From: Acidobacteriota bacterium
GTDB lineage: Bacteria; Acidobacteriota; Terriglobia; UBA7540
Reading direction: 5' to 3'
Assembly: GCA_021838785.1 (NCBI GenBank)
Contig: JAKCCV010000008.1
Coordinates: 62,001-126,000, forward strand
DNA length: 64,000 nt
Numbering within the stretch: position 1 is the first letter of the stretch; every line of letters begins with the position of its first letter. A model generated the notes under the pieces. The model saw nothing but the letters and a program-made list of their open reading frames with translations. It was not told where the DNA came from and ran no database searches. Positions 1 to 64,000 of this stretch are shown here, piece by piece. The translations under genes were made by a program, and so were the position numbers.

Positions 1-881
1 TCCACGATGCGGTTCAGCTTCCTGAGCTCCTCCTCGATCACCTGCAACGTCTTCCGATATTCTTCCGGGCTGCGGGGCTCGGCCAGCACCAGCTCGGTCT
101 CGCCTTGGAGAATCGAAAGGGGCGTGCGAAGCTCATGCGAGGCGTCGGAGACGAATTGCCGCATTTGCCCGACGAGCGAGTGAATTTTCCCAAACAGGCG
201 GTTAAACGTGCCGGCCAAAAGCCCCAATTCGTCGAAGGCCGTCGGCACGGGCACCGGCTGCCAGAAGTCGCCGGCCTCGCGGCTGGTCAGGCGTTCCGTG
301 GTTTCCGCCAGGTGCTCGGTCAGTGCCTTGACCGGAGCCAGACTCTTGCCCACGTACCAGCCGGAAAGCAGAGCCGTGAGCAGAAGGCTAAGCGGAAGCA
401 CCCAAAACGCAATCCCGCGAAAGGTGGCCAAGACTCGGTCGGCTTCGCGCGTGGGCACGGCCACGGCGAGCGCCAGTGACTGCGGCCCGCGCTCGAAAGG
501 AATCACGGCCAGGCGAAGACGGCGGCCGTCGCGCCCCCGCACGGTGCGGAAGAAGGGCTTCGGAGAAGCCGGCAAAAACTGCCCGGGATTTAATTGTCCC
601 GCCGCCAGATTCGCCGAACGCGCCAGGGCTTGGCCGGAGGGCAGCGTGACCTCAAAGAATTCGTTTGGCAGATCGAGCTGTCGAACATCGTCCAGGTCGC
701 GGTCGGTTTCTAAATCTGCAATCAGGGGCTGCGAGGCCTCCACCAGTTCGCGGTCGAGCTGTTGGTGGACTTGGCGGCGCACTAACTCATAGAATCCCAG
801 GTAGGAAGCCGCTAACAGAACCCCCACCACGCCGCAGAAAAGAGCCATCATCCGAAAGCGCAGTGAGCGAGCACCCATCAT
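1..881 (-). CDS. Sensor histidine kinase (3' part beyond window)
   Basis: The visible N-terminal part is a classical two-TM sensor kinase. TM1 is at about residues 11-31, a periplasmic sensor region follows, TM2 is at about 157-177, then a HAMP-like linker leads into a HisKA domain with the H-box SDASHELRTPL. The phospho-accepting His is about residue 249. The ATPase domain lies beyond the left edge. The start ATG overlaps the stop of the upstream response regulator as ATGA, so the two are translationally coupled and should form one two-component system. The Asp- and Gln-rich periplasmic region (about 32-156) gives no ligand clue; the regulator type suggests metal or envelope sensing, but this is only inference. 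Confidence 0.9.
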   Translation of the reverse strand, partial: MMGARSLRFRMMALFCGVVGVLLAASYLGFYELVRRQVHQQLDRELVEASQPLIADLETDRDLDDVRQLDLPNEFFEVTLPSGQALARSANLAAGQLNPGQFLPASPKPFFRTVRGRDGRRLRLAVIPFERGPQSLALAVAVPTREADRVLATFRGIAFWVLPLSLLLTALLSGWYVGKSLAPVKALTEHLAETTERLTSREAGDFWQPVPVPTAFDELGLLAGTFNRLFGKIHSLVGQMRQFVSDASHELRTPLSILQGETELVLAEPRSPEEYRKTLQVIEEELRKLNRIV

Positions 882-1552
882 GATTCTAACCGGAGGCAAT
901 AGCCCACGCCCCGAACCGTGTGGATGAGTTTTTGGGGTTGCTCGTGGTCAATCTTTTGCCGCAGGCGGTTGATGTAAACTTCGACCAGGTTGGAGGCGCT
1001 GTCAAAATGGCAGTCCCAAACGTGCTCCACGATTTCGCTGCGGGTGATGGTGTCCGGGGCGCGGAGCATCAGAAATTCAAGCAAGGCAAATTCTTTGGAG
1101 GTCAGGGGAACGGTTGATCTGCCGCGAACCACGCGGCGTCGGTGCCGGTCCACTTCCAGGTCCGCATAGCGAAGCTTGGCGGTGCCGCGACCCAAATTTC
1201 TGCGCATCAGCGCCCGCAAGCGGGCCAGCAGCTCGGCCAGGGCAAACGGCTTGACCAGATAATCATCGGCGCCGGCATCCAGACCCTCCACGCGCTGCTC
1301 CACTAAACCGCGCGCCGTCAGCATGAGAATGGGGGTTTCCACTCCGGCGTCCCGCAACTTCTGGCAAACTTCAATCCCGCTCAGGCCGGGCAGGCGGATG
1401 TCCAGCAAGATGGCATCGTAGGGATTGGATTTGGCCATCTCCAAGCCTGCCTCTCCGGTCTCGGCCACGTCCACGGCGTAAGCGTTCTCGCGCAAGGCGC
1501 GCGCCGTAAAGCTCGCTACCCTCCGCTCATCCTCCACCACCAAAACCCTCAT
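878..1552 (-). CDS. OmpR/PhoB-family response regulator
   Basis: A 224-residue two-component regulator. The receiver domain (1-115) has the acidic pair E7-D8, the phosphorylation Asp51 in LLDIRLPG, and the conserved Lys in LVKPF. The C-terminal winged helix (about 125-222) includes LTSKEFALLEFLM and the ending TVRGVGYCL typical of OmpR-type DNA-binding domains. It is the first gene of an operon with the downstream histidine kinase (4-bp overlap). Its promoter TATAAT ends only 8 bases before the ATG, so the mRNA is probably leaderless. The output targets are unknown. Confidence 0.95.
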   Translation of the reverse strand: MRVLVVEDERRVASFTARALRENAYAVDVAETGEAGLEMAKSNPYDAILLDIRLPGLSGIEVCQKLRDAGVETPILMLTARGLVEQRVEGLDAGADDYLVKPFALAELLARLRALMRRNLGRGTAKLRYADLEVDRHRRRVVRGRSTVPLTSKEFALLEFLMLRAPDTITRSEIVEHVWDCHFDSASNLVEVYINRLRQKIDHEQPQKLIHTVRGVGYCLRLES

Positions 1553-1560
1553 CGGTAACG

Positions 1561-1589
1561 ATTATAGTGCGCAAACCGGGGCTTGCGAA
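1561..1589 (-). promoter_or_regulatory. Sigma70-type promoter of response regulator, leaderless
   Basis: On the minus strand, TTCGCA (1589-1584), a 17-base spacer and a perfect TATAAT (1566-1561). The start codon at 1552 begins 8 bases after the -10 box, so transcription should begin at or next to the A of ATG. No Shine-Dalgarno sequence fits in that space. Confidence 0.65.
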
Positions 1590-1621
1590 GAGGCAGAGCC
1601 GAAGGCAGGATCGGCCGATTT

Positions 1622-1999
1622 TCACCGCGGAGAGCGGCGACGGGTCATCGGACGCCGGGCGTTTCCGAGCGTGCCTCGGTCGGCTCGGGTTTTCGGTTGG
1701 ATAGCCCGCCGCAGCCGCTTAAGGCTCGCCAGCAGTTTGGGGGGAGGGGACAGCTTCAGTTGACCGTAACGCCGGCAGGCGCTGATGGTCGTGCGTAAGC
1801 TCTCCAGGTAGGCGAGGCAAGGACGACAATCCGCCAGGTGACGCTTCAGCTCTGCGGCGTCGCGCGCCGCCAGTTCACCGTCTAAAAATTCCGAGAGCCG
1901 CGCAAACAGTCGGCGGCAGGCGGCGCGTCCCTCCCGCTGAATGTGAGGGTGAGCAGCCTTTTCCGACCGGCGCGACCGCGGGCGAGGAGAGCCGTCCAT
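1622..1999 (-). CDS. Anti-sigma factor-like zinc-finger protein
   Basis: The 125-residue product carries a zf-HC2 domain (about residues 25-75): a Cys, then LFARLSEFLDGEL, then H-x3-C-x2-C (HLADCRPC), the zinc-binding core of the ZAS anti-sigma factors. There is no transmembrane segment; the C-terminal third is basic and probably disordered. The start lies 6 bases after the stop of the lipoprotein gene upstream, so they are probably co-transcribed. No ECF sigma factor is encoded next to it in this window, so its partner is unknown and it may not act on a sigma factor at all. Confidence 0.7.
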   Translation of the reverse strand: MDGSPRPRSRRSEKAAHPHIQREGRAACRRLFARLSEFLDGELAARDAAELKRHLADCRPCLAYLESLRTTISACRRYGQLKLSPPPKLLASLKRLRRAIQPKTRADRGTLGNARRPMTRRRSPR

Positions 2000-2005
2000 T
2001 TCAGT

Positions 2006-2404
2006 TTAGTGGCTGGATTCCGGCTGGAGTGGCGCTGGCGAAGGGGTCGGAGTCGGCGTTGCGGTTGCGCCACTCTCTCCCATGCCGTGCATTCCTTGAC
2101 CGCCGGCCGGCGCGCTCGCAGTCACTTCCCAACCCGCTCCCTTCTTCTGCAACGTGTATTTCACCAGAACGGCGACCGCGGGCGATTGCTTGCTTTGATA
2201 ACGCACCAGCGCATCGGCGGTGGACCCTGTGAGCTTCAAACTGATAATTTTGGTGGTGAAGTTTTGGAGTGAAAGGTGCGGATCTTGCTTTAAGTGAGCT
2301 TCAATGGCTTGGCGAATGGCGGCCTCCGGCGACCCCGTCTCCGCTCGATGGCAAGCGGGAAGCGCCACCAGCGACAACACCACCACTCCGATGCCGAAGC
2401 GCAC
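2006..2404 (-). CDS. Small lipoprotein, unknown function
   Basis: I choose the GTG at 2404 because AGAGGA lies just upstream and the product then begins with a compact signal peptide ending in a lipobox (ALPAC, Cys about residue 18). The mature protein has one compact domain of about 85 residues with a cystatin-like alternation (helix predicted, then beta strands: an AAIRQAIEAHL helix and later YQSK...VKYTLQKK strands), followed by a Met/Gly-rich stretch and a Thr-Pro repeat tail. The low-complexity tail suggests a flexible envelope linker. Function is unknown. It precedes the anti-sigma-like gene in the same direction. Confidence 0.65.
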   Translation of the reverse strand: MRFGIGVVVLSLVALPACHRAETGSPEAAIRQAIEAHLKQDPHLSLQNFTTKIISLKLTGSTADALVRYQSKQSPAVAVLVKYTLQKKGAGWEVTASAPAGGQGMHGMGESGATATPTPTPSPAPLQPESSH

Positions 2405-2494
2405 TCGATTCCTCTCTTGCTCACGGTACACGAATTCCGCGAGGGTTGTCAAAGTCAGTTATAAGTTCAAAAACTTCTTTTCAAATTCGCTTCA

Positions 2495-2523
2495 TTGACA
2501 CGAGGCCCCGCGAGGTCTAAAAT
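2495..2523 (+). promoter_or_regulatory. Sigma70-type promoter of 97-residue protein gene
   Basis: Perfect TTGACA (2495-2500), 17-base spacer, TAAAAT (2518-2523). Expected transcription start is near 2530, about 30 bases before the TTG start at 2560. Confidence 0.7.
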
Positions 2524-2559
2524 CCCTTTAACGCTACTGGTTCGCCGAAAGGTGCTGAG

Positions 2560-2853
2560 TTGGAACTTGACGACAACTTTAAGCGGTTAGTGCAGGAACT
2601 CGGTCAAGCGATTAACAGCGCCTTGGCCACGTCGGAGGATGTTGCGGACGTGATGGGTCGCATTCGCGCCGCGGGTTACGACCTTCTCCTGGTGCTGGAA
2701 CTCACCATTGGCTTTAACAAGCGCGCTGCCGGCGAAGGGGCTTCGGCGGACGGAGAAAGCTCGCAATCCCCGGTTCCTCTCGAACTGACGTTCAGTCCCG
2801 AAGATGCACGATTTCTTCAGGCGCTAAAAATCAATCTTGACGGCGAAAACTAA
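2560..2853 (+). CDS. Conserved small cytosolic protein, unknown
   Basis: A 97-residue acidic protein with no signal peptide. The start codon is TTG at 2560, with AAAGG about 8 bases upstream and a consensus promoter before it. The N-terminal half is predicted helical with heptad-like spacing (ELGQAINSAL, VADVMGRIRAAG), the middle is hydrophobic (YDLLLVLELTIGF), and a Ser/Gly linker leads to a C-terminal helix (PEDARFLQAL). I do not recognise the family; the strong promoter argues it is really expressed. Monocistronic: the next gene is convergent. Confidence 0.65.
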   Translation: MELDDNFKRLVQELGQAINSALATSEDVADVMGRIRAAGYDLLLVLELTIGFNKRAAGEGASADGESSQSPVPLELTFSPEDARFLQALKINLDGEN

Positions 2854-2905
2854 TCCCTCACGCCGAGCCTAACCGCCCTCCGCAGACCCGAGCAGAGGCC
2901 GAGCA

Positions 2906-5482
2906 TCAGCGTACAGTGAAGGCTTGCTGAAGCGGCACGTTTTCATCCGAGTCGCCGACGTACACGACAAACTTTCCCGGGTCCACCTTCCAGCCATTCG
3001 TCTTGACGTCCCAATACGCCAATGAGCGGCGATCGAGCGTGACCGAAACCCGTTGGCTCTGGCCGGGCATTAAATAGACTCGCTTAAAGCCCTGAAGCTC
3101 TTTGACCGGACGCCGTACCGTCGCCGAAGGGTCGCCCACGTACACTTGCGCCACCTCGGCTCCAGCCCGCTGACCCGTGTTTTTCACGTCAAGGCTTACC
3201 GTAATCGGTCCGTTGGGGGAAGCCACCGAAGGCGTCACTTGCAGATGGCTGAAGGCGAAGGTTGTGTAAGAAAGCCCAAATCCAAACGGAAACAGCGGCT
3301 TCACTTGGCTTTGGTCGTAATAACGGTAGCCAGTGAAAATTCCCTCCTTGTAAACTACCCGATGCGTTCCGGGGATCTCGTAGTAGTGACGATAGGTAGG
3401 ATTATCCTGAACGCGGCGTTCCCAACTGATGGGCAACTTACCCGAAGGGTCCACCTGGCCGAATAGCACGCGGGCTAGCGCCAACCCGGCTTCCGAGCCG
3501 CCATACCAGGTTTCGAGCACGGCCGGCACCCGGTTCAGCCAGGGCAAGGCGTCCACGCTTCCACCGGATGTCAGCACAACAATGGTGCGCGGGTTGGCGG
3601 CGGCAACGGCGCGGATCAAATCGTCCTGGCCGGGCGGCAACTTGAACGTGCGGTCGTGCCCTTCGCCCTCCGTGCGGGCATTGAAACCCACGGAGACGAT
3701 GGCTACATCCGCCATTTTGGCGAGCTTTCGGACATTGGGCTCCAGCATCTCCCGCGCAGGAATCACGCCAAAGCTTGCTCGAATGCGGTCGGTTTGGGGA
3801 AGATAATCCAGCCGCACGCGAGCCGGTTGACCCGCGGGCAGATTCACGACCGCCGACAGCGGATCCTGCGCTTGGCCCGGACCCGCATGGAGGATGTCCT
3901 GGCCATTGACGTAAAGATGGAATGCATCAAGCCCGGCCGCAGCCACAATAAAGCGCTGACGGCCGGAGACCTTGGGCGTGTAGTATCCGACCCAACGAAC
4001 CGACATTTCCTTCTGCGAAGGCGGTGCAAACACAAACCGATCCCAATGGTTCAGATCAGGCACCACGCTGACCTGAACCGGTTTTCCGGCAAACGAAGCG
4101 TTGTCAAATTTCTCCTGTTCCAGGCCGGGATGCTGGCCCTCTTTATCGGTCGTAAAGTTGCTTCGATAGCTCTGAAAGAAAAATTGCATTCCACTCGGGC
4201 CAAACACATCATCCAGCTTCTTGACTCCTTTGTTCCAATAAACCTTGGCGCTCGGCCCCAGATAGTGCGCCAGACCCGTTAAAAAGCTGACGGGCGCAAT
4301 GGCGGTCACATGAGCGCTGCCACCTGCGGAGGCCTCCGCCGGATAGGCATCCGGCCCAATCAAGGCGATGGAGTGAATTTGCTGCCGGTCGAGCGGAAGC
4401 AGATGTCCGTCATTTTTCAGCAACACCATGCTCTGCTCCGCCGATTCGAGCGCCACGGCCAGAGAATGCAGATTGTAAAGCGGCAAATGAAGATCGGTCT
4501 GATCGTGGTTGATGAAGCCGAACTCCACGGCCACGCGCAAAATGCGACGCACTTTGTCATCAATCGTGGCCTCGGAAACTTTCCCTTCACGAATGGCCGG
4601 CAGAAGGGTCGCGGCGTTCATGTAACGCGCCGAAGGCATTTCCAAGTCGAGTCCCGCGTTGGCGTCCGCAATGCCATCATGGGCCGCGCCCCAGTCGGAC
4701 ATCAAAATGCCTCGAAAACCCCATTCTTTCTTCAACACGGTCGTGTCCAGAAATTTGTTGGCGGTGCAGTATTCGCCGTTCACGCGGTTGTAGGCGTCCA
4801 TGACCGCGCCGACGTGCGCCTGCTTGACCGCCGCTTCAAAGACCGGCAGATAAAGCTCACGCAAAGCCCGCTGGCTGACGATGGCATCTTCCTGCATGCG
4901 GTCATATTCGGCGTCATTCACGGCATAGTGCTTGATGGTGGCCACCACGTCTTGGCTCTGGACGCCTCGGATATAGCCCACGGCAATGCGCGAGGCCAGG
5001 TACGGGTCTTCGCCGAAATATTCAAAATTGCGGCCGTTCATCGGCGCCCGGTACATATCCACGCCCGGACCCAGCAAAATGTTGACGCCACGGGCTCGCG
5101 CATCCTGGCCGATGGCCACCCCCACCTTGCGCGCCAGCGCCGGATCCCAGGAGGCCGCCAAGCCAATCCCTCCCGCGTAGGCGATGCTGGGACCCCACAC
5201 GCGAACGCCCACCGGCCCGTCGGACATTTTGAGCCGCGGCAGGCCGATCTGGGGCATGGCATGGGTAAACATTCCATCTACGCCGCCAATCAGGCGGATC
5301 TTCTGCGCCAGCGTCAGCTTGGCCAGCATGGCGTTCACTTGCTGGTTGACTTGCTGGGGTGTCAGGTTCGCGGGATATCCAAATCCCCCGCAGGCTGCCG
5401 GCGCCGCCGCGGCGGCGAATATCAACGCCAGAAAAGCGGCAGTCTTTAAGGCAACAGCAACCTTTGGTGCTCGATGCTTCAT
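2906..5482 (-). CDS. GH3 beta-glucosidase with PA14 insert, exported
   Basis: A secreted glycoside hydrolase family 3 enzyme that probably releases glucose or xylose from beta-linked oligosaccharides. I choose the ATG at 5482 because GGAGG lies 5 bases upstream; an ATG four codons earlier would contain that Shine-Dalgarno. Signal peptide about 1-30, then the GH3 TIM barrel with the substrate-binding KHYAVND motif and nucleophile Asp263 in MSDWGA, the GH3 C-terminal sandwich interrupted by a PA14 carbohydrate-binding domain (about 450-590), and a fibronectin-III-like domain at the end. All family landmarks are intact. A palindrome overlaps its -10 box. Confidence 0.93.
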   Translation of the reverse strand: MKHRAPKVAVALKTAAFLALIFAAAAAPAACGGFGYPANLTPQQVNQQVNAMLAKLTLAQKIRLIGGVDGMFTHAMPQIGLPRLKMSDGPVGVRVWGPSIAYAGGIGLAASWDPALARKVGVAIGQDARARGVNILLGPGVDMYRAPMNGRNFEYFGEDPYLASRIAVGYIRGVQSQDVVATIKHYAVNDAEYDRMQEDAIVSQRALRELYLPVFEAAVKQAHVGAVMDAYNRVNGEYCTANKFLDTTVLKKEWGFRGILMSDWGAAHDGIADANAGLDLEMPSARYMNAATLLPAIREGKVSEATIDDKVRRILRVAVEFGFINHDQTDLHLPLYNLHSLAVALESAEQSMVLLKNDGHLLPLDRQQIHSIALIGPDAYPAEASAGGSAHVTAIAPVSFLTGLAHYLGPSAKVYWNKGVKKLDDVFGPSGMQFFFQSYRSNFTTDKEGQHPGLEQEKFDNASFAGKPVQVSVVPDLNHWDRFVFAPPSQKEMSVRWVGYYTPKVSGRQRFIVAAAGLDAFHLYVNGQDILHAGPGQAQDPLSAVVNLPAGQPARVRLDYLPQTDRIRASFGVIPAREMLEPNVRKLAKMADVAIVSVGFNARTEGEGHDRTFKLPPGQDDLIRAVAAANPRTIVVLTSGGSVDALPWLNRVPAVLETWYGGSEAGLALARVLFGQVDPSGKLPISWERRVQDNPTYRHYYEIPGTHRVVYKEGIFTGYRYYDQSQVKPLFPFGFGLSYTTFAFSHLQVTPSVASPNGPITVSLDVKNTGQRAGAEVAQVYVGDPSATVRRPVKELQGFKRVYLMPGQSQRVSVTLDRRSLAYWDVKTNGWKVDPGKFVVYVGDSDENVPLQQAFTVR

Positions 5483-5502
5483 ATCAACCTCCAATGAAAC
5501 GG

Positions 5503-5515
5503 GGTATTATATACC
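5503..5515 (-). promoter_or_regulatory. -10 box overlapped by palindrome, GH3 promoter
   Basis: The palindrome GGTAT-TAT-ATACC contains the minus-strand -10 TATAAT (5511-5506). No good -35 is visible. A repressor bound here would block RNA polymerase directly, fitting substrate control of a glycosidase. The operator role is inferred. Confidence 0.45.
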
Positions 5516-5582
5516 TACCCGACGCTCTAACGCGCGCCAATATCACCCCATCCGCGCCTCGAGGCTCAAGGACCGACGGGCG

Positions 5583-5588
5583 TATAAT
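5583..5588 (+). promoter_or_regulatory. Probable -10 box of phosphoesterase gene
   Basis: Perfect TATAAT on the plus strand, 25 bases before the TTG start at 5614. No clear -35 at the expected distance, so this is tentative. Confidence 0.4.
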
Positions 5589-5613
5589 CGAAAGTCGAAT
5601 AGCCGGGGCCCAC

Positions 5614-6360
5614 TTGCGCTACCTGATTCTGAGTGACATTCACGCCAACGGCGAGGCCTTAACGCAATGCCTGGAGGCCGCGACAGGTCACTACGATGAG
5701 GTCCTCTGCTTGGGCGATTTGGTGGGTTACGGACCCGACCCGAATTCGGTGACCGAACGTGTGCGGGAGCTGTCGCGGATCATTATCCGCGGCAATCACG
5801 ATCGGGCTTGCGTCGGCCTGCTCGATCCCGGCGAATTTAACCCCTTGGCGCGATGGGCGACTGAATGGACGCGGCGTGAACTCACGCTCGAGAACTTCGA
5901 GTTTCTCCGCTCGCTCCCCATGGGTCCACTCAGCGTGGACGGGTTTCAGATGGTTCACGGCTCGCCGCTGGATGAAGACGAATACATTCTGGGGCCCGTC
6001 GAAGCCCTAACGAACCTTCGGGCCATGACGGCGCCGTGGGTTCTGTTCGGTCATACCCATCATCAAGGCGGATTTGCGCTCTCGCCGAAGGGCCACTTCC
6101 AAGCCATCCGCTGCGCGCGGCTGATGGATGGAGAGCCCAAAATTGTCAAGCTGCTGGACGGGTATGCCTATTTGGTGAACCCCGGGTCGGTGGGACAGCC
6201 TCGTGACGGCGACTGGCGCGCTGCCTACGCTGTTCTCGACCTCGACGAGAAACAAGTGGAATATTTTCGTGTTCCGTATGACCTCGCCAAGACCCAAGCC
6301 AAAATGCGGGCGGCAGGTCTGCCCGAACCCCTCATCGAACGCCTGGCCTTCGGCCGCTAA
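5614..6360 (+). CDS. YfcE/calcineurin-like metallophosphoesterase
   Basis: A 248-residue member of the calcineurin-like phosphoesterases (MPP superfamily, YfcE-type). All metal-binding motifs are present: SDIHANGEA at the N terminus, GDLVGYGPDP, GNHD, a lone His in MVHGSP, and GHTHHQ. The substrate is probably a phosphodiester or phosphomonoester and cannot be named from sequence. I start it at the TTG at 5614 because the D-x-H motif must be near residue 9; an open frame continues upstream but runs into the divergent GH3 promoter region. It is transcribed divergently from the GH3 gene. Confidence 0.88.
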   Translation: MRYLILSDIHANGEALTQCLEAATGHYDEVLCLGDLVGYGPDPNSVTERVRELSRIIIRGNHDRACVGLLDPGEFNPLARWATEWTRRELTLENFEFLRSLPMGPLSVDGFQMVHGSPLDEDEYILGPVEALTNLRAMTAPWVLFGHTHHQGGFALSPKGHFQAIRCARLMDGEPKIVKLLDGYAYLVNPGSVGQPRDGDWRAAYAVLDLDEKQVEYFRVPYDLAKTQAKMRAAGLPEPLIERLAFGR

Positions 6361-6384
6361 GCGGCCGCCAACATGTTGGGCGGC
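6352..6384. terminator. Hairpins between convergent genes
   Basis: GGCCGC-TAA-GCGGCC spans the stop codon of the phosphoesterase, followed at once by a second stem (6364-6384, GCCGCC against GGGCGGC with one bulge). There is no T-run, so a Rho-independent role is doubtful. They sit between genes that converge. Confidence 0.35.
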
Positions 6385-6433
6385 GCTGCCAGCACGGTTG
6401 CCCGAGGCGCAGTGACAAATCGCCGCCAGCGGT

Positions 6434-6934
6434 TCAGAAAATAACGCGAATCGGCACAGCCCGGGGAGGCGCTTGATTCCAATCGGGCGATACGTGCTCG
6501 AATGAAACGCTGAAGGGGCGAGTTTCACTCGGCTTTAAGGGAGGATCCTGAGTGGAAACCGGCACGGCGCTCGTTTGGAAGACCACTTTCTTGCCGTACA
6601 GATCCATGAATTGAAGTTCCAGCTTCACATAACGGACGGTTCTCGACCCCTTGTTGACGATGTCCGCATCCAGGGTCACAATCCGCTCTCCCAAAAGATT
6701 CCGCGCGGCCATCATCTTGGCATGAGTCACCTCAATGTTGGGAAGGTAAGCTTGCTCCTGCGGCGTGGAAGTCGAGTTTGGTGAAACCCTAGAAGAGGGG
6801 CCGCAGGCCACAAGACTCGGCAGGAAAAAACCGAGTAGAAGCGGCCACCGTCGGCGGCGAACTTTCAATTTACGACGCCAGCAGATGCCAACGCTCCGGG
6901 GCGCGCGGTTTAAATCATGGGGATTTTCCTTCAT
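6434..6934 (-). CDS. DUF2393/FxLYD-like lipoprotein
   Basis: A 166-residue predicted lipoprotein. A basic N region (WRRKLKVRRRR) and a hydrophobic core end in the lipobox LVAC. The mature part contains one immunoglobulin-like beta domain of the FxLYD/DUF2393 type: NIEVTHAKM, then VNKGSRTVRYVKLELQFMD, then PLKPSETRPFSVSFE, the pattern of proteins that handle exported or surface partners. Such proteins are frequent in Acidobacteriota. It lies just downstream of the tldD-tldE pair in the same orientation, 18 bases after tldE, so it may be in that operon. No enzymatic residues are visible. Confidence 0.7.
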   Translation of the reverse strand: MKENPHDLNRAPRSVGICWRRKLKVRRRRWPLLLGFFLPSLVACGPSSRVSPNSTSTPQEQAYLPNIEVTHAKMMAARNLLGERIVTLDADIVNKGSRTVRYVKLELQFMDLYGKKVVFQTSAVPVSTQDPPLKPSETRPFSVSFEHVSPDWNQAPPRAVPIRVIF

Positions 6935-6952
6935 GCGAGGTGGCAGGGCGGG

Positions 6953-8317
6953 CTAAGCTCCGCCCACGGTAAGACCCTCCAGCAGAAGTGTCGGCGCGGC
7001 CACGGGGCCGCGAAATTCAAGGTCGGAACCCACCATCCGAATGCCGTGAAGCATCTCCGCCAGATTGCCGGCGATGGTGACTTCGGCCACCGGATAAGTC
7101 AATTGGCCGTTCTCAATCCATTGACCGGCGGCGCCACGGGAATAATCTCCCGTCACGACATTCACCCCAAAGCCGATAAGTTCGGTCACGTACAAACCGT
7201 TCTTCACCGACCGAATGATTTCCTCGGGTGAGTGCGGGCCGCCGTGCAGATAGAAATTTTTCGGGCCCACGCTCGGCGGGCCCGCCGGGCCACGCACCGC
7301 GTTGCCCGTCGTGCGGAGGCCGAGCTTCCGCGCCGTATAAGAGTTTAACAAATAGTTCTGAAGAACGCCTTGGACCACCACCGGAGTGACACCCGAGCAG
7401 ACACCTTCGTCGTCAAAAGGGCGAGAGCCCAAGCCGCCCGGGCGCACGCCATCATCGGTGATGGTGACAGTTTCGGCGGCAATTTTTTGGCCTAGGCATC
7501 CCGCCAGAAACGACGCGCGGCGGTAGATGGCATCACCGCGTAACGCCTCGAAGACATTCCCTAGTAACGAGGCCGCCGTCTCAGGATCGAAAACGACCGG
7601 AACCCTCCGCGTGGCGACCTTGCGCGCTCCCAAGCGCCGCAGGGCGCGTTCGGCCGCTTTCCGACCGATGGACTCCGGCGATTCCAGAGCCGCGACGCTC
7701 CGAGCTACCGAATACCAATAATCCCGCTCCAGGCGCTTGCCTGAGGCACCTGCCGCCTCGGCGACCGGCGTCGCAGAAACGGCACAGTAAGACGACCGGT
7801 ACGCGCCTGAAAAACCATAGGAGTTGACATAAACCTTCACCGTGACGCCGGACTCCAACGACGCGCCTTCGGAGTTGACAATGCGAGGGTCCACCTGGAA
7901 CGCGGCCGCCTCGGCGCGGGCGGCCATCTCAATCCGTTGAGCGGTGGACACTTCAGAGACGTCCTCGGAGTAGAGGGCGAGCTCGCCTTGATATTGGCCG
8001 AGAGCGTCGGGCTCAGCCAAGCCAGCCAGCGGGTCCGCGGAGGTTACGCGCGCCATCTCGGAGGCGCGGCTTACGAGCTTGTCAAGCGAAGCGGGCGTAA
8101 AGTCGCTGGTAAAAGCGGAAGCGCTGCTTGTCCCGACAAACACTCGCAGGCCGAGCGATTTTGAGGTTGCCTCCTTCAGCCGCTCAATTCTCCCCATGCG
8201 CACGCCCACCGAAAACTCATCGCCTTCCCAGGCAATGACTTCCGCCGCCGTGGCTCCACGGCGCACTGCGTCTTCAACCAAACTGCAAGCCATGGGTTCG
8301 AGAGGAGATTGGGTCAT
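6953..8317 (-). CDS. tldE: TldE/PmbA-family protease subunit
   Basis: The non-catalytic partner of the TldD/TldE heterodimer that degrades unfolded peptides and matures some modified peptides in Proteobacteria. The 454-residue product has the PmbA landmarks: VRMGRIERLKEA near the N terminus, the glycine-rich DDEGVCS and VQGVLQNYLLNSYTARKLG region, and SRGAAGQWIENGQL near the end. It lacks the HExxxH metal motif, as expected for TldE. I chose the ATG at 8317 (GGA 8-9 bases upstream). It follows tldD by 35 bases on the same strand. Confidence 0.93.
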   Translation of the reverse strand: MTQSPLEPMACSLVEDAVRRGATAAEVIAWEGDEFSVGVRMGRIERLKEATSKSLGLRVFVGTSSASAFTSDFTPASLDKLVSRASEMARVTSADPLAGLAEPDALGQYQGELALYSEDVSEVSTAQRIEMAARAEAAAFQVDPRIVNSEGASLESGVTVKVYVNSYGFSGAYRSSYCAVSATPVAEAAGASGKRLERDYWYSVARSVAALESPESIGRKAAERALRRLGARKVATRRVPVVFDPETAASLLGNVFEALRGDAIYRRASFLAGCLGQKIAAETVTITDDGVRPGGLGSRPFDDEGVCSGVTPVVVQGVLQNYLLNSYTARKLGLRTTGNAVRGPAGPPSVGPKNFYLHGGPHSPEEIIRSVKNGLYVTELIGFGVNVVTGDYSRGAAGQWIENGQLTYPVAEVTIAGNLAEMLHGIRMVGSDLEFRGPVAAPTLLLEGLTVGGA

Positions 8318-8352
8318 CTGAATTTCCAAAATTACAACGGAAACCGGCCGGT

Positions 8353-9819
8353 CTAAGTAAAGCTTTGAAGGTTGCGTGGCGCCGTGCCGCCCACCGTCAG
8401 CCGGCTAATTTTGACGGTTGGGATGCCTACGCCGACCGGGACGCTCTGACCGTCTTTACCGCAGGTGCCAATGCCGGGATCCAATTGAAGGTCATGGCCT
8501 ACTGCCGTAACGTGCTTCAGGACCGTCGGGCCATCCCCGATGAGCGTCGCGCCGCGAACCGGCGCCGTGACGTTGCCGTCTTCAATCAGATACGCTTCGG
8601 AAGCAGAAAAAACGAATTTCCCGCTCGTGATATCCACTTGGCCGCCGCCAAAATGGACGGCATAAAGGCCCCGACGCACCGAATGAATGATTTCTTCGGG
8701 ATCGTCTTGGCCTGCCAGCATATAGGTGTTGGTCATGCGGGGCATGGGGATGTGCTGATAGCTCTCGCGCCGACCGTTGCCGGTTCGGGTGGCCGACATC
8801 AGGTTGGCATTCAGGCGGTCTTGAAGGTAGCCGCGTAGCACACCGTTCTCGATGAGGACGGTCTTTTGGGTCGGTTCGCCTTCATCATCCATGTTGAGCG
8901 AGCCACGACGCCCCGGCAACGTGCCATCGTCCACCACGGTACATAACTTGGAGGCCACCCGCTCGCCGAGACGGCCGCTGAATGCTGAAATCCCTTTGCG
9001 ATTGAAATCGGCCTCGAGGCCGTGACCCACCGCTTCGTGAAGCAAAATCCCCGGCCAGCCCGGCCCCAACACGACCTCCATCTCGCCGGCGGGAGCCTCT
9101 TGAGCGTCCAGTTGAACGACGGCTTGCCGGGCGGCTTCGCGGGCAAAGCTCTCCGGGCTATGTTCCCCGTCAAAATATTCCAAACCTACGCGGCCCCCTC
9201 CACCACTGACGCCCGTGCCTCTTCTTCCGTTCGCTTCGGCGATGGCGTAAACACTTAGGCGGACCAGCGGCTGGAAATCCGTGATGATTTTGCCGTCCGA
9301 GCCCGCCAGAAGAACGTGCCGGCACTGGTCGCCGTAAGTGACCCGCACTTGAGAAATCCGCCCGTCATAGGCCCGGGCGGCGCGGTCAGCCCGCAACACC
9401 AACTCCAGCTTGGGAATCAAATCCAAGTCCGTCAAGGTTGAGGTGACGGGATAAAAATTGTGGGCTGGTTCGAGGGTTGAGAGTCCAATGGTCGAGATTC
9501 GAGCGGGGCCGCTGGCAATGCGGGCCGCTGTCTTCGCGGCCTTGAGGATGGCTGCGGGAGACAAGTCGTCGCTATAGGCGTAGCCCGTCTGCTCGCCTGA
9601 AATTACGCGCACGCCACAGCCGACGGCAGTGCCTTCTGTGGCCGATTTCACCAGCGCTTCGTCCAGCAACACGGACGAGGAAGACGTGTGCTCGTAGTAG
9701 AGGTCAGCGTAATCACCTCCCTCTGAAAGCGCCTCGGCCAAGAATTTGCTGAGATCGCTTTCTGTCAGCCCATAGTGTTGGTTAAAAAACTTGTCTGCGC
9801 TGGTCACAATGTTGCACAA
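8353..9819 (-). CDS. tldD: TldD metalloprotease
   Basis: The catalytic subunit of the TldD/TldE protease. The 488-residue sequence carries the HExxxH zinc motif in LLHEAVGHGLEAD at about residue 255, the downstream MDDEGEPT loop and the C-terminal VPVGVGIPTVKIS region. The partner tldE follows directly, so both subunits are made together. A start a few codons inside (GTG at 9807) is also possible. A sigma70 promoter with a perfect -35 lies about 45 bases upstream. In other bacteria this protease works on peptides such as microcin B17 or CcdA; here the substrate is unknown. Confidence 0.95.
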   Translation of the reverse strand: MCNIVTSADKFFNQHYGLTESDLSKFLAEALSEGGDYADLYYEHTSSSSVLLDEALVKSATEGTAVGCGVRVISGEQTGYAYSDDLSPAAILKAAKTAARIASGPARISTIGLSTLEPAHNFYPVTSTLTDLDLIPKLELVLRADRAARAYDGRISQVRVTYGDQCRHVLLAGSDGKIITDFQPLVRLSVYAIAEANGRRGTGVSGGGGRVGLEYFDGEHSPESFAREAARQAVVQLDAQEAPAGEMEVVLGPGWPGILLHEAVGHGLEADFNRKGISAFSGRLGERVASKLCTVVDDGTLPGRRGSLNMDDEGEPTQKTVLIENGVLRGYLQDRLNANLMSATRTGNGRRESYQHIPMPRMTNTYMLAGQDDPEEIIHSVRRGLYAVHFGGGQVDITSGKFVFSASEAYLIEDGNVTAPVRGATLIGDGPTVLKHVTAVGHDLQLDPGIGTCGKDGQSVPVGVGIPTVKISRLTVGGTAPRNLQSFT

Positions 9820-9868
9820 GGTAACTTCGTGCTGGTGAATAAGTTAGCCCTGACGCCTCCCTCGTGTC

Positions 9869-9897
9869 AAAATAACACGTCGGAGCGTGCATGTCAA
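9869..9897 (-). promoter_or_regulatory. Sigma70-type promoter of tldD
   Basis: Minus strand: perfect TTGACA (9897-9892), 17-base spacer, TATTTT (9874-9869). Expected start near 9862, giving a leader of about 43 bases before tldD. Confidence 0.6.
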
Positions 9898-10110
9898 TTT
9901 TTGAAGAAACAGTTTTGTGGCAGCCTCACCAAGAAAATATGAAATTAAGGATTGTGTATCCAGCTTCTCATAGCTGGAAAATTAAAAGGCCACTGAACTC
10001 CCTATATTCTTGATAGCAATCAGCATTTATTGGCAGTTCAACATGTAGAATGGAAGCGTGGTTGCTGTCATAATAAAGATTTATCGGGCGAATTCACCCC
10101 GAAGAGGGCC
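9898..10110. other. AT-rich divergent intergenic region with small hairpin
   Basis: This stretch between tldD and the sensor kinase is clearly richer in A+T than its surroundings. It holds a 7-bp perfect hairpin TCCAGCT/AGCTGGA (9959-9965 with 9972-9978, loop of 6). I see no convincing sigma54 -24/-12 element and no good sigma70 promoter for the kinase gene. It probably carries the kinase promoter and possibly a regulator site. Confidence 0.4.
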
Positions 10111-12945
10111 ATGAGGGTTCGATCTCCATTTCGGTTTGTGACTGCCTTAATCGCCGTGGTGAGCGTGGGGCTGGTGGCGATGGCGGTTATCAATTTCCGG
10201 CAGCAGAGGAAGTTTCGTCTGCCGACGGATGGCGTCAGTTGGGTGCGAACGCGCCGGGGGGTGGAGGCATTCAGCATTCGGCCGGGCAGTCCGGCGGCTC
10301 GGGCTGGCATCGAGCCCGGTGACCTCCTTATGGCGATTAACGGCCACGCAATGCACCGGTCCGCGGACGCTGTGCGCGAAATTGACCATTTAGGGATTTG
10401 GCAGCAGGCGACGTATAAGCTTTCGAGGGACGGAGAGCGATTTCAAACGCAACTGGTGCTCGTTCCCCAAAACCGTTCACGCTCCATTCGAGATTATTTG
10501 GAGCTGACGGGCTTCTTATACCTGCTCATCGGTGGCTTTGTTTTTCTTCGCCGCTGGCGCGCTCCACGCTCGCTGCATTTCTATCTTTTCTGCCTGTCTT
10601 CGTTTGTGCTCTACACGTTCGCCTATACAGGTAAGTTGAACGCTTTTGACACGGCCGTTTATTGGCTGAACGTGGCGGCGATGCTTCTGCAGCCGGCTTT
10701 GTTTTTGCACTTTTGCCTTGTGTTTCCGGAAAAGCATCGCGCGGTGAAGAAGCATCCGAGGCTCATTCCCGCCATTTACGTCCCGGGGGCGCTTGTCTTC
10801 CTGATGCACGTCCTGGTGATGACGGGTTTCGTGCGCGTGCCGTTGCCGTCGCTGTCGGTTCGGTGGATTTTGGACAGCACGGAGATGGCGCTCTTGGGTG
10901 CGGGCTATGTGGCGGGCGCGATGGCGCTCGTAGATGCTTACCGACAGGCTTCGGCGCCGCTGGTCCGGCAGCAGCTCAAGTGGCTGACGCGAGGCACCTT
11001 CCTGGCGGTCGTACCCTTTGTGGGCCTCTACGTGATTCCGTACTTCCTTGGTCTGGGCTTTGTGCCGGCCTCATGGATGAAATTTTCCGTGTTTTCTCTC
11101 GCCCTGCTTCCTCTCACCTTCGGCTACGCGATTGTTCGCTACCGGCTGATGGATGTGGACATCATTTTCCGGCGCGGCGTGGCTTACGCGCTGGGCACGG
11201 CGACCATCGTCGCGCTCTATTTCGGCTTGGTGGTTCTGTTTGCGAATTTCTTCCGCAACGCGGCGCTGATTACCACGCAGGGCGGTTGGCTGCTGGCGAT
11301 TATCATCACGGCCTTGCTTTTCCAACCGGTGGTGAATTGGATTCAGGAGCGTTTGGAGCAGGTTCTGAACCCGCAGCGTTACGACTATCGCAGGACGCTG
11401 CTTGAATTCGCGCGCGATCTGACGACCGAGGCGCACCAGGAGGGTTTGTTGGACCCCATTGCCGAGCGCTTAGCCGCGACGCTGCGCGTGGATCGCCTGG
11501 CGATCTTCCTAACGAACCCGGCCGGGCGATTCCAGCTTGCCAAGTCACGGGGATTTACCGCCCCGCCGAACCTGGACTTGACCTTCCTCGACCCGCAACA
11601 ATCGGGTTGGCAAAAGGCCTTTCTGTTCTTCGACAGCTTGAGTCAGGCGGAAGATTATCCGGCGCCGGCTCAAGCCGCCATTGAGCAACTCGGCTTGCAC
11701 TACTATTTTCCGCTGAACCTCAAGGGGCGGATGCTCGGCTGCCTGGGGCTGGGGAAAACCTCGGACGGAGATTTCTTATCGAGCGACGACGTGGACCTTC
11801 TCCGCACCGTCTGCGGCTATCTCTCCATTGCCCTGGAGAACACGAGACTCATTGAGGCGCTGGAGCACGAGGCGCTGGAATATCAGACGCTCAAGGATTT
11901 CAGCGAAAGCATCATTGAGTCCGTTGACGTGGGTGTGCTCGCCTGCAATCTGGAGCAGAAAATCGAGGCTTGGAACTCAGCGATGGAGAAAATCTACGGC
12001 CTGCCGCGCTCGGAGGTGGTGGGCAAGCGGCTGGCGGAGGTTTTCCCTGCCGACCTGATGGCGGAACTTCCGGCGGCTGACGACCCTCGTGGCGAACGGA
12101 CGCTTTATAAGTTTCGGCTTTACAACCGCGCCAACCAAGCCCGGATTGTTAACCTTTCCACCGTGCCTCTGCTCGGGAAAGAAGAGCAGGTCATCGGTCG
12201 CCTGTTGATTCTGACCGACCTGACGGAGCGGGTGAATTTGGAAGATCAACTGCTGCAAGCCGAGAAACTGTCCTCGATCGGCGTTCTGGCCGCCGGGGTG
12301 GCGCACGAGGTGAACACACCGCTCGCGGTCATCACCTCGCAGGTGCAAATGCTCCTTCGACAGATGCCGGCCGACGACCCTCGTTTGCCGACCCTGGAGA
12401 AAGTGGTCAAGCAGGGATTCCGAGCTTCGGAGATTATCAATAGCTTGCTGAAATTCTCTCGCGTGAGTGGGAGCGAGCGCAGCGAGCTCAACCTGAACCA
12501 CGTTCTGCGCGAGACGTTGACGTTGGTCGAGCCGATGCTGCGCAGCGCGCGCATTCGCGTGAATGCTCAACTGGCGGGCGACTTGCCCCCTATCTATGGG
12601 AATGCCGGAAAGCTCCAGCAAGTGTTTATGAACCTGATTATCAACGCTCGCGACGCCATGCCCCACGGCGGCGACTTGACCTTGGTGACGGAATCTGAAA
12701 ACTCCACCGTGGCCGTCGAGGTCGCCGACAATGGCGTCGGCATTGCTCCCGAACACCTCCGCAAAATTTTCGATCCGTTCTTTACCACCAAGACCACGAG
12801 CCGCGGAACCGGCCTAGGCTTGGCGGTGAGCTATGGCATCGTTCACGAACACGCGGGGACCATCCGAGTGGAGAGCGCGGTGGGACGCGGGACAACCTTC
12901 CGGCTGGAATTCCCCTCAGCAAGGAAAGCGGTGCATGCGGTCTAG
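10111..12945 (+). CDS. PDZ/multi-TM sensor histidine kinase with GAF and PAS
   Basis: A 944-residue membrane sensor, taking the ATG at 10111 (GAGGG just upstream; an in-frame start 81 bases earlier is possible). Domains in order: TM1 (about 9-25), PDZ domain (about 45-105, [16 protein letters not shown]), a block of about seven TM helices (about 130-400), GAF (about 430-590), PAS (about 620-730), HisKA with His732 in [10 protein letters not shown], and an ATPase domain with N ([11 protein letters not shown]), G1 (ADNGVGIA) and G2 (GTGLGL) boxes. It overlaps by 11 bases the gene for a sigma54-dependent regulator, its evident partner. A PDZ domain placed outside or in the periplasm may bind protein C termini or act with the membrane block. 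The signal is unknown. Confidence 0.93.
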
Positions 12946-14329
12946 AGCCTCCATTCTTGTCATTGATGACGAACAGGAAATCCGAGAAAGCCTCCAGCAG
13001 CTTCTGAGCCTGGAAGGATACCAGGTGAGCCTGGCCTGCAAGGGGGGCGAAGGTCTGCGCCAACTCGAGCGCGGAGTTTTTGACCTGGTGCTGCTCGACG
13101 TCAGCCTGCCGGATTCCAACGGTCTGGAGATTCTCAAAACGATCAAGCGCGAGGCTCCGGACACCGCCGTGGTTATGATTACCGCCTACGACTCCAGCGA
13201 GACGGCGTTCCGAGCTTCGCGGGAGGGCGCGGAAAGTTACATCACCAAGCCTTGGGACAATGACAAACTCCTGCTAGAGCTTCGCAATCTGCTGGATCGC
13301 TCGCGGCTGCGAGTGGAAAACGTTCAGCTTCGGCGGGCCTTGAAGCGCTTCGGTTTCCCGAACATTGTCGGCAAAAGCGAGCGAATGCAAAAGGTTTTGG
13401 ACCTGATTACCCAAGTGGCTCCGAGCCGCGCCACCGCCCTGATTACGGGAGAGAGTGGGACGGGGAAAGAACTGGTCGCCAAGACCCTCCATGCTGCAAG
13501 CCCGCGCGCTGACAACGCCTTTGTCCCCGTCAATACAGGTTCAATGCCCGTGGACCTGCTCGAAAGCACGCTGTTTGGTCACGTGAAGGGCGCGTTTACC
13601 TCCGCCATCGCTTCCAAACGCGGGTTGTTCGAGATCGCCGACCAAGGAACCATCTTCTTTGACGAAATCGGAACTATCGGCGTGGAAACCCAGGCCAAAC
13701 TGCTGCGGGTCATTCAAGAGCGTGAGTTCATGCGTCTGGGCGGGACGGAAACCATCAAAGTGGACGTTCGCATCCTGGCGGCCACGAACGCCGACCTCAA
13801 GAAGCTGGTGCAAGCCAACCGATTCCGCGAGGACCTCTATTATCGGTTGAACGTGATTGCAATTCACTTGCCGTCCTTGCGCGAGCGCAAAGAAGATATT
13901 CCACTGCTGGTAGAGCATTTCCTCAAGAAGTTTTCGGAAGAAAACGGCAAGGGACCTCTGAGCTTTACGCCCGAGGCGATGCGTATTTTGATGGATTACC
14001 GTTGGCCGGGAAACGTTCGGGAACTTGAAAACGCGGTTGAGCGGGCCGTCGTATTAAGCACCGGGCCCGACCTTGGCCCGGACCTCCTGCCGGAACAGCT
14101 CTTTCAGAACGGCTCGGATCATCTCCAGACGCTCCAGCCGGAAGATTTCGAAGGGCGCTCGCTGTTTGAAATTATGGATGGCTTGGAGCGGCGCATCATC
14201 CTGGACATGCTGGCTCGCACCAACTGGAGCCAAACCGAGGCCGCTGACCGTTTCAAAATTCCTCTTTCCACGCTCAATCAGAAAATCAAACGCCTGCACA
14301 TTGACATTAAGCAACATCGGCAAGCGTAA
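12935..14329 (+). CDS. Sigma54-dependent response regulator (NtrC family)
   Basis: A 464-residue enhancer-binding protein. The receiver domain has D11-D12, phosphorylation Asp55 and the conserved Lys in ITKPW. The AAA+ domain has Walker A GESGTGKE (172-179), GAFTSA at 219-224, and Walker B FFDEIG (241-246). A Fis-type helix-turn-helix closes the protein (SQTEAADRFKIPLSTLNQKIKRL). I choose the ATG at 12935 with AAGGA upstream; it overlaps the kinase gene by 11 bases, so the two are translated together. The canonical sigma54-contact loop is GAFTGA, so the Ser is a variation. Target promoters are not visible in the window. Confidence 0.95.
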   Translation: MRSRASILVIDDEQEIRESLQQLLSLEGYQVSLACKGGEGLRQLERGVFDLVLLDVSLPDSNGLEILKTIKREAPDTAVVMITAYDSSETAFRASREGAESYITKPWDNDKLLLELRNLLDRSRLRVENVQLRRALKRFGFPNIVGKSERMQKVLDLITQVAPSRATALITGESGTGKELVAKTLHAASPRADNAFVPVNTGSMPVDLLESTLFGHVKGAFTSAIASKRGLFEIADQGTIFFDEIGTIGVETQAKLLRVIQEREFMRLGGTETIKVDVRILAATNADLKKLVQANRFREDLYYRLNVIAIHLPSLRERKEDIPLLVEHFLKKFSEENGKGPLSFTPEAMRILMDYRWPGNVRELENAVERAVVLSTGPDLGPDLLPEQLFQNGSDHLQTLQPEDFEGRSLFEIMDGLERRIILDMLARTNWSQTEAADRFKIPLSTLNQKIKRLHIDIKQHRQA

Positions 14330-14356
14330 AGAAAAGCCTCCGGAGAAAGCCGCCGC

Positions 14357-15175
14357 TCAAAATCTGAGAGCGCCCGGCATGCCTCTGAACTGGTTGGTCT
14401 GAAGAAACAAGATCGCCATCAAGGTGGCGTTGTAAGCCAAGTGCAGGATGACGCCGGGCGTCACGGACTTGGTGATGCCGCGGGCCAGCGAAAGAGTGAT
14501 CCCCACGACGAAAATCAGCAGCACGTGGTTCCACGCGCCCCAGTACTCCGGGACGTGCAGCCCTGCAAAAAGCAAGGCCGTCCCGACCACCGCAAACCTT
14601 AGCCCGCCGTATTTTTCAAAGAAGGCGAACAGCACGCCGCGAAACAGAAGCTCCTCCATGAAGGGCGCCACCAGAATGGCAAAAGCTCCCAGCGCGTAGG
14701 CGGCGGCCGGAGAATTGAACATCTTCTCGAGTGGAAAGCTTTTGCTCTCCGGGAAAAGCGCCGGAGCGAACAAGACAGCAAAAGCCAGGGCAATTCCACC
14801 CAGAAAAAATCGGCTTGCCTGACCGAGCGAAAGGCGCCGCCACCGTATCGCCGCCCAGAATGGACGACGATAGTGAACCACAATCATCAAATAGAGATAG
14901 GCTAAAAGGAAAACATAAAAAATGGTCTGCAGCGCGAGGAGGAAAAAGACATTGTGAGACAAGAAGGTCAGGTTGGCCCGCCATCCAACCCAGGGCCTGA
15001 GCAGCAAATAGCCGGTCAGGGCGAGCAAATTGGAGAGAAAGAGATCCAGCGGGATAAACAGGATGAGAAGAATCAGATCAGAAATCTTCCACATTTCCGG
15101 GAGACTCGGCGGGACAGTGGGAGGCGGAATCTCCGCGGCTGAGAAGGGGCCAACGTCGCGGTTCTCGAGGCTCAT
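14357..15175 (-). CDS. CPBP-family intramembrane metalloprotease
   Basis: A 272-residue polytopic membrane protein with the three CPBP (CAAX protease and bacteriocin-processing) motifs in order: EELLFRG (EExxxR), FAGLHVPEYWG (FxxxH) and HLAYNATL (the HxxxN/D-like motif). About six to eight hydrophobic helices are visible. The N terminus carries a proline-rich cytosolic extension (PPPTVPPSLP). Family members cleave prenylated proteins or bacteriocin-type peptides, or act as membrane scaffolds. The gene overlaps its upstream neighbour by 4 bases (ATGA), so the two are coupled. The substrate cannot be told. Confidence 0.88.
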   Translation of the reverse strand: MSLENRDVGPFSAAEIPPPTVPPSLPEMWKISDLILLILFIPLDLFLSNLLALTGYLLLRPWVGWRANLTFLSHNVFFLLALQTIFYVFLLAYLYLMIVVHYRRPFWAAIRWRRLSLGQASRFFLGGIALAFAVLFAPALFPESKSFPLEKMFNSPAAAYALGAFAILVAPFMEELLFRGVLFAFFEKYGGLRFAVVGTALLFAGLHVPEYWGAWNHVLLIFVVGITLSLARGITKSVTPGVILHLAYNATLMAILFLQTNQFRGMPGALRF

Positions 15176-16155
15176 TGCCCACCTTGCGAGCGGTTGAGTA
15201 GCGCGGCGGCGAGCAAAGGAATCATCAGCTCATGGTGACCGGTCAACGAGTAGCCGTGGCTCCCCGCGCCGCTCATGGCGGTGGGCCGCAGCACCACGTT
15301 TTGCGTTGGGCGATAATGTTGGATGAAATCCAGATTGACCGTGGTGATGGCGCGCAAGGGGCGGCCGAGATTGGCCACCAAGCTGACGCATTTGAGGAAA
15401 ACCTCGGGCAGGATGACCGCGGAACCCACGTTCAAATAGACGCCGCCATGACTCATAGTCTTCACGATGGCGGCGAGCAGGCGGAAATCACGATGCGTCG
15501 CCGCGCCCAAAGCGCGCGCATCCACGGCCGGATGGTTATGAATGATGTCGGTGCCGATCGCCTCATGCACGGTCACGGGAACGCCTCGGCGGTAGGCGCC
15601 CACGAGCACGCTGAAACGGTGAAAAGGTAATTGGCGGGCTCGCCGGGCCCGGTCGAGATGGCGTCCCACCGCCTCGCCAATGCCCAGGCCGTCGCGATCT
15701 CCCTCCTGAATCGCCTGATTGAGAACGCGGCCGGTTTCCTCCGCCATCCCGAACTGGCCGCGACCGAGCGCCGCCGGCACATCTTCCGACGTGGCGCCGG
15801 CCATGGCAACCTCAAAATCGTGGATCAACGCCGCGCCGTTCATGGCCACCGCGGAAACGTAGCCGCGTTCGAGCAAGGCCAGCAAAACCGGCCCCACGCC
15901 AACCTTGATGACGTGCCCGCCCAGGCCCCAGATGATCGGCTTGTGGCGCTGGCGAGCCCGTGCGATGGCTCGAACGACGGCGCGGAAATCCTCCGCCGCC
16001 AAAATGTGGGGCAGGGACCCGACCCATTGCTCCACCGTTTGCTTGGCGCGCCGTGGGCGCGCGAAATCCTTCACCGAAACTTTGCTGGGACGGGAACGCA
16101 GTGGATAGGTTTGAACCCCATCGAGTTCGAGCGGGCGATAACGGTAGATGCTCAT
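15172..16155 (-). CDS. Conserved protein, family not named
   Basis: A 327-residue cytosolic protein with well-marked conserved-looking segments: IIWGLGGHVIKVGVGPVLL (a Rossmann-like beta-alpha start), MNGAALIHDFEVAMAGATSED, VPVTVHEAIGTDIIHNHP, VYLNVGSAVILPEVFLK and LTGHHELMIPLLAAALL. The His/Asp-rich motifs suggest an enzyme with a nucleotide or phosphate ligand. Parts (NGAALIHD) recall deoxyhypusine-synthase-like folds, but the active-site Lys motif GGG-x-P-K is absent, so I do not assign that function. The gene is translationally coupled to the CPBP protease downstream and starts 45 bases after uvrA. Confidence 0.7.
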   Translation of the reverse strand: MSIYRYRPLELDGVQTYPLRSRPSKVSVKDFARPRRAKQTVEQWVGSLPHILAAEDFRAVVRAIARARQRHKPIIWGLGGHVIKVGVGPVLLALLERGYVSAVAMNGAALIHDFEVAMAGATSEDVPAALGRGQFGMAEETGRVLNQAIQEGDRDGLGIGEAVGRHLDRARRARQLPFHRFSVLVGAYRRGVPVTVHEAIGTDIIHNHPAVDARALGAATHRDFRLLAAIVKTMSHGGVYLNVGSAVILPEVFLKCVSLVANLGRPLRAITTVNLDFIQHYRPTQNVVLRPTAMSGAGSHGYSLTGHHELMIPLLAAALLNRSQGGQ

Positions 16156-16200
16156 GCAAATTTTAAGGCGCCCCCTCGGGGAACGCCGCCGCCGAAGCGA

Positions 16201-19044
16201 TCACATATTCTGCAACCGCGTATCGTAACCGGCCGCGCTTTCGCCAGCTCGGCTGAGAACCGCGGCCAGCGCCCGCCCCGTGTGCGAGGCTTCACATTGC
16301 GCCACTTCTTCCGGCGTTCCCTGGGCGACCACGTACCCGCCGGCTTCGCCGCCCTCCGGCCCCAGATCAGTGATCCAATCGGCCTGCTTCACCACGTCGA
16401 GATGGTGTTCGATGATGATGACCGTGTTGCCCAAATCCGTCAAGCGGGTGAGAACCTCCAGGAGCTGCTTAACGTCGGCAAAGTGGAGGCCCGTGGTCGG
16501 CTCATCGAGAATGTAAAGCGTGCGCCCGGTCTGCCGCCGGCTCAGCTCGCGCGCCAACTTGATGCGCTGCGCTTCGCCACCGGAAAGGGTGGTCGCGGAT
16601 TGGCCCAAGCGCACATAACCGAGACCCACGTCGTAGAGCGTCTGCAGCTTTTGGTGGAGGACGGGAATATTTTCGAGCACGGGCAACGCCTCTTGGACGG
16701 TCTTATCCAGCAAATCGGCGATGGAGAAACCCTTGTACTTGACGGCGAGGGTTTCCGCGTTGTAGCGCCGCCCGCCGCAGAGGTCACATTTGACAAACAC
16801 GTCGGGAAGAAAATTCATCTCGATGCGCCGCATGCCTTCCCCCTGGCAGGCCTCGCACCGGCCGCCCCGAACATTAAAGCTGAATCTTCCGGCACGGTAG
16901 CCACGCTCGCGCGATTCGGGCAAAAGCGCGAACAGCTCCCGCAGCGGCGTGAACAAGCCGGTGTAGGTGGCGGGATTGGAACGGGGAGAGCGCCCGATGG
17001 GCGACTGGTCAATCACAATGACCTTGTCAATGCGGTCCGCGCCAACAATCATGCGATGCGCTCCGGGTTCCTCAATGGCGCGGTAGAGTTTTTTTGCCAG
17101 CGCTCGGTACAGAATGTCGTTCACCAACGTGGATTTACCGGAGCCGGAAACCCCCGTCACCACCGTCATCAAGCCCAGCGGAAATTCCACATCAATGTTC
17201 TTGAGATTGTTGGCGCGCGCTCCCAGGACGGAGATAAACTTTCCGTTCGGCGCACGGCGGATTTCCGGAATGGGAATCTGCAAGCGTCCGGAAAGATAGA
17301 GGCCGGTGAGCGAATGCTCCGAGGCAGCCAGTTTTTCCGGCGTTCCGGCGGCCACCAGAAAGCCACCCTGCCGGCCGGCGCCGGGGCCGAGATCAATTAC
17401 ATGGTCAGCGCGGCGAATGGTTTGCTCATCGTGCTCCACGACCAAAACGGTGTTGCCCAAATCGCGCAGCCGCTCGAGCGTGGCCAGCAACCGCTGATGG
17501 TCGCGCGGGTGCAGCCCGATGCTCGGCTCGTCGAGCACATAGAGCACGCCTCGCAGCTTGGACCCAATCTGCGTCGCCAGGCGAATGCGCTGGCTCTCGC
17601 CGCCTGAGAGCGTGGCCGCCGAGCGATCGAGACTAAGGTAGCCGAGGCCGACGGCGTCGAGGAATTCTAACCGCTCGGCAATCTCTTTCAGGACGCGGTT
17701 CGCCAGTTTCTCCTCCCGCGGGTTGAGCTTCAGGGAAGCCACGAACTTGCGAGCTTGGACGACAGGCTGGGCGACGAAATCCGCAATCGAAAGCCCGGCG
17801 ACGGTGACCGCCAGGCTTTCAGGGCGCAACCGCTTGCCGCGACATTGAGGACAGGTGACCGCCGACATGTAGCGGCCAAACCACTCTTGATACGCCTCGG
17901 AGCGGGTTTCCCGGTACCACTGTTCGAGCAGCGGAATGATTCCCATAAAGCCCGACGTGCTGCGCGATCGTGGTCCGCTCTTGCCGTAGAGAATGAGGTT
18001 CTGAATTTTCTCCGGCAACTCGCCAAACGGCGTGTTGAGGTCAAACCCCTGCGCCTCCGCCAATCGAGTGAGGCTGCGCCGCAGAAATATCGAGCCGGAG
18101 CCCGGTCCCAGCCCTCCCGCCAGCAGAGGGCGCGACCAGTCGGAGACGACCTTGGCGGGATCAAACTCAAAACGACTCCCCAAACCTCGGCAGGCCGGGC
18201 AGGCTCCATAGACGCTGTTGAAAGAAAACGACCGCGGCTCCAGAACCGGAACGCTCCATCCACAATCCACGCAGGCCCACTCCTGGGAGTAAAGCCACTC
18301 CTGGCCGTTGACGATGGCGACTTGAACCAGCCCATGCGCCAGCTTGAGGGCGGTGGAGATGGAGGCGGTGAGGCGGTTTTCAATGCCGGGCTTCAGCAGC
18401 AGCCGATCCACGACGACTTCAATCGTGTGGTTGCGGCGCCGATCCAACTTGATTTCTTCGTCAAGCTGGCGAAGCCGCTTGTCCACGCGCGCCCGAAGGA
18501 AGCCTTGCCGCGCCAGTTGCTCGAAGAGTTTGCGGAACTCTCCTTTGCGGCCCCGCACCACGGGTGCGAGAATCATGACTCGCTCGGCCCCGCTCTCCGC
18601 CGAGGGATTCTGCGCGAGGGCCATGACAGAGGCCACCATCTGCTCGACCGACTGACGGGAGATCGCCTTTCCGCATCGAGGACAATGCGGAATGCCGATG
18701 GTCGCGTAAAGCAAGCGCAGATAATCGTAGATTTCAGTGATGGTCCCAACCGTCGAGCGAGGACTGCGGCTAGTGGTTTTCTGTTCGATGGAGATCGAGG
18801 GGCTTAGCCCTTCCACCGAGTCCACATCCGGCCGCTCCATTTGGTCGAGGAATTGTCGGGCGTAGGCGGAGAAGGTCTGCACGTATCGGCGCTGCCCCTC
18901 CGCGTAAATAATGTCGAAAGCTAAACTCGATTTGCCGGAACCGCTGAGCCCCGTCACCACGGTCAGGCTGTGGCGCGGAATTTCAACGTCAATGTTCTTG
19001 AGATTGTGCTCTCGCGCCCCCCGAACTCGGATTTCGTGAATCAT
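16201..19044 (-). CDS. uvrA: Excinuclease ABC subunit A
   Basis: The damage-recognition ATPase of nucleotide excision repair. Two ABC modules are present: Walker [14 protein letters not shown] near residue 33 and [13 protein letters not shown] in the second half, each with an ABC signature ([12 protein letters not shown] and [12 protein letters not shown]) and Walker [12 protein letters not shown] and [11 protein letters not shown]. Zinc modules with Cys pairs ([23 protein letters not shown]) are intact. I chose the ATG at 19044; the length of 947 residues fits the family. No uvrB or full uvrC is in the window, but a UvrC-like protein is encoded 2.5 kb away. Confidence 0.97.
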
Positions 19045-19400
19045 CCGCCCTGCCGCCCGTAACGACGGGTTTCGACAAAAACCCAAATTCTCATGCTAGA
19101 CCGCCGAAGAGCGAGGGGTCAAGAACAATCGGTCGTGTTGAGAGTTGTGAAGGCGGGTGGCCGCGATGCCTGGCAAACGATGATGACCCCCTAGCCGCGA
19201 CACCGTTCCCTGTGTCGCGGGTCTTTACGCATAGCGTGCCGGGAGCGTCTGTGGGGCTTCCCTTCGCCCCGGCGACGGCGGAAATCATCGTCGCTCGACA
19301 TACCCGCGACGGAAACAACAACGTCGCGGCTACCAAGGCCGGGCCGCCGCAAGCTGCTGATGGGCGATTGGGGCGACGGTCATTCGCCTACCGGGTACCT
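19045..19400. other. Gene-free region with clustered palindromes
   Basis: The 356 bases between the mutase gene and uvrA contain no convincing gene; a short open frame on the minus strand has no ribosome binding site and low-complexity composition. Three hairpins sharing GCGAC/GTCGC stems lie at 19195-19220, 19272-19294 and 19304-19329. The uvrA promoter should be here, but I see no clear -10/-35 pair. Confidence 0.5.
19195..19329. repeat. Three hairpins with a shared GCGAC core
   Basis: Hairpin 1: CCGCGACAC (19195-19203) with GTGTCGCGG (19212-19220), 9 bp, 8-base loop. Hairpin 2: GCGACG (19272-19277) with CGTCGC (19289-19294). Hairpin 3: CCGCGACG (19304-19311) with CGTCGCGG (19322-19329), 8 bp, 10-base loop. 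Stems 1 and 3 share CCGCGAC/GTCGCGG. The set resembles a small cluster of REP-like palindromes or protein-binding sites. Confidence 0.55.
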
Positions 19401-21023
19401 CTAAAGCTGCGTCGGCTCGTGATATTCTCCAAACACCTGTCGTAGCGCGTCGGCGATTTCTCCGACGGTGGCATAAGCCTGGACGGCCTCGAGGATGGCG
19501 GGCATGAGATTCTTCTGCGTGCGCGCCAGGTTCTCGACCCCTTCGAGGGCGGCACGGACGCGGGCGCCATCGCGGCGGGCTCGCAACGCCCGCACTCGGT
19601 CCACCTGCTGCCGCTCGATTTCCGGATCGATCTTTAGAATGGGAACATGCGTTTTCTCGGCTTCTCGGTAACGGTTGACGCCGACCATGACCTGGCGTCC
19701 CGCTTCGATTTCCCGCTGCGTCTGGAACGCCGCCTGTTGGATCTCGCGCTGCACGTAGCCGCCCTCGATAGCTCGCAACATCCCGCCAAGCGAATCTATC
19801 TTGCCCAGATATTCTTCGGCTGCCGTTTCCAGTTCGTCGGTCAGTTTTTCAACGGTATAAGAGCCGCCCAAGGGATCCACCGTGTTGGCGACGCCGCTCT
19901 CGTAAGCGATGATTTGCTGGGTGCGCAGGGCCAAAAGCGCGGACTCCTCGGTCGGCAACGCCAGTGCCTCATCAAAGGCGTTGGTGTGGAGCGACTGCGC
20001 ACCGCCCAACACGGCGGCCAGCGCTTGGAGCGTGACGCGCGCCAAGTTGACCTCCGGTTGCTGCGCCGTCAGCGTAGAGCCGCCTGTTTGGGCGTGGAAG
20101 CGGAACATGCCGGCCCGCGGGTTTTGCACTTTGAACCGTTCGCGCATGAGGCGCGCCCACAAGCGCCGCGCGGCGCGGAATTTGGCAATTTCTTCCAAGA
20201 AGTTGTTGTGCGCGTTTAAGAAAAAAGATATCCGCGGCGCGAGGTCATCCACTTGTAGGCCGCGCTCGCGGGCCGCCTCAACGTAAGCAATGGCGTTGGC
20301 GAACATAAACGCGATCTCCTGCGCGGCGGTCGAGCCGGCCTCGCGGATGTGATACCCGCTCACGGAGATCGGATTCCATTCGGGTGCTCGCTCCCGGCAA
20401 AACGCAAAAATGTCCGTCACCAGCCGCAGGGCGGCGTTCGGAGGATATATGTAAGTGCCCCGCGCGACGTATTCCTTCAAAATATCGTTTTGAACCGTTC
20501 CCGCGAGTTTCTCGAGCCGGGCACCCTGCTTTTCAGCCACCGCAAAGTAGAGAGCGAGTAAAATCGGCGCCGTCGCATTGATGGTCATGGAAGTCGAAAC
20601 CTGGTCGAGCGGAATACCTTGAAAGAGCGTTTCCATGTCCTCGAGCGAGTCAATCGCCACGCCCGACCGCCCCACTTCCCCCAAGGCCATCGGATGGTCG
20701 GAATCGAGACCCACCTGGGTCGGCAAATCGAACGCCACCGAAAGCCCCGTGGTGCCCTGAGCGAGGAGATAACGAAAGCGCGAATTGGATTCTCGCGCGG
20801 TGCCGTAACCCGCGTACTGGCGCATCGTCCACAACCGGCTACGATAGCCGGTAGGATAGATGCCCCGCGTAAAGGGATATTCTCCCGGGAAACCTAAATC
20901 ACGTTGGGGGTTCCCGTCGGCCAGGTCCTCGGGGCGATGGAAAGGGCGTTCATCATTGCGAGAAGGGGTGGCCGAAGGGTTTGTCTGGCCGGCTTTGCCG
21001 TTGGACGGGGAAGAAGAATTCAT
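19401..21023 (-). CDS. Methylmalonyl-CoA mutase large subunit
   Basis: The catalytic TIM-barrel subunit of the B12-dependent mutase that converts methylmalonyl-CoA and succinyl-CoA, used in propionate and branched-chain catabolism. The 540 residues begin with a linker, then [44 protein letters not shown] and [10 protein letters not shown], typical of the two-subunit (archaeal/IcmA-like) forms. The C-terminal cobalamin-binding domain (DxHxxG) is absent, so a separate small subunit must be encoded elsewhere; it is not in this window. Isobutyryl-CoA or ethylmalonyl-CoA mutase activity is possible, since the discriminating residues were not compared with references. Confidence 0.88.
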
Positions 21024-21138
21024 CGGAACTCACACGGGAAAACGTCCGTCCCCCTCCGCTTTTGCGGCCGTGGGCACGGCCGCCCAAGCGGAAGGTAATC
21101 TCGTCCTTTTCTCGATGCCGATCTCCGAACCTGCGCGC

Positions 21139-21417
21139 TCATCGCACACTGCGGGCCTTGGCAAAAGAGTAGAGCGCGAAAATCATCAGTAAGGCGGCGA
21201 ACCCGGCCATGACCGTCAGACCGACGATGCTGCCATGGGCTTGCCGGCGATGCTCTTGCCACATCTCGAATGCCATCACCGCGCCCGAGACGGCAAGGAA
21301 AAGAAAAACCAACGCGACGGCCAGGTGAAAAAACCGCTGCACCTGACGAAAACCCCATCGCACGCGCTCGGCCAACTTTCCCAAATTGCAACCTCGCCTG
21401 GACAATCGCCTTCTCAC
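21139..21417 (-). CDS. Small two-TM membrane protein, unknown
   Basis: Up to 92 residues with two clear hydrophobic segments (FFHLAVALVFLFLAVSGAVMAF and VGLTVMAGFAALLMIFALYSF) separated by a short charged loop, and a basic N terminus. The start is uncertain: GTG at 21417 opens the frame, but internal GTG or TTG codons shortly upstream of the first TM are equally good. The 115 bases between it and the mutase start show no other signal. I do not recognise the family; the hydrophobic pattern is the only support. Confidence 0.5.
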   Translation of the reverse strand: MRRRLSRRGCNLGKLAERVRWGFRQVQRFFHLAVALVFLFLAVSGAVMAFEMWQEHRRQAHGSIVGLTVMAGFAALLMIFALYSFAKARSVR

Positions 21418-21504
21418 CCATCCTAGAATCGAACCGAGGCGCAGTCAATTCGCCAGTGTCGGCTTGTGCGAAGTCCGTTCTTCCCGTAACCTGGGGTGGT
21501 GGAA

Positions 21505-22695
21505 ATGCGCTTGGCGCAGACCATGTTGTGTCCGGCGGGCGAAGAATCGGAATTGCCGGCCTTGCTCGAGCCGCGGCCCGCTGTGTTTGTGGTATTTCTT
21601 TCAGGATCGCCGGCGATGAGTTCGGCGTCGCTCGGGCCGGCGCCAGCCCGCGAGCCTTTGCCTTACCTCTCGCGCACGAGAGATTTGCGGCGTCGTCTCG
21701 CGCGGCTTCTCAAGGAGCCTCCTGAAAATTCCCGGAGGTTCAACCTGCGCGCTCTCGCACGCCGAATTGAGTTCCAATACGTCGGTTCGAATTTCGAGGC
21801 GCAATGGCTGCTCTATGGCTTGAATCGCCACTACTATCCCCGTGTTTACCGGCAACGGTTACGGTTGAAGCCGCCCGCCCTGCTCAAGATTAACCTGCGC
21901 AATCGCTTTCCCCGCTGCTATCCGACGCGGCGCCTGGCGCGGGATGGCTCGCTCTATTATGGGCCGTTTCCTTCCCGCGCCTTCGCCGAGCGTTTTGCCG
22001 CTCAATTCCTGGACTTGTTCAAAATTCGCCGCTGCGTGGAGGACCTTCATCCCGACCCGTCGCATCCCGGCTGCATTTATTCGCAGATGAAGATGTGCCT
22101 CGCGCCCTGCTTCATGGGCTGTACAGATCAAGAGTACCAAGAGGAGTTGAACCGCGTGGTCGGGTTTTTGGATGCGGGCGGACGCCCGCTGCTCGAGGGC
22201 TTGCGGCAAGAGCGCGACCGGGCCTCCGAGGCGCTCGACTTCGAGGCGGCGCAGCGGGCCCATCGAAGACTGGAAAAGGTGCAGGAGGTGTTGCGGTTCC
22301 TTCCGGAGATCGTTGGCAACATCATGCAGACCCAAGCGCTGTTGGTTCTACCCGGCGCTCAAGCGCGCTCCGTTACGTTTTTTCGGCTGGCGAGCGGCGA
22401 ATTGCGCGGACCGGGCAGGCTGCGGCTGGACGAAAACGCGCCTCGACCCGAATCCCTCGACACCATCCTTGATCGAACCGTCGCCTCGCTTCCACGCGCC
22501 TGCCCCACGCACGAAGTCCCCTCCTGGGAGCCACTGGCCCTCTTGGCGCGCTGGTATTACAGCAGCTATCGTGATGGCGAACTTCTGATGCTCCCACCCG
22601 ACGGCACGCTTCCCCACCGCCGCCTCATCCGTGTTTGCCGCAAGATCGTAGAAGGCCGCTCCAACTTGAATCCATCCGCTGCGGGCAACGGGTAG
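21505..22695 (+). CDS. UvrC-like protein lacking the C-terminal nuclease
   Basis: About 396 residues matching only the N-terminal half of UvrC. A degenerate GIY-YIG region is recognisable (AVFVVFL in place of GVYLF, PYLSRTRDLRRRLARLL in place of YVGKAKNLRRRL). A Cys cluster follows (RRCVEDLHPDPSHPGC, then MCLAPCFMGC) placed like the iron-sulfur ligands of UvrC, then a UVR motif (ALDFEAAQRAHRRLEK) that would bind UvrB. The RNase H-like domain and the HhH repeats are missing. It may be a Cho-like nuclease or a regulator of repair. The start is the ATG at 21505 behind GGGGTGG; a GTG 9 bases earlier is possible. Confidence 0.8.
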   Translation: MRLAQTMLCPAGEESELPALLEPRPAVFVVFLSGSPAMSSASLGPAPAREPLPYLSRTRDLRRRLARLLKEPPENSRRFNLRALARRIEFQYVGSNFEAQWLLYGLNRHYYPRVYRQRLRLKPPALLKINLRNRFPRCYPTRRLARDGSLYYGPFPSRAFAERFAAQFLDLFKIRRCVEDLHPDPSHPGCIYSQMKMCLAPCFMGCTDQEYQEELNRVVGFLDAGGRPLLEGLRQERDRASEALDFEAAQRAHRRLEKVQEVLRFLPEIVGNIMQTQALLVLPGAQARSVTFFRLASGELRGPGRLRLDENAPRPESLDTILDRTVASLPRACPTHEVPSWEPLALLARWYYSSYRDGELLMLPPDGTLPHRRLIRVCRKIVEGRSNLNPSAAGNG

Positions 22696-22746
22696 ATGCG
22701 CTGCGACGCGATTGTTGGATAGTGACTCAACTCCAAGCACCGTCGC

Positions 22747-22788
22747 ATTCCATGGGGACTGAGTCGTGTTAACATGACCCCATGGAAT
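22747..22788 (+). promoter_or_regulatory. 11-bp inverted repeat burying a start codon
   Basis: ATTCCATGGGG (22747-22757) is a perfect inverted repeat of CCCCATGGAAT (22778-22788), with a 20-base loop. The second arm contains the ATG (22782-22784) of the peroxiredoxin-like gene. As RNA the stem would hide the start codon. A second pair, GACTCA (22724-22729) and TGAGTC (22760-22765), lies partly in the loop and could compete. No Shine-Dalgarno sequence is visible. A DNA-binding site is the alternative reading. Confidence 0.6.
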
Positions 22789-23396
22789 TTTCGTTTGAGA
22801 CGGTTCAGGGCAATTCAGCGGGTGCCGGTGCCAGCCTTCGCGTCGGCGAGAAAGTGCCCGATTTCGAGCTAGCGGATTCCGACGGGCGCCTGAGGCGCTT
22901 GTCCGAGCTGGCACAATCCGGACCCGTCGTTTTAGTCTTCTATCGCGGCCATTGGTGACCCTTCTGCCTCCGCCAGTTGGTGGACTATCGAGACTGTTTT
23001 TCAAGATTTGCGGAGACAGGAGCCACGATTGCGGGTGTTTCGGTGGACCCGCCAACCGTGTCTGCCGCCATCCGGCAGGAGCTTGGCTTGCCGTTCCCCA
23101 TCTTGTCGGATGTTCATCGCAAAGTGGTCAAGCAGTGGGGCATCCTGAACCCTCATGAGCGCGGCGGAATCGCTCAACCCTCGGTTTTTGTCATTGAGCG
23201 CGACCTTCGACTTCGCTTTCGGTCAACGGATCGGTCGAGCGCGCGGATTCCCGCCGAGCAAATTGCCGCTCTCTTGCTCAACGGAGATCAAGCTCCGCCA
23301 ACCCTACCCTCGCCGCAACGTCGCTGGCCGCGGCTGAGCGATTGGGCGCGAGCGATCCGCAACGCGATTCGCTTCCGCCGGCAACACTCATCCTAA
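22782..23396 (+). CDS. Peroxiredoxin-like selenoprotein (UGA = Sec59)
   Basis: A 204-residue AhpC/TSA-family thioredoxin-fold protein, probably a peroxidase or thiol oxidoreductase. The frame is open from ATG at 22782 except for a TGA at 22956-22958, exactly where the family has its catalytic Cys: RGHW-[TGA]-PFCLRQL against the usual W-C-P-F-C. The frame continues without defect for 146 codons after the TGA, through IAGVSVDP and PFPILSD. This is the classic selenocysteine pattern, giving a U-P-F-C redox motif. A short hairpin with GU in its loop follows the TGA. Sec-insertion genes (selA, selB, selC, selD) are not in the window. A nonsense mutation is the alternative, but the position and intact downstream frame make Sec much more likely. 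Confidence 0.85.
22969..22984 (+). promoter_or_regulatory. Candidate bacterial SECIS hairpin
   Basis: TCCGCC (22969-22974) pairs with GGTGGA (22979-22984; one G-U pair) around loop AGTT. The loop lies 20-23 bases from the U of the UGA (counting it as 1), close to the E. coli fdhF loop at 23-24, and it contains GU. The stem is short and I cannot check conservation. Confidence 0.5.
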
Positions 23397-23625
23397 CGCT
23401 GCCCGCCGCCGGGGTGGCGTCAATGCGGGTGTATAGAAAGCCGGAGGTTGGAGTTGGTTCCATCGAGCGAAAACCGAACGTTACCAAAAGAGCTTGCCGG
23501 CCCACGGAGGAAGCCACACCGACCAGCGAGCAAATCCGACTTCTGGCGCGGCATTCCAACACACCCGCAGCTCTTGTTGGCGTTTATAAGGCGACTGTCC
23601 GACGCCTCTGGCATGGGCTCCCGGA
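23397..23625. other. Gene-free region between convergent genes
   Basis: The 229 bases between the selenoprotein gene and the GH3 gene (opposite strands, converging) hold no gene I can support and no clear terminator with a T-run. Confidence 0.4.
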
Positions 23626-26001
23626 CTACGCCGCGACCTGAAGTGACGTGCGGATGGTCTGCACGGAATTCGGGCCTACCATGATGTCAAATACTCCCGG
23701 CTCGACTACCCACTGCATCTCCAGATTATAAAATCCGAGCTCTCGAGGCCCCAGGTGAAATTGAACTGTCTCCGTCTGGCCGGGTTTCAGGTGGATGCGC
23801 TTAAAACCTCTGAGTTCCATGACGGGCCGCGTGATGGAACTCACGCGGTCGCGGACGTACATCTGGGCGACCTCATCGCCCTCGCGCTCGCCGCTATTGG
23901 TAACGTCCACGCGAACCGTTGTTACCCCTTCGGGATGAATCGTAGCTGGCGCAAGCTGCAAGTTGCTGAATTTGAACGTGGTGTAGGAAAGGCCCCAACC
24001 AAACGGAAACAGCGGCCCCTTCTTGGCGAACAGGTAGGGCCGCTCGAGCGATGGCTTGTGGTTGTAATAGCTGGGCAAATCCCCGACCGTGCGCGGAAAA
24101 GTGATGGGCAATTTTCCGCCCGGATTGACGTCTCCAAACAACACCTGCGCCGCTGCGGTTCCGCCCTCTTGGCCTAAATACCATCCTTCCAATATCGCCG
24201 GCACATGCTCCGCGGCATAATTGATCGAGAGCGGGCGGCCACCGATGAGCAAAACGACGGTCGGCGTTCCCGTTTCGACGATGGACTGGATGAGCTCGTT
24301 TTGCAGGCCGACGAGATCCAAGGAGTCGCGGTCGCCCAGGTGGTGGTTGGACCAGGCCTCGCGGCAGGTGCTTTCATTATCGCCGACCACCAAGATCGCC
24401 ACGTCCGCCTTGCGGGCCGCTTCGGTGGCGGCCTTGATCTTGGGCCGCTGAGTTTTGGGATCAGGGAGCACCACGTTGTCCTGGTAAAACGCTTGCCAAC
24501 CTTGTTGGGCGTTGCTGATATCACAACCCTCTTCGAAAATCACTTGCGCGCGAGAGCCGACACGCTCTTTGATGCCTTCGAGAATGCTGACTTCGTGCGC
24601 GGGCTGGCGACTGTAGCCGCCCAGGTGCACAGCGGATGCGTTCGGTCCGATGACCGCGATACTTTTCAGTTTTTTCAGGTCTAAAGGCAACAGATTTCCT
24701 TCATTCTTCAGCAGCACCAAGGTCTTTTGCGCGGCCTTCAGCGCCAGCTCCTGATGCGCTTGGCAACTTGTAATTCGCGCCGCGTAGTCCGGGTCGGCAT
24801 AGGGGTTCTCAAATAGCGCGAGGCGAAACTTGGCGGTGAGAATCCGGCCCACGGCGCGATCCAGCTCCGCCTCCGCCACCTCTCCTTGACGCACTTGATC
24901 GGCCAGGGTTCGGTAAACCGCGCCGTTCGAGAGGTCAAAATCCACTCCGGCCGCCAACGCCATGCGCGCCGCCTCCGCGTAATCCGCCGCCACGTGATGG
25001 AAACTCACCAACATTTCGAGCGCTCCGCCATCCGAGGTTACGTAACCGTCAAACCCCCACTCTTCGCGCAACACCTTGGTCAGCAGCCACCGATTGATGT
25101 GGCACGGAACACCGCCGCGAATTTCATTGTAGGCAGCCATCACCGAGCCGACGTGAGCTTCCTCAACGGCTGCCTGATAAGCGACCATATAAGCTTCGCG
25201 CAGAGTGCGCTCGGAATAGTTGGCAGGAGCGTCATTTCGTCCGCCTTCCGGGCCTCCATAGCCGGTGAAATGTTTCAGCGTGGCCAAGACATGATGCGAC
25301 CCAATCTTGTCATCATTCCCTTGGAAGCCGCGCACGGCCGCCACACCCATGCGCGACGTCAAATAGGGGTCTTCGCCGTAGGATTCCTCGGTCCGACCCC
25401 ATCGCGGCTCGCGGCCCAAATGCACGACGGGCGCAAAGGCTTGCCGAACGCCCACGGCCGACATCTCGTCGGAAACAGCGGTAAAAACCTCGCGGAGCAA
25501 GTCCGGATCCCAGGTGCTGGCCAGCCCGATGGCTTGCGGAAAGCTCGTGCTGCCGTTTTCCATAAAGCCGTGCAAACCCTCCCCGACCACAAGGGCTGGA
25601 ATTCCGAGCCTTGTTTTTTCGACCAAATATCTCTGCCGAGCATTCCGAAGGATGGCGCGGTCGCGCGCGCTCATGTGTCCGTTGAACGAGTACAATTCTG
25701 CGAAAGCCTGGCGAGCGTTTTGGTCGTTGAACTTGCCCGTAGTGTCAAGGACACCCTCGATGCGGGCGCCACCGGTGATTTGGTCCACTTTCTCTTCGAG
25801 GGTCATGCGTCGAAGCAGGTCCGCCACGCGCTGCTCCACGGCCAGGTCGGGGTTGCGATAGGCTGGAGTTCCGCCGCCGGTCTCGGCGGGTGAAGGCTCG
25901 CCAGCGGCTGGCGAGGCGGCAGCTTCGGCGTGCGCCGGAAGCGACCGCGAGAGCAACATTCCCGCTCCGGTTAAAACGTATCCAAATTCTCGGCGATTCA
26001 T
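23626..26001 (-). CDS. GH3 glycosidase, probably Tat-exported
   Basis: A 791-residue GH3 enzyme (beta-glucosidase, beta-xylosidase or related). The N terminus NRREFGYVL followed by a hydrophobic stretch is a twin-arginine signal, so it is probably exported folded. GH3 barrel landmarks are KHFTGYGGPEGG and the nucleophile Asp324 in VTSDGGA; the C-terminal GH3 domain (SIAVIGPNA, VVGDNESTCREAWSN) and a fibronectin-III-like domain (FSNLQLAPATIHPEG to PRELGF) complete it. The ribosome binding site GGAGGG is good. It lies at the end of a minus-strand run after an MFS transporter, LarA-like and IolB-like genes, and probably supplies the sugar they handle. It has no PA14 insert, unlike the other GH3 protein here. 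Confidence 0.93.
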   Translation of the reverse strand: MNRREFGYVLTGAGMLLSRSLPAHAEAAASPAAGEPSPAETGGGTPAYRNPDLAVEQRVADLLRRMTLEEKVDQITGGARIEGVLDTTGKFNDQNARQAFAELYSFNGHMSARDRAILRNARQRYLVEKTRLGIPALVVGEGLHGFMENGSTSFPQAIGLASTWDPDLLREVFTAVSDEMSAVGVRQAFAPVVHLGREPRWGRTEESYGEDPYLTSRMGVAAVRGFQGNDDKIGSHHVLATLKHFTGYGGPEGGRNDAPANYSERTLREAYMVAYQAAVEEAHVGSVMAAYNEIRGGVPCHINRWLLTKVLREEWGFDGYVTSDGGALEMLVSFHHVAADYAEAARMALAAGVDFDLSNGAVYRTLADQVRQGEVAEAELDRAVGRILTAKFRLALFENPYADPDYAARITSCQAHQELALKAAQKTLVLLKNEGNLLPLDLKKLKSIAVIGPNASAVHLGGYSRQPAHEVSILEGIKERVGSRAQVIFEEGCDISNAQQGWQAFYQDNVVLPDPKTQRPKIKAATEAARKADVAILVVGDNESTCREAWSNHHLGDRDSLDLVGLQNELIQSIVETGTPTVVLLIGGRPLSINYAAEHVPAILEGWYLGQEGGTAAAQVLFGDVNPGGKLPITFPRTVGDLPSYYNHKPSLERPYLFAKKGPLFPFGWGLSYTTFKFSNLQLAPATIHPEGVTTVRVDVTNSGEREGDEVAQMYVRDRVSSITRPVMELRGFKRIHLKPGQTETVQFHLGPRELGFYNLEMQWVVEPGVFDIMVGPNSVQTIRTSLQVAA

Positions 26002-26206
26002 AGATTCACCCTCCTGTTATGCCCATCCTTCATCCAGACCCGGAGCCGTTTGTGGGCGTCTCCGCATGGCTTACCACGACCTTTGGAATCCGATCGGCCG
26101 CCCGAATTTTATAACAGCCAAAAAGGTGAGCGTAAAGCGCCAAATTTTTAGCCTTGACGGTTGGCTATGCCTTACGTTCTGCCGTCGTGCGATTTTGCGG
26201 AACGCC
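26002..26206. other. Leader region of GH3 gene
   Basis: The 205 bases contain the 8-bp palindrome CCGATCGG (26090-26097) and, on the minus strand, a TATAAA-like -10 in the AT-rich stretch near 26107-26113. This suggests the GH3 gene can be transcribed separately from the MFS gene upstream. Confidence 0.35.
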
Positions 26207-27487
26207 TTATGCCTCGAGCTTTGCGGGCGCAAGGCTTGGCGCGAGCAGTTGAATGACGAGCAAAGCGATGAGATAGGCCGACGCGGCGACGATGAAGAGG
26301 GGAACATAGCTGTGGGTCTGGTGGACAACAAAGCCTGTAACCACTTGCATGAGGGCTCCGCCGATGGCCCCCAACATTCCGCCGATGCCCACGACGCTGG
26401 CCACGGCCGCTTTGGGAAACATGTCGGAGGGCAGCGTGAAAATGTTTGCGGACCAACCTTGATGTGCCGCCGCGGCAACCCCCACCACCCCGACCACAAG
26501 CCACAGATGGTGCAAGTAAGGAGCTGAAACCACCGGCACGACGGCCAGGGCGCAGAGGAGCATGGCCATCTTACGGGAGAAATTCAGGCCTCGACCACGC
26601 TTCAGGAAGGCGGCCGGAATCCATCCGCCCACCACACTGCCTGCGATCGAGATAACATAGACGGCCACGACCGGCGCCTCGCTCTGCGTCAGGTTCAAAT
26701 GATAAGTTCCCTGGAGGTAGCGCGGCAGCCAGAACAAGTAAAACCACCAGATGGGATCGGTCAGAAACTTGCCGAGCGCGAATGCCCAGGTTTCGCGCTT
26801 GGGAATCAGACGGCGCCAAGGCACCGAGGGAACCCGGGGCTCGCGGTCACTTTCGATGAGAGCCAGCTCCTGGGATGACAACCAGCGATGCTGCTCCGGT
26901 TTGGCGTAGAGCCACAACCAGAGAACGAGCCAACCCAAACCAAACGACCCGGTGACGACAAATGCCGCCCGCCAGCCAAAGGTATAGGTCAAAAAAGGCA
27001 CGACCAGCGGCACCACAATCGTGCCTACATTGGAGCCGGAATTAAAAAGCCCTGTGGCGAGCGCGCGTTCGCGCTTGGGAAACCACTCCGCGACGGTTTT
27101 GATGCAAGCAGGAAAGTTGGCCGCTTCTCCCAGCCCCAGAACGAAGAGGGCGACGCCAAAAGCCCAAGCCGTGTGGGCTGTGGCGGGCAGCATGGCGGCA
27201 AAGCTCCAAAGCGTGATGGCAAAGGCAAAGCCCCGACGCGTGCCGAAGACATCGGTAAAACGGCCCGCCCCGACCAAGCCAATGGCGTAAGCCACCTGAA
27301 AGCCGGCGGTCATGTAACCGTATTGAATGCTGTTCCAACCAATGGTTGTTTGCAGGAATTTTTCGAGGTAGGCAATCACGCCACGGTCCACATAGGCGAT
27401 GACCGTGGCGAAGAACAAGAGGCCACAAATGTACCAGCGAAATCCTGGAACGATGTGCCGGTCGGCGGCCGAGGTGGCATGAGCCAT
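26207..27487 (-). CDS. MFS sugar-acid transporter (ACS family)
   Basis: A 426-residue twelve-helix major facilitator of the anion:cation symporter type (ExuT/GudP-like), which import hexuronates, glucarate and similar sugar acids. Landmarks are the first helix with DRGVIAYLEKFLQ, the inter-helix loop GRFTDVFGTRRGF (MFS motif A-like) and GWRAAFVVTGSFGLGWLVLWLWL. The gene starts 8 bases after the LarA-like gene ends, so it is co-transcribed with it. Context (LarA-like, IolB-like, GH3) supports uptake of a sugar acid. Confidence 0.88.
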   Translation of the reverse strand: MAHATSAADRHIVPGFRWYICGLLFFATVIAYVDRGVIAYLEKFLQTTIGWNSIQYGYMTAGFQVAYAIGLVGAGRFTDVFGTRRGFAFAITLWSFAAMLPATAHTAWAFGVALFVLGLGEAANFPACIKTVAEWFPKRERALATGLFNSGSNVGTIVVPLVVPFLTYTFGWRAAFVVTGSFGLGWLVLWLWLYAKPEQHRWLSSQELALIESDREPRVPSVPWRRLIPKRETWAFALGKFLTDPIWWFYLFWLPRYLQGTYHLNLTQSEAPVVAVYVISIAGSVVGGWIPAAFLKRGRGLNFSRKMAMLLCALAVVPVVSAPYLHHLWLVVGVVGVAAAAHQGWSANIFTLPSDMFPKAAVASVVGIGGMLGAIGGALMQVVTGFVVHQTHSYVPLFIVAASAYLIALLVIQLLAPSLAPAKLEA

Positions 27488-27495
27488 GAAGAGTC

Positions 27496-28788
27496 CTAGG
27501 AAGCGCTCGCGGCGACTGCCGTGGTAGCAAGCAAAGGCAGCACGTCGCCCCCGTGACGGAGCACAACCACGCCGGCGGAGCGGCCGGCAAGCTCGAAAGC
27601 CCTTTCAAGCGCCTTCTGCGGGGTTGAGGCGTGTTCAAAACCAAGATGGCGTTGCACCGGGGGAGCAATACCGGGTGAAACCATCACGCCGCGGGCGCGG
27701 TCTCGAATGACGCGGCCGACATGAACCAGGTGCGCGGCGGCCACCAAATCGGTCACGGCCTTTTCTTCCACCATTTTCTTGACTGCCTCCAACCCGTGAT
27801 AGCCGAGTGCCTCAACTTCCGGATGCTCGTCCGAAACACCGTGCGGGCAGGGAGTCACCAAAATGACCACCCCGCCCTCGGCAACGGCAAGCTCGGAGGA
27901 ATAGATGCCCTTGGCAGCCTGCCAGAGGTCATAATCCGCCGGGAAGGACTCCGCAATCACAATATCCGCCAAGCGGGGCTGAGGAACACCGTAGATGCGG
28001 CGCGAGTGTTCGGCGCCCTGACGATGCGCTGCAACCGGGTCGCCGGCGATAACGTGAAGAACGCGCTCTTCGGCGTCCATGACCACATTGACAATAAAAC
28101 GCAGCCCCGCCAGCCGGGCAATCTGTTCGACTTCGCGCCGCACGGGATTGTCGGCAATGCCTAAAATCTCATGGCCGGCAAACAAGGCGCTTTGCCAGTG
28201 GGTATAGCCGGTTATCTGCGGCCCCGAAACACCCGGTTGGACAATGGTCGAGCCACCCGTAAAGCCCATGACACGGTGCGGAACAATCATGCCGACGCCA
28301 ATGATAAAATCCGCCTCGCTCAGCATCCGGTTCACTCTAATCGGAGTGCCGTCAGGTGCTGTGCCAATTTCCTGGAGTTTGTCCTCCTCGCGCCAGTGGT
28401 GGAGATGAACTTCGTATCGGGCGGGGGTCTGCTCTCCCAGCTTCTTCGTGACCTCTTCGCGGCTCATCCGGGCGTGGGTGCCGGCGGCAACCAGAATCCG
28501 AAGGTTGTGGCGCGGGCAACCGGCCAGTTCCACCCGCCTGAGAATTTCCGGCAACAGTCGCGCGGCCGGCGTTTGCCGCGTGATGTCGTCCACCAGAATT
28601 AAAATGCGGCTTCCGGAGGATAACTGACGCTCAAGGGTCTGAGTGCCCACAGGATGGTCAAGAGCTTCCTGGACAAGCTGCTCAACCGACTGTGAGGGTT
28701 CAACCCGGGCCGGCTGAAGGACAGCCAACAGGTTGGAGTCCGGGATCTCAACCGCGGGGACGTCAGGATAGGTGAAGGAAATTTGCAT
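27496..28788 (-). CDS. LarA-like (nickel-pincer racemase family) protein
   Basis: A 430-residue member of the LarA/DUF2088 family, whose characterised members racemise or epimerise 2-hydroxy acids with a nickel-pincer nucleotide. DDITRQTPA matches the DDxTRPTP motif, GTHARMSREE the GTHR motif, and VPHRVMGFTGG and VSGPQITGY the cofactor region. At the expected GGxK (Lys184 in L. plantarum) the sequence is GGST, so the covalent Lys appears to be Thr. It could be a sugar-acid epimerase, as its neighbours handle sugars. It lies between an IolB-like and an MFS gene. Confidence 0.8.
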   Translation of the reverse strand: MQISFTYPDVPAVEIPDSNLLAVLQPARVEPSQSVEQLVQEALDHPVGTQTLERQLSSGSRILILVDDITRQTPAARLLPEILRRVELAGCPRHNLRILVAAGTHARMSREEVTKKLGEQTPARYEVHLHHWREEDKLQEIGTAPDGTPIRVNRMLSEADFIIGVGMIVPHRVMGFTGGSTIVQPGVSGPQITGYTHWQSALFAGHEILGIADNPVRREVEQIARLAGLRFIVNVVMDAEERVLHVIAGDPVAAHRQGAEHSRRIYGVPQPRLADIVIAESFPADYDLWQAAKGIYSSELAVAEGGVVILVTPCPHGVSDEHPEVEALGYHGLEAVKKMVEEKAVTDLVAAAHLVHVGRVIRDRARGVMVSPGIAPPVQRHLGFEHASTPQKALERAFELAGRSAGVVVLRHGGDVLPLLATTAVAASAS

Positions 28789-28908
28789 ATTCAGCGTTGG
28801 CGAATCACGCGCGACGGACGCGATGAGAGTCCGCCATGAAGCAACAAATTACCGGGGCTCATCTGGGACGATGTCTGGCCGGCGCTAATGACAGAGCGCT
28901 GCCCCACG

Positions 28909-29721
28909 TCACTGATTTTTCACCCAGGCGTGTTGCGGATCATCTGCCCAGGCGCCGTAGCGGCGCTCTTCGCCTCCTAATACCCAAGTGTAGTGGAGCT
29001 GATAGCCAGGAGCGGCCACGACGGGATGGTAGCCCTTGGGCAGAAGAACCGTATCCCCATCACGCACGACAAAGACATTGGAAAATCCTTCCGGGTCTTC
29101 AGGAGCCGTGTAGGTGTAAATAAACCCAAAACCCTGGGCCGGTTTGACCCGGAAGAAATAAATTTCTTCGAGCACCGCTTCATTGGGAGGATTTTTTCGG
29201 TCGTGCTTGTGAGGTGGATAACTCGACCAATTGCCGGGAGGGTTCAAGGTTTCCCCGGCGAGCAAGCGCTCGGCGGGTGTGCTTGTGTCCAAGGCCGAAT
29301 AAACCGTTCGCCGCCAATTGTCGCGGCCGGTCTCGCTCTTCTTGACGGTCGAACCCTCCAGAAGTGCAGGTGGCACCGTAGCCTTCGAGGGCGCGCTGAA
29401 AAGGCCCGCGTCCAATCTGTCAGAAACCGCGGTCACCGTGTAAGCCGAGTGAGGCGGAAAATAAATCATCACGGGCGGGCCGGAGAACACGTCGGCGCGA
29501 CCACCCACTTTGGAGAAAGTGACGGTTCCTGAAGGTGCTTTGATGGTGACGTCGGCGACCCCCGAGAAAAGGTCCAGCACGGCCTCGCGCCCTTCGAACC
29601 GACCAGCGTGGGACTCGCCTTTTTGAAGCTGGAAGCGAGCGAAGTCCAAAAACCGCATCGTGCCGGGGCCAACGATCTGCTGGAATTTCCCATTCGACTG
29701 AGCACGAATCAGGCGTTCCAT
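28909..29721 (-). CDS. iolB: 5-deoxy-glucuronate isomerase-like protein
   Basis: A 270-residue cupin of the IolB family, which isomerises 5-deoxy-glucuronate in myo-inositol breakdown. Key landmarks are NWRRTVY, the metal-binding PPHKHD with a following EEIYFF, and FVVRDGDTVLLPKGYHPV and YQLHYTWVLGG near the end; these match IolB rather than the related KduI. The ribosome binding site AAAGGAGG is strong. It is the first gene of a minus-strand set that continues with larA-like and MFS genes. No other iol gene is in the window, so the substrate here may be another sugar acid. Confidence 0.85.
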   Translation of the reverse strand: MERLIRAQSNGKFQQIVGPGTMRFLDFARFQLQKGESHAGRFEGREAVLDLFSGVADVTIKAPSGTVTFSKVGGRADVFSGPPVMIYFPPHSAYTVTAVSDRLDAGLFSAPSKATVPPALLEGSTVKKSETGRDNWRRTVYSALDTSTPAERLLAGETLNPPGNWSSYPPHKHDRKNPPNEAVLEEIYFFRVKPAQGFGFIYTYTAPEDPEGFSNVFVVRDGDTVLLPKGYHPVVAAPGYQLHYTWVLGGEERRYGAWADDPQHAWVKNQ

Positions 29722-29748
29722 AGCGTTTTCCTCCTTTCGTTCAGGTCC

Positions 29749-29807
29749 AAGTTAGGAACCGTTTCCATCTGTAACGTCTTTCCTTCTCGCCTGAGCGTTC
29801 CTAACTT
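29749..29807 (-). promoter_or_regulatory. 11-bp spaced inverted repeat upstream of iolB
   Basis: AAGTTAGGAAC (29749-29759) and GTTCCTAACTT (29797-29807) are a perfect inverted repeat with 37 bases between. On the minus strand a TAGAAT -10 (29817-29812) places the start near 29805, so one arm covers the start and the other lies about 50 bases downstream in the leader. Two regulator half-sites or an RNA hairpin are both possible. Confidence 0.55.
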
Positions 29808-29918
29808 CTCTATTCTATCTGGATTTTATTCGAGCGGCGGATGGTTTTTTGACCCCGAGAGGTTGCGATGAGCCGACCGCTTTGTTCGTTCCCGAGTGCG
29901 CCTGCCCGGTGATGCCTT

Positions 29919-30956
29919 TCATTTAGGAAAAGTAAAACTTAAGTCACGCCCCATCTTGAAGATTGGCTTTTTGCGGCGGCGAAGAAGGTCCTTATTTTCC
30001 GACATCGCGGTCACCAGAATGGGCATAGCGATGGTGGAATCGCAATGGCAAGTGACCATGCTGGCATCATGGGCGATTTTGCCCCAGCTCTGCGCCTCCT
30101 CGAACGTGCAACCGGACAGCCCGCCCCAATGCGGAGCGTCGGTCACCACCTGGATGGCATATTGGTGACCTTCGTGCGACTGTCGGATGAAGGTGGCGGT
30201 CACCTCGCTCTGTTGCACAAAATTCTTCGGCGTGCCACCGCCAAAATAGATGACGCCGCTCGCGGGCGACTGACCGGCCAAGCGCGCCGTCTCCAGAACA
30301 TCTCCAATGACATCGAACATGAATTCATTTTTCCCAAGAAAGCGATTCTCCGCAATTCCAATCCCAATGGAGGAATCGCCAATGGCGGGACAGTAGAGCG
30401 GAATGCGCGCATTATAAGCCGCTGTGACGATGCCGTCTTCCTTGGCCCGCCGGCTGATTGCCTTTCCGAGCAGGTAAAGGAATTCCCGCGTGGTGTAGGG
30501 GCGTTGGGGCCTCAAAGACGCGGCAAATTCCCCGATAAAGGCATCCTCTTGGCGAAATTCCTCTTCGTCGGCGAGGGTGTCATACATCCGATCAATCAGG
30601 TGCTTTTGCAGCTCAACGTCATCTATCTGGGGTGAGCTTTGGAAGTGATAGTGACCGAGCGTTTCATGGATATCGTGGAAAAAATTGGCGCCCGTCGAGA
30701 CCAAGCAATCAATCAGGCGGTTTTGAATCATATAGACCACCAGGCGACGCATCCCCGCCGGGACCATGGCGCCCGACATGCCCATCATAATTATGACCCG
30801 CTCGCCCAACATTTTTTTCCAAATTTGATAGGCAATGGCCAGATTCCTGCCCTGAAAAGAGATGCCCTGCATCTTTTCAAGAAGCGCGGCGACATTTTGC
30901 CGGGCGTCAATTCGGACCGGGCGGGTGGGATAACGCAAAATCTCGTGCTTTTCCAT
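29919..30956 (-). CDS. Deoxyhypusine synthase-like enzyme
   Basis: A 345-residue member of the NAD-dependent deoxyhypusine/homospermidine synthase family, which moves an aminobutyl group from a polyamine through an imine to an active-site Lys. The Lys motif GGGTPKNF and the HDIHE and PLYCPAIGDSS motifs are intact. Bacteria lack eIF5A, so the acceptor is another amine. The gene follows a pyruvoyl arginine decarboxylase by 75 bases on the same strand; agmatine from that enzyme is a natural substrate or precursor. The product is inferred to be a polyamine of spermidine or homospermidine type, but which one cannot be told. Confidence 0.85.
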   Translation of the reverse strand: MEKHEILRYPTRPVRIDARQNVAALLEKMQGISFQGRNLAIAYQIWKKMLGERVIIMMGMSGAMVPAGMRRLVVYMIQNRLIDCLVSTGANFFHDIHETLGHYHFQSSPQIDDVELQKHLIDRMYDTLADEEEFRQEDAFIGEFAASLRPQRPYTTREFLYLLGKAISRRAKEDGIVTAAYNARIPLYCPAIGDSSIGIGIAENRFLGKNEFMFDVIGDVLETARLAGQSPASGVIYFGGGTPKNFVQQSEVTATFIRQSHEGHQYAIQVVTDAPHWGGLSGCTFEEAQSWGKIAHDASMVTCHCDSTIAMPILVTAMSENKDLLRRRKKPIFKMGRDLSFTFPK

Positions 30957-31031
30957 TACACCTCTTTCGGCCTGTTTTCCTGCTTCAGGGAAAGTGCGCC
31001 GTGCTCATCAATCTGCGTCGAAGCGGGCATG

Positions 31032-31586
31032 TTATTCATCCACTCCTAGCAGAACCGAGGCGGCGAGGACCGTGGTCCATAATCCGCGCTTGTCCCCGAT
31101 GGCGGATTGAGTGTGATGCAGCGTGCGGACGATCTTGTTGGAGATGCGATAAATTTCCTTTTTCTCATCCCAACTCTGATCGGGGTCGAATTCAACCCCC
31201 AAGGTCGTCGCCAGCATTTCCGCGGCCAGCTCTTCGGCGTATTCACCCGCCACTTCCTCCGTTTCGCCAAAGGAGTGGTGTTCAGACAAATACCCGAAGG
31301 TGTTGCGGTCGGCGGGCATGGCTACGCCAATCGAGGCGGCAATCAGGCGATGAGGCTCGCGCGTGGAGTTCTCGCTCATCACCACAAACGTGACTTGCCC
31401 CGGCTTCAGTTCCTGGATTCCTTCGCTGCGGGGAATCAGCTTGCAACGCGGCGGGAAGATGCTCGAAACGCGCACCAAGTTGCACGCTGCGATGCCCGCC
31501 GAGCGCAACGCCAACTCGAAGCTCGTCAGCTTCTCCCGGTGCTTTCCGACCCCCTTGGTCAAAAACATCCTTTTCGGAACGAACAT
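31032..31586 (-). CDS. Pyruvoyl-dependent arginine decarboxylase
   Basis: A 184-residue proenzyme that cleaves itself to make a pyruvoyl cofactor and then decarboxylates arginine to agmatine. The processing site VSSIFPP (Ser41-Ser42) gives the pyruvoyl group on the second Ser. The N terminus [22 protein letters not shown] and the acidic stretch near [14 protein letters not shown] are family-typical. The Shine-Dalgarno GAGG is 7 bases before the ATG. It is the first gene of an operon with a deoxyhypusine-synthase-like gene, and its leader carries alternative hairpins. Agmatine or polyamine synthesis is the clear role. Confidence 0.93.
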
Positions 31587-31601
31587 CGGCGTGCCTCACA
31601 T

Positions 31602-31669
31602 CTCCCGCAGGCTGCCTGCCTCTGCGCCCTTTCCAAGCTCCTGCCTCAAAACTAGCGGGAGCGTCCCGC
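31602..31669 (-). promoter_or_regulatory. Alternative-hairpin leader of arginine decarboxylase operon
   Basis: In the minus-strand leader, A (GCGGGA, 31669-31664) can pair with B (TCCCGC, 31660-31655) or B (CTCCCGC, 31661-31655) with C (GCGGGAG, 31608-31602), so A:B and B:C exclude each other. C lies 4 bases before the GAGG Shine-Dalgarno. A small hairpin GCAGG-CAG-CCTGC (31619-31607) overlaps C. A:B is followed by TAGTTTT. The predicted start (about 31680) gives a leader of about 94 bases. Confidence 0.5.
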
Positions 31670-31686
31670 ACTGATAAAGAGAACGT

Positions 31687-31716
31687 AAACTAACAAATCT
31701 TTGAGAAAAGTGTCAA
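31687..31716 (-). promoter_or_regulatory. Probable promoter of arginine decarboxylase operon
   Basis: Perfect TTGACA (31716-31711) on the minus strand with a weak TAGTTT (31692-31687) at an 18-base spacer. The strong -35 supports it; the -10 is poor. Confidence 0.4.
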
Positions 31717-31819
31717 CGGAATTTTGCTCGGACGCCTCGGGCGGCGCGAGAGCCTTCTCTTCGGCCGCCGCTGGCCGCGATAAGGGAAGGCTCATGAGCA
31801 GTTTCGGCAGGCAAGGGGA

Positions 31820-31847
31820 TTGTATTATTTCGTATTTCTAGTATAAT
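31820..31847 (+). promoter_or_regulatory. arsR promoter, leaderless
   Basis: TTGTAT (31820-31825), 16-base spacer, perfect TATAAT (31842-31847). The ATG of arsR is 6 bases later, so the mRNA is probably leaderless. The surrounding AT-rich sequence has an imperfect dyad (TCG and CTAG), where ArsR could bind. Confidence 0.65.
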
Positions 31848-31853
31848 CGAATT

Positions 31854-32234
31854 ATGCGATATACCCACAGCAACGCCCAAGTTATCCGTTACGCGGAGAT
31901 GTTTCGTGCGATGGGGGCGGCGCCGCGGCTGCGGATCCTGCGGCTTTTGCTGACCGCTCACCCGCGAGGGTTGGTTGCGGGCGCGATTCAGCAAAAGCTC
32001 GGCATTCCAGCGTCAACGCTTTCGCATCACCTCGATACACTGCGCCACGTGGGCCTGCTCCGGGTCCGGCGAGAGGGAACCTTTCTTTGGTACACCGCGA
32101 ACACAGACTCTCTCCAACAACTCATGAACTTCCTGTACGCAGAGTGTTGCACGCGCAGCCAGGCGATTGCTCCGGACCGATGCGTGCTGGTTCGCCAGGC
32201 GCTGGCCCCACCGATCAGAAAGGAGAAGTCATGA
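31854..32234 (+). CDS. arsR: ArsR-family arsenic repressor
   Basis: A 126-residue winged-helix repressor. The DNA-binding core is [25 protein letters not shown], and a C-terminal Cys cluster (ECCTRSQAI...RC) is positioned to bind arsenite. It heads an operon in which each gene overlaps the next by 4 bases (ATGA): arsR-arsM-acr3-arsC. It should repress its own promoter and release it on arsenite binding. Confidence 0.92.
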
Positions 32235-33091
32235 GTGACGAGATTAAAGAAGTGGTGAAGGAAAAATACGGCCAGGCAGCACTGCGAGTGATGCAAAGCA
32301 AGACAGGGGCCTCCTGCTGTGGATCCGCCGGGTCAGGATGCACGCCGTCCGACCCCATCACCCGCGCCCTCTACGCAGCGGGAGAGATTTCAGGGCTGCC
32401 CGACGAGGCGTTATTGGCTTCGCTCGGCTGCGGAAACCCGACGGCGCTCGCCGAACTCAGCCCAGGCGAGACGGTGCTGGACCTCGGCTCGGGAGGAGGC
32501 ATTGACGTTCTGCTCTCGGCGAAGCGAGTGGGGCCGGCGGGAAAAGCCTACGGGCTGGATATGACCGATGAAATGCTCGCTCTGGCGCGGGAGAACCAGC
32601 GAAAGTCCGGCATGGAGAACGCCGAGTTCCTGAAGGGCGAAATCGAGAGTATCCCCCTACCTGCCAATTCTGTGGACGTGATCATTTCAAACTGTGTCAT
32701 CAATCTTTCGGCGGACAAGGATCGTGTGCTACGCGAAGCTTACCGCGTGCTGAAACCCGGGGGGAGGCTGGCGGTTTCCGACATCGTGATCCGCGGCGAG
32801 ATGCCCGCCGATATTCGGCGCAGTCTTGAGCTTTGGGCCGGCTGCGTGGCGGGCGCGCTGGAAGAGCGTGAGTACCGCGCCAAGCTCGAGGCCGCGGGAT
32901 TTGAGGAAATCAGCATTGAGCCGACTCGAATTTACACCGGTGAGGATGCGCGCGAGCTGCTGGCCGCTGCCGGCCTGGATGTGGAAACCGTCGCCCCGCT
33001 CGTCGCCGGCAAACTCATGAGTGCCTTTGTGCGTGCCCGAACGCCATTGGCCCGCAGGGGAACAGGTGGTGGCAAGGGAGCCAAGTCATGA
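32231..33091 (+). CDS. arsM: Arsenite methyltransferase
   Basis: A 286-residue SAM-dependent methyltransferase that makes methylated arsenicals. The start is the ATG at 32231, preceded by AAAGGAG. The sequence has an N-terminal Cys cluster ([10 protein letters not shown]), the SAM site [13 protein letters not shown], the catalytic Cys in SNCVINL and a further Cys in LWAGCVAG, all typical of ArsM. It overlaps arsR upstream and acr3 downstream by ATGA. The presence of arsM with an efflux pump indicates dual detoxification by methylation and export. Confidence 0.94.
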
Positions 33092-34170
33092 ACAAACCCA
33101 TCACGCGTAAATTGTCCGTTCTGGACCGCTACCTTACCTTGTGGATTTTTTTGGCCATGGCGGCCGGGGTGGTGGCCGGCGATGTGGCGCCCGGTTTTGC
33201 CAAATTTTTCGCCCAGTTTCAATCCGGAACCACCTCCATTCCCATCGCCGTCGGCTTGATTTTGATGATGTACCCCCCTCTCGCAAAGGTTCGTTACGAG
33301 AAGATCGGCCGGGTATTCCGCAACCGGAAGATCCTGCTGCTTTCGCTTTTCCAAAACTGGGTGATCGGGCCGGTGGTGATGTTCGTGTTGGCCATAATTT
33401 TTCTCCGTGGCTATCCGGCCTATATGGCCGGTCTCATCCTCATCGGCCTGGCGCGCTGCATCGCCATGGTCATCGTGTGGAATGAATTGGCTGAAGGCGA
33501 CACGGACTATGCCGCCGGACTGGTGGCTCTGAATTCGGTGTTTCAAGTTCTGTTTTATTCCGTCTATAGCTGGATTTTTATTACGATGCTTCCGCACTGG
33601 CTTGGCCTAAAAAGCGCCACTGTGGATATTTCGATGGGGGAGATTGCTCACAGCGTGTTTATCTATCTCGGGATCCCGTTTCTCGCGGGTATTCTCACGC
33701 GCGTGACGCTGCTTCGCCTGCGTGGCCTCCAATGGTATGAACAGCAGTTTATCCCCCGCATCAGCCCGCTGACGCTGGCCGCTTTCCTGTTCACGATCGT
33801 GGTCATGTTTTCGCTGAAAGGCGGGGCGATTGTCCGCCTGCCGCTCGACGTGGTGCGCATTGCGATACCCCTGGTCATCTATTTCGTGGTGATGTTTTTA
33901 GTCTCATTTTGGATGGGCCGTCGCTTGGGAGCGGATTACAGCCAGACGGCCACGTTGTCATTCACGGCGGCAAGCAATAATTTTGAGTTGGCCATTGCCG
34001 TGGCTGTGGCGGTGTTCGGAATTCATTCCGGGGCGGCCTTTGCGGCCGTTATCGGGCCACTCATTGAAGTTCCGGTCATGATTACGCTGGTGAATGTGGC
34101 CTTGCGATTTCGGCGCCACTTCAGCTCGGAGGGCGCCTTGGAGCGCCGACCTGTGGGCGCGCGATCATGA
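33088..34170 (+). CDS. Acr3-type arsenite efflux permease
   Basis: A 360-residue ten-helix carrier of the Acr3 family that exports arsenite without an ATPase partner. The conserved Cys in TM4 ([15 protein letters not shown]) and the acidic residue in TM9 ([14 protein letters not shown]) are both present. The start ATG overlaps arsM stop. No arsA-type subunit is in the operon; the ArsA-like ATPase 6 kb away has different family features. Confidence 0.93.
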
Positions 34171-34610
34171 CGAGGCCACGTATCCTGATTCTGTGCACGG
34201 GGAACAGCGCCCGCAGCCAAATGGCGGAAGGGCTTCTTCGACACTTAGGAGCCGGCCGATTGGAGGTGTTCAGTGCGGGCACCCGACCCACCGCCGTGCG
34301 ATCCGAAGCGATTGCCGCCTTGCAAGAATGCGGAATAGACATCTCCCGCCATCGCTCCAAATCCCTCGATGAATTTGCCGGCCAAGGGTTTGATTACGTC
34401 ATTACGGTGTGCGACCAAGCCAAAGAGAGTTGCCCGGTTTTCCCCGCTCGAACTCAGCGCCTGCACTGGAGTATTCCCGACCCCGCTGCGGTCGCCGGCT
34501 CGCAGGAGGAGAGGATGGCCGCTTTCCGTGAGGCCCGAGATGATCTCCAGCGCCGCCTTCAGGACTTTGTTCGATCAATCTTCGGCGACAGCTTTGGTTT
34601 GCGGGATTGA
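34167..34610 (+). CDS. arsC: Arsenate reductase, LMW-phosphatase type
   Basis: A 147-residue thioredoxin-coupled arsenate reductase. The P-loop CTGNSARS has Cys10; two further Cys lie in [12 protein letters not shown], matching the Cys82/Cys89 relay of the S. aureus/B. subtilis enzymes. The start overlaps acr3 by 4 bases, completing the coupled set arsR-arsM-acr3-arsC. The weak hairpin after the stop (34617-34633) has no T-run. Confidence 0.94.
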
Positions 34611-34837
34611 CTCGAGCGCGTTACCGTCACGCGAAATCATTTTGATTAAAGAAATAGGCGCCCTCCCGCCGCGTTCGCGGTCAGCCAGGGGAGCGGACCC
34701 GGAGAGAGGCATTAGGCTCCTGGGCCTTGCAATTTTGCATTTGACCGATGCCCGCAATGGTGTTCCAATGGGCGTAAGCGGTCGCGGCCAACCAGCGGGG
34801 CCGAGGGACGCATCAGGAAAGGGGTAGGGGAGAAGCT
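34611..34837. other. Region between arsC and secreted protein gene
   Basis: These 227 bases hold no gene I can support. A hairpin near 34749-34772 (GCCC...GGGC with an inner ATGG/CCA pairing) lies mid-way and a good GGGGAG Shine-Dalgarno precedes the next ATG. The hairpin does not match a riboswitch class that I know. Confidence 0.4.
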
Positions 34838-35503
34838 ATGCGAACCGTTTTGAACTGGGTGATGGTCGTGGGCATAGGAGTTCTGATGTCGCCACCGCTG
34901 TGGGCACAGACTTCCTTGGCGCAGGCGCAATATCAATACACCATCCCCGAGGGAACCGAGTTTAAGCTGGTCCTCCATACCGAGATCAACTCGAAACGAT
35001 CTCGCAAGGGCGACGTGGTCATCTGCACGTTGCTTGATCCAGTCTATGTGGAGGATCGGTTGGTGTTGCCTCGAGGGATTCGCGTTTACGGACACATCAC
35101 GGAGATTCATCCGGCTCGCCGGCGCGGCAAAGGCGGCTTCGTTTATGTGGAGTTCGACTCCCTCGAGTTGCCGAGCGGCCAGAAAGTTGCCCTCATGGGC
35201 TCGCTCACCGAGGTTTTCTCGAGCGTGGGCAAGAGCGGCTCGAAGGTGGGCCCAGAAGGCAATCTGCGGGGCGGCTCGGCCAATCGCAAAGAGCAGCTCG
35301 CGTTATTTGCGGCACCGACGGCGGCAGGGGCCGTCGGGGGCGTGGGACCTGGAATCGCTGCGGCAGCGGGTGGGCTGGCGGCGGCGCTACTTCTCCCCCA
35401 CGGTAAGCAAGCCAAACTGTTGGCCGGCTCCCTGATTGGCATGCGCCTCGACCAAGATTTAACAATCACGCTTCCGCCTCCCAAGCACCCTCTGCGCTAC
35501 TGA
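34838..35503 (+). CDS. Secreted protein with predicted beta-rich domain
   Basis: A 221-residue protein with a Sec signal peptide (hydrophobic 7-20, cleavage probably after LWAQ). The mature region begins EGTEFKLVLHTEINSK, followed by strands (GDVVICTLLDPVYVEDRLVLPRG) reminiscent of TrbI/VirB10-like C-terminal barrels. A glycine-rich hydrophobic patch (GAVGGVGPGIAAAAGGLAAALLL) may insert in a membrane. Such proteins are common in Acidobacteriota, but I do not know a function. It is transcribed alone with a GGGGAG Shine-Dalgarno. Confidence 0.7.
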   Translation: MRTVLNWVMVVGIGVLMSPPLWAQTSLAQAQYQYTIPEGTEFKLVLHTEINSKRSRKGDVVICTLLDPVYVEDRLVLPRGIRVYGHITEIHPARRRGKGGFVYVEFDSLELPSGQKVALMGSLTEVFSSVGKSGSKVGPEGNLRGGSANRKEQLALFAAPTAAGAVGGVGPGIAAAAGGLAAALLLPHGKQAKLLAGSLIGMRLDQDLTITLPPPKHPLRY

Positions 35504-35597
35504 TACTTTTGCCCGCATGGGTTCCTGCCTTTCGATAATCCTTTCGTTGGGATGGCCGGGGGAAGCTGTCGGCTTTGGGGCGTCCGCGGACTTAAAG

Positions 35598-36761
35598 TTA
35601 TCGTTTCCGTTTACCGCCCGCAGCGGAATGGGGCGAAGCGCGGCGTCGCGCCATCGCGGGGCGGACGGGACGCGGAGGGTAAAGCCGCGAGGTTTCCGGC
35701 AAACGAAACAAGTAAGAAACGGGTACAAGCTGAACATCCGCCTCCGCCAAGCGGGGCAGAAATTCTTTGAGGGCCCGGATGGTCGTCGGGTGAGGGTGCC
35801 CGATGGCGATGGCGACCCCTTGGCGCTCAACAACCTTCTCAAGCTCCCGCAGTTGGCCGAGCGTATAAGGAACAGTTTGTCTGTCATCCAGGAACACAGA
35901 ACGAAAAGCGGCGGGCACTCCCGCCTTTCGTGCGGCTTCCCAAGCCACACTCGAACCGATGGTGCGGCTGTCCACAAAATAGAGATGGCGGCCGGCCAAC
36001 ACTCGCATAACGTCGGCCATCAGCACGGGATCCGACGTGGCGAGCGACCCTTGATGATTGTCCACGCCCCGGATATGAGGCACTGCTTCGAGGTCGGATT
36101 CCACCAGCCGTTCCACAACGCGCGCGCTCATGCCCACCCGGATTTCTTCCGGAGACCCTCGAATGCCCGGCCGAGGGATCGGCTGCATGGGCAAATGGAG
36201 CATCACTTCTCGTCCGGCGTGAAAGGCTATATCAGCCGTCTCGACCGAGTATCGCAAGCGAGGCAGGACTGAGAAGGTGAGCGAGTAAGGGAGGGCCACC
36301 AGTTCGCGCGCCGCCTGCTCATTGGCCCCCAGGTCATCAATGATAATGGCTACGCGCAGCAGGCGGGGAACCTCACGGACGCGCCACTCTGTTTCCCAAA
36401 GGCGGCCTTCCTTGATCCGAATCACGATCATCGGCTCACCCTGCGCCGGCCGGAGCAGCGAGGATTTCACCTGAAGACCACGATGAGCAGCCTCGTGCTC
36501 CAGGGCGCGCGAGACCGGCCTGACCGCAGACGGCTCCGCCAACACCTCAATCGGCCATGCACCCCTGCGAGGTGGGAATTCTCCTTCCGCCGACCCCTTG
36601 ACCCAGACCTCATTTCCCCCGGCTCGGAGCGCAGCCTCCCGCAGGAGCGCGAGCGCCGTTCTGCGGCTGATTCGAGCCTCGGAGCGTCGTATTTGCTGGG
36701 GGGGGCGGCATGAAGTCGCCAACAAGACCAGCGCAAGGACAACACCCGCCCTGCCCTTCAT
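35598..36761 (-). CDS. Divergent polysaccharide deacetylase, YibQ-like
   Basis: About 387 residues. The catalytic-like domain begins IIIDDLGANEQ and includes LHLPMQP, a NHQGS motif and VAIAIGHPHP, which are landmarks of the divergent polysaccharide deacetylase (YibQ) family. I chose the ATG at 36761, giving a signal or lipoprotein start (VLALVLLATSC); an earlier TTG at 36827 is possible but adds an unusual extension. It follows the S41-type gene by 69 bases, an order (ctpA then yibQ) that is common in Gram-negative bacteria near envC. It probably acts in the periplasm on peptidoglycan or another polysaccharide. The exact substrate is unknown. Confidence 0.82.
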   Translation of the reverse strand: MKGRAGVVLALVLLATSCRPPQQIRRSEARISRRTALALLREAALRAGGNEVWVKGSAEGEFPPRRGAWPIEVLAEPSAVRPVSRALEHEAAHRGLQVKSSLLRPAQGEPMIVIRIKEGRLWETEWRVREVPRLLRVAIIIDDLGANEQAARELVALPYSLTFSVLPRLRYSVETADIAFHAGREVMLHLPMQPIPRPGIRGSPEEIRVGMSARVVERLVESDLEAVPHIRGVDNHQGSLATSDPVLMADVMRVLAGRHLYFVDSRTIGSSVAWEAARKAGVPAAFRSVFLDDRQTVPYTLGQLRELEKVVERQGVAIAIGHPHPTTIRALKEFLPRLAEADVQLVPVSYLFRLPETSRLYPPRPVRPAMARRRASPHSAAGGKRKR

Positions 36762-36830
36762 GGCCAGAACGGTGGACGAGCGGTGCGACGGCCCACCCAC
36801 AGGTTGACATCGCGGCTCACGGGCCAAGAC

Positions 36831-38042
36831 TTAGGCGGCCTTTGCTGAAGGAGTCTTCTGGCTAAGAATCTCAAGCGCCTTTTGAAGCTGAAGGTCGTTT
36901 TTGCCCCCCATTTGAGTCGGTGAAAGGGGCTCTTGATATAAGGCAGCCTCGTGGCTTGTGGCCGGCTGAATAACGTTGGGAGTGACGCCGCGTCCTGCTA
37001 TCACCTGGCCGTCCGGCGTGTAGTACTTGGCCACGGAAAGCAGCAAGGCGGAGCCGTCACCCACGGGAATCAACTGCTGGTAAACGCCCACGCCAAAGGT
37101 GGGCTCGCCTACCACGTTGCCACGGTGGTTATCCAAAATCGCCGCGGCCACGATCTCTGCGGGTCCTGCGGTGGACATGTTCGTCAGTACCACCAAGGGC
37201 AGGTTGGTGATCTGCTTGGAGGGTTGAGCCATCACATCCCGCCGAGGGAAGCGCTGGCCGTAGAGATAGGTGATGAGGCCGTGGCCCAAAAAGAGGTTGG
37301 CGGTTTCCTCGCCTTCCTTCTCGCTTCCTCCCGCGCAATCTCGCAGGTCAAGCACAATTTGGTTGGCGCCTTGGGCGATGAGTTGTTTAAGGTCGGCGGC
37401 AATTTCTCGGGTTTTCCCCGGGCTGAAGGTAAGGACATGGAGATACGCCGTGTGACCGTTGATCATCTTGGCCTCGACGGGCGGCGGCGGGAGAATCTCT
37501 CGCGTCAGCGTCAGCTTCAGCGGAGCGCCACGGTTAGCGCGAATGATGGATAAATGCACCGGCGTTCCCGGAGGGCCGTCAAGAATCCGATCGAGCTGAA
37601 TGACGGAGAGTCCGTGCGTGGGGCGATCCTCTAGCGTGTCAAGCAGGTCGCCCGGCTCAACGCCAGCCTTCGCTGCCGGGCTTCCCGGTAGCACGGAAAC
37701 AATGGTGGTGTATCCCATTCGCTTGGAGAGATAAAGGCCAACCGTGCCCGGCCCGGGTTGGGGATGGGCAAGATATTCTTTATACTCCTTGGCCGTAAAG
37801 TAGGTGCTGTAGGGATCGAGCGCGGAGAGCAGACCGCGAATGGCGCCTCGCGTGACCTTCTTCAGATTGGGCTGCGTCACATATTCCTGCTGGATGCGGG
37901 ACAAGACCTCGCCATAAACGCCGAGGTCTCGGTAAGTTTGATCGTCCCTGGCTTGAGACTTGCTGAGAACCGCCCCCATGGCTGCGTAAAGTAGCAGCCC
38001 GCAGGAAATCGAAATCAGAATGAGACGCGCTCTTTTGGCCAT
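36831..38042 (-). CDS. S41-family protease homologue, predicted inactive
   Basis: A 403-residue CtpA/Prc relative: signal-anchor (LILISISCGLLLYAAMGAVL), N-terminal helices, PDZ domain (GSPAAKAGVEPGDLL) and an S41 core. At the catalytic Ser (E. coli Prc Ser452, three residues before the Glu of SASE) the sequence STAGPAE has Gly293. Exactly 25 residues later, the Lys of FGKG (Lys477) is Val318 in FGVG. Both dyad residues are therefore missing at correct spacing. The fold appears intact, so it probably binds proteins or regulates an active homologue. GGGGAG lies 5 bases before the ATG. A -10 TATAAT is at 38099-38094, and the 5' leader holds a GGTGGC/GCCACC hairpin. Confidence 0.88.
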   Translation of the reverse strand: MAKRARLILISISCGLLLYAAMGAVLSKSQARDDQTYRDLGVYGEVLSRIQQEYVTQPNLKKVTRGAIRGLLSALDPYSTYFTAKEYKEYLAHPQPGPGTVGLYLSKRMGYTTIVSVLPGSPAAKAGVEPGDLLDTLEDRPTHGLSVIQLDRILDGPPGTPVHLSIIRANRGAPLKLTLTREILPPPPVEAKMINGHTAYLHVLTFSPGKTREIAADLKQLIAQGANQIVLDLRDCAGGSEKEGEETANLFLGHGLITYLYGQRFPRRDVMAQPSKQITNLPLVVLTNMSTAGPAEIVAAAILDNHRGNVVGEPTFGVGVYQQLIPVGDGSALLLSVAKYYTPDGQVIAGRGVTPNVIQPATSHEAALYQEPLSPTQMGGKNDLQLQKALEILSQKTPSAKAA

Positions 38043-38257
38043 CAGGCTCCCCACACTCCTTCGGTGGCTTCTTCGCCACCCGCGGATTTCTTCATTATAG
38101 CATTCCCTCGATGTTAGATGCACAATTCCCCGATTTTGCATGGTTGGCTAATTGAGGGTGGCGAGTCGCAACCGAATTCGCCTGGGGACATTGCTCGTCC
38201 GAGCAGAGGGCGAGCGCGTCTCGCGGTCGAGGCGAAAGCAACCGTTTCCGCAGCCGC

Positions 38258-38845
38258 TTACAGGCCACCAAAGCGCAGCACAATGCCCGTCGAGATGCGG
38301 AGATGCGTGTGATGGTCGGGATTCAGGTGAGCACGCAGCCAGTCCGCCTGAATGGCGCGCACCCAGAGCGGCCCGAAGATTTTGACGTCCAAGCCGCCGC
38401 CCAGCGCCGTGGCGAGGGCATTGCCGGTGGTGATAATCGGAGGGCAAGTAACCCCGATAACCTGAATGCAGGCAGGAACGCTGAACCGGTTGGTGCCGTG
38501 GACCACGCCGACGAGCGCATGGGCAAAGGGAATGACGCGAGGGATTCCGTGAATGGAGATCTGCGGCCCGAAGAGAGCGGTCGTCTGGGCCTCTTGATAT
38601 CCGAAGGGCGAACCGTACTGCCGGCTGACGTCAGCCACGATGCCAAGCCAAGGGGCGAAGCCGCCCTCCACAGATGCATCCCAGCCGTTCAGGTTGAAGC
38701 TCGGACCGGTTGAGCTGGAAGGGGTATTTTGCTGGGCGCGAACCAAGGTGTAGCCGCCAAAAAGCGCCACGCGCGGGATGAGCTGCGCTCGCAAAGCCGG
38801 CGCCAAACCGAAAAGCAAAAGACCAGCCGCCATCAGCTTTCGCAC
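38258..38845 (-). CDS. Outer-membrane beta-barrel protein
   Basis: A 195-residue exported protein with a signal peptide ending near LRAQ. The mature part shows alternating-residue beta strands (VALFGGYTLVRAQ, DASVEGGFAPWLGIVADVSRQYG, PFAHALVGVVHG, ALGGGLDVKIFGPLWVRAIQADWL) and ends LRISTGIVLRFGGL, with a terminal aromatic/leucine pattern typical of outer-membrane strands. This is a small eight-stranded OmpA-like/OmpW-like barrel. The function is not assignable. A pair of Cys in a loop could be a disulfide. Confidence 0.75.
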   Translation of the reverse strand: MRKLMAAGLLLFGLAPALRAQLIPRVALFGGYTLVRAQQNTPSSSTGPSFNLNGWDASVEGGFAPWLGIVADVSRQYGSPFGYQEAQTTALFGPQISIHGIPRVIPFAHALVGVVHGTNRFSVPACIQVIGVTCPPIITTGNALATALGGGLDVKIFGPLWVRAIQADWLRAHLNPDHHTHLRISTGIVLRFGGL

Positions 38846-39016
38846 GCTCTGCCTCCTTACAATCGCCGTTTCCGTGGCCGCGCCACTCCGCGGGGCTCAT
38901 GGGGCGAGGCCGGGGGCGACATCAAATTCGGCATTCGGGATGCAAAAGTTCTCCCCTCGGAGCCGGGTTCAGCATCCGAGTTACGGGCCAGGTCCGGACG
39001 ACACGCTGCCGGCTTT

Positions 39017-39280
39017 TCAGTCTTGGATGCGGATGCGTCGCATGCCGGGAGCCGGCCGCGGCTCCTTGCGCAGCCACTCGATGGTTTCGTCAAGCAGCGA
39101 GCGCATGGCTTCCAGCACTTCGATGCCGGCGTTCCGCAGATGCCGCGCCGAGGGTGGCAGCGGCCCGCGCGAGCGCGCCAACAGCGGCCGAAGCCCGCGC
39201 AGCAGGGAGCGCAGGCATTCCGCCGCCGCGTCTTCCGGCGCTTCACTTCGAGGTCGGGTTCTCCGTTTTGGATTCGGCAT
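39017..39280 (-). CDS. Small helical protein coupled to ArsA-like ATPase
   Basis: An 87-residue basic, helical protein starting at ATG 39280, with a very strong GGGGAGGAG Shine-Dalgarno. The start lies inside the 3' end of the ArsA-like gene (38-base overlap), so it is real and translationally coupled. Features are an Arg/Lys-rich N terminus, a central DAAAECLRSLLRGLRPLLA helix, then LRNAGIEVLEAMRSLLDETIEWL. I do not recognise the family. Tight coupling suggests that it works with the ATPase as cofactor or client. Confidence 0.7.
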   Translation of the reverse strand: MPNPKRRTRPRSEAPEDAAAECLRSLLRGLRPLLARSRGPLPPSARHLRNAGIEVLEAMRSLLDETIEWLRKEPRPAPGMRRIRIQD

Positions 39281-40463
39281 TGCTCCTCCCCATGATGACG
39301 ACCAGTTCACCATTGCGCACGCGGGCGCTCAGCGGCTCACAGCGCGCCACCCGCTGGGGCAGCGCGATGTGTCGCTTGTAGCCTCCCACGCGGATGACCA
39401 GCTCGTCAAGCTTCTTGTAAAGGTCCACCTGTTCGGCGCTCACAAACGGCAGACGCATCTCCAGGTGGTAATTCCCGTTGACCTTGCGAAAACGGTAGGG
39501 GGGCTGGTCAAAGAATTGCTTCGCCGGATCGCGCGACCCATAGAGTTCCTTGCCTAGCCGCTTCAGCCGCTCCGTGCCCAGGACCTCATCTTGGAATAAC
39601 GGCACGCGCCAAACGGGCACCGGCGCAAAGAATTCCTCGACAGCGCGAATCCACCGTTCCTGGGTTTCCTTCCAGGCGCTGAAAAATCCCCCCTCCATCC
39701 CCTCCGGCAAAATGCGATTGATGATCACCGCGTCCACGGTCAGCCCATAGAGACAAAAATAGGTGAAGGCCCGCTGAGTCTCTTTAAGAACCACTTTCTC
39801 CGGGTTCGTGACCAACCGCACGGTGGTGATTTTCGGATCGCCCAATACCTTATCAATCCCGCAGAGTTTGTGGTGCAAGTCCTCAAGATTGGCGAAGTAT
39901 TCTTCCTGCGGCAGCGGGAGGTTGGCAAACTTCTCGATCATCGGCCGCACCATGCGCGCCACGCGCCGTTCCAGCTTGAAGATTTTCGCCATATACCATT
40001 CGAGCGTGGTGGGAATGCTGACAAAGCGCAAGGATTCCCCGGTGGGGGCGCAATCCAGCAGGATCACGTCAAAGCTTTTCTCCCGCACGTATTGGTTGAC
40101 GTAAAGCAGCGAGCTGACTTCCTCCATGCCCGGGAAGACGGCCAACTCTTCCGCCAGCGTTTGTTCAAGCCCCGACACGTTCAACAGCGCCGAAACATAC
40201 GCATACACCGAATCCCAGTGGCGGCCAATCTCCTCCAGCACATCCACTTCCTGAATCCAGACGTTCTTCGCCACCTTGAGCGGTTGGCTAGTGGAGCGGT
40301 CCATCAAGTCTTGGCTCACGTCAAAGGCGTCTCCCAACGAGTGAGCCGGATCCACCGACATCACCAGCGTTCGATAGCCGCGCCGCCCGAGTTCCAGCCC
40401 CGTCGCGGCTGAAATGCTGGTCTTGCCGACTCCGCCCTTGCCCGTGTAGAGAATAATCCTCAA
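39243..40463 (-). CDS. ArsA/Get3-family ATPase with HSP20-like tail
   Basis: A 406-residue single-module P-loop ATPase. The deviant Walker A GKGGVGKTS and the switch VDPAHSLGDAFD are typical of ArsA/Get3. The C-terminal 90 residues (YHLEMRLPFVSAEQVDLYKK to NGELVVIMG) match an HSP20-like/ArsA C-terminal domain seen in many bacterial homologues. There is no second half and no arsD nearby, so arsenite pumping is unlikely; such proteins more probably bind hydrophobic clients. AGGAG lies just before the ATG. It precedes and overlaps the small helical gene. Confidence 0.88.
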   Translation of the reverse strand: MRIILYTGKGGVGKTSISAATGLELGRRGYRTLVMSVDPAHSLGDAFDVSQDLMDRSTSQPLKVAKNVWIQEVDVLEEIGRHWDSVYAYVSALLNVSGLEQTLAEELAVFPGMEEVSSLLYVNQYVREKSFDVILLDCAPTGESLRFVSIPTTLEWYMAKIFKLERRVARMVRPMIEKFANLPLPQEEYFANLEDLHHKLCGIDKVLGDPKITTVRLVTNPEKVVLKETQRAFTYFCLYGLTVDAVIINRILPEGMEGGFFSAWKETQERWIRAVEEFFAPVPVWRVPLFQDEVLGTERLKRLGKELYGSRDPAKQFFDQPPYRFRKVNGNYHLEMRLPFVSAEQVDLYKKLDELVIRVGGYKRHIALPQRVARCEPLSARVRNGELVVIMGRSNAESKTENPTSK

Positions 40464-40756
40464 TTTCGTCTCCTATTCAATTACAGTTTACTTCACTAGG
40501 AACCGCGCTTGCTGGCTGCGCGCTTACCTTTGGTTGGATGCGACAAATGTCGCCCGCGTCCATAGCACCCTGCTCAAGGAAGCCGCGATGGCACGAGGAC
40601 GAACGGCGAGGCGGAGCACAGCTTTTTGAAGCAGACGGGAAAAGCCGCAACCCTCGCCGTTGCTGCCGCCAGACGATTGCCATGATTTGCCCCCGCGGGC
40701 GCGGAAAGTCGCCGGGGGTTGGGGGAAACTTTTGTCTCGGTTGAAATGCCAGCCCC
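40464..40756. other. Intergenic region before ArsA-like gene
   Basis: The 293 bases between the ArsA-like and pdhC genes hold no convincing gene. A 14-base palindrome GCGACA-AA-TGTCGC lies at 40540-40553. On the minus strand a TGTAAT near the ATG may be part of the ArsA-like promoter, but no -35 matches. Confidence 0.4.
40540..40553. promoter_or_regulatory. Palindromic GCGACA-AA-TGTCGC site
   Basis: A perfect 6-bp inverted repeat with a 2-base centre, 77-90 bases upstream of the ArsA-like start. It has the size of a dimeric regulator site; the regulator is unknown. Confidence 0.4.
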
Positions 40757-42019
40757 TCAAAACGCGAGGTACACAGGATTCTCGAGGATTTGCCGGAGGG
40801 TTTGGAGGAATTGCGCGCCGGTCGCGCCATCCACGACGCGGTGGTCGCAGGAAAGGGTCAGGCGGCAGCGGGTGCCGATTTCAATGCGACCCTCGGAGAC
40901 GACGGGGCGCTCATCCACTGCCCCCACGGCGAGGATGGCGGCCTCGGGCGGGTTGATGACGGCGGAAAACTCCTGAATGCCCATCATGCCGAGGTTGGAA
41001 ACGCTGAACGTTCCCCCGACGTACTCTTCCGGCTTCAGCTTGCGCTCGCGGGCGCGGGCGATCAGCTCTTTCGACTCAGCCGATATCTGCTGCAAGCTCT
41101 TGCGGTCGGCGTCGCGAATGACGGGGGTAATCAAGCCGCCCTCCACGGCCACGGCCATGCCGATGTGGATGCGGTTGTGGAATCGAACGGCTTCACCCAG
41201 GAAACTGGCGTTGACCTGCGGGTGCTGGCGCAACGCGGCGGCACATGCCCTAAGAATGATGTCGTTGTAGGAAAGCTTCAAATGGGGGTCGAGTGTGTTG
41301 GCAGACTCGCGCAGTTCTTTGGCGCGGCGCATGTCCACCTCAATGGTGAGATAAAAATGCGGAATGGGGCCAAGGCTCTGCGCCAAGCGCTGGGCGATTA
41401 CCCTTCGCATGGAACTCAGGGGTTCGTCTCGGAAGTCCGGGCCGGCGGGCGCGGCAATAGGAATCGGGGCGCGCCGAGGCTGAGCCGCCGCCGCCTCCAC
41501 ATCGCGACGAACAATGCGTCCGCCGGGGCCTGACCCTCGTAGTTGATTCAGGTCGAGGCCGGATTCCTGGGCCAACCGCCGCGCTAATGGCGAGGCCAAA
41601 ACACGGCCGCCGGCCGCCGCGGCAAGAGGAGCGATCGAGGGAGCGCTGGGCTCTTCTTTAGCGGGAGCAGCCTCGGTGAGCGATGTCGGCGGGGCAGGTT
41701 CAGCGGAGGCGGTTTTTGATTCCGCCTGCTTGGGGGTACCGGTTGGCGCGGCAGAAGGAAGCACGGCGGAAAGGTCTTCGTCCGCCTTCCCAATCACCGC
41801 GATGATCTGGCCGACGACCGCCGAGGTTCCTTCGTCCGCCAAAATCTTTCGCAGCACGCCCTCACCCATGGCCTCGACTTCCATGTTGACCTTGTCGGTC
41901 TCAATTTCGACGAGGGCGTCACCGCTGGCCACGGCGTCGCCTTCCTTCTTGAGCCACTTCAGAATTTTGCCCTCCGTCATAGTGTCGCTGCCCTTGGGCA
42001 TCAGAACGCGGGTGGCCAT
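40757..42019 (-). CDS. pdhC: Pyruvate dehydrogenase E2 (dihydrolipoyl acetyltransferase)
   Basis: The acyltransferase core of the pyruvate dehydrogenase complex. One lipoyl domain has the modified Lys43 in EIETDKVNMEVEA, followed by a Pro/Ala-rich linker, a peripheral-subunit-binding domain (ASPLARRLAQESGLDL), then the catalytic domain ending in the CDHRVVDGATGA active-site motif (His and Asp). The 420-residue length is typical for a single-lipoyl E2. It is the third gene of a pdhA-pdhB-pdhC operon; the E3 gene is not in the window. Confidence 0.95.
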   Translation of the reverse strand: MATRVLMPKGSDTMTEGKILKWLKKEGDAVASGDALVEIETDKVNMEVEAMGEGVLRKILADEGTSAVVGQIIAVIGKADEDLSAVLPSAAPTGTPKQAESKTASAEPAPPTSLTEAAPAKEEPSAPSIAPLAAAAGGRVLASPLARRLAQESGLDLNQLRGSGPGGRIVRRDVEAAAAQPRRAPIPIAAPAGPDFRDEPLSSMRRVIAQRLAQSLGPIPHFYLTIEVDMRRAKELRESANTLDPHLKLSYNDIILRACAAALRQHPQVNASFLGEAVRFHNRIHIGMAVAVEGGLITPVIRDADRKSLQQISAESKELIARARERKLKPEEYVGGTFSVSNLGMMGIQEFSAVINPPEAAILAVGAVDERPVVSEGRIEIGTRCRLTLSCDHRVVDGATGAQFLQTLRQILENPVYLAF

Positions 42020-42043
42020 GCTTCAACCTCGGATTGAACGTAT

Positions 42044-43024
42044 TTACGCTTTGTACAGCACTCGAAGGACAGCTTGCTTAACCCGTTGCGCATCGGGGAA
42101 GGCCATGTGCTCCAGGGTTTTGTTGTAAGGCGTGGGAACGTCTGCGCCCGTCACCCGAAGGATGGGTGCGTCAAGATAATCGAAGGCTTGCTGCTGAAGA
42201 ATATCCACGATTTGCGCCCCCACCCCGCAGAACGACCAACCTTCTTCCACAATCACGGCGCGGTTGGTTTTTTTGACCGATTGGAGGAGCGTTTCCGTGT
42301 CAAGGGGCCGCAACGTGCGTGGGTCAATCACCTCCGCGTCAACGCCTTCTGCCTCCAGTTCGTTGGCCGCTTGGAGCGCGACATGAAGCATCTTGGAGTG
42401 AGCAATTACCGTCACATCCTTGCCGGGGCGCTTGATTTCCGCGACGCCCAAAGGGATGGTGTATTCGCCTTCCGGAACCTCACCCTTCATCCCGTAAAGC
42501 ACTTCGGACTCAATGAAAACCACCGGGTTGTCATCCCGAATGGCCGACTTGAGTAAGCCTTTGGCGTCGGCGGGAGTGGAGGGCATCACCACCTTCAGCC
42601 CCGGCACATGGCAATACCAAGCCTCAAGCGATTGCGAGTGTTGGGCGGCAAGCTGATGCGCCGAGCCGCCCGGACCCCGAAGCACCATGGGCACGCCAAA
42701 CTGTCCGCCGGACATGTAGAGCATTTTAGCGGCGCCATTGACCACCTGATCGAGAGCCAGGATGGAGAAGTTGAAGGTCATCACCTCCACAATGGGGCGC
42801 AACCCGGCCATCGCCGCGCCCACTGCCAAGCCCGTAAAGCCGAGCTCCGCAATGGGCGTATCCAGCACCCGCTGCGGCCCAAATTCGGCAAGCAACCCGC
42901 GACTCACTTTGTAGGCGCCGTTGTACGCTCCCACTTCCTCGCCCAGCAGGAAGACGCGCTCGTCGCGCTGCATCTCCTCCCGCATGGCCTGATTCAGGGC
43001 CTCACGATATTGCATGACCGGCAT
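42044..43024 (-). CDS. pdhB: Pyruvate dehydrogenase E1 beta subunit
   Basis: The 326-residue beta subunit of the thiamine-diphosphate E1 component. The opening YREALNQAMREEM, FLLGEEVGAYNGAYKVSRGL, then TPIAELGFTGLAVGAAMAGL and GPGGSAHQLAAQHSQS are all characteristic. The C-terminal transketolase domain (LEAEGVDAEVIDPRTLRPLD, VIVEEGWSF) is intact. AAGGAGG precedes the ATG. It lies between pdhA and pdhC, with 33 and 24 bases to its neighbours. Confidence 0.96.
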   Translation of the reverse strand: MPVMQYREALNQAMREEMQRDERVFLLGEEVGAYNGAYKVSRGLLAEFGPQRVLDTPIAELGFTGLAVGAAMAGLRPIVEVMTFNFSILALDQVVNGAAKMLYMSGGQFGVPMVLRGPGGSAHQLAAQHSQSLEAWYCHVPGLKVVMPSTPADAKGLLKSAIRDDNPVVFIESEVLYGMKGEVPEGEYTIPLGVAEIKRPGKDVTVIAHSKMLHVALQAANELEAEGVDAEVIDPRTLRPLDTETLLQSVKKTNRAVIVEEGWSFCGVGAQIVDILQQQAFDYLDAPILRVTGADVPTPYNKTLEHMAFPDAQRVKQAVLRVLYKA

Positions 43025-43057
43025 GAAACGTCCTCCTTGGCGCGTTTCGGAAAGCCT

Positions 43058-44119
43058 TTACGGCAGGTAAACGTCGGTTGAGAGCTCTTCCGGGCTAGGC
43101 TCCGGACTCTGATCGGCAAATACCACCGCTTGCTCCACCACGTCGCGGATGCGGCGATCAGCCTCGTCCACCGTCGCTTGGGTTACCACGCCAATCGCCT
43201 CAAGCGCTGAGATAAAGCGTTTAACGGGGTCGCGCCGACGATGCTCCTCCAGCTCAGCCTTGGTGCGATAGATGCCGTGCGTCGGGTCGGACATCGAATG
43301 ACCCATATAACGATACGTTCGCGCTTCAATCAACGTCGGCAAACTCTCGTTGCGGGCGCGCTCGACGGCCTCGGCGACGGATTCGCGCACCGCCAGCACG
43401 TCCATCCCATCCACGGCCGCGTGCGCCATGTTGTAAGCGCAAGCTCGTTCGTGCAAGTTGAGGATGGAAGCCGTCTTTTCAATCGGCGTGCCCATTCCAA
43501 ACTCGTTGTTCTCGCAGATGAAGACGACCGGGAGCTTCCAAAGCTGAGCCAGATTGAGCGATTCGTGAAAGGAACCGATATTGACCGCCGCGTCGCCGAA
43601 AAAGCACACCGTCACTCGCGGCTGCTTGAGATACCGGGACGCAAAAGCGGTGCCGGCGGCCAGGGGAAGATGCGCGCCTACGATGGCATGGCCGCCATAG
43701 AATCCCAGCCGCTTATCGAACAAGTGCATGGAGCCGCCCTTGCCTTTCGAGCAGCCGGAGACCTTTCCGCAGAGCTCGGCCATCAGAACCCGGGGGTCCA
43801 TCCCGCGCGCCAGCGCCTGGCCGTGGTCGCGGTAGGAGCAGAGGATGTAGTCGTCCGGTCCAAGGGATGAAATCGCTCCCACCCCCACCGCCTCCTGGCC
43901 AATGTAAAGGTGGCAAAAGCCGCCGATTTTTCCTAACGCGTAAAGTTCGGCTGCCTTTTCCTCGAAGCGGCGGATGAGCAACATATTCTCCAGTAGGTCT
44001 TTAAGAAGGGAGGGATCGAGGCGGCGGGCGCGGGCTTCAAGCGACGACGATGCGTACATCTCCCCGCCATTCGCATCGGTGGTGTTGGCCACGGTACGGG
44101 CCGTGCTCCCGGATTTCAT
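43058..44119 (-). CDS. pdhA: Pyruvate dehydrogenase E1 alpha subunit
   Basis: The 353-residue alpha subunit, which binds thiamine diphosphate. Landmarks are MLLIRRFEEKAAELYALGKIGG, HLYIGQEAVGVG, CSYRDHGQALARGMDP, and the ThDP/Mg motif in FFGDAAVNIGSFHES. The usual GDGAxN is GDAAVN here, a mild change that still keeps the Asp and Asn. AGGAGGG precedes the ATG. It heads the operon and is divergent from a UPF0047 gene; a TAGAAT -10 can be seen on the minus strand in the shared region. Branched-chain keto acids are a possible alternative substrate. Confidence 0.94.
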   Translation of the reverse strand: MKSGSTARTVANTTDANGGEMYASSSLEARARRLDPSLLKDLLENMLLIRRFEEKAAELYALGKIGGFCHLYIGQEAVGVGAISSLGPDDYILCSYRDHGQALARGMDPRVLMAELCGKVSGCSKGKGGSMHLFDKRLGFYGGHAIVGAHLPLAAGTAFASRYLKQPRVTVCFFGDAAVNIGSFHESLNLAQLWKLPVVFICENNEFGMGTPIEKTASILNLHERACAYNMAHAAVDGMDVLAVRESVAEAVERARNESLPTLIEARTYRYMGHSMSDPTHGIYRTKAELEEHRRRDPVKRFISALEAIGVVTQATVDEADRRIRDVVEQAVVFADQSPEPSPEELSTDVYLP

Positions 44120-44311
44120 TTCAACCCTCCTGGAATTTCCACCTTCAACGGCAGAAGGCGAACAGCCGCAAAGGATGGTCTCACCTGGGTGAGTAATCGA
44201 AATCCCTGATAACGAACTTTCATTCTACAATAATCCCGTCATTTTTGGGGAGAGTGAACCTGAGTCCCGCCAAGGGCGACCGAGCGCCGCTTCCAGGAGG
44301 CTGACATTACC

Positions 44312-44725
44312 ATGAAATCCTATACCGAGTATTTGTGGTTTAACACCAAGAAAAAACGCGAGTTCATCAACATGACCGAGCAGGTTGCGCAGGCAGTGGC
44401 CAAATCAAAAATCCAGGAGGGATTGGCGCTGGCGTCGGCAATGCACATTACGGCCGGGGTTTACATCAACGATGCCGAAGACGGCCTGATTGCCGACATT
44501 GAGGAGTGGCTGGAGCGCCTGGCACCCTTCCGCCCGGATTATCGCCACCACGCGACCGGCGAGACCAACGGCGACGCCCACTTGAAAAACCTGCTGATCG
44601 GGCACCAAGTTCTGGTTCCGGTCACACAAGGCAAGCTCGATTTGGGGCCGTGGCAGCAGATCTATTACGCCGAATTTGACGGCCAGCGAAGAAAGCGCGT
44701 CATCATCAAGGTTCTGGGAGAATAA
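44312..44725 (+). CDS. UPF0047/YjbQ-family protein
   Basis: A 137-residue YjbQ-like protein. It carries the family signature: [20 protein letters not shown], then [15 protein letters not shown] and [20 protein letters not shown], including the conserved His residues and WQ. Some members have weak thiamine-phosphate synthase activity; a housekeeping metal-dependent role is also possible. AGGAGG precedes the ATG. It stands alone between the divergent pdhA and the convergent hicA-like gene. Confidence 0.9.
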
Positions 44726-44799
44726 GCGCCCAGGAGCGGCGGTCGCTCAAGACAATCGCGCACACCGCAGTCGAAAGCCATCCCCGCCGCGCGAGCGGC

Positions 44800-45018
44800 T
44801 CAAAGGAGGTCCAGAAAGTTCTCCGGAGAAACCTCAGCGTCGCGCAGAATTTTCCGCAGCAGCCCGCGGCCGATCATTTTGTGGTCGGGAATGGTGATGG
44901 ATTTCTTTCCCTTGCACCCAAGCCGGATGTGGCTCCCGCGCTGCCGAACCTCTTCGTAACCGAGCTTCCGCAGCGCCTTCACCACGTCCCTGCCGGAGAC
45001 GACAGGCAAACGGCTCAT
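44800..45018 (-). CDS. HicA-family toxin
   Basis: A 72-residue dsRBD-like mRNA interferase of the HicA family. The catalytic His30 is in QRGSHIRL, with VVSGRDVVKALRKLGYE before it and TIPDHKMIGRGLLRKILRDA after it, the usual order. It is encoded 188 bases downstream of a HicB-like gene on the same strand, an unusually wide gap for a toxin-antitoxin pair. It may be expressed from its own promoter. Confidence 0.9.
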   Translation of the reverse strand: MSRLPVVSGRDVVKALRKLGYEEVRQRGSHIRLGCKGKKSITIPDHKMIGRGLLRKILRDAEVSPENFLDLL

Positions 45019-45206
45019 GGGCTTAGCCTGCCAATGCGCTCTATTCCTGTCAACATTTTGCCGCCGTTATCTTGCGTAATTCCTGTGGAAGAAACCAAAA
45101 AGCTGTGAAAATCCGGCGAGAAACTGTGGAGATATGAGCTTTAACTTAGGGTAAGCCGCGAAAGCTGTAAGGGGAATAGCTCAAGTGGAAAAGATCGAAG
45201 CGATGG

Positions 45207-45521
45207 TCATAAGCGGATCGTGTGCAGGCTGAGTTCGATGGGGTGGTAAGCTTCTAATAGCTCACGGTTTTTCTTCTCCTCAAGAACCATCTCAATCACC
45301 TCACGGATATTCCGAAGCGCTTCGTCCAGAGTTTTCCCCTGGCTGTAACAGCCGTCAAAAACCGGACACTCGACCACGTAGAATCCATCTTCGTCCTTCT
45401 CGACGAAGACCGGAAGGTGAGTCCCGAGATCTTTCACGCGACGCAAAGCCGCCTTTCCCATGACCGCATCATAAAGCGGGGCAAAGGAAAAATCAAATTC
45501 ACCCGAAACTGCGTCGCCCAT
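45207..45521 (-). CDS. HicB-family antitoxin
   Basis: A HicB partial RNase H-fold protein of up to 104 residues. The family core is LPVFVEKDEDGFYVVECP, FDGCYSQGKTLDEALRNI and REVIEMVLEEKK. No C-terminal ribbon-helix-helix or HTH is visible, so autoregulation is unclear. The start could also be the ATG at 45461, which removes a nonconserved N-terminal stretch. With the HicA-like gene downstream it forms a toxin-antitoxin module in antitoxin-first order. Confidence 0.85.
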   Translation of the reverse strand: MGDAVSGEFDFSFAPLYDAVMGKAALRRVKDLGTHLPVFVEKDEDGFYVVECPVFDGCYSQGKTLDEALRNIREVIEMVLEEKKNRELLEAYHPIELSLHTIRL

Positions 45522-45593
45522 AGCGCATTGCTACAGGGAACCGACGTCGCAGCGACGCTGAGAGAATGGGTGGTCACGAGTGACGCGACGGCC

Positions 45594-46700
45594 CTATCGG
45601 TCCCTGTTGCCAGGGGGGTGGAGGCGCGGGATGCGCTCTTCGACCGGCGGCAGCGGCGGAAACGGCGCGTGTGGCAGCGTCTGATACCAATAGGCGACGG
45701 AATAATAGTCATCGGCGCGATTGTTGGCCGTGCCGTGCTCGATGGTCGCCCGCAGTGACTTAGTAAATGTGATGGGCGAATCAAGGTTAAAGCGATACAC
45801 CGACCAGCGCGAGCCGGCTCGCTCTGGCCCCACCACCGGTGCGCCGAAAACCGGGTAAGAAAACGACTTGCCGCCAAAGTCCCATGCCCCCAGGAAATAA
45901 TCCTCCGTGCCAGTGCCGTTGATGTTGGGGCGGATTTGACCGTCCACTCGGCGTCCGCCGTCAATAAAGAACATGTCATCGCCCTCGCCCCACCAGCCAT
46001 CGCTGTTTTCAAGGACGGACATCGTGACGCCGACAAATTGGCCTCGACCCTTGGCCGTCATCCAGACGTAGTTGTCTTTGCCGGTAAGGTTCTTACCGTT
46101 GCTCACCACCGCCCGGCACGGGGCGCATTGGCGATATTGCGCGTGGAAATAGAGAGTTCCCGCAGGCAAGGGATGCGAATATGCGCGATAATCAATGTTG
46201 AAATAGAGGGCGCGTATGGCGTCGTGCCCCTCGTTGGTCAAGGTGATACGCGCATGTTTCTCGAAAGGCATCGGGAAAAAGCAATTGAGCGCCTTGTCCG
46301 GCGCGACCGCAAGCGGCATGGAACTATAGGTGAAGTAATCACCCAGGCCGAGACCGAAGAAATCGCCGATGGGCGCTTCGACGCTCGGGGTCGGTTCGTT
46401 GTCCCAGTACATGCGAAGCACGATTTTTTTCAGGTGGTAAAGCTCCGGGTCGGCGATCGTGAACCAAATGTGCGTGATGACGCCGGGGCCCGGAACGTCG
46501 AGCACCGTGAACGTCTGGCCGGGCGCGACCTGGCGGAAATCGGCATTGCCTCCCGTGCGGTCATAACTCGAAACGCGCTTCAGAACGTAATTGTGCGGCT
46601 GCGGCAGTTGCCACAGCCAACCGCTTAAGGGGTTCAAGCTCTGGGCGCGAAGAGAAGCGGCTGTCAAGAAGACCAGGGCCGTTAACCAGATTTTTTGCAT
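45594..46700 (-). CDS. GH172 (DUF2961) glycosidase, exported
   Basis: A 368-residue protein with a Sec signal peptide (cleavage after LRAQ). It matches the DUF2961 family, now GH172, whose characterised members act on fructofuranose or arabinofuranose residues. Landmarks are YDRTGGNADFRQV, GPGVITHIWFTI, FFGLGLGDYFTYSSMPLA, and the GTGTEDYF signature with its conserved Glu. The family often forms trimers or hexamers. It is transcribed alone and may act with other glycosidases encoded in this genome. The product is periplasmic or secreted. Confidence 0.9.
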   Translation of the reverse strand: MQKIWLTALVFLTAASLRAQSLNPLSGWLWQLPQPHNYVLKRVSSYDRTGGNADFRQVAPGQTFTVLDVPGPGVITHIWFTIADPELYHLKKIVLRMYWDNEPTPSVEAPIGDFFGLGLGDYFTYSSMPLAVAPDKALNCFFPMPFEKHARITLTNEGHDAIRALYFNIDYRAYSHPLPAGTLYFHAQYRQCAPCRAVVSNGKNLTGKDNYVWMTAKGRGQFVGVTMSVLENSDGWWGEGDDMFFIDGGRRVDGQIRPNINGTGTEDYFLGAWDFGGKSFSYPVFGAPVVGPERAGSRWSVYRFNLDSPITFTKSLRATIEHGTANNRADDYYSVAYWYQTLPHAPFPPLPPVEERIPRLHPPGNRDR

Positions 46701-46802
46701 CGAAGCTTCCTCCGAGTGAAATGATCGGACGATTGAAACCTGGCGGATTCTATCACACGAGGGAACAAGGCCGAGTGACGCTCGTCGGCCATTCAGGGTA
46801 AG

Positions 46803-47642
46803 GTGTCAAAGAGCAGTCGAGCTTCCATGAACCACACGAGCATCCGCCAAGTTACCAGCGCCGCGAACTCGCTGGTAAAGATTTATCGGCGTGGACTGCG
46901 CGAGGGCGAGACCCGCCAAGGATGGCTGGCTATTGAGGGTCCTCACTTAATCGAGGAGGCTCTGCGGCCAGGCGCGCGCGCCACAGTGCGAAGCCTTCTC
47001 GTGACGCCCGAGGCGGCCGAGAAATGGCGACCTCTAATGGTCGGATTGCCTCCGGAAACAGAGGTCGCGCAAGTTTCCGCGGCCCTCTTTCGGCAGATCA
47101 GCCAGACGGAAGCCCCGCAAGGCATGGCCGCATTGGTGGAACTGGCTCCGCCGAGCCTCGATTCGCTGCTTCACCTCTCGAATGCCCTGCTATTGGTTGC
47201 CGGCGGCATCCAAGATCCGGGCAACCTGGGAACGATGCTGCGCAGCGCGCACGCTTTGGGCGCTCACGCCCTGCTCACCCTCCATCAATCCGTCAGCCCT
47301 TTGAACCCCAAAGCCGTGCGCGCTTCGGCCGGGGCGATTTTCCATCTTCCCGTATTGGCTTCCTTGGATTCGCAGAATCTAATAATGCGGCTGCGTGAAA
47401 AGCGATTTCGCATCGTAGCAGCGGAGAGTGGAGGGCGTGTGCTGCTTTCGGAGACCGACTTGCGGGGAAGCGTTGCTTTCTTGATCGGCCGGGAGGGTTC
47501 CGGCCTTGACGCCGACCTTTTGCGTTTGGCTGACATTCGCGTCAAGGTTCCCGTACGACCGGGCGTTGACTCCCTGAACGCCTCCGTGGCCGCAGGGATT
47601 TTCCTTTACGAAGCCGCGCGACAAAGGCAATTTAATTTATAG
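46803..47642 (+). CDS. TrmH/SpoU-family RNA 2'-O-methyltransferase
   Basis: A 279-residue SPOUT enzyme that methylates ribose in rRNA or tRNA. The N-terminal substrate domain (AIEGPHLIEEAL) precedes a knotted SAM domain with the three motifs: GNLGTMLRSAHALG, LIGREGSGL and VDSLNASVAAGI. The start GTG at 46803 has AGGG upstream; an ATG 24 bases later is the alternative. It is followed by rarA after 45 bases on the same strand. Target RNA is not known. Confidence 0.93.
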   Translation: MSKSSRASMNHTSIRQVTSAANSLVKIYRRGLREGETRQGWLAIEGPHLIEEALRPGARATVRSLLVTPEAAEKWRPLMVGLPPETEVAQVSAALFRQISQTEAPQGMAALVELAPPSLDSLLHLSNALLLVAGGIQDPGNLGTMLRSAHALGAHALLTLHQSVSPLNPKAVRASAGAIFHLPVLASLDSQNLIMRLREKRFRIVAAESGGRVLLSETDLRGSVAFLIGREGSGLDADLLRLADIRVKVPVRPGVDSLNASVAAGIFLYEAARQRQFNL

Positions 47643-47687
47643 TGAAACGAGCATGGAGGCTTCGCAAAGCAAAGCTCCGGAAATTCG

Positions 47688-49028
47688 ATGAGCCTGTTCG
47701 AGCCACAAGCTACCGCGTCCGACACGCCTGCTCCCCGTCCTCTTGCGGACCGCATGCGGCCGGAGTCTCTGGACGAATTTGTGGGTCAACGTCATCTCTT
47801 GGGACCCGGTAGGCCGCTCCGTCAGCAGATTGAGCGGGACGAGTTGCACTCCATGATTTTGTGGGGACCGCCGGGCTCGGGCAAGACGACGCTCGCCACC
47901 ATCATCGCCCGAAAAACCCGCAGCGACTTCCTCCGTTTCAGCGCGGTGCTGTCGGGGATTAAAGAAATCAAAGAGGTGATGGCTAACGCCGAGAAAGCGC
48001 GGCAGTTTGGCCGGCGAACGATCCTTTTCGTGGATGAAATTCACCGCTTCAACAAAGCCCAGCAGGATGCCTTCCTGCCTTACGTTGAGCGCGGCGACAT
48101 TATTTTGATCGGTGCGACGACGGAGAATCCGTCGTTTGAAGTCAACTCGGCGCTGCTGTCAAGAACCAAGGTTTACATGCTTTCCGCGCTCTCAACCGAC
48201 GAGATCATCACCCTGCTCGAGCGCGCTCTGCGGGACGCAGCGCGAGGTCTGGGCCATCAGGGCGTTCAGGTGGCGCCGGAACTCTTGCGCCAGATTGCTG
48301 TTTTCTCGAATGGCGACGCGCGGGCCGCTTATAACACGCTGGAGGCCGCGGCAGCCGCGACAGAGGCCGATGGCCAGGGCCATCGCGTCATTACGGACCA
48401 AATGGTTGAGGACGCGATTCAGCGTAAGATGCTCCTTTACGACAAGGCCGGCGAAGAGCATTACAACCTGATTTCGGCGCTCCACAAATCCGTCAGAAAC
48501 TCGGATCCGGACGCGGCGCTTTATTGGCTGGGCCGAATGCTCGAAGCCGGCGAAGACCCCCTTTACATCGCGCGTCGGCTCATCCGCATGGCGAGCGAAG
48601 ACATTGGTCTGGCGGATCCTCAAGCGCTTCCGCTCGCCGTGGCCGCCATGCAAGCGGTCCACTTTGTCGGCTTGCCCGAGGGCGATTTGGCGCTCGCGGA
48701 AACCGCCGTCTATCTATCGCTGGCGCCCAAATCGAATGCTCTTTACTTGGGCTATGGTGACGTCAAAGAGGATGTCCAAAAGACGCTGGCGGAGCCGGTC
48801 CCGCTTCATCTGCGCAATCCCGTGACCGCACTCATGAAGGCCTTCGATTACGGGAAAGGTTACGAATACGCTCACCAAGCCCCTGAAAAACTTACCCCCA
48901 TGGTGTGTTTGCCGGAAAACCTGAAGGAGCGCCGGTACTATCGGCCTACTGAGGAAGGTTTTGAAAAGCGGCTGCGAGAGAAGGTGCAGGCGATTGAGGC
49001 GTGGCGGAAAGCTCATTCGCAGAAATAG
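47688..49028 (+). CDS. rarA: Replication-associated recombination protein A
   Basis: A 446-residue AAA+ ATPase (MgsA/WRNIP1 family) that acts at stalled replication forks. Walker A is GPPGSGKTTLA, Walker B is LFVDEIHRFNKAQ, the sensor regions are ATTENPSFEVNSALLSR. The C-terminal tetramerisation part (KSVRNSDPDAALYWLGRM, ASEDIGLADP) is complete. It may be co-transcribed with the methyltransferase upstream. Confidence 0.96.
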   Translation: MSLFEPQATASDTPAPRPLADRMRPESLDEFVGQRHLLGPGRPLRQQIERDELHSMILWGPPGSGKTTLATIIARKTRSDFLRFSAVLSGIKEIKEVMANAEKARQFGRRTILFVDEIHRFNKAQQDAFLPYVERGDIILIGATTENPSFEVNSALLSRTKVYMLSALSTDEIITLLERALRDAARGLGHQGVQVAPELLRQIAVFSNGDARAAYNTLEAAAAATEADGQGHRVITDQMVEDAIQRKMLLYDKAGEEHYNLISALHKSVRNSDPDAALYWLGRMLEAGEDPLYIARRLIRMASEDIGLADPQALPLAVAAMQAVHFVGLPEGDLALAETAVYLSLAPKSNALYLGYGDVKEDVQKTLAEPVPLHLRNPVTALMKAFDYGKGYEYAHQAPEKLTPMVCLPENLKERRYYRPTEEGFEKRLREKVQAIEAWRKAHSQK

Positions 49029-49146
49029 CGTGGGGCCCTGAAAATCACCTGCGCTTGTCCATAGGCGTTGTCTCGACGGGCATTCGAGCGCGCATCAGGT
49101 GCCCTCGTCGCTTTCGATCTCAAGGCTTGTTTCCGGGCCAATCCAG

Positions 49147-49175
49147 TTGACAAGCTCACGGCGTGGCAGCATAAT
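49147..49175 (+). promoter_or_regulatory. Consensus sigma70 promoter of his operon
   Basis: Perfect TTGACA (49147-49152), 17-base spacer, CATAAT (49170-49175). Predicted start is near 49182, only about 6 bases before the leader ATG. Confidence 0.75.
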
Positions 49176-49187
49176 AAGTTTTGTTCT

Positions 49188-49259
49188 ATGGCGGCTACAC
49201 TGACAACAAATCGTCACCATCGCATCCACATCCCGAGCGGTCAGTGGGCGCCGGTCTAA
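49188..49259 (+). CDS. His operon leader peptide
   Basis: A 23-codon open frame, ATG 49188 to TAA 49257-49259. Codons 10, 11 and 14 are His (CAC, CAT, CAC) in the run NRHHRIH. The frame lies between a consensus promoter and a strong terminator in front of hisI, so it has the properties of an attenuator leader. Its end (SGQWAPV) overlaps the antiterminator arm. The promoter start is only about 6 bases before the ATG, so translation would be near-leaderless. Confidence 0.75.
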   Translation: MAATLTTNRHHRIHIPSGQWAPV

Positions 49260-49316
49260 AAAGCATCCCAAGCCAAACCCCAAAAGCCCGCTGACAGTTA
49301 GCTCGGCGGGCTTTTT
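49240..49316 (+). promoter_or_regulatory. His attenuator: antiterminator/terminator
   Basis: Arm 2, GTCAGTGGGC (49240-49249), pairs over 10 bp with arm 3, GCCCGCTGAC (49286-49295; one G-U). Arm 3, AGCCCGCTGA (49285-49294), also forms a 10-bp stem with TCGGCGGGCT (49303-49312), loop of 8, ending in TTTTT. The two exclude each other. Arm 2 lies in codons 18-21 of the leader; a ribosome stalled at His10-His11 would leave it free and prevent termination. Confidence 0.78.
49285..49316 (+). terminator. Intrinsic terminator of the his leader
   Basis: Ten-base-pair GC-rich stem (49285-49294 with 49303-49312) extended by A-T pairs, followed by TTTTT (49312-49316), 29 bases before hisI. Confidence 0.8.
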
Positions 49317-49344
49317 GATTTTTGAGAATAAGGAGCGCAGTCGC

Positions 49345-49734
49345 ATGGAGTTGAAATACCAAGATGGCCTGATTCCAGCCATCATTCAGGATAAGCGGAC
49401 CGGCAAGGTCCTGATGCTCGGCTACATGAACGCTGAGGCGTACCAACAAACGTTGACCTCCGGCTATGTGACGTTTTACAGCCGCAGCCGGCAAAAACTC
49501 TGGACCAAAGGCGAAACCTCCGGCCACAAACTCAAAGTGCGGGAAATCCGCGTGGACTGCGACCAGGACGCTTTGCTGATTCAGGCCGACTTGACCGGCC
49601 CCGGCTGCTGTCACATGGGCTACAAGTCATGCTTCTTCCGCAAGCTGACGGAAAGCGGAGAGGAAATTATCGCCCATCGTGAATTCGATCCCGCCAAGGT
49701 TTATGGCCAAACGCCGCAGGAGAGTCAGACATGA
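49345..49734 (+). CDS. hisI: Phosphoribosyl-AMP cyclohydrolase
   Basis: A 129-residue monofunctional HisI. It starts at ATG 49345 with AAGGAG upstream. The metal-site motifs are [11 protein letters not shown] and [14 protein letters not shown], with the conserved Cys and His residues, and [21 protein letters not shown] is the PR-AMP binding region. It is first in the operon after the leader and overlaps hisG by ATGA. There is no fused HisE domain. Confidence 0.96.
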
Positions 49735-50600
49735 AGCTAAAGTTGGGATTACCCAAAGGGAGCCTTCAGGAAGCGTCGCTCAGCTTGTTTCGCCGCGCCG
49801 GTTATGAAATCACGGTGAATCCCCGCTCCTATTTTCCGGCGATTGACGACGAAGAGATCGAATGCATGATGATCCGCGCCCAGGAAATGGCCCGCTACGT
49901 GGAGGATGGCATCCTGGATGCCGGCCTGACGGGCAAGGATTGGATTCTCGAGAGTGACGCTTCGGTAGTGGAAGTTGCGGATCTCATTTACGCCAAGCAC
50001 ACGTTGGGCAAAGTCCGTTGGGTGCTCGCGGTGCCGGAGAAATCCTCCTTCCAGTCCGTGCGCGACCTTCAGGGAAAGATCATCGCCACCGAGCTGGTGA
50101 AGGTGACCGAACGATATTTAGCGGCCAACCATGTGCAGGCCAAAGTGGAGTTTTCTTGGGGGGCGACGGAGGTCAAGCCGCCCGTGCTCGCCGACGCCAT
50201 CGTCGAGGTGACAGAGACGGGTTCTTCCCTCCGAGCCAACGGCCTTCGCATCGTGGAGACTGTCCTCGAATCGAACACCAAATTCATCGCCAACCCTCGC
50301 GCCTGGGAAGAACCGTGGAAGCGGCAAAAGATTCAAACCCTCGACCTTCTGCTGCGGGGCGCCATGGAGGGAGCCGGCAAAGTGGGCCTGATGCTCAATG
50401 TCTGCCGGGGCAGCCTGGAAAATGTTTTAGCCGTCCTGCCCGCCCTCAAGCGCCCCACCATCTCGAACCTGAGTGACCCTGAATGGGTGGCCGTCAACAC
50501 CGTGATTGAGGAAAAAACCGCCCGCGAGATTATTCCCAGGTTGAAAGCGGCCGGAGCGCAAGGCATCGTTGAATATCCGCTCAACAAGATTGTCCTGTGA
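49731..50600 (+). CDS. hisG: ATP phosphoribosyltransferase, long form
   Basis: The 289-residue first enzyme of His synthesis, using ATP and PRPP. The length and the C-terminal ACT-like end ([17 protein letters not shown]) indicate the HisG-L form, which is homohexameric and allosterically inhibited by His, and does not need His[22 protein letters not shown] and LTGKDWILE are family landmarks. It overlaps hisI by 4 bases. Confidence 0.96.
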
Positions 50601-50636
50601 AGCCCTAGGCTACGCCTCGGCAAAGAGGGAAGTGCA

Positions 50637-51227
50637 ATGAACAGCGTTGAATCCAAGGTTTGCGTTTATTGCGGCTCAAGCCGGCAGTGCCGCGCGATCT
50701 ACCACGAGGCAGCGGAGCAACTGGGCCGCATCTTGGCTCAGCGGGGGTTGACCGTTGTGTATGGCGGCGGTCGTGTCGGCTCGATGGGCGCCTTGGCGGA
50801 GGGAGTGCTGGCCGAGGGCGGCAGAATTGTCGGGGTCATTCCCCGGTTTATGGTGGACCTTGAATGGGGGCACCCGCGCCTCACGGAAAGGGTCGTGGTT
50901 CAGGATATGCGCGAGCGCAAGCGTCGGATGCTGGAGGGTTCGCTCGCGGCCATTGCTCTCCCGGGCGGCTGTGGAACGATGGAAGAGCTGATGGAAACGA
51001 TAACTTTGAAACGGCTGGGGCTTTATAACGGAGCCATCGTCCTGGTCAATACCCATCACTATTTCCAGCCACTCCTCGAAATGCTCCATCATTCCATCAC
51101 AGAAAAATTCATGGACGCGCGACACGCGATGATGTGGTCCGCCGTCGAACGCCCCGACGAAGTGCCGCAGGCTATTCAGACCTCCGCTCCATGGGATGAG
51201 GAGTGCCGGAAATTTGCAGTCCTATAA
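50637..51227 (+). CDS. LOG-family phosphoribohydrolase
   Basis: A 196-residue Rossmann-fold protein of the LOG family (cytokinin nucleoside 5'-monophosphate phosphoribohydrolase or related nucleotide nucleosidase). VYGGGRVGSMGALAEG and LPGGCGTMEELMET carry the GGG and PGGxGTxxE motifs. It lies in the his operon between hisG and hisD, 36 bases after hisG and 58 before hisD, with no opposite-strand break. Its reaction (removing a base from a nucleotide monophosphate) is not a His pathway step. It could recycle AMP-like by-products, but this is only inference. Confidence 0.9.
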   Translation: MNSVESKVCVYCGSSRQCRAIYHEAAEQLGRILAQRGLTVVYGGGRVGSMGALAEGVLAEGGRIVGVIPRFMVDLEWGHPRLTERVVVQDMRERKRRMLEGSLAAIALPGGCGTMEELMETITLKRLGLYNGAIVLVNTHHYFQPLLEMLHHSITEKFMDARHAMMWSAVERPDEVPQAIQTSAPWDEECRKFAVL

Positions 51228-51285
51228 TTTGTCGGCAGGCCCCAAGCTTTCGGACGGGCTGGGCATTGGCTGAAAGAAATCACGA

Positions 51286-52581
51286 ATGATTCCCATTATC
51301 CGCAGCTCTGACAAGAAATCGCTCGGGCGGCTACTCGTGCTGCGCGGGGCCCGCTTGGGGGACGCCGAGCAAGTGGTTCGGCCGATTCTGGATGACGTAC
51401 GGCGGAACGGCGATCTAGCCCTGGTCCGTCTGACGCAGCGCCTCGATGGAATTGACCTTCGTCGCCAGGGATTCACCGTTGGCCGAGCTGAAATCGAGCG
51501 GGCTTATCGCCGGGTGCCCAAGGATTTCCTCCGCGCTCTCGAAGTGGCTGCGCGGAACATCCGGCGCATCGCCGAGCGCCAACTGCCGGCGGCGTGGGAG
51601 ATTGGAATTGCGCCGGGCGTGAAGGTGGGCCAAATCATCCGACCGCTTGATCGGGTAGCTTGTTACGTTCCGGGCGGCCGATTTCCGCTGCCGTCCACCG
51701 TGCTGATGAGCGTTATTCCTGCGCAGGTGGCCGGGGTGCGAGAAATCGTGGTGACGTCGCCACGTCCGGCCCCGGCCATCCTGGTGGCGGCGGATTATCT
51801 GAAGGTAAAAACGATTTATCGCCTGGGTGGAGCGCAGGCCATCGCTGCCTTTGCCTTCGGCACTCGACGGGTGCCCCGTGCCGACAAGATTGTGGGCCCT
51901 GGCAATCGCTATGTAGCGGCGGCAAAGAAATTGCTTTCGGGCGAAGTTTCGATTGATTTTGTTGCCGGTCCCACTGAACTGATGGTGGTGGGCGACCAAG
52001 GCTGCCCCGAATGGATCGCCGCCGACTTGGTCGCGCAAGCCGAGCACGATCCGGAAGCCGTCGCCTTATTCGTGACACCTTCGCGGCAGCTTGCGCTACA
52101 GGTTCAAACGGCAACCGACCAGGTTCTCGAAAGAGTCTTCCCCCGTGGTCGGGTTGTTGCCCGGCAGTCGCTCGAGCGTCACGGCGCGATTATCGTCACG
52201 AAAGATTTGGAGGAAGCGTTGGAGCTTGCTAATTCGTTTGCTCCCGAGCACCTGACGCTGCTCGGTCAGGCCATGCGTAGCGCCGGGCGCATCCGTTCAG
52301 CCGGTTCGATTTTCTTGGGTGCTTGGAGTCCGGTAGCGGCAGGCGATTATGCGTCCGGCTCCAACCACATTCTTCCCACTGCCGGGGCCGCCCGACAGCG
52401 CGGTGGATTGAGCGCCGCCGATTTCGTGAAGGTCATCTCCATCCAACGCCTTGGTCGTAACGGACTGCGGCAACTCCAGCCCGCCATCGTATCGTTGGCG
52501 AAAACCGAAGGTCTGGAGGCTCATGCTCACTCTATCGAAGCGAGGTTTGACGCGCATGGTGGAACCGCGCCCAGCGATTAA
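51286..52581 (+). CDS. hisD: Histidinol dehydrogenase
   Basis: The 431-residue NAD-dependent enzyme of the last two steps of His synthesis. YVPGGRFPLPSTVLM and VRPILDDVRRNGDLAL are typical, and IDFVAGPTELMVV and PEHLTL carry metal and substrate residues. The length fits the family. It overlaps hisC by about 26 bases. Confidence 0.97.
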   Translation: MIPIIRSSDKKSLGRLLVLRGARLGDAEQVVRPILDDVRRNGDLALVRLTQRLDGIDLRRQGFTVGRAEIERAYRRVPKDFLRALEVAARNIRRIAERQLPAAWEIGIAPGVKVGQIIRPLDRVACYVPGGRFPLPSTVLMSVIPAQVAGVREIVVTSPRPAPAILVAADYLKVKTIYRLGGAQAIAAFAFGTRRVPRADKIVGPGNRYVAAAKKLLSGEVSIDFVAGPTELMVVGDQGCPEWIAADLVAQAEHDPEAVALFVTPSRQLALQVQTATDQVLERVFPRGRVVARQSLERHGAIIVTKDLEEALELANSFAPEHLTLLGQAMRSAGRIRSAGSIFLGAWSPVAAGDYASGSNHILPTAGAARQRGGLSAADFVKVISIQRLGRNGLRQLQPAIVSLAKTEGLEAHAHSIEARFDAHGGTAPSD

Positions 52582-53680
52582 TCGGCTCAAAAAATATCGG
52601 CCGCCGCTTGAGGGCCGAGGCGGGAAGATGCGCCTCGATTTCAATGAGAACACGGTCGGCTGCGCTCCGGCGGTGGTCCGCGCTCTGCGCCGCCTCCTCA
52701 AGGCCGACATGCTGTCTCGCTATCCGGAGTACGAACAGGCGCGACGAAAATTGGCCAAATATTTCGGCGTCGAGCCGGAAGAGATAGTTCTAGCCAACGG
52801 CACCGATGACGCCATCAATCTCCTCTGTGATGTGTTTGTGGATCCGGGGGACGTGCTGGTGGTGCCGGCGCCGACCTTCCCCGTTTATGAATTTTTTCAC
52901 AGCGTCGCCGGCGGGCAAACGGTTCGAGTGCGGTATGACGAAGATTTCCGCCTGCCTGTCGAGGAGTTGCTCGGAACGATTCGCCAAGGCGCCCGCTGGG
53001 TGGCCCTCGCCAACCCGAACAACCCCACCGCTACCGTAATTCCCCAAGCCGATCTCCGCCGAATCTTGCGCGAGTCTCCCAATACGCTCATTTTGGTGGA
53101 TGAAGCTTATTTTGATTTTTCCGGTGAAACTGTCCTGCCTTGGATACGGAAGTTCCCGAATCTTGTCGTGACTCGCACGTTTTCGAAGGCGTTTGGTTTG
53201 GCCGCGCTGCGGATGGGTTGCCTTTTTGCCGACCGGCGGCTTGCGGAGCTGTTGCATCGCGCCCAAAATCCCTTTGTTGTCAACTCGCTGGCCTTGGCGG
53301 CGGCCATCGAAGCGACTCGGCATGACGGGTATCGCCGTCGCTACGTGCGGGAGGTCTTGGCCAACCGGCGGGCGCTCTGCCAAAGCCTGGAGGCTCTCGG
53401 TTTGCCCTACGTGCCGAGCTCCGCCAATTTCGTGCTGACGCGCGTCGGCCCGCAGGCGCCCGACATCGCAGCACGTTTGCGCCGGCAAAAAATCCTGGTG
53501 CGGGATTGGAGCTATGATCCCCATTTGAAGGGCTATTTACGCTTCACAGTGGGCTCGGCCTCGCAAACTCGGCGCCTCATCGCCGCCCTTTACCGCCTTC
53601 GTCATCTGATGGAGCGGCATGAGACGGCGCGTCCTTGGCGTGATTTTGTGCGTCATCCCTCAACCGGGTGGGTCTCATGA
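52556..53680 (+). CDS. hisC: Histidinol-phosphate aminotransferase
   Basis: A 374-residue PLP enzyme (fold type I). The N terminus has [13 protein letters not shown], the PLP Lys is in [15 protein letters not shown] and the conserved Asp in [11 protein letters not shown] choose the ATG at 52556 (GAGG upstream); an earlier ATG at 52523 behind GGAGG adds 11 residues. Its stop overlaps the hisB start as ATGA. Confidence 0.95.
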
Positions 53681-54270
53681 AACCTCGCTCCGCTTCCTTG
53701 CGGCGAACTACCCAGGAAACTGATATTCGCCTCCGCCTGAACCTTGACGGGCGGGGGCGATACCGTGTCGCGACCGGCATTCGCTTTCTGGACCACATGC
53801 TGGAGCTTTGGGCTCGGCATGGCGGGTTCGATTTAGAGATTCGAGCACGCGGCGACCTCGACGTGGATCAGCATCACACCGTCGAGGACGTCGGCCTTGT
53901 CTTAGGGCAAGCCGTGCGACAAGCGCTCGGCTCTAAGAAAGGCATCAATCGAGCCGGTTACTTTGTGATGCCCATGGATGAAACCTTGGCGCTCGCTGCG
54001 GTTGACCTGAGCGGCCGCCCTTATCTGGTTCTGCAAGCACCGCTTCGAGCACGGTATGTGGGGGACCTGCAAACCGAGTTGGTGGAGGATTTTTTCCAAG
54101 GCTTTGCCACCGCGGCGGGCGCCAATGTTCATTTGAAAGTCGCCTACGGCCGCTCGACTCACCACCAGGTGGAGGCTCTCTTCAAGGCCTTTGCACGGGC
54201 CCTCCGTTACGCTTGCTCGCGCGATGGGCGGCTTCGGCGGCAACTGCCGTCCACCAAGGGGTTGCTATGA
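53677..54270 (+). CDS. hisB: Imidazoleglycerol-phosphate dehydratase
   Basis: The 197-residue monofunctional dehydratase. [25 protein letters not shown] and [17 protein letters not shown] hold the Mn-binding His and Glu residues. The start is the ATG at 53677, overlapping hisC, rather than a GTG 9 bases upstream. There is no phosphatase domain. A separate histidinol-phosphate phosphatase gene is not in this window. Its stop overlaps hisH by ATGA. Confidence 0.96.
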
Positions 54271-54860
54271 TTGCGGTTTTGGATTATGGCGCCGGAAATG
54301 TCGGTTCGGTGTTGAAAGCCGTCCGCTATCTTGGCTACGCGGTGGAAGCGATGTCCGAGCCTGACGATTTAGCGCGCGCTTCCAAGCTGATTCTGCCCGG
54401 TCAGGGGCATTTCGGAGCCATGATGAAACGCCTCCGCGAGCGGGGCGTCCTTGCGCCATTGACTCAGGCGATCACTGGCGGCCAACCCTTCCTCGGCATC
54501 TGCCTGGGTCTCCAGGTCTTGTTTGAATCGAGTGAGGAGGCCCCCGAGGAATCCGGCCTGGGGTTGTTCGCGGGCCCGGTGCGTCGCTTTGAGGGGGTTT
54601 TCAAAGTGCCCCACGTCGGTTGGAGCCAATTGGAGATCAAGCGCGCCGACGGAATCCTGCGCGGCATTCCCAATGGCAGCTTCGCCTACTTTTGCCACTC
54701 TTACTACGCTCCGGCGACGCCGCACACGGCCGCCTTCACAGAGTACGGCCAGACCTTCAGTTCCGTCATCGAAAAGGGCACGGTCGCGACGGTACAATTC
54801 CACCCTGAGAAATCGGCCGATGTCGGATTGCAGGTTTTAAGAAACTTCTTGGAGGGCTAA
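54267..54860 (+). CDS. hisH: Imidazole glycerol phosphate synthase, glutaminase subunit
   Basis: The 197-residue class-I glutamine amidotransferase partner of HisF. The catalytic Cys79 is in FLGICLGLQ, and the His/Glu pair in FHPEKS is in place. It starts at ATG 54267, overlapping hisB by 4 bases, and hisF follows after 79 bases. Confidence 0.95.
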
Positions 54861-54939
54861 ACACCGGACATCGGGCAGGCCATGCCCGCCGCCGGGACGC
54901 GATGCGCGGTTGACGTATCGAATTTGACAGGGAGCAGCG

Positions 54940-55704
54940 ATGTTTGCCAAGCGCATCATTCCGTGTCTCGATTGCAAGGATGGGCGAGTCGTCAAGGGCG
55001 TGCAGTTTGTCAATTTGCGCGATGCTGGCGACCCCGGCGAACTGGCCGAAGCGTACAACCGCGAAGGCGCGGACGAGCTGGTGATGCTGGACATTTCCGC
55101 TTCCCGCGAGGGGCGCGCGACGCTGATGGAAACCGTCCGTCAAGTGGCTCGCAAGCTCTTCATTCCGCTGACGGTGGGCGGCGGCGTGAGAACTTTTGAA
55201 GATGGTCGGCGGTTGCTTGAGGCGGGCGCCGACAAAGTCGCGGCGAATACGGCCGCTGTCGAGAACCCGAACCTCATCGCGGCGCTGGCTTCAAGTTTTG
55301 GCCGACAGGCGATTGTCGTTGCCATGGACGCAAGGCGGCGACCCGGCGAAATTGCCGCCTGGGAAATCGTTACTTATGGTGGAACGCGCCCGACGGGCCT
55401 CGATGCCCTCGACTGGGCCAAGCAAGCCGAGTCGCTCGGCGCCGGAGAATTCTTGCTTACTTCCATGGATGCCGACGGGACGCGGCAGGGCTTCGACTGC
55501 GAACTTACGCGCCTCATTGCGCGTGCCGTTCACATTCCGGTGATTGCCTCGGGCGGGGCAGGACGGCTGGAACACTTTGCGGAAGTCTTTCGCGACGGTG
55601 CGGCGGACGCGGCGCTCGCAGCTTCCATTTTCCACTTTGGTCAACACTCCATCCGCAGCCTCAAGGAGTATCTGCGCAAGGAGGGAATTCCGGTGAGGCT
55701 TTGA
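54940..55704 (+). CDS. hisF: Imidazole glycerol phosphate synthase, cyclase subunit
   Basis: The 254-residue TIM-barrel cyclase. The catalytic Asp residues are in IPCLDCKDG and VVAMDARRR, and a [13 protein letters not shown] phosphate-binding motif is present. It is preceded by AGGGAG. HisA, usually found between hisH and hisF, here follows hisF. A 6-bp hairpin lies in the gap before it (54872-54888). Confidence 0.96.
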
Positions 55705-55760
55705 ACTAAGGCTGGAAGGACCGTGACTTTCAGCCGCCATAGCTTCAGCGGCATCCTTCT

Positions 55761-56483
55761 ATGATAATTCCCTGCATTGATCTCATGGGACGCAAGGTCG
55801 TCCAACTCGTCCAGGGGCGGGAGAAGTTCCTGGAACTGCCTGACCCCGTGGCGGTGCTGGAGAAATTCTCGCAATACCCCGAGATTCAGGTGATTGATCT
55901 GGACGCGGCGATGGGGAGAACACCACAGGCCGACTTAGTGCATGATCTCTGCCGTCGCAAGCCCTGCCGCGTGGGCGGAGGCATCCGCAGCATTGAGCGC
56001 GCGCAGGAAGTTCTTGCGGCCGGCGCCAAAAAAGTCATCGTGGGCAGTGCGGCTTTCACCCGCCTCGGCATCCACCGTGAGTTTTTGCGCCTGCTTGCGG
56101 CGGCCATCCCGCGCGAGCAAATTATGATCGGCGTGGACTGCCGGGGCGACCACGTGGCCATCCACGGGTGGCGAGAAACACTGCCGATGACCTCCGCCGA
56201 AGCACTGCCTCAGCTTGAGCCGTACGCTTCAGAATTCCTCTGCACGTACATTGACGCGGAAGGTCAACTTCAGGGCACGAACCTTGAATGGTTTCGCCGC
56301 CTGCGGTCTTTCACTCGTCTGCCCATCACCGCTGCCGGCGGCATCACCACCGACGAAGAAATTCAAGCGCTCGAGCAACTCGGCATGAATGCCGCCCTGG
56401 GCATGGCCATCTATCGGAAGGTGTTCCCTGAACTGTTTGCCCGCTATCCGAGCAGGCCCGCAGACGAATCATCCTCCGCATAG
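55761..56483 (+). CDS. hisA: Phosphoribosylformimino-AICAR ribotide isomerase
   Basis: The 240-residue TIM-barrel isomerase. The N-terminal IIPCIDLMGRKVVQLVQG, RVGGGIRS and ITAAGGITTDEE are the family motifs. It closes the operon. No hisE gene (PR-ATP pyrophosphohydrolase) is in the window, so that step must be encoded elsewhere. A 9-bp hairpin follows the stop. Confidence 0.95.
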   Translation: MIIPCIDLMGRKVVQLVQGREKFLELPDPVAVLEKFSQYPEIQVIDLDAAMGRTPQADLVHDLCRRKPCRVGGGIRSIERAQEVLAAGAKKVIVGSAAFTRLGIHREFLRLLAAAIPREQIMIGVDCRGDHVAIHGWRETLPMTSAEALPQLEPYASEFLCTYIDAEGQLQGTNLEWFRRLRSFTRLPITAAGGITTDEEIQALEQLGMNAALGMAIYRKVFPELFARYPSRPADESSSA

Positions 56484-56503
56484 CTTGGCCGCAGAGCCCC
56501 GTC

Positions 56504-56533
56504 CTTGCTTGCTCATGCCCCGCAAGCAAGTTT
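56504..56533 (+). terminator. Probable terminator of the his operon
   Basis: Perfect 9-bp stem CTTGCTTGC (56504-56512) with GCAAGCAAG (56522-56530), loop of 9, followed by TTT. It begins 21 bases after hisA. Confidence 0.55.
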
Positions 56534-56595
56534 GCTCCAAGGGAAGCACGTGGCGCACAATCTCCTACACGATGCGCGATGCCGCGCCACACGGC

Positions 56596-56633
56596 CCTCT
56601 CGCTGACTCATCCTGGCGGGAGTTAGGGAGAGG
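56596..56633. repeat. Long imperfect hairpin, REP-like
   Basis: CCTCTC (56596-56601) pairs with GAGAGG (56628-56633), and after one mismatch CTGACTC (56603-56609) pairs with GAGTTAG (56620-56626, one G-U). It has the look of a dispersed intergenic palindrome. It lies between hisA and the ETF-QO gene. Confidence 0.45.
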
Positions 56634-56694
56634 TGTGAGGCTCGTCGCTGAGAGGATTTTGCGTCATCAGCCGCCTGAATAGGACACAATAGGA

Positions 56695-58398
56695 ATGAGT
56701 CAGGTGGAGGAAGCCATACCGGAGCCAACTCGAGAATGCCTCGAAGCGGACGTGCTCATCGTGGGGGCCGGGCCTGCCGGGCTCAGTTGCGCGCTGCGGC
56801 TAACGCAACTTATCCGAGAGCACCAGCACGGAGCAGGGCTTGAGCCCGCTCCACTTTCGCCGGAGAGTATTTACGTCATCGAAAAAGGAAGCGAAATCGG
56901 CGCCCACTCGCTTTCGGGCGCCGTGCTCGATCCCAAGGCCCTGCGCGAGTTGATCCCCGATTTTGAGGCCCGCGAGCCGCCGGTTGGAGCTTCCGTGGCG
57001 GACGAGGCTGTTTATTTTCTGACCGAGGGCGGACGATGGAAGCTGCCGGTCACGCCTCCCTTTCTCCGCAATCATGGCAACTTGGTTGTTTCTCTCAATC
57101 AGCTCCTCAAATGGATGGGAAGGCTTGCGGAAGACGCGGGCGCGAATTTATTTCCGGGCATTGCGGGGGCGGAATTGCTTTATGAAGGCGAACGCGTGGT
57201 CGGTGTTCGGACCGATGACAAGGGTTTGGACCGGAACGGCCATCCCAAGCCGAATTTCCAGCCGGGTTATGACATCCATGCACAGGTTACGGTTTTGGCG
57301 GAGGGGCCGCGCGGCTCGCTGAGCAAGCAGGCCATTCAGCGGCTTAATCTTGACCGCGGCTCAAGCCCGCAGAATTACAGCATCGGCGTCAAAGAGCTTT
57401 GGGAAGTTCCGCCGGGTCGCCTCAAGCCGGGCACGGTGATCCACACGGCAGGCTGGCCTCTCCAGCCTCGTCAGTTTGGAGGAGGCTTTCTTTATGCGTT
57501 GACGGAAACGCGGCTGGCCGTCGGGTTGGTCGTCGGGTTGGACGAGCGTGACCCTCGCTTCGACGCGCACAATGCCTTCCAACGATATAAGACGCATCCC
57601 TGGCTGCGGGAGCAACTTCACGGCGGCCAGATGGTCCGCTATGGCGCGAAGACCATCCCCGAGGGTGGTTATTTTGCGATTCCCCGGACCGTAGCGGATG
57701 GCCTTATCCTCATCGGCGATGCAGCCGGCTTTCTGAACTCGCAGCGGCTGAAGGGCATCCATTTGGCCATGAAAACGGGCATGCTCGCCGCGGAGACTAT
57801 TTTTGACGCTTTGTTGAGACGGGACAGTTCGGCCGAAGCGCTCCGGCAATTCGAGCGGCGATGGCAAACAAGCTGGGTTAAGGAAGAATTGTGGCGGGCG
57901 CGAAATTATCGCCAAGGCTTTGGCCGTGGCCTTTGGCCCGGAGCCTTCCAAGTGGGACTCCAGCTCGCCACGGGAGGGCGCGGGCTGCGGTCCCGCTATG
58001 GGTCACGGCCCGATCACGAGTCCATGCAACGGCTCCAGGATTGCAAAAGTTCACCTCCGCCGAAAACCAAGCCCGACGGCAAACTCACCTTCGATAAATT
58101 ATCGGATGTCTATCACTCGGGGACCCGTCACGAAGAAAATCAGCCGTCGCACTTGCGCATTGCCGACCTCAACATCTGCAACGGCCGCTGCATTGTCGAA
58201 TACGGGAATCCGTGTCAGTATTTTTGCCCCGCCGCGGTTTATGAGATGGAGACGGACAGCGGCGGGCAAGGGAAACATTTGAAGGTCAATAGTTCGAACT
58301 GCGTGCACTGCAAGACGTGTGATATCGCCGATCCCTATCAAATCATCACTTGGGTCCCGCCCGAGGGTGGCGGTGGGCCGCATTACGACGGGATGTGA
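56695..58398 (+). CDS. Electron transfer flavoprotein-ubiquinone oxidoreductase
   Basis: A 567-residue ETF-QO that passes electrons from fatty-acid and amino-acid oxidation via ETF to quinone. The N-terminal FAD motif is VGAGPAGLSCALRL, then IEKGSEIGAHSLSGAVLDP, and a quinone/membrane region with QFGGGFLYALTETRLAVGLV. The C-terminal 4Fe-4S ligands are NSSNCVHCKTCDI and an upstream Cys in NPCQYFCP. The ETF subunits are not in this window. It starts at 56695 with AGGA close before. Confidence 0.95.
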   Translation: MSQVEEAIPEPTRECLEADVLIVGAGPAGLSCALRLTQLIREHQHGAGLEPAPLSPESIYVIEKGSEIGAHSLSGAVLDPKALRELIPDFEAREPPVGASVADEAVYFLTEGGRWKLPVTPPFLRNHGNLVVSLNQLLKWMGRLAEDAGANLFPGIAGAELLYEGERVVGVRTDDKGLDRNGHPKPNFQPGYDIHAQVTVLAEGPRGSLSKQAIQRLNLDRGSSPQNYSIGVKELWEVPPGRLKPGTVIHTAGWPLQPRQFGGGFLYALTETRLAVGLVVGLDERDPRFDAHNAFQRYKTHPWLREQLHGGQMVRYGAKTIPEGGYFAIPRTVADGLILIGDAAGFLNSQRLKGIHLAMKTGMLAAETIFDALLRRDSSAEALRQFERRWQTSWVKEELWRARNYRQGFGRGLWPGAFQVGLQLATGGRGLRSRYGSRPDHESMQRLQDCKSSPPPKTKPDGKLTFDKLSDVYHSGTRHEENQPSHLRIADLNICNGRCIVEYGNPCQYFCPAAVYEMETDSGGQGKHLKVNSSNCVHCKTCDIADPYQIITWVPPEGGGGPHYDGM

Positions 58399-58416
58399 GC
58401 GCCGAGGTCAGAGACG

Positions 58417-59151
58417 ATGCGTGCTAGTGAGCTTGAATTTCGTCGGCGCGGATGGTTCTTTTTCGCACTTTTTCTATTGACCTTTGGCTCTTATGCCTTG
58501 CAGCCCGTGAACTCCGCGGAATGGCTGCTCAGAGTGATGGGGCGCGCCGCGCCTTCGCTCTCCGTGCCCACCTGGGGTGGAGCGGGGCGCTGCATCTTTG
58601 CGGTCGGCGCCTTGCTGATTGGTCTTGGGGCCTGGCTAAGAACCTGGGGGACGGCTTATCTTCACAACGAAGTGGTGCGGGATAAAGCCCTGCATGCCGA
58701 CCGCCTGGTGGCGGACGGGCCGTATCGTTTTGTGCGCAACCCGCTTTACCTCGGCAACATTTTGCTGGCGATCGGGTTAGCCCCGATGGCTTCTCCTTTG
58801 GGCGCCGCGGTCCTAGTGGGCGGGATGGTGTTTCTGGTGCTCCGCCTCATTGGGCGCGAGGAGGCGGCGCTGCTTGAAAAACAAGGCGAAGCCTACCGGG
58901 AATATTTCGCGCAAGTGCCGCGGCTTTGGCCGGCCTTGCGACCTCGAGTGCCCCGCGGGTTAACCGAGCCTCGCTGGGGGCAGGCCTGGGCGGCCGAAAT
59001 ATGGATGTGGATTCTGGCCGTTGCCGTTGCCGTCTTTGCTATTACGCTTGAGGCCAGCCTGTTTGATGACATCGTGTGGAGCGGGTTGGCGGTTTACTTT
59101 CTCCTCCGTGCCTGGATGGTCCGACGCGTGCGCCCCCGCAGCGCCGGATGA
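58417..59151 (+). CDS. ICMT/PEMT-type methyltransferase
   Basis: A 244-residue membrane protein, four to six helices, of the isoprenylcysteine-carboxyl/phospholipid methyltransferase group. GPYRFVRNPLYLGNILL is the central signature, followed by EEAALLEKQGEAYREYFAQVPRLWP. Substrates are probably lipids or small hydrophobic molecules; no evidence favours one. It follows the ETF-QO gene by 18 bases. Confidence 0.85.
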   Translation: MRASELEFRRRGWFFFALFLLTFGSYALQPVNSAEWLLRVMGRAAPSLSVPTWGGAGRCIFAVGALLIGLGAWLRTWGTAYLHNEVVRDKALHADRLVADGPYRFVRNPLYLGNILLAIGLAPMASPLGAAVLVGGMVFLVLRLIGREEAALLEKQGEAYREYFAQVPRLWPALRPRVPRGLTEPRWGQAWAAEIWMWILAVAVAVFAITLEASLFDDIVWSGLAVYFLLRAWMVRRVRPRSAG

Positions 59152-59183
59152 ACGTGAGAAATTCAGTGTGAGATAATTGCCCT

Positions 59184-59978
59184 ATGGAGCCAGTTTCGGC
59201 GCGAGTGGCCACTACGGAACCCTCCAAACCGCAAACTTCCGATAGCAACGTCCGAGCTGAACCGTCGCCGCGAAGCTTCACCCTCTGGCAGCGCGCCAAG
59301 ATTTTTCTCGCAAGCTGGGTAGGCTTCTTTGCGGTTTCCACGATAGGCCGCACGCTCCGGTTTGACGTCGAGGGGTGGGAAAACTGGGAAGCCGGAAGGA
59401 AACTTGGCAAAGGGCTCATCTATACCTTTTGGCATCGGGAGATTTTTGCCGCCACTTGGTTCTGGCGTCATCGGGGCATTGTGGTGATGACCAGCCAGAA
59501 TTTTGACGGCGAGTATATCGCCCGCATCATCCAACGATGCGGTTATGGAGCGGCGCGCGGCTCAAGTTCGCGGGGCGGAAGGCGCGCTCTCATGGAAATG
59601 GCGCGGGGCCACGCGCGAGGGATTGACTCCGCCTTCACCATTGACGGCCCGCGCGGTCCGCGCTACGTCGCCAAGCCCGGCGCGGTGTTGCTCGCCCAGT
59701 TGACGGGCGCGCCGATTCTCTGTTTTCACATCGCGCTTCACCGCGCCTATGTTTTCCGCAAGAGTTGGGACCTTTTCCAGATTCCTTATCCCTTCAGTCG
59801 CGCCGCCATTTGGATTGCCCCGCCCATCACGGTGGACCGTAACGCGCAGCCCGAAGAGCAGGCAAAAAAAGTGCAAGAGGTTCAAAAAACGCTGGATGAG
59901 CTGCGGGCGCGCGGCGATGCGTGGAGAAAGGTCCTGGCGGCCGGCGGCTCGACGTCACCGCCTGGGCGGAAAGGCTGA
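59184..59978 (+). CDS. Lysophospholipid acyltransferase-like (DUF374)
   Basis: A 264-residue protein of the DUF374 group, related to LPLAT acyltransferases acting on lipid A or other lipids. Landmarks are YTFWHREIFA, VVMTSQNFDGEYIARI, RGSSSRGGRRALMEMAR and the signature TIDGPRGPRYVAKPGA. An N-terminal disordered tail precedes a hydrophobic anchor (WVGFFAVSTIGR). The gene is in the same direction as the ETF-QO and methyltransferase genes. The final acyl acceptor is unknown. Confidence 0.88.
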   Translation: MEPVSARVATTEPSKPQTSDSNVRAEPSPRSFTLWQRAKIFLASWVGFFAVSTIGRTLRFDVEGWENWEAGRKLGKGLIYTFWHREIFAATWFWRHRGIVVMTSQNFDGEYIARIIQRCGYGAARGSSSRGGRRALMEMARGHARGIDSAFTIDGPRGPRYVAKPGAVLLAQLTGAPILCFHIALHRAYVFRKSWDLFQIPYPFSRAAIWIAPPITVDRNAQPEEQAKKVQEVQKTLDELRARGDAWRKVLAAGGSTSPPGRKG

Positions 59979-59984
59979 AAAAAC

Positions 59985-60605
59985 TCATTCTGCTTGCAGG
60001 CTCCGCGCCAGGCGCTCCAATAGGGGATAAAGAGCTTCGACTTGTCGGCGAGTGGCTTCGAGCGTACCCGAGCAATCCACGACGAAGTCCGCTTGTCGAG
60101 CCTTTTCGTCCGCAGGCATTTGGCTCTGAATGCGCCGTTCAGCCTCGGCGCGGGGCAAGCCGGTTTTGGCCATCAGGCGCTCGAGCTGCTGCTCCGGGCG
60201 ACACCAGGCCGCAATGACTTTCCGAAATCGCTTTCCGATGCCGGCTTCCAACATCAGCGCCGCCTCCACTACGATCACCGCGCCCATGTTGGCCCCAGAA
60301 AGCTGACCTGCCATCTCTTCGACGCGCTCGATTATTCGCGGGTGGAGAATGGCGTTCAGGAGGTGGAGCTTTTCACGATCCGCAAAGACCAGGGTTCCCA
60401 GCCGCTTCCGGTCAATCTCGCCGCTCGGCGCACGAATGCCCTCGCCGAAGGCGCCGAGCAGTTCATGATAAGCCGGTTGGGAGGGACGGATGAGTTCGTG
60501 TCCAATGCGGTCGGCGTCCAGGATATGCGCGCCGAGTTCCTTAAGAAAACCGGCAACCGTGCTTTTGCCGCAAGCAATGCCGCCCGTCAGGCCAAAATAG
60601 CTCAT
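59985..60605 (-). CDS. coaE: Dephospho-CoA kinase
   Basis: The last enzyme of coenzyme A synthesis, phosphorylating dephospho-CoA. P-loop GGIACGKST is near the N terminus, followed by HILDADRIGHEL and FRKVIAAWCRPEQQLERL. I choose ATG 60605, giving 206 residues; a TTG 24 bases earlier is also possible. It converges with the acyltransferase gene and follows folD on the minus strand. Confidence 0.95.
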   Translation of the reverse strand: MSYFGLTGGIACGKSTVAGFLKELGAHILDADRIGHELIRPSQPAYHELLGAFGEGIRAPSGEIDRKRLGTLVFADREKLHLLNAILHPRIIERVEEMAGQLSGANMGAVIVVEAALMLEAGIGKRFRKVIAAWCRPEQQLERLMAKTGLPRAEAERRIQSQMPADEKARQADFVVDCSGTLEATRRQVEALYPLLERLARSLQAE

Positions 60606-60647
60606 GGATGGAGAACCTGGGGATGACAATCGGAGGCGCGGTGATTT

Positions 60648-61583
60648 TTAAGGCCGGGCAGCCCGAGCTCCTCGGCGTCGCTGTGCTGCGCGAACCGTGT
60701 TGACCATGAGCATGGCGATGGTGAGCGGACCGACGCCGCCCGGCACCGGAGTGAAGGCTCCAGCCTTTTCCCGCGCGTCTTCCGGCTGCACGTCGCCCAG
60801 GAGCAGGGCCCCTTTGGCCTCAAGCTGTCGCAAGGGCTCGGCGGGGTCGTGATAGATTCGCCGAATCTCCTCCGCCGTGTTCAGCCGATTGATGCCCACG
60901 TCAATCACGGTGGCTCCCGGCTTGATAAATTCCGCCGTCACCCACGCGGGTCGGCCCATCGCCGCCACCAGGATGTCGGCTTGGCGGGCGAGAGCCGCCA
61001 GTTGGCGTGTCTTGGAGTGGGCGATGGTGACCGTCGCATGTTCGCGCAGCAGCAAGAGAGCCAGTGGCTTGCCCACCAGGTTGCTGCGGCCAATGACGAC
61101 GGCTTGCGCGCCTGCCAGCTCGATTTGGCTGCGGCGAAGAATCTCCATCACCCCGGCCGGCGTGCAGGGCACCAAACCCGCGCGGCCGCTCAACAAACAA
61201 CCCATGTTGAAGGGATGAAGACCGTCCACGTCTTTGGCGGGGTTGACCGCCTCGAGCACAGCCTGGGTGTCCACCGACGGCGGGAGCGGAAGCTGAATTA
61301 AGATGCCGTCCACCTCTTCCTGCCGATTCAATTTGTCCACCAGCTTCAGCAACTCTTGCGTCGTCGTGCTCGAGGGCAGTTCAATTTTCTCGCTGTGCAG
61401 GCCGAGAGATTGGCAGGTTTTGACTTTGTTGCGAACGTAAATTTGCGACGCAGGGTTGTCTCCCACCAAGACCGCCGCCAATCCCGGCGTGACACCGGCA
61501 GCCTTCAGCGCGCGGATTTCCGCCTCCAGCTCCGACATGATTTCAGTGCGGATTTTGTTGCCCTCCAGGATGCGCGCCGTCAT
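60648..61583 (-). CDS. folD: Methylenetetrahydrofolate dehydrogenase/cyclohydrolase
   Basis: The 311-residue bifunctional FolD. Catalytic Lys in YVRNKVKTCQSLGL, folate motif ILIQLPLPPSVD, and nucleotide motif VIGRSNLVGKPLALLLL are all in place, followed by PGGVGPLTIAML near the end. It may be co-transcribed with coaE (43 bases). Confidence 0.97.
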   Translation of the reverse strand: MTARILEGNKIRTEIMSELEAEIRALKAAGVTPGLAAVLVGDNPASQIYVRNKVKTCQSLGLHSEKIELPSSTTTQELLKLVDKLNRQEEVDGILIQLPLPPSVDTQAVLEAVNPAKDVDGLHPFNMGCLLSGRAGLVPCTPAGVMEILRRSQIELAGAQAVVIGRSNLVGKPLALLLLREHATVTIAHSKTRQLAALARQADILVAAMGRPAWVTAEFIKPGATVIDVGINRLNTAEEIRRIYHDPAEPLRQLEAKGALLLGDVQPEDAREKAGAFTPVPGGVGPLTIAMLMVNTVRAAQRRRGARAARP

Positions 61584-61613
61584 GCCCGTCCGTCTCGCAA
61601 CTGAGAGAATGAA

Positions 61614-63977
61614 TCAGTCTAGCACGGCGCGCCGCCGCCCGACCATTGATTCCGGTCTGAAATCCCCATTCACCAGCTCGTGAAGAGAACAGGACACTTT
61701 TTCAATCTGCGCGGGAGTGATTCGGTTGAAAAAAGGGAGGGCGATGACGCGTTGCGACACCGATTCGGTGATCGGCAGATGCTGGCGCTTTTCTGCGCGA
61801 TAAATCGCCGAGAGATGGATCGGGGCAAAGTAACGGCCGCACGCCACGCCTCGGGCTTGCATTTGGTGAATGATGCGGTCGCGCTGCGATGCCGTAAAGC
61901 CCTCCTTGAGGCGAATGACATACGCAAACCAACTGATGCGCTGCCGCGGTAAATTAAGCGGCGGAAGCTCGATTTCTGCAACTGACGAGAGTCGCCGGTG
62001 ATAGTCACGGGCCACTTCCTCCCGGCGCGCGAGAATGGATTCAATGCGTGCCATTTGAGCGAGGCCGAGCGCGCAGTGCAATTCCGAAAGCCGGTAGTTG
62101 TACCCCACCTCAGACGGCTCGGCCCAAGCGCCCGGCGCGCTGCGACCCTGGTTGCGCAGGGAACGCACGCGTGCCGCAAGCCGGGCATTTTGCGTCACGA
62201 CCATTCCTCCTTCGGCCGTGGTAATCTGCTTGTTGGGATAAAAAGCAAAGATTCCCACGTCGCCAAGCGTTCCGACCTTCGCTCCGTGCCACTCCGCCCC
62301 CAGCGCCTCACAGGCATCCTCAATCAAAAACAGGTTCCGGCGTCGGGCGATCGCGAGCAGCTTGTTCATGGCAGCAGGAACCCCGAAACCATGGACCGCC
62401 AGGATGGCGCGGGTCCGTGGAGTGACGGCCGCCTCAACGCTCTCGGGCGCTAGATTGAGGGTCGCTGGATCAACGTCGGCGAAAACAGGCGTAATTCGCT
62501 CGTAACGAAGAACGTGGGCGGCGGCGATAAACGTGAAGGAGGGAAGAATTACTTCATCGCCTTCCTTCAGGTCCAGCGCGCGCACTGCGAGATGCAAGCC
62601 CGCCGTTCCGGAGCTGACACCGACAGCGTGCTTGGCGCCGGTGTAATGGGCGACAGCGGATTCAAAAGCTTCCAACTGAGGGCCGAGGCTCAGTCGGCCG
62701 CTCCGGAGCACTGCGCTGACGGCCGAAATCTCCGGTTCGCCGATTTCCGGCGCCGAGAGCGGGATGTTGATTCTCTCTTTCGGCCGCGTTGGGGCGCGGA
62801 ATGCGGCCGGCTCCGAACTCACGGAATAAGCTCGCTTCAGAAGGAGCTTTGGCCCAAGGGGGACGGAGGTCAGCACTTCCGTGATGGTTTCCGAGGCGCG
62901 CCCGTCGCCATAGGGATTCGTCATGCCTCGGAGAGATTTTCGGAACGCCTCGCTGCGTGCTACCGCAACGGCGGCAAGAATCGCGGACGGCTCGGCGGCA
63001 GCGTCGAGGATGTTGCGGGCCCGCTCGCGTCCCTGCTGCCGCATGCCGATGTTCACCGCCGGAAGCGCCAACGACGGAGTTTCCATGATGCCGCTGCTCG
63101 AATTACCGAGGAAATACGCGGCCTGGCGGAGAAGGCTCCAGTAAGTGACCGCATCCAAATTGACGAAGACCTGTCCCTTGCCGCGCGACGTCACGAAAGC
63201 CCGCGTGCGCTCAATCAGAGCCCGGCTGCCTGCGTCCGCATTGGGGTAACAGAACAGTAGCTGCTCGTCCAGTTTCTCCAGGGCGGCAAAGATCGCGGCC
63301 GTCTCCTGAAGCGTGTCCGCGGCAAGCGTGACCGGATGGTAGGCCACCACAGCGGTTGGCATGTCCAGGCGGATCGCCAGTTTTCGCTCAAGCTGCCGGC
63401 GGGTCAAAAGCTCCGACTTCCGCAGATGGTCGAGCGATGGCGCGCCCGCGCGATGAACACGCCAGGGTTCTTCGCCCATGGCGATGACGCGGTCGCGCGA
63501 GGCCCATGTGGAGGTAAAGTGGACGTGCGCCATTTTCGTGATGGCGTTCCGCACGGCGTCGTCAATCGCGCCTTCGCTGATTTCTCCTCCCTCGATGTGG
63601 GCGATGGGAATGCGCAGGGCAAGCGCCACGGAAGCCGGCGCCAGCATCTCATAGCGGTCGGCGATCAGCAGAAGAATATCCGGACGAAGAACGCTCAAAT
63701 AGTCGGCCAAGCCCAACGTCGCGACGCCGATCGCTTTAGCCATGCCCACGTCCGTGTCAGAGCTAAGGAGGCACTCGATGCGCGCCTCAATGGGAAAACC
63801 GTCCGTTTCGATTTCCCGAATCGTCCGGCCGAATTCGGGCGACAGATGCGCTCCGAGGACCAGCAGTCTCAAGTCAACGCGCGGATGCGAGCCCAGGGCG
63901 CGCAGCGGCCAGTAAAGATGGCTGTAGTCCGCCCGTGATGTTGTGATGACGGCGATTTTACGGCGTGACTCAGTCAT
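61614..63977 (-). CDS. Fused UDP-GlcNAc-type 2-epimerase and DegT aminotransferase
   Basis: A 787-residue fusion. Residues 1-370 match the hydrolysing 2-epimerases of NeuC/LegG type: TTSRADYSHLYWPLRAL, ADRYEMLAPA, HIEGGEISEG and NSSSGIMETPSL. A linker of about 30 residues leads to a DegT/DnrJ/EryC1/StrS aminotransferase (about 402-775) with NIPLSAPEIGEPEI, VSSGTAGLHLAVRAL and the PLP Lys583 in FYPNKQITTAEGGM. This pairing fits synthesis of legionaminic or another nonulosonic acid, or of an aminosugar for surface glycans, but other pathway genes would lie past the right edge. The ATG at 63977 leaves only 23 bases of upstream sequence. Confidence 0.9.
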   Translation of the reverse strand: MTESRRKIAVITTSRADYSHLYWPLRALGSHPRVDLRLLVLGAHLSPEFGRTIREIETDGFPIEARIECLLSSDTDVGMAKAIGVATLGLADYLSVLRPDILLLIADRYEMLAPASVALALRIPIAHIEGGEISEGAIDDAVRNAITKMAHVHFTSTWASRDRVIAMGEEPWRVHRAGAPSLDHLRKSELLTRRQLERKLAIRLDMPTAVVAYHPVTLAADTLQETAAIFAALEKLDEQLLFCYPNADAGSRALIERTRAFVTSRGKGQVFVNLDAVTYWSLLRQAAYFLGNSSSGIMETPSLALPAVNIGMRQQGRERARNILDAAAEPSAILAAVAVARSEAFRKSLRGMTNPYGDGRASETITEVLTSVPLGPKLLLKRAYSVSSEPAAFRAPTRPKERINIPLSAPEIGEPEISAVSAVLRSGRLSLGPQLEAFESAVAHYTGAKHAVGVSSGTAGLHLAVRALDLKEGDEVILPSFTFIAAAHVLRYERITPVFADVDPATLNLAPESVEAAVTPRTRAILAVHGFGVPAAMNKLLAIARRRNLFLIEDACEALGAEWHGAKVGTLGDVGIFAFYPNKQITTAEGGMVVTQNARLAARVRSLRNQGRSAPGAWAEPSEVGYNYRLSELHCALGLAQMARIESILARREEVARDYHRRLSSVAEIELPPLNLPRQRISWFAYVIRLKEGFTASQRDRIIHQMQARGVACGRYFAPIHLSAIYRAEKRQHLPITESVSQRVIALPFFNRITPAQIEKVSCSLHELVNGDFRPESMVGRRRAVLD

Positions 63978-64000
63978 GGGGGGTTGCGGCTGGGGCGACG

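Follow-up and report, generated by a model that had tools for sequence, protein, structure and literature searches.

The window analysed here, a stretch of 64,000 nucleotides from an Acidobacteriota genome, carries on its forward strand a gene of the AhpC/TSA family that opens with an ATG at 22782, closes with a TAA at 23394-23396 and contains a TGA at 22956-22958. The original prediction had read this TGA as the selenocysteine (Sec) codon of a peroxiredoxin-like protein, lying at the redox site (RGHW-TGA-PFC) of a frame that is otherwise open and has its family landmarks intact. In fact, ATG, TGA and TAA all share one frame, the sole internal TGA is codon 59, and 145 codons follow it (146 counting the stop). 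The read-through product, 204 amino acids long (22782-23396), has U59 embedded in FYRGHW-U-PFCLRQL, and both the IAGVSVDP and the PFPILSD landmarks are there. Cys62, the partner of Sec59 in the UxxC motif, is encoded at 22965-22967 on the same strand; peroxiredoxins have their peroxidatic Cys at the aligned position.

Homology spans the TGA because the PF00578 (AhpC/TSA) match covers residues 21-145, on both sides of the codon (E 3.6e-31; 108.1 bits, with the curated cut-off at 26). The profile for SelL-related redox proteins (NF040769) scored 47.8 bits, below its curated cut-off of 120. The start ATG is also kept in a partial orthologue from the same genus (L054), and no signal peptide was apparent by eye in the protein. 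Positions 22782-23396 are one AhpC/TSA-family gene that encodes a Sec-containing protein. As had been foreseen for gene finders, which were expected to split or truncate it, a plain ORF list holds just a 139-amino-acid 3' fragment beginning at 22977.

The upstream neighbour is a UvrC-like ORF with a weak UVR motif (21496-22695, forward strand). It lies upstream in the same-genus genome too and was not found at orthologous loci beyond the genus. We considered an operon or functional neighbours and dropped the idea: this gene and the downstream GH3 gene are conserved within the genus only, and the UvrC-like neighbour is probably not functionally linked. Neither an intrinsic terminator nor a sigma-70 consensus promoter was found. 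A possible -10 element, TAACAT (22770-22775, forward strand), ends 6 nt before the ATG, and a TANNNT placed 6-7 nt before the start codon is shared by 9 of 27 orthologues, the window gene being one of the nine, against a background of about 0.1 per spacing. This arrangement is not a general habit of the window: among 176 candidate starts on its long ORFs, a single one has a TANNNT at spacing 6 or 7. The pattern is that of leaderless mRNAs and suggests that the selenoprotein gene may be transcribed without a leader.

Conservation of the Sec codon

When 399 genomes of the class were searched, 28 more sequences spanning the site came to light, making 29 with the window gene, and every one of them has TGA at the same codon. 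One could suppose that the TGA marks a pseudogene, a nonsense mutation or a sequencing error, and a bare ORF scan does return a truncated gene. It is not a sequencing error, however, since the same codon is TGA in 28 other homologues from the class. Also against such decay or error, coding conservation continues beyond the TGA, the same-genus orthologue keeps the TGA and is identical over all 71 bases compared from that point onward, and the genome has the Sec machinery described below. The pseudogene or error reading is effectively refuted. Among named relatives the closest is an Acidobacteria MAG, whose protein identities to two parts of the gene are 86% and 96%; plasmid records gave distant matches only, below 60% identity, the best listed being 29-39%.

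Whether homologues have Cys or Sec at residue 59 had been put forward as a check, and the answer depends on distance: class orthologues have Sec and more distant homologues have Cys. The aligned codon encodes Cys in 25 homologues from other phyla (within L023-L048), a frequency biased by the search, since these were gathered partly through the peptide pattern VFYRGHWC. In the tree most Sec orthologues form a cluster that also takes in two desulfobacterial Cys proteins; one further sequence, L111, represents a separate change between Sec and Cys. L111 belongs to a related RGRW[C/U]PYC family, seen within a single taxonomic family of the class, in which L105-L108 and L110 have Cys and L111 has Sec.

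The SECIS element

Ten bases after the TGA, as predicted, begins a hairpin with a GU-containing loop. It lies at 22969-22984 on the forward strand and consists of a 6-bp stem (TCCGCC/GGTGGA) closed by an AGTT loop (22975-22978), at a distance of 16 nt from TGA to loop. Its folding energy does not stand out from chance (z 0.31), and we dropped energy by itself as evidence; the case is carried by conservation, by covariation and by the absence of the hairpin from Cys homologues. Across the 29 sequences CAGTTGG and, with it, the AGUU loop are invariant. All 29 use CAG for Gln65 and TTG for Leu66, and TTG makes up 22% of the Leu codons elsewhere in these genes. In the stem, alignment columns 14-19 and 24-29 form standard pairs in 97% of cells versus 92.7% in shuffles, double changes occur at three pairs, and the covariation score is higher than in all 500 shuffles and in all slid versions. 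Stem pairs are kept at a mean of 5.8 of 6 in Sec genes versus 2.0 in Cys homologues.

Published constraints on bacterial SECIS (bSECIS) elements call for a loop of 3-9 nt, a stem of 4-16 bp, a G within the first two nucleotides of the loop, a UGA-to-loop distance of 16-37 nt and a minimum free energy of at most -7.5 (PMC13188914). The AGUU loop, the 6-bp stem, the G at loop position 2 and the 16-nt distance all fall within them, and so does the energy of -9.8 kcal/mol computed for the TGA plus 45 nt. Rfam gave nothing relevant near the gene. On this comparative evidence, the hairpin downstream of the TGA is a genuine bacterial SECIS element. L111 lacks the main family's hairpin (1 of 6 pairs) and presumably uses another SECIS. 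The most distant TGA homologue, L103 (genome G329), keeps 3 of 6 stem pairs; selA was not found in its genome, which is 85% complete.

Selenium machinery of the host genome

The host genome (3.4 Mb, 98% complete) encodes one full copy of SelA (3.5e-171), SelB (2.8e-105), SelD (4.6e-112) and a tRNA-Sec with anticodon tca (UCA). A genome devoid of Sec-insertion genes had been named as the outcome that would speak against the original prediction, and the genome turned out to hold selA, selB, selD and the tRNA. More widely, SelA was found in 27 of the 29 genomes with TGA sequences versus 290 of 399 overall, the two that lack it being 77% and 85% complete.

This genome contains other selenoprotein genes as well. 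Its selD (L050:989-2029, on contig C36) is itself one, with TGA at the catalytic site (MVKAAGUAAK). Three more genes of the peroxiredoxin family, L114, L115 and L117 (contigs C9, C31 and C38), also contain an in-frame TGA, here in place of the peroxidatic residue (motifs TPGU, TAGU and TPVU), and the peroxiredoxin set of the host is largely Sec-based.

From these elements we propose that the AGUU-loop hairpin, 10 bases past the UGA, would recruit SelB carrying Sec-tRNA(UCA), and that Sec would be inserted at residue 59. Insertion at this residue is very strongly supported by the comparative evidence, and we hold it to be nearly certain.

Fold and active site

An AlphaFold model built from 25 orthologues has a pLDDT of 87.7, with a low-confidence N-terminus, and its strands and helices run on to residue 202. 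Its best PDB matches are BcpB (5epf), Bcp4 (3hjp) and AhpE, at Z 21-23; the match to 5epf (Z 23.0, 2.0 A over 152 residues) indicates a peroxiredoxin fold, and the R116A structure of AhpE is also among the matches. In general, release factor 2 competes with Sec insertion. This general competition, with nothing specific to the gene, is what would favour a selenium-regulated switch, in which the UGA is sometimes read as a stop to give a 58-residue product and Sec is inserted when selenium allows. We consider such a switch very improbable: the first 58 residues form no complete domain, given that PF00578 occupies residues 21-145 and secondary structure elements extend to the end of the model.

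HMMER alignments to solved relatives pair Sec59 with the Thr/Ser of the TxxC motif and Cys62 with the peroxidatic Cys; the Arg of their K/N-R-x-x-F motif is matched by Pro133, which is invariant. We take this Arg to be the catalytic Arg of peroxiredoxins, and the aligned Pro133 would correspond to the cis-Pro of thioredoxins. Where peroxiredoxins have PxxxTxxC and the Arg, all rows have RxxxUxxC and Pro133; R55 for Pro and P133 for Arg are invariant in 25 of 25 rows, and Sec59 replaces Thr in every orthologue. The TxxU peroxiredoxins that this genome encodes retain the aligned Arg, and its ResA/TlpA-type protein (L119) has a Pro at that position. Judged from sequence, UxxC and the invariant Pro133 may form a thioredoxin-type site, in which a cis-Pro would face the redox pair. 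The initial proposal that Sec replaces the catalytic Cys of a peroxiredoxin-like protein thus stands for the peroxiredoxin-like nature and for the Sec59-Pro-Phe-Cys62 site, but the equivalent of the peroxidatic residue is Cys62, not Sec59. Sec59 would instead occupy the first position of a thioredoxin-type CxxC, and it is doubtful that the protein is a peroxiredoxin in the enzymatic sense.

The product could still act as a Sec-dependent peroxidase, in which Sec59 (or Cys62) reduces peroxides, the other residue resolves, and a thioredoxin-like partner recycles the enzyme. The PF00578 domain, the nearest folds, which are those of peroxidases, and the use of Sec at the peroxidatic position by the TxxU peroxiredoxins of the same genome all point this way. 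However, the PxxxTxxC...Arg constellation is lost, and related CxxC "PRX-like" proteins have been described without the other two residues of the triad (PMC3514251). We thus regard a peroxidase as possible, though rather unlikely. With Sec59 on the Thr, Cys62 on the peroxidatic Cys and Pro at the Arg, these residues favour a UxxC thiol-disulfide oxidoreductase over a peroxidase, and we lean towards this activity. The protein would have a peroxiredoxin fold, of the thioredoxin superfamily, with Sec59-Pro-Phe-Cys62 located where the first active-site helix begins. In thiol-disulfide exchange the attack would most likely come from the selenolate of Sec59, with Cys62 as the residue that resolves it by way of a selenenylsulfide, in the manner of thioredoxin-type CxxC enzymes. 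Taken as a whole, SECIS-directed Sec insertion yielding a UxxC product of this kind is the best explanation of the locus, at a probability of about 0.9.

Relation to known families

A "Prx-like thiol:disulfide oxidoreductase" with PF00578 and UxxC appears in reviews among the predicted selenoprotein families (PMC9312934, PMC13188914) and was already counted in 2006 (PMC1794560); its published representative is WP_010940744.1. With these proteins (UxxC/UxxU) the window protein shares the Pfam domain, the UxxC motif, the existence of Cys homologues and a Sec-decoding host. It differs in belonging to a clade with an extended RGxW-U-PFCxRQL motif, always with Sec and a common SECIS in the genomes examined. 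Membership in this known group is well supported by the domain, the motif and the Cys homologues.

Three other groups are close. PRX_like2 (cd02970) has a CxxC-type site whose second Cys is taken as the peroxidatic match, the rest of the triad being lacking (PMC3514251); set against this published description, the window protein is alike in having such a site without the rest of the triad, whereas the selenoprotein form of PRX_like2 is UxxS and the window protein is UxxC, Sec first and Cys second. Sec-peroxiredoxins (PF00578, TxxU), of which the genome has the three genes described above, have the same fold, but their Sec is peroxidatic, with Thr three residues before it and the Arg kept; in the window protein Sec stands three residues earlier and Pro replaces the Arg. 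ResA/TlpA-type oxidoreductases resemble the window protein in having a redox pair spaced by two residues and a Pro at the position of the peroxiredoxin Arg, but they have Cys at both redox positions instead of Sec and Cys. ResA is membrane-anchored or exported.

Implications

In the limited literature that could be searched, we found no description of a class-wide clade with fixed Sec and a shared SECIS. The new details are this clade-wide fixation of Sec and SECIS in the class, together with a promoter pattern that suggests leaderless mRNA. Since a plain ORF scan truncates the gene, routine annotation of genomes throughout the class is likely to overlook the protein or shorten it. The 29 sequences form an unusually clean family-specific SECIS set, with its CAGTTGG and covarying stem, which could serve to calibrate selenoprotein predictors.

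More tentatively, we envision a Sec-fixed clade of the peroxiredoxin fold in which the reactive residue has moved by one helical turn, from the peroxidatic to the thioredoxin position, and the Arg has become Pro. This might be a peroxidase scaffold that was naturally converted to a selenol disulfide reductase, expressed from leaderless mRNAs in some species. The pattern of Thr to Sec and Arg to Pro makes it a testable case of a peroxidase fold turned selenol disulfide oxidoreductase.

Follow-up and report, generated by a model that had tools for sequence, protein, structure and literature searches.

What does a protease gene do once its catalytic residues are gone? On the minus strand of the window (the whole 64,000-nucleotide stretch of DNA analysed, within a 3.42-Mb assembly), one gene encodes an S41/PDZ protein, here called pseudo-CtpA. 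The first-pass annotation had described it as a homologue that lost both catalytic residues and kept its PDZ domain, retained by selection rather than decaying, and possibly scaffolding or regulating cell-wall enzymes in the gene order ctpA-yibQ. The relevant features are listed below.

36831..38042, minus strand: pseudo-CtpA, an S41/PDZ protein of 403 aa without the catalytic Ser and Lys (translation, Pfam, PDB alignment, orthologues)
37758..37937, minus strand: dimerisation-type region at the N-terminus, residues 36-95, one of the best conserved segments (family f1 has a mean pairwise identity of 0.76; putative role, assigned from P. aeruginosa CtpA by analogy)
37527..37742, minus strand: PDZ domain, about residues 101-172 (Pfam)
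36972..37451, minus strand: S41 core domain, residues 198-357 (Pfam)
37335..37337, minus strand: codon of Cys236, within the CAGG that stands in place of the NPGG motif (Cys in 31/31 family rows and 83/160 clade rows)
37164..37166, minus strand: codon of Gly293, which stands where the catalytic Ser would be (located from CDS coordinates; alignments)
37089..37091, minus strand: codon of Val318, which stands where the catalytic Lys would be (located from CDS coordinates; alignments)
37077..37079, minus strand: codon of Gln322, the retained third residue of the triad (alignment; Gln in 130/160 clade rows)
35598..36827, minus strand: YibQ/SddA-type divergent polysaccharide deacetylase (Pfam PF04748, 1.4e-70; 2nly match; gene order)

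The pseudo-CtpA reading frame runs from its start at 38042 to its end at 36831. It is open as far as 38141, and the orthologue alignments begin at the same Met (38042). Pfam Peptidase_S41 (PF03572) matched the core at 4.2e-37 over profile positions 2-163 of 165, and PDZ_6 matched residues 114-168 at 1.9e-11, ahead of the core, in line with the earlier statement that the PDZ domain was kept. A whole-length core match preceded by a PDZ domain places the protein in the S41 family by homology; against the prc subfamily model of NCBIfam (TIGR00225) it scored 216.0 bits, just below the curated cut-off of 218.6, and it is not assigned to that subfamily. A hydrophobic segment can be read at the N-terminus, and pseudo-CtpA is a predicted membrane-anchored PDZ and S41 protein. 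Judged from the profile match, the S41 fold appears to be retained; an AlphaFold model of the window protein (seven-row alignment, pLDDT 57.7) was of too low quality to reveal either the fold or the groove. Conservation within the family peaks at residues 41-80 (0.81-0.85) and 281-340 (0.74-0.83), with 0.60 in the PDZ domain and 0.31-0.54 in the tail from residue 361 onward.

The catalytic positions were located by three comparisons. In the accessible text of PMC12749690, a triple mutant of H. pylori CtpA is given as S300A/K325A/Q329A; it is recognisable in chain 9ku3, which has Ala where chain 9ku0 has Ser, Lys and Gln, and these columns aligned without gaps to Gly293, Val318 and Gln322. The spacings of 25 and 29 residues in the window protein equal those of the P. 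aeruginosa CtpA triad, Ser302-Lys327-Gln331 (PMC8764530, excerpt). In the active paralogue L001 from the same genome, S and K face Gly293 and Val318 within a stretch aligned without gaps. All three lines agree that the Ser and Lys found 25 residues apart in active S41 peptidases are lost from the window gene by alignment, as the first-pass annotation had proposed, and that the Gln is kept. Base-calling error is unlikely because two relatives in the same genus (G001, G003) carry the same Gly and Val, as does a 97%-identical fragment (G002, L041), and sequencing error was therefore rejected as the cause of the dyad loss.

A match at E <= 1e-58 was found in 144 of the 151 genomes of the class. 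Among 178 related Acidobacteriota loci with 55 family codes (clade loci with YibQ-centred loci added; the dead protein was the query for most of them, a bias on which the YibQ-centred set described below is a check), 165 lacked the Ser+Lys pair, 11 had it and two were unreadable by alignment. Dead loci covered 51 of the 55 family codes, and the 11 Ser+Lys loci were confined to families f8 and f36. Partial dyads were also seen, with Ser but no Lys in 10 dead rows and Lys but no Ser in three. These counts leave out duplicates (L003, L036-L041) and 14 loci outside the clade (active paralogues, Ser/Thr paralogues, L004, L042 and L164).

The window family had Gly at the Ser position in 31/31 clade rows, and Lys in none; L054, which is coded as this family but groups with f6 (Gly/Thr), is excluded from the 31. 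Over the 160-row clade, the Ser position held Gly in 132 rows, Ser in 20, Asn in 3, Asp in 2, Gln in 2 and Lys in 1. At the Lys position, Lys was present in 13 rows, V in 37, D in 21 and E in 14, with 14 further types (18 in all), and both catalytic residues occurred together in 11/160 rows. The orthologues thus share non-catalytic residues and, as described below, are under purifying selection, which is the pattern of a pseudo-enzyme clade. The 11 Ser+Lys relatives are not active orthologues bearing the Gly and Val of the window gene. A scan of viral contigs for further relatives found none.

Two other groups of S41 genes were seen. In the window family, L169, L170, L171 and L172 form a second paralogue lineage in which 4/4 rows keep Ser, with Lys replaced by Thr and Gln by Leu, likely reflecting a separate loss of activity. 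The f8 orthologues L048, L055, L069, L072 and L102 keep Ser, Lys and Gln and have a CAG/CGG motif like that of the dead rows, not NPGG; whether they are active is uncertain.

Trees were built without the three triad columns. The dead genes and their relatives formed one clade, with an SH-aLRT of 100 in a 173-row quick tree and bootstrap/SH-aLRT values of 100/100 in a 61-row tree and 100/99 in a 48-row tree. Both Ser+Lys paralogues of the window genome (L001 and L002) fell outside it. In the 61-row tree, f8 came out as sister to the other class rows (joint clade 97/92), and f36 was nested beside dead rows; long branches make the deep branching order unsure. At least three changes between the dead and Ser+Lys states were needed on this tree, and one change sufficed in 0% of 200 bootstrap trees, so a single loss of the dyad was rejected. 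The 48-row tree, which includes the separate L169/L170 lineage, had four state changes. The dyad was therefore lost more than once or regained: the history is either several losses, or one loss and two regains.

Selection was estimated as dN/dS by the Nei-Gojobori method. The values are rough, with members shared between pairs and dS near or above 1 in several. Among 17 pairs of dead genes, 16 gave 0.021-0.164 and one (L173/L174, family f4) gave 0.385. Two Ser+Lys pairs gave similar values (0.074 and 0.114), and one further pair was saturated. With 165 of 178 loci dead and such low ratios in 16 of the 17 dead pairs, the earlier claim of a selected pseudo-protease is borne out; a real, ancient and selected pseudo-protease is well supported.

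The YibQ frame as listed begins 3 bases past the pseudo-CtpA stop codon. YibQ (PF04748) was found in 49 of the 151 class genomes, and in 48 of these an S41 gene lay directly upstream, with coordinates compared by eye and one of the 48 (G019) split over a contig end; in the remaining genome (G029), YibQ lies at the edge of its contig, which allows no judgement. Outside the class, 46 genomes had YibQ and 28 loci were inspected. An S41 gene was directly upstream in 26 of them, of which 23 were dead, two had Ser+Lys (L147 and L159) and one was unread. The YibQ-centred loci, picked blind to the S41 gene, had an S41 frame directly upstream in 18 of 20 cases; 17 of the 18 were dead, one was unaligned at the site, and none had Ser+Lys.

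In deeper lineages, EnvC was also part of this order. An EnvC-like gene lay directly upstream of the S41 gene at 31 of the 178 loci (25 families), and the full EnvC-S41-YibQ triple occurred at 20 loci in 15 families; E. coli EnvC itself reaches 197 bits against the EnvC profile used. No EnvC was found beside pseudo-CtpA within the available flanks of the window family, including those of the window gene, which therefore has YibQ directly downstream and no EnvC directly upstream. Moreover, of the 144 class genomes in which an S41 match was found, 97 had no YibQ hit at E <= 1e-10. A scaffold for YibQ only cannot therefore be the whole function, and YibQ as the only partner was rejected. The ctpA-yibQ link named in the first-pass annotation is thus real and ancient, with EnvC belonging to it, while a purely YibQ-directed role did not hold.

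The neighbours of the S41 gene are mostly cell-wall genes. A PBP1A-type gene lay near it in 19 loci, 18 of them in f10, and MltG/YceG and RuvX lay near it in other families (one representative each of the PBP1A-type and MltG/YceG clusters was named by Pfam); an ABC-F type ATPase and threonyl-tRNA synthetase were present in some families. Several side observations were made. At L196 and L198, YibQ directly follows EnvC and the intervening S41 gene is absent, which is also the E. coli arrangement. The M23 domains of EnvC-like genes (e.g. L155:5924-7081 and L142:5200-6399) look degenerate when their metal-binding motifs are judged by eye in printed rows against the M23 motif, which would put two dead peptidase relatives adjacent in one operon. 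In the window, Pfam identified an ArsA/Get3-type ATPase with an ArsA_HSP20 domain at 39243-40463, upstream on the same strand as pseudo-CtpA, and gave a weak TrbI/VirB10-like hit in a small protein at 34838-35503.

Across the phylum, the dyad is lost within one clade of genes that are under purifying selection and hold an operon position. Gene company and selection suggest that pseudo-CtpA probably has a binding or regulatory role and not a proteolytic one. More specifically, we give an even chance to the view that the window gene represents the ctpA of an ancestral envC-ctpA-yibQ division operon and that, in nearly all the Acidobacteriota sampled, this CtpA lost its proteolytic residues and was kept to scaffold or regulate the remodelling of the septal wall. 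P. aeruginosa CtpA forms its dimer by way of the N-terminal helices (PMC8764530, excerpt). Membrane-anchored pseudo-CtpA would still dimerise through its conserved N-terminal helices, and its PDZ domain and emptied substrate groove would hold a partner. Candidate partners are the SddA deacetylase, EnvC, another septal peptidoglycan enzyme or the C-terminal tail of one of these, which pseudo-CtpA would place or restrain at the septum without cutting it.

The dyad loss, the clade support, the low dN/dS, the EnvC/YibQ order, the MltG/YceG and PBP1A-type neighbours and the conserved segments 41-80 and 281-340 all count for this scaffold or regulator. Counting against it are the 97/144 genomes without YibQ, the lack of EnvC beside the window-family gene, the dyad intact in 11/178 loci and the poor AlphaFold model. 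A more tentative extension, which we consider possible but somewhat doubtful, is an Acidobacteriota-wide switch of the operon from regulated proteolysis to non-proteolytic assembly. Here, a degenerate M23 EnvC, a dead CtpA hub binding SddA or amidase-pathway partners, and the deacetylase would together time the opening of septal peptidoglycan.

The main rival is that pseudo-CtpA regulates the active CTPs of its genome, forming mixed oligomers through the N-terminal dimer region and restraining them or delivering substrate. The genome does have two Ser+Lys S41 paralogues (L001 and L002), the N-terminal region is highly conserved, and H. pylori CtpA is described, in the excerpt of PMC12749690, as an N-terminal dimer with one subunit active at a time. 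However, BLAST aligned pseudo-CtpA with L001 only from residue 66, leaving the first dimer helix dissimilar, and both paralogues lie on other contigs, so that we regard mixed oligomers as unlikely.

Somewhat less likely still is that the main job of the protein is to bind wall peptides, a lipid or a small ligand, as does the mammalian interphotoreceptor retinoid-binding protein with its S41-like fold. That protein is an animal retinoid carrier with S41-like repeats and no known peptidase role, and its solved chains 9frx and 4lur match pseudo-CtpA weakly by sequence. It is not known to have a PDZ domain or an operon parallel, and the neighbours of pseudo-CtpA are wall genes.

Whether the protein might still be an enzyme that uses other residues, such as Cys236, Thr291 or Lys339, was judged from residue conservation. 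No conserved replacement Ser/Lys pair was found among the core residues in the family or the 160 clade rows. The invariant polar core residues of the 31 family rows include these three and Ser331, and the former active-site region is conserved in the family (0.76), both of which would suit another chemistry; no His was among the invariant residues. Cys236, however, also accompanies intact Ser+Lys in all five f8 rows printed, and for this reason it was set aside as a substitute nucleophile. Lys339 is present in half of the Ser+Lys rows, and Thr291 is seen in rows of active type, L001 among them. In the NPGG motif, Gly238, which we take to have an oxyanion role, is kept in 20/20 Ser+Lys rows versus 38% of dead rows. 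This residue pattern argues against a replaced catalytic site, and we consider it very improbable. Functionless decay is the least credible reading and was rejected, being contradicted by the selection estimate and by the wide retention of the gene in the class, even though the Lys position varies freely, the L173/L174 ratio is raised, and four class matches contain one in-frame stop in the matched stretch (yet the open frames used run 413-446 aa).

The preferred reading thus remains a dead CtpA kept as a scaffold or regulator at the septum. Our search of the open-access literature found no published description of an Acidobacteriota pseudo-CtpA, and the occurrence of a phylum-wide dead CtpA within a known division operon is new as far as that literature reaches. 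Such genes are likely annotated as S41 family peptidases, because the protein passes the Pfam S41 cut-off, although cutting is probably impossible. Retention of a dead CtpA in a division operon across a phylum offers a natural test of which CtpA functions can do without proteolysis. It also suggests candidate partners for SddA, a septal deacetylase described only recently; according to the accessible part of PMC12440217, its partners at the septum still need to be identified.

Among known systems, P. aeruginosa has the operon envC-ctpA-PA5135, in which PA5135 is the yibQ/sddA orthologue (PMC12569750, excerpt). Its CtpA resembles pseudo-CtpA in combining S41 and PDZ domains with an N-terminal dimer region (putative in pseudo-CtpA), with EnvC before it and the YibQ/SddA orthologue after it (PMC8764530 and PMC12569750, excerpts). 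Unlike pseudo-CtpA, with its Gly, Val and Gln, it is an active protease with an intact triad and the partner LbcA. The outside-phylum control was small, consisting of P. aeruginosa and three rhizobial records (L207, L209 and L210). The latter likewise have the S41 gene before YibQ: L209 and L210 are annotated with the full EnvC-S41-YibQ order, and in L207 an S41 profile match lies upstream of the YibQ match. They differ from the window gene in keeping Ser, Lys, Gln and NPGG in 3/3. A Sulfurovum region fetched for comparison gave no S41 hit in a profile search.

In E. coli, SddA (YibQ) deacetylates denuded septal glycan strands and was modelled with EnvC and FtsX, and the deacetylase gene is directly linked to envC and has a septal role, as is proposed here (PMC12440217, excerpt). 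By annotation, E. coli has no ctpA between envC and yibQ, unlike the envC-ctpA-yibQ order. A further parallel is offered by CspC and CspA of C. difficile, which have a subtilisin fold. Although they act in spore germination and belong to a family unrelated to S41, they are dead proteases that have been kept for a regulatory task (listed under PMC12880746).
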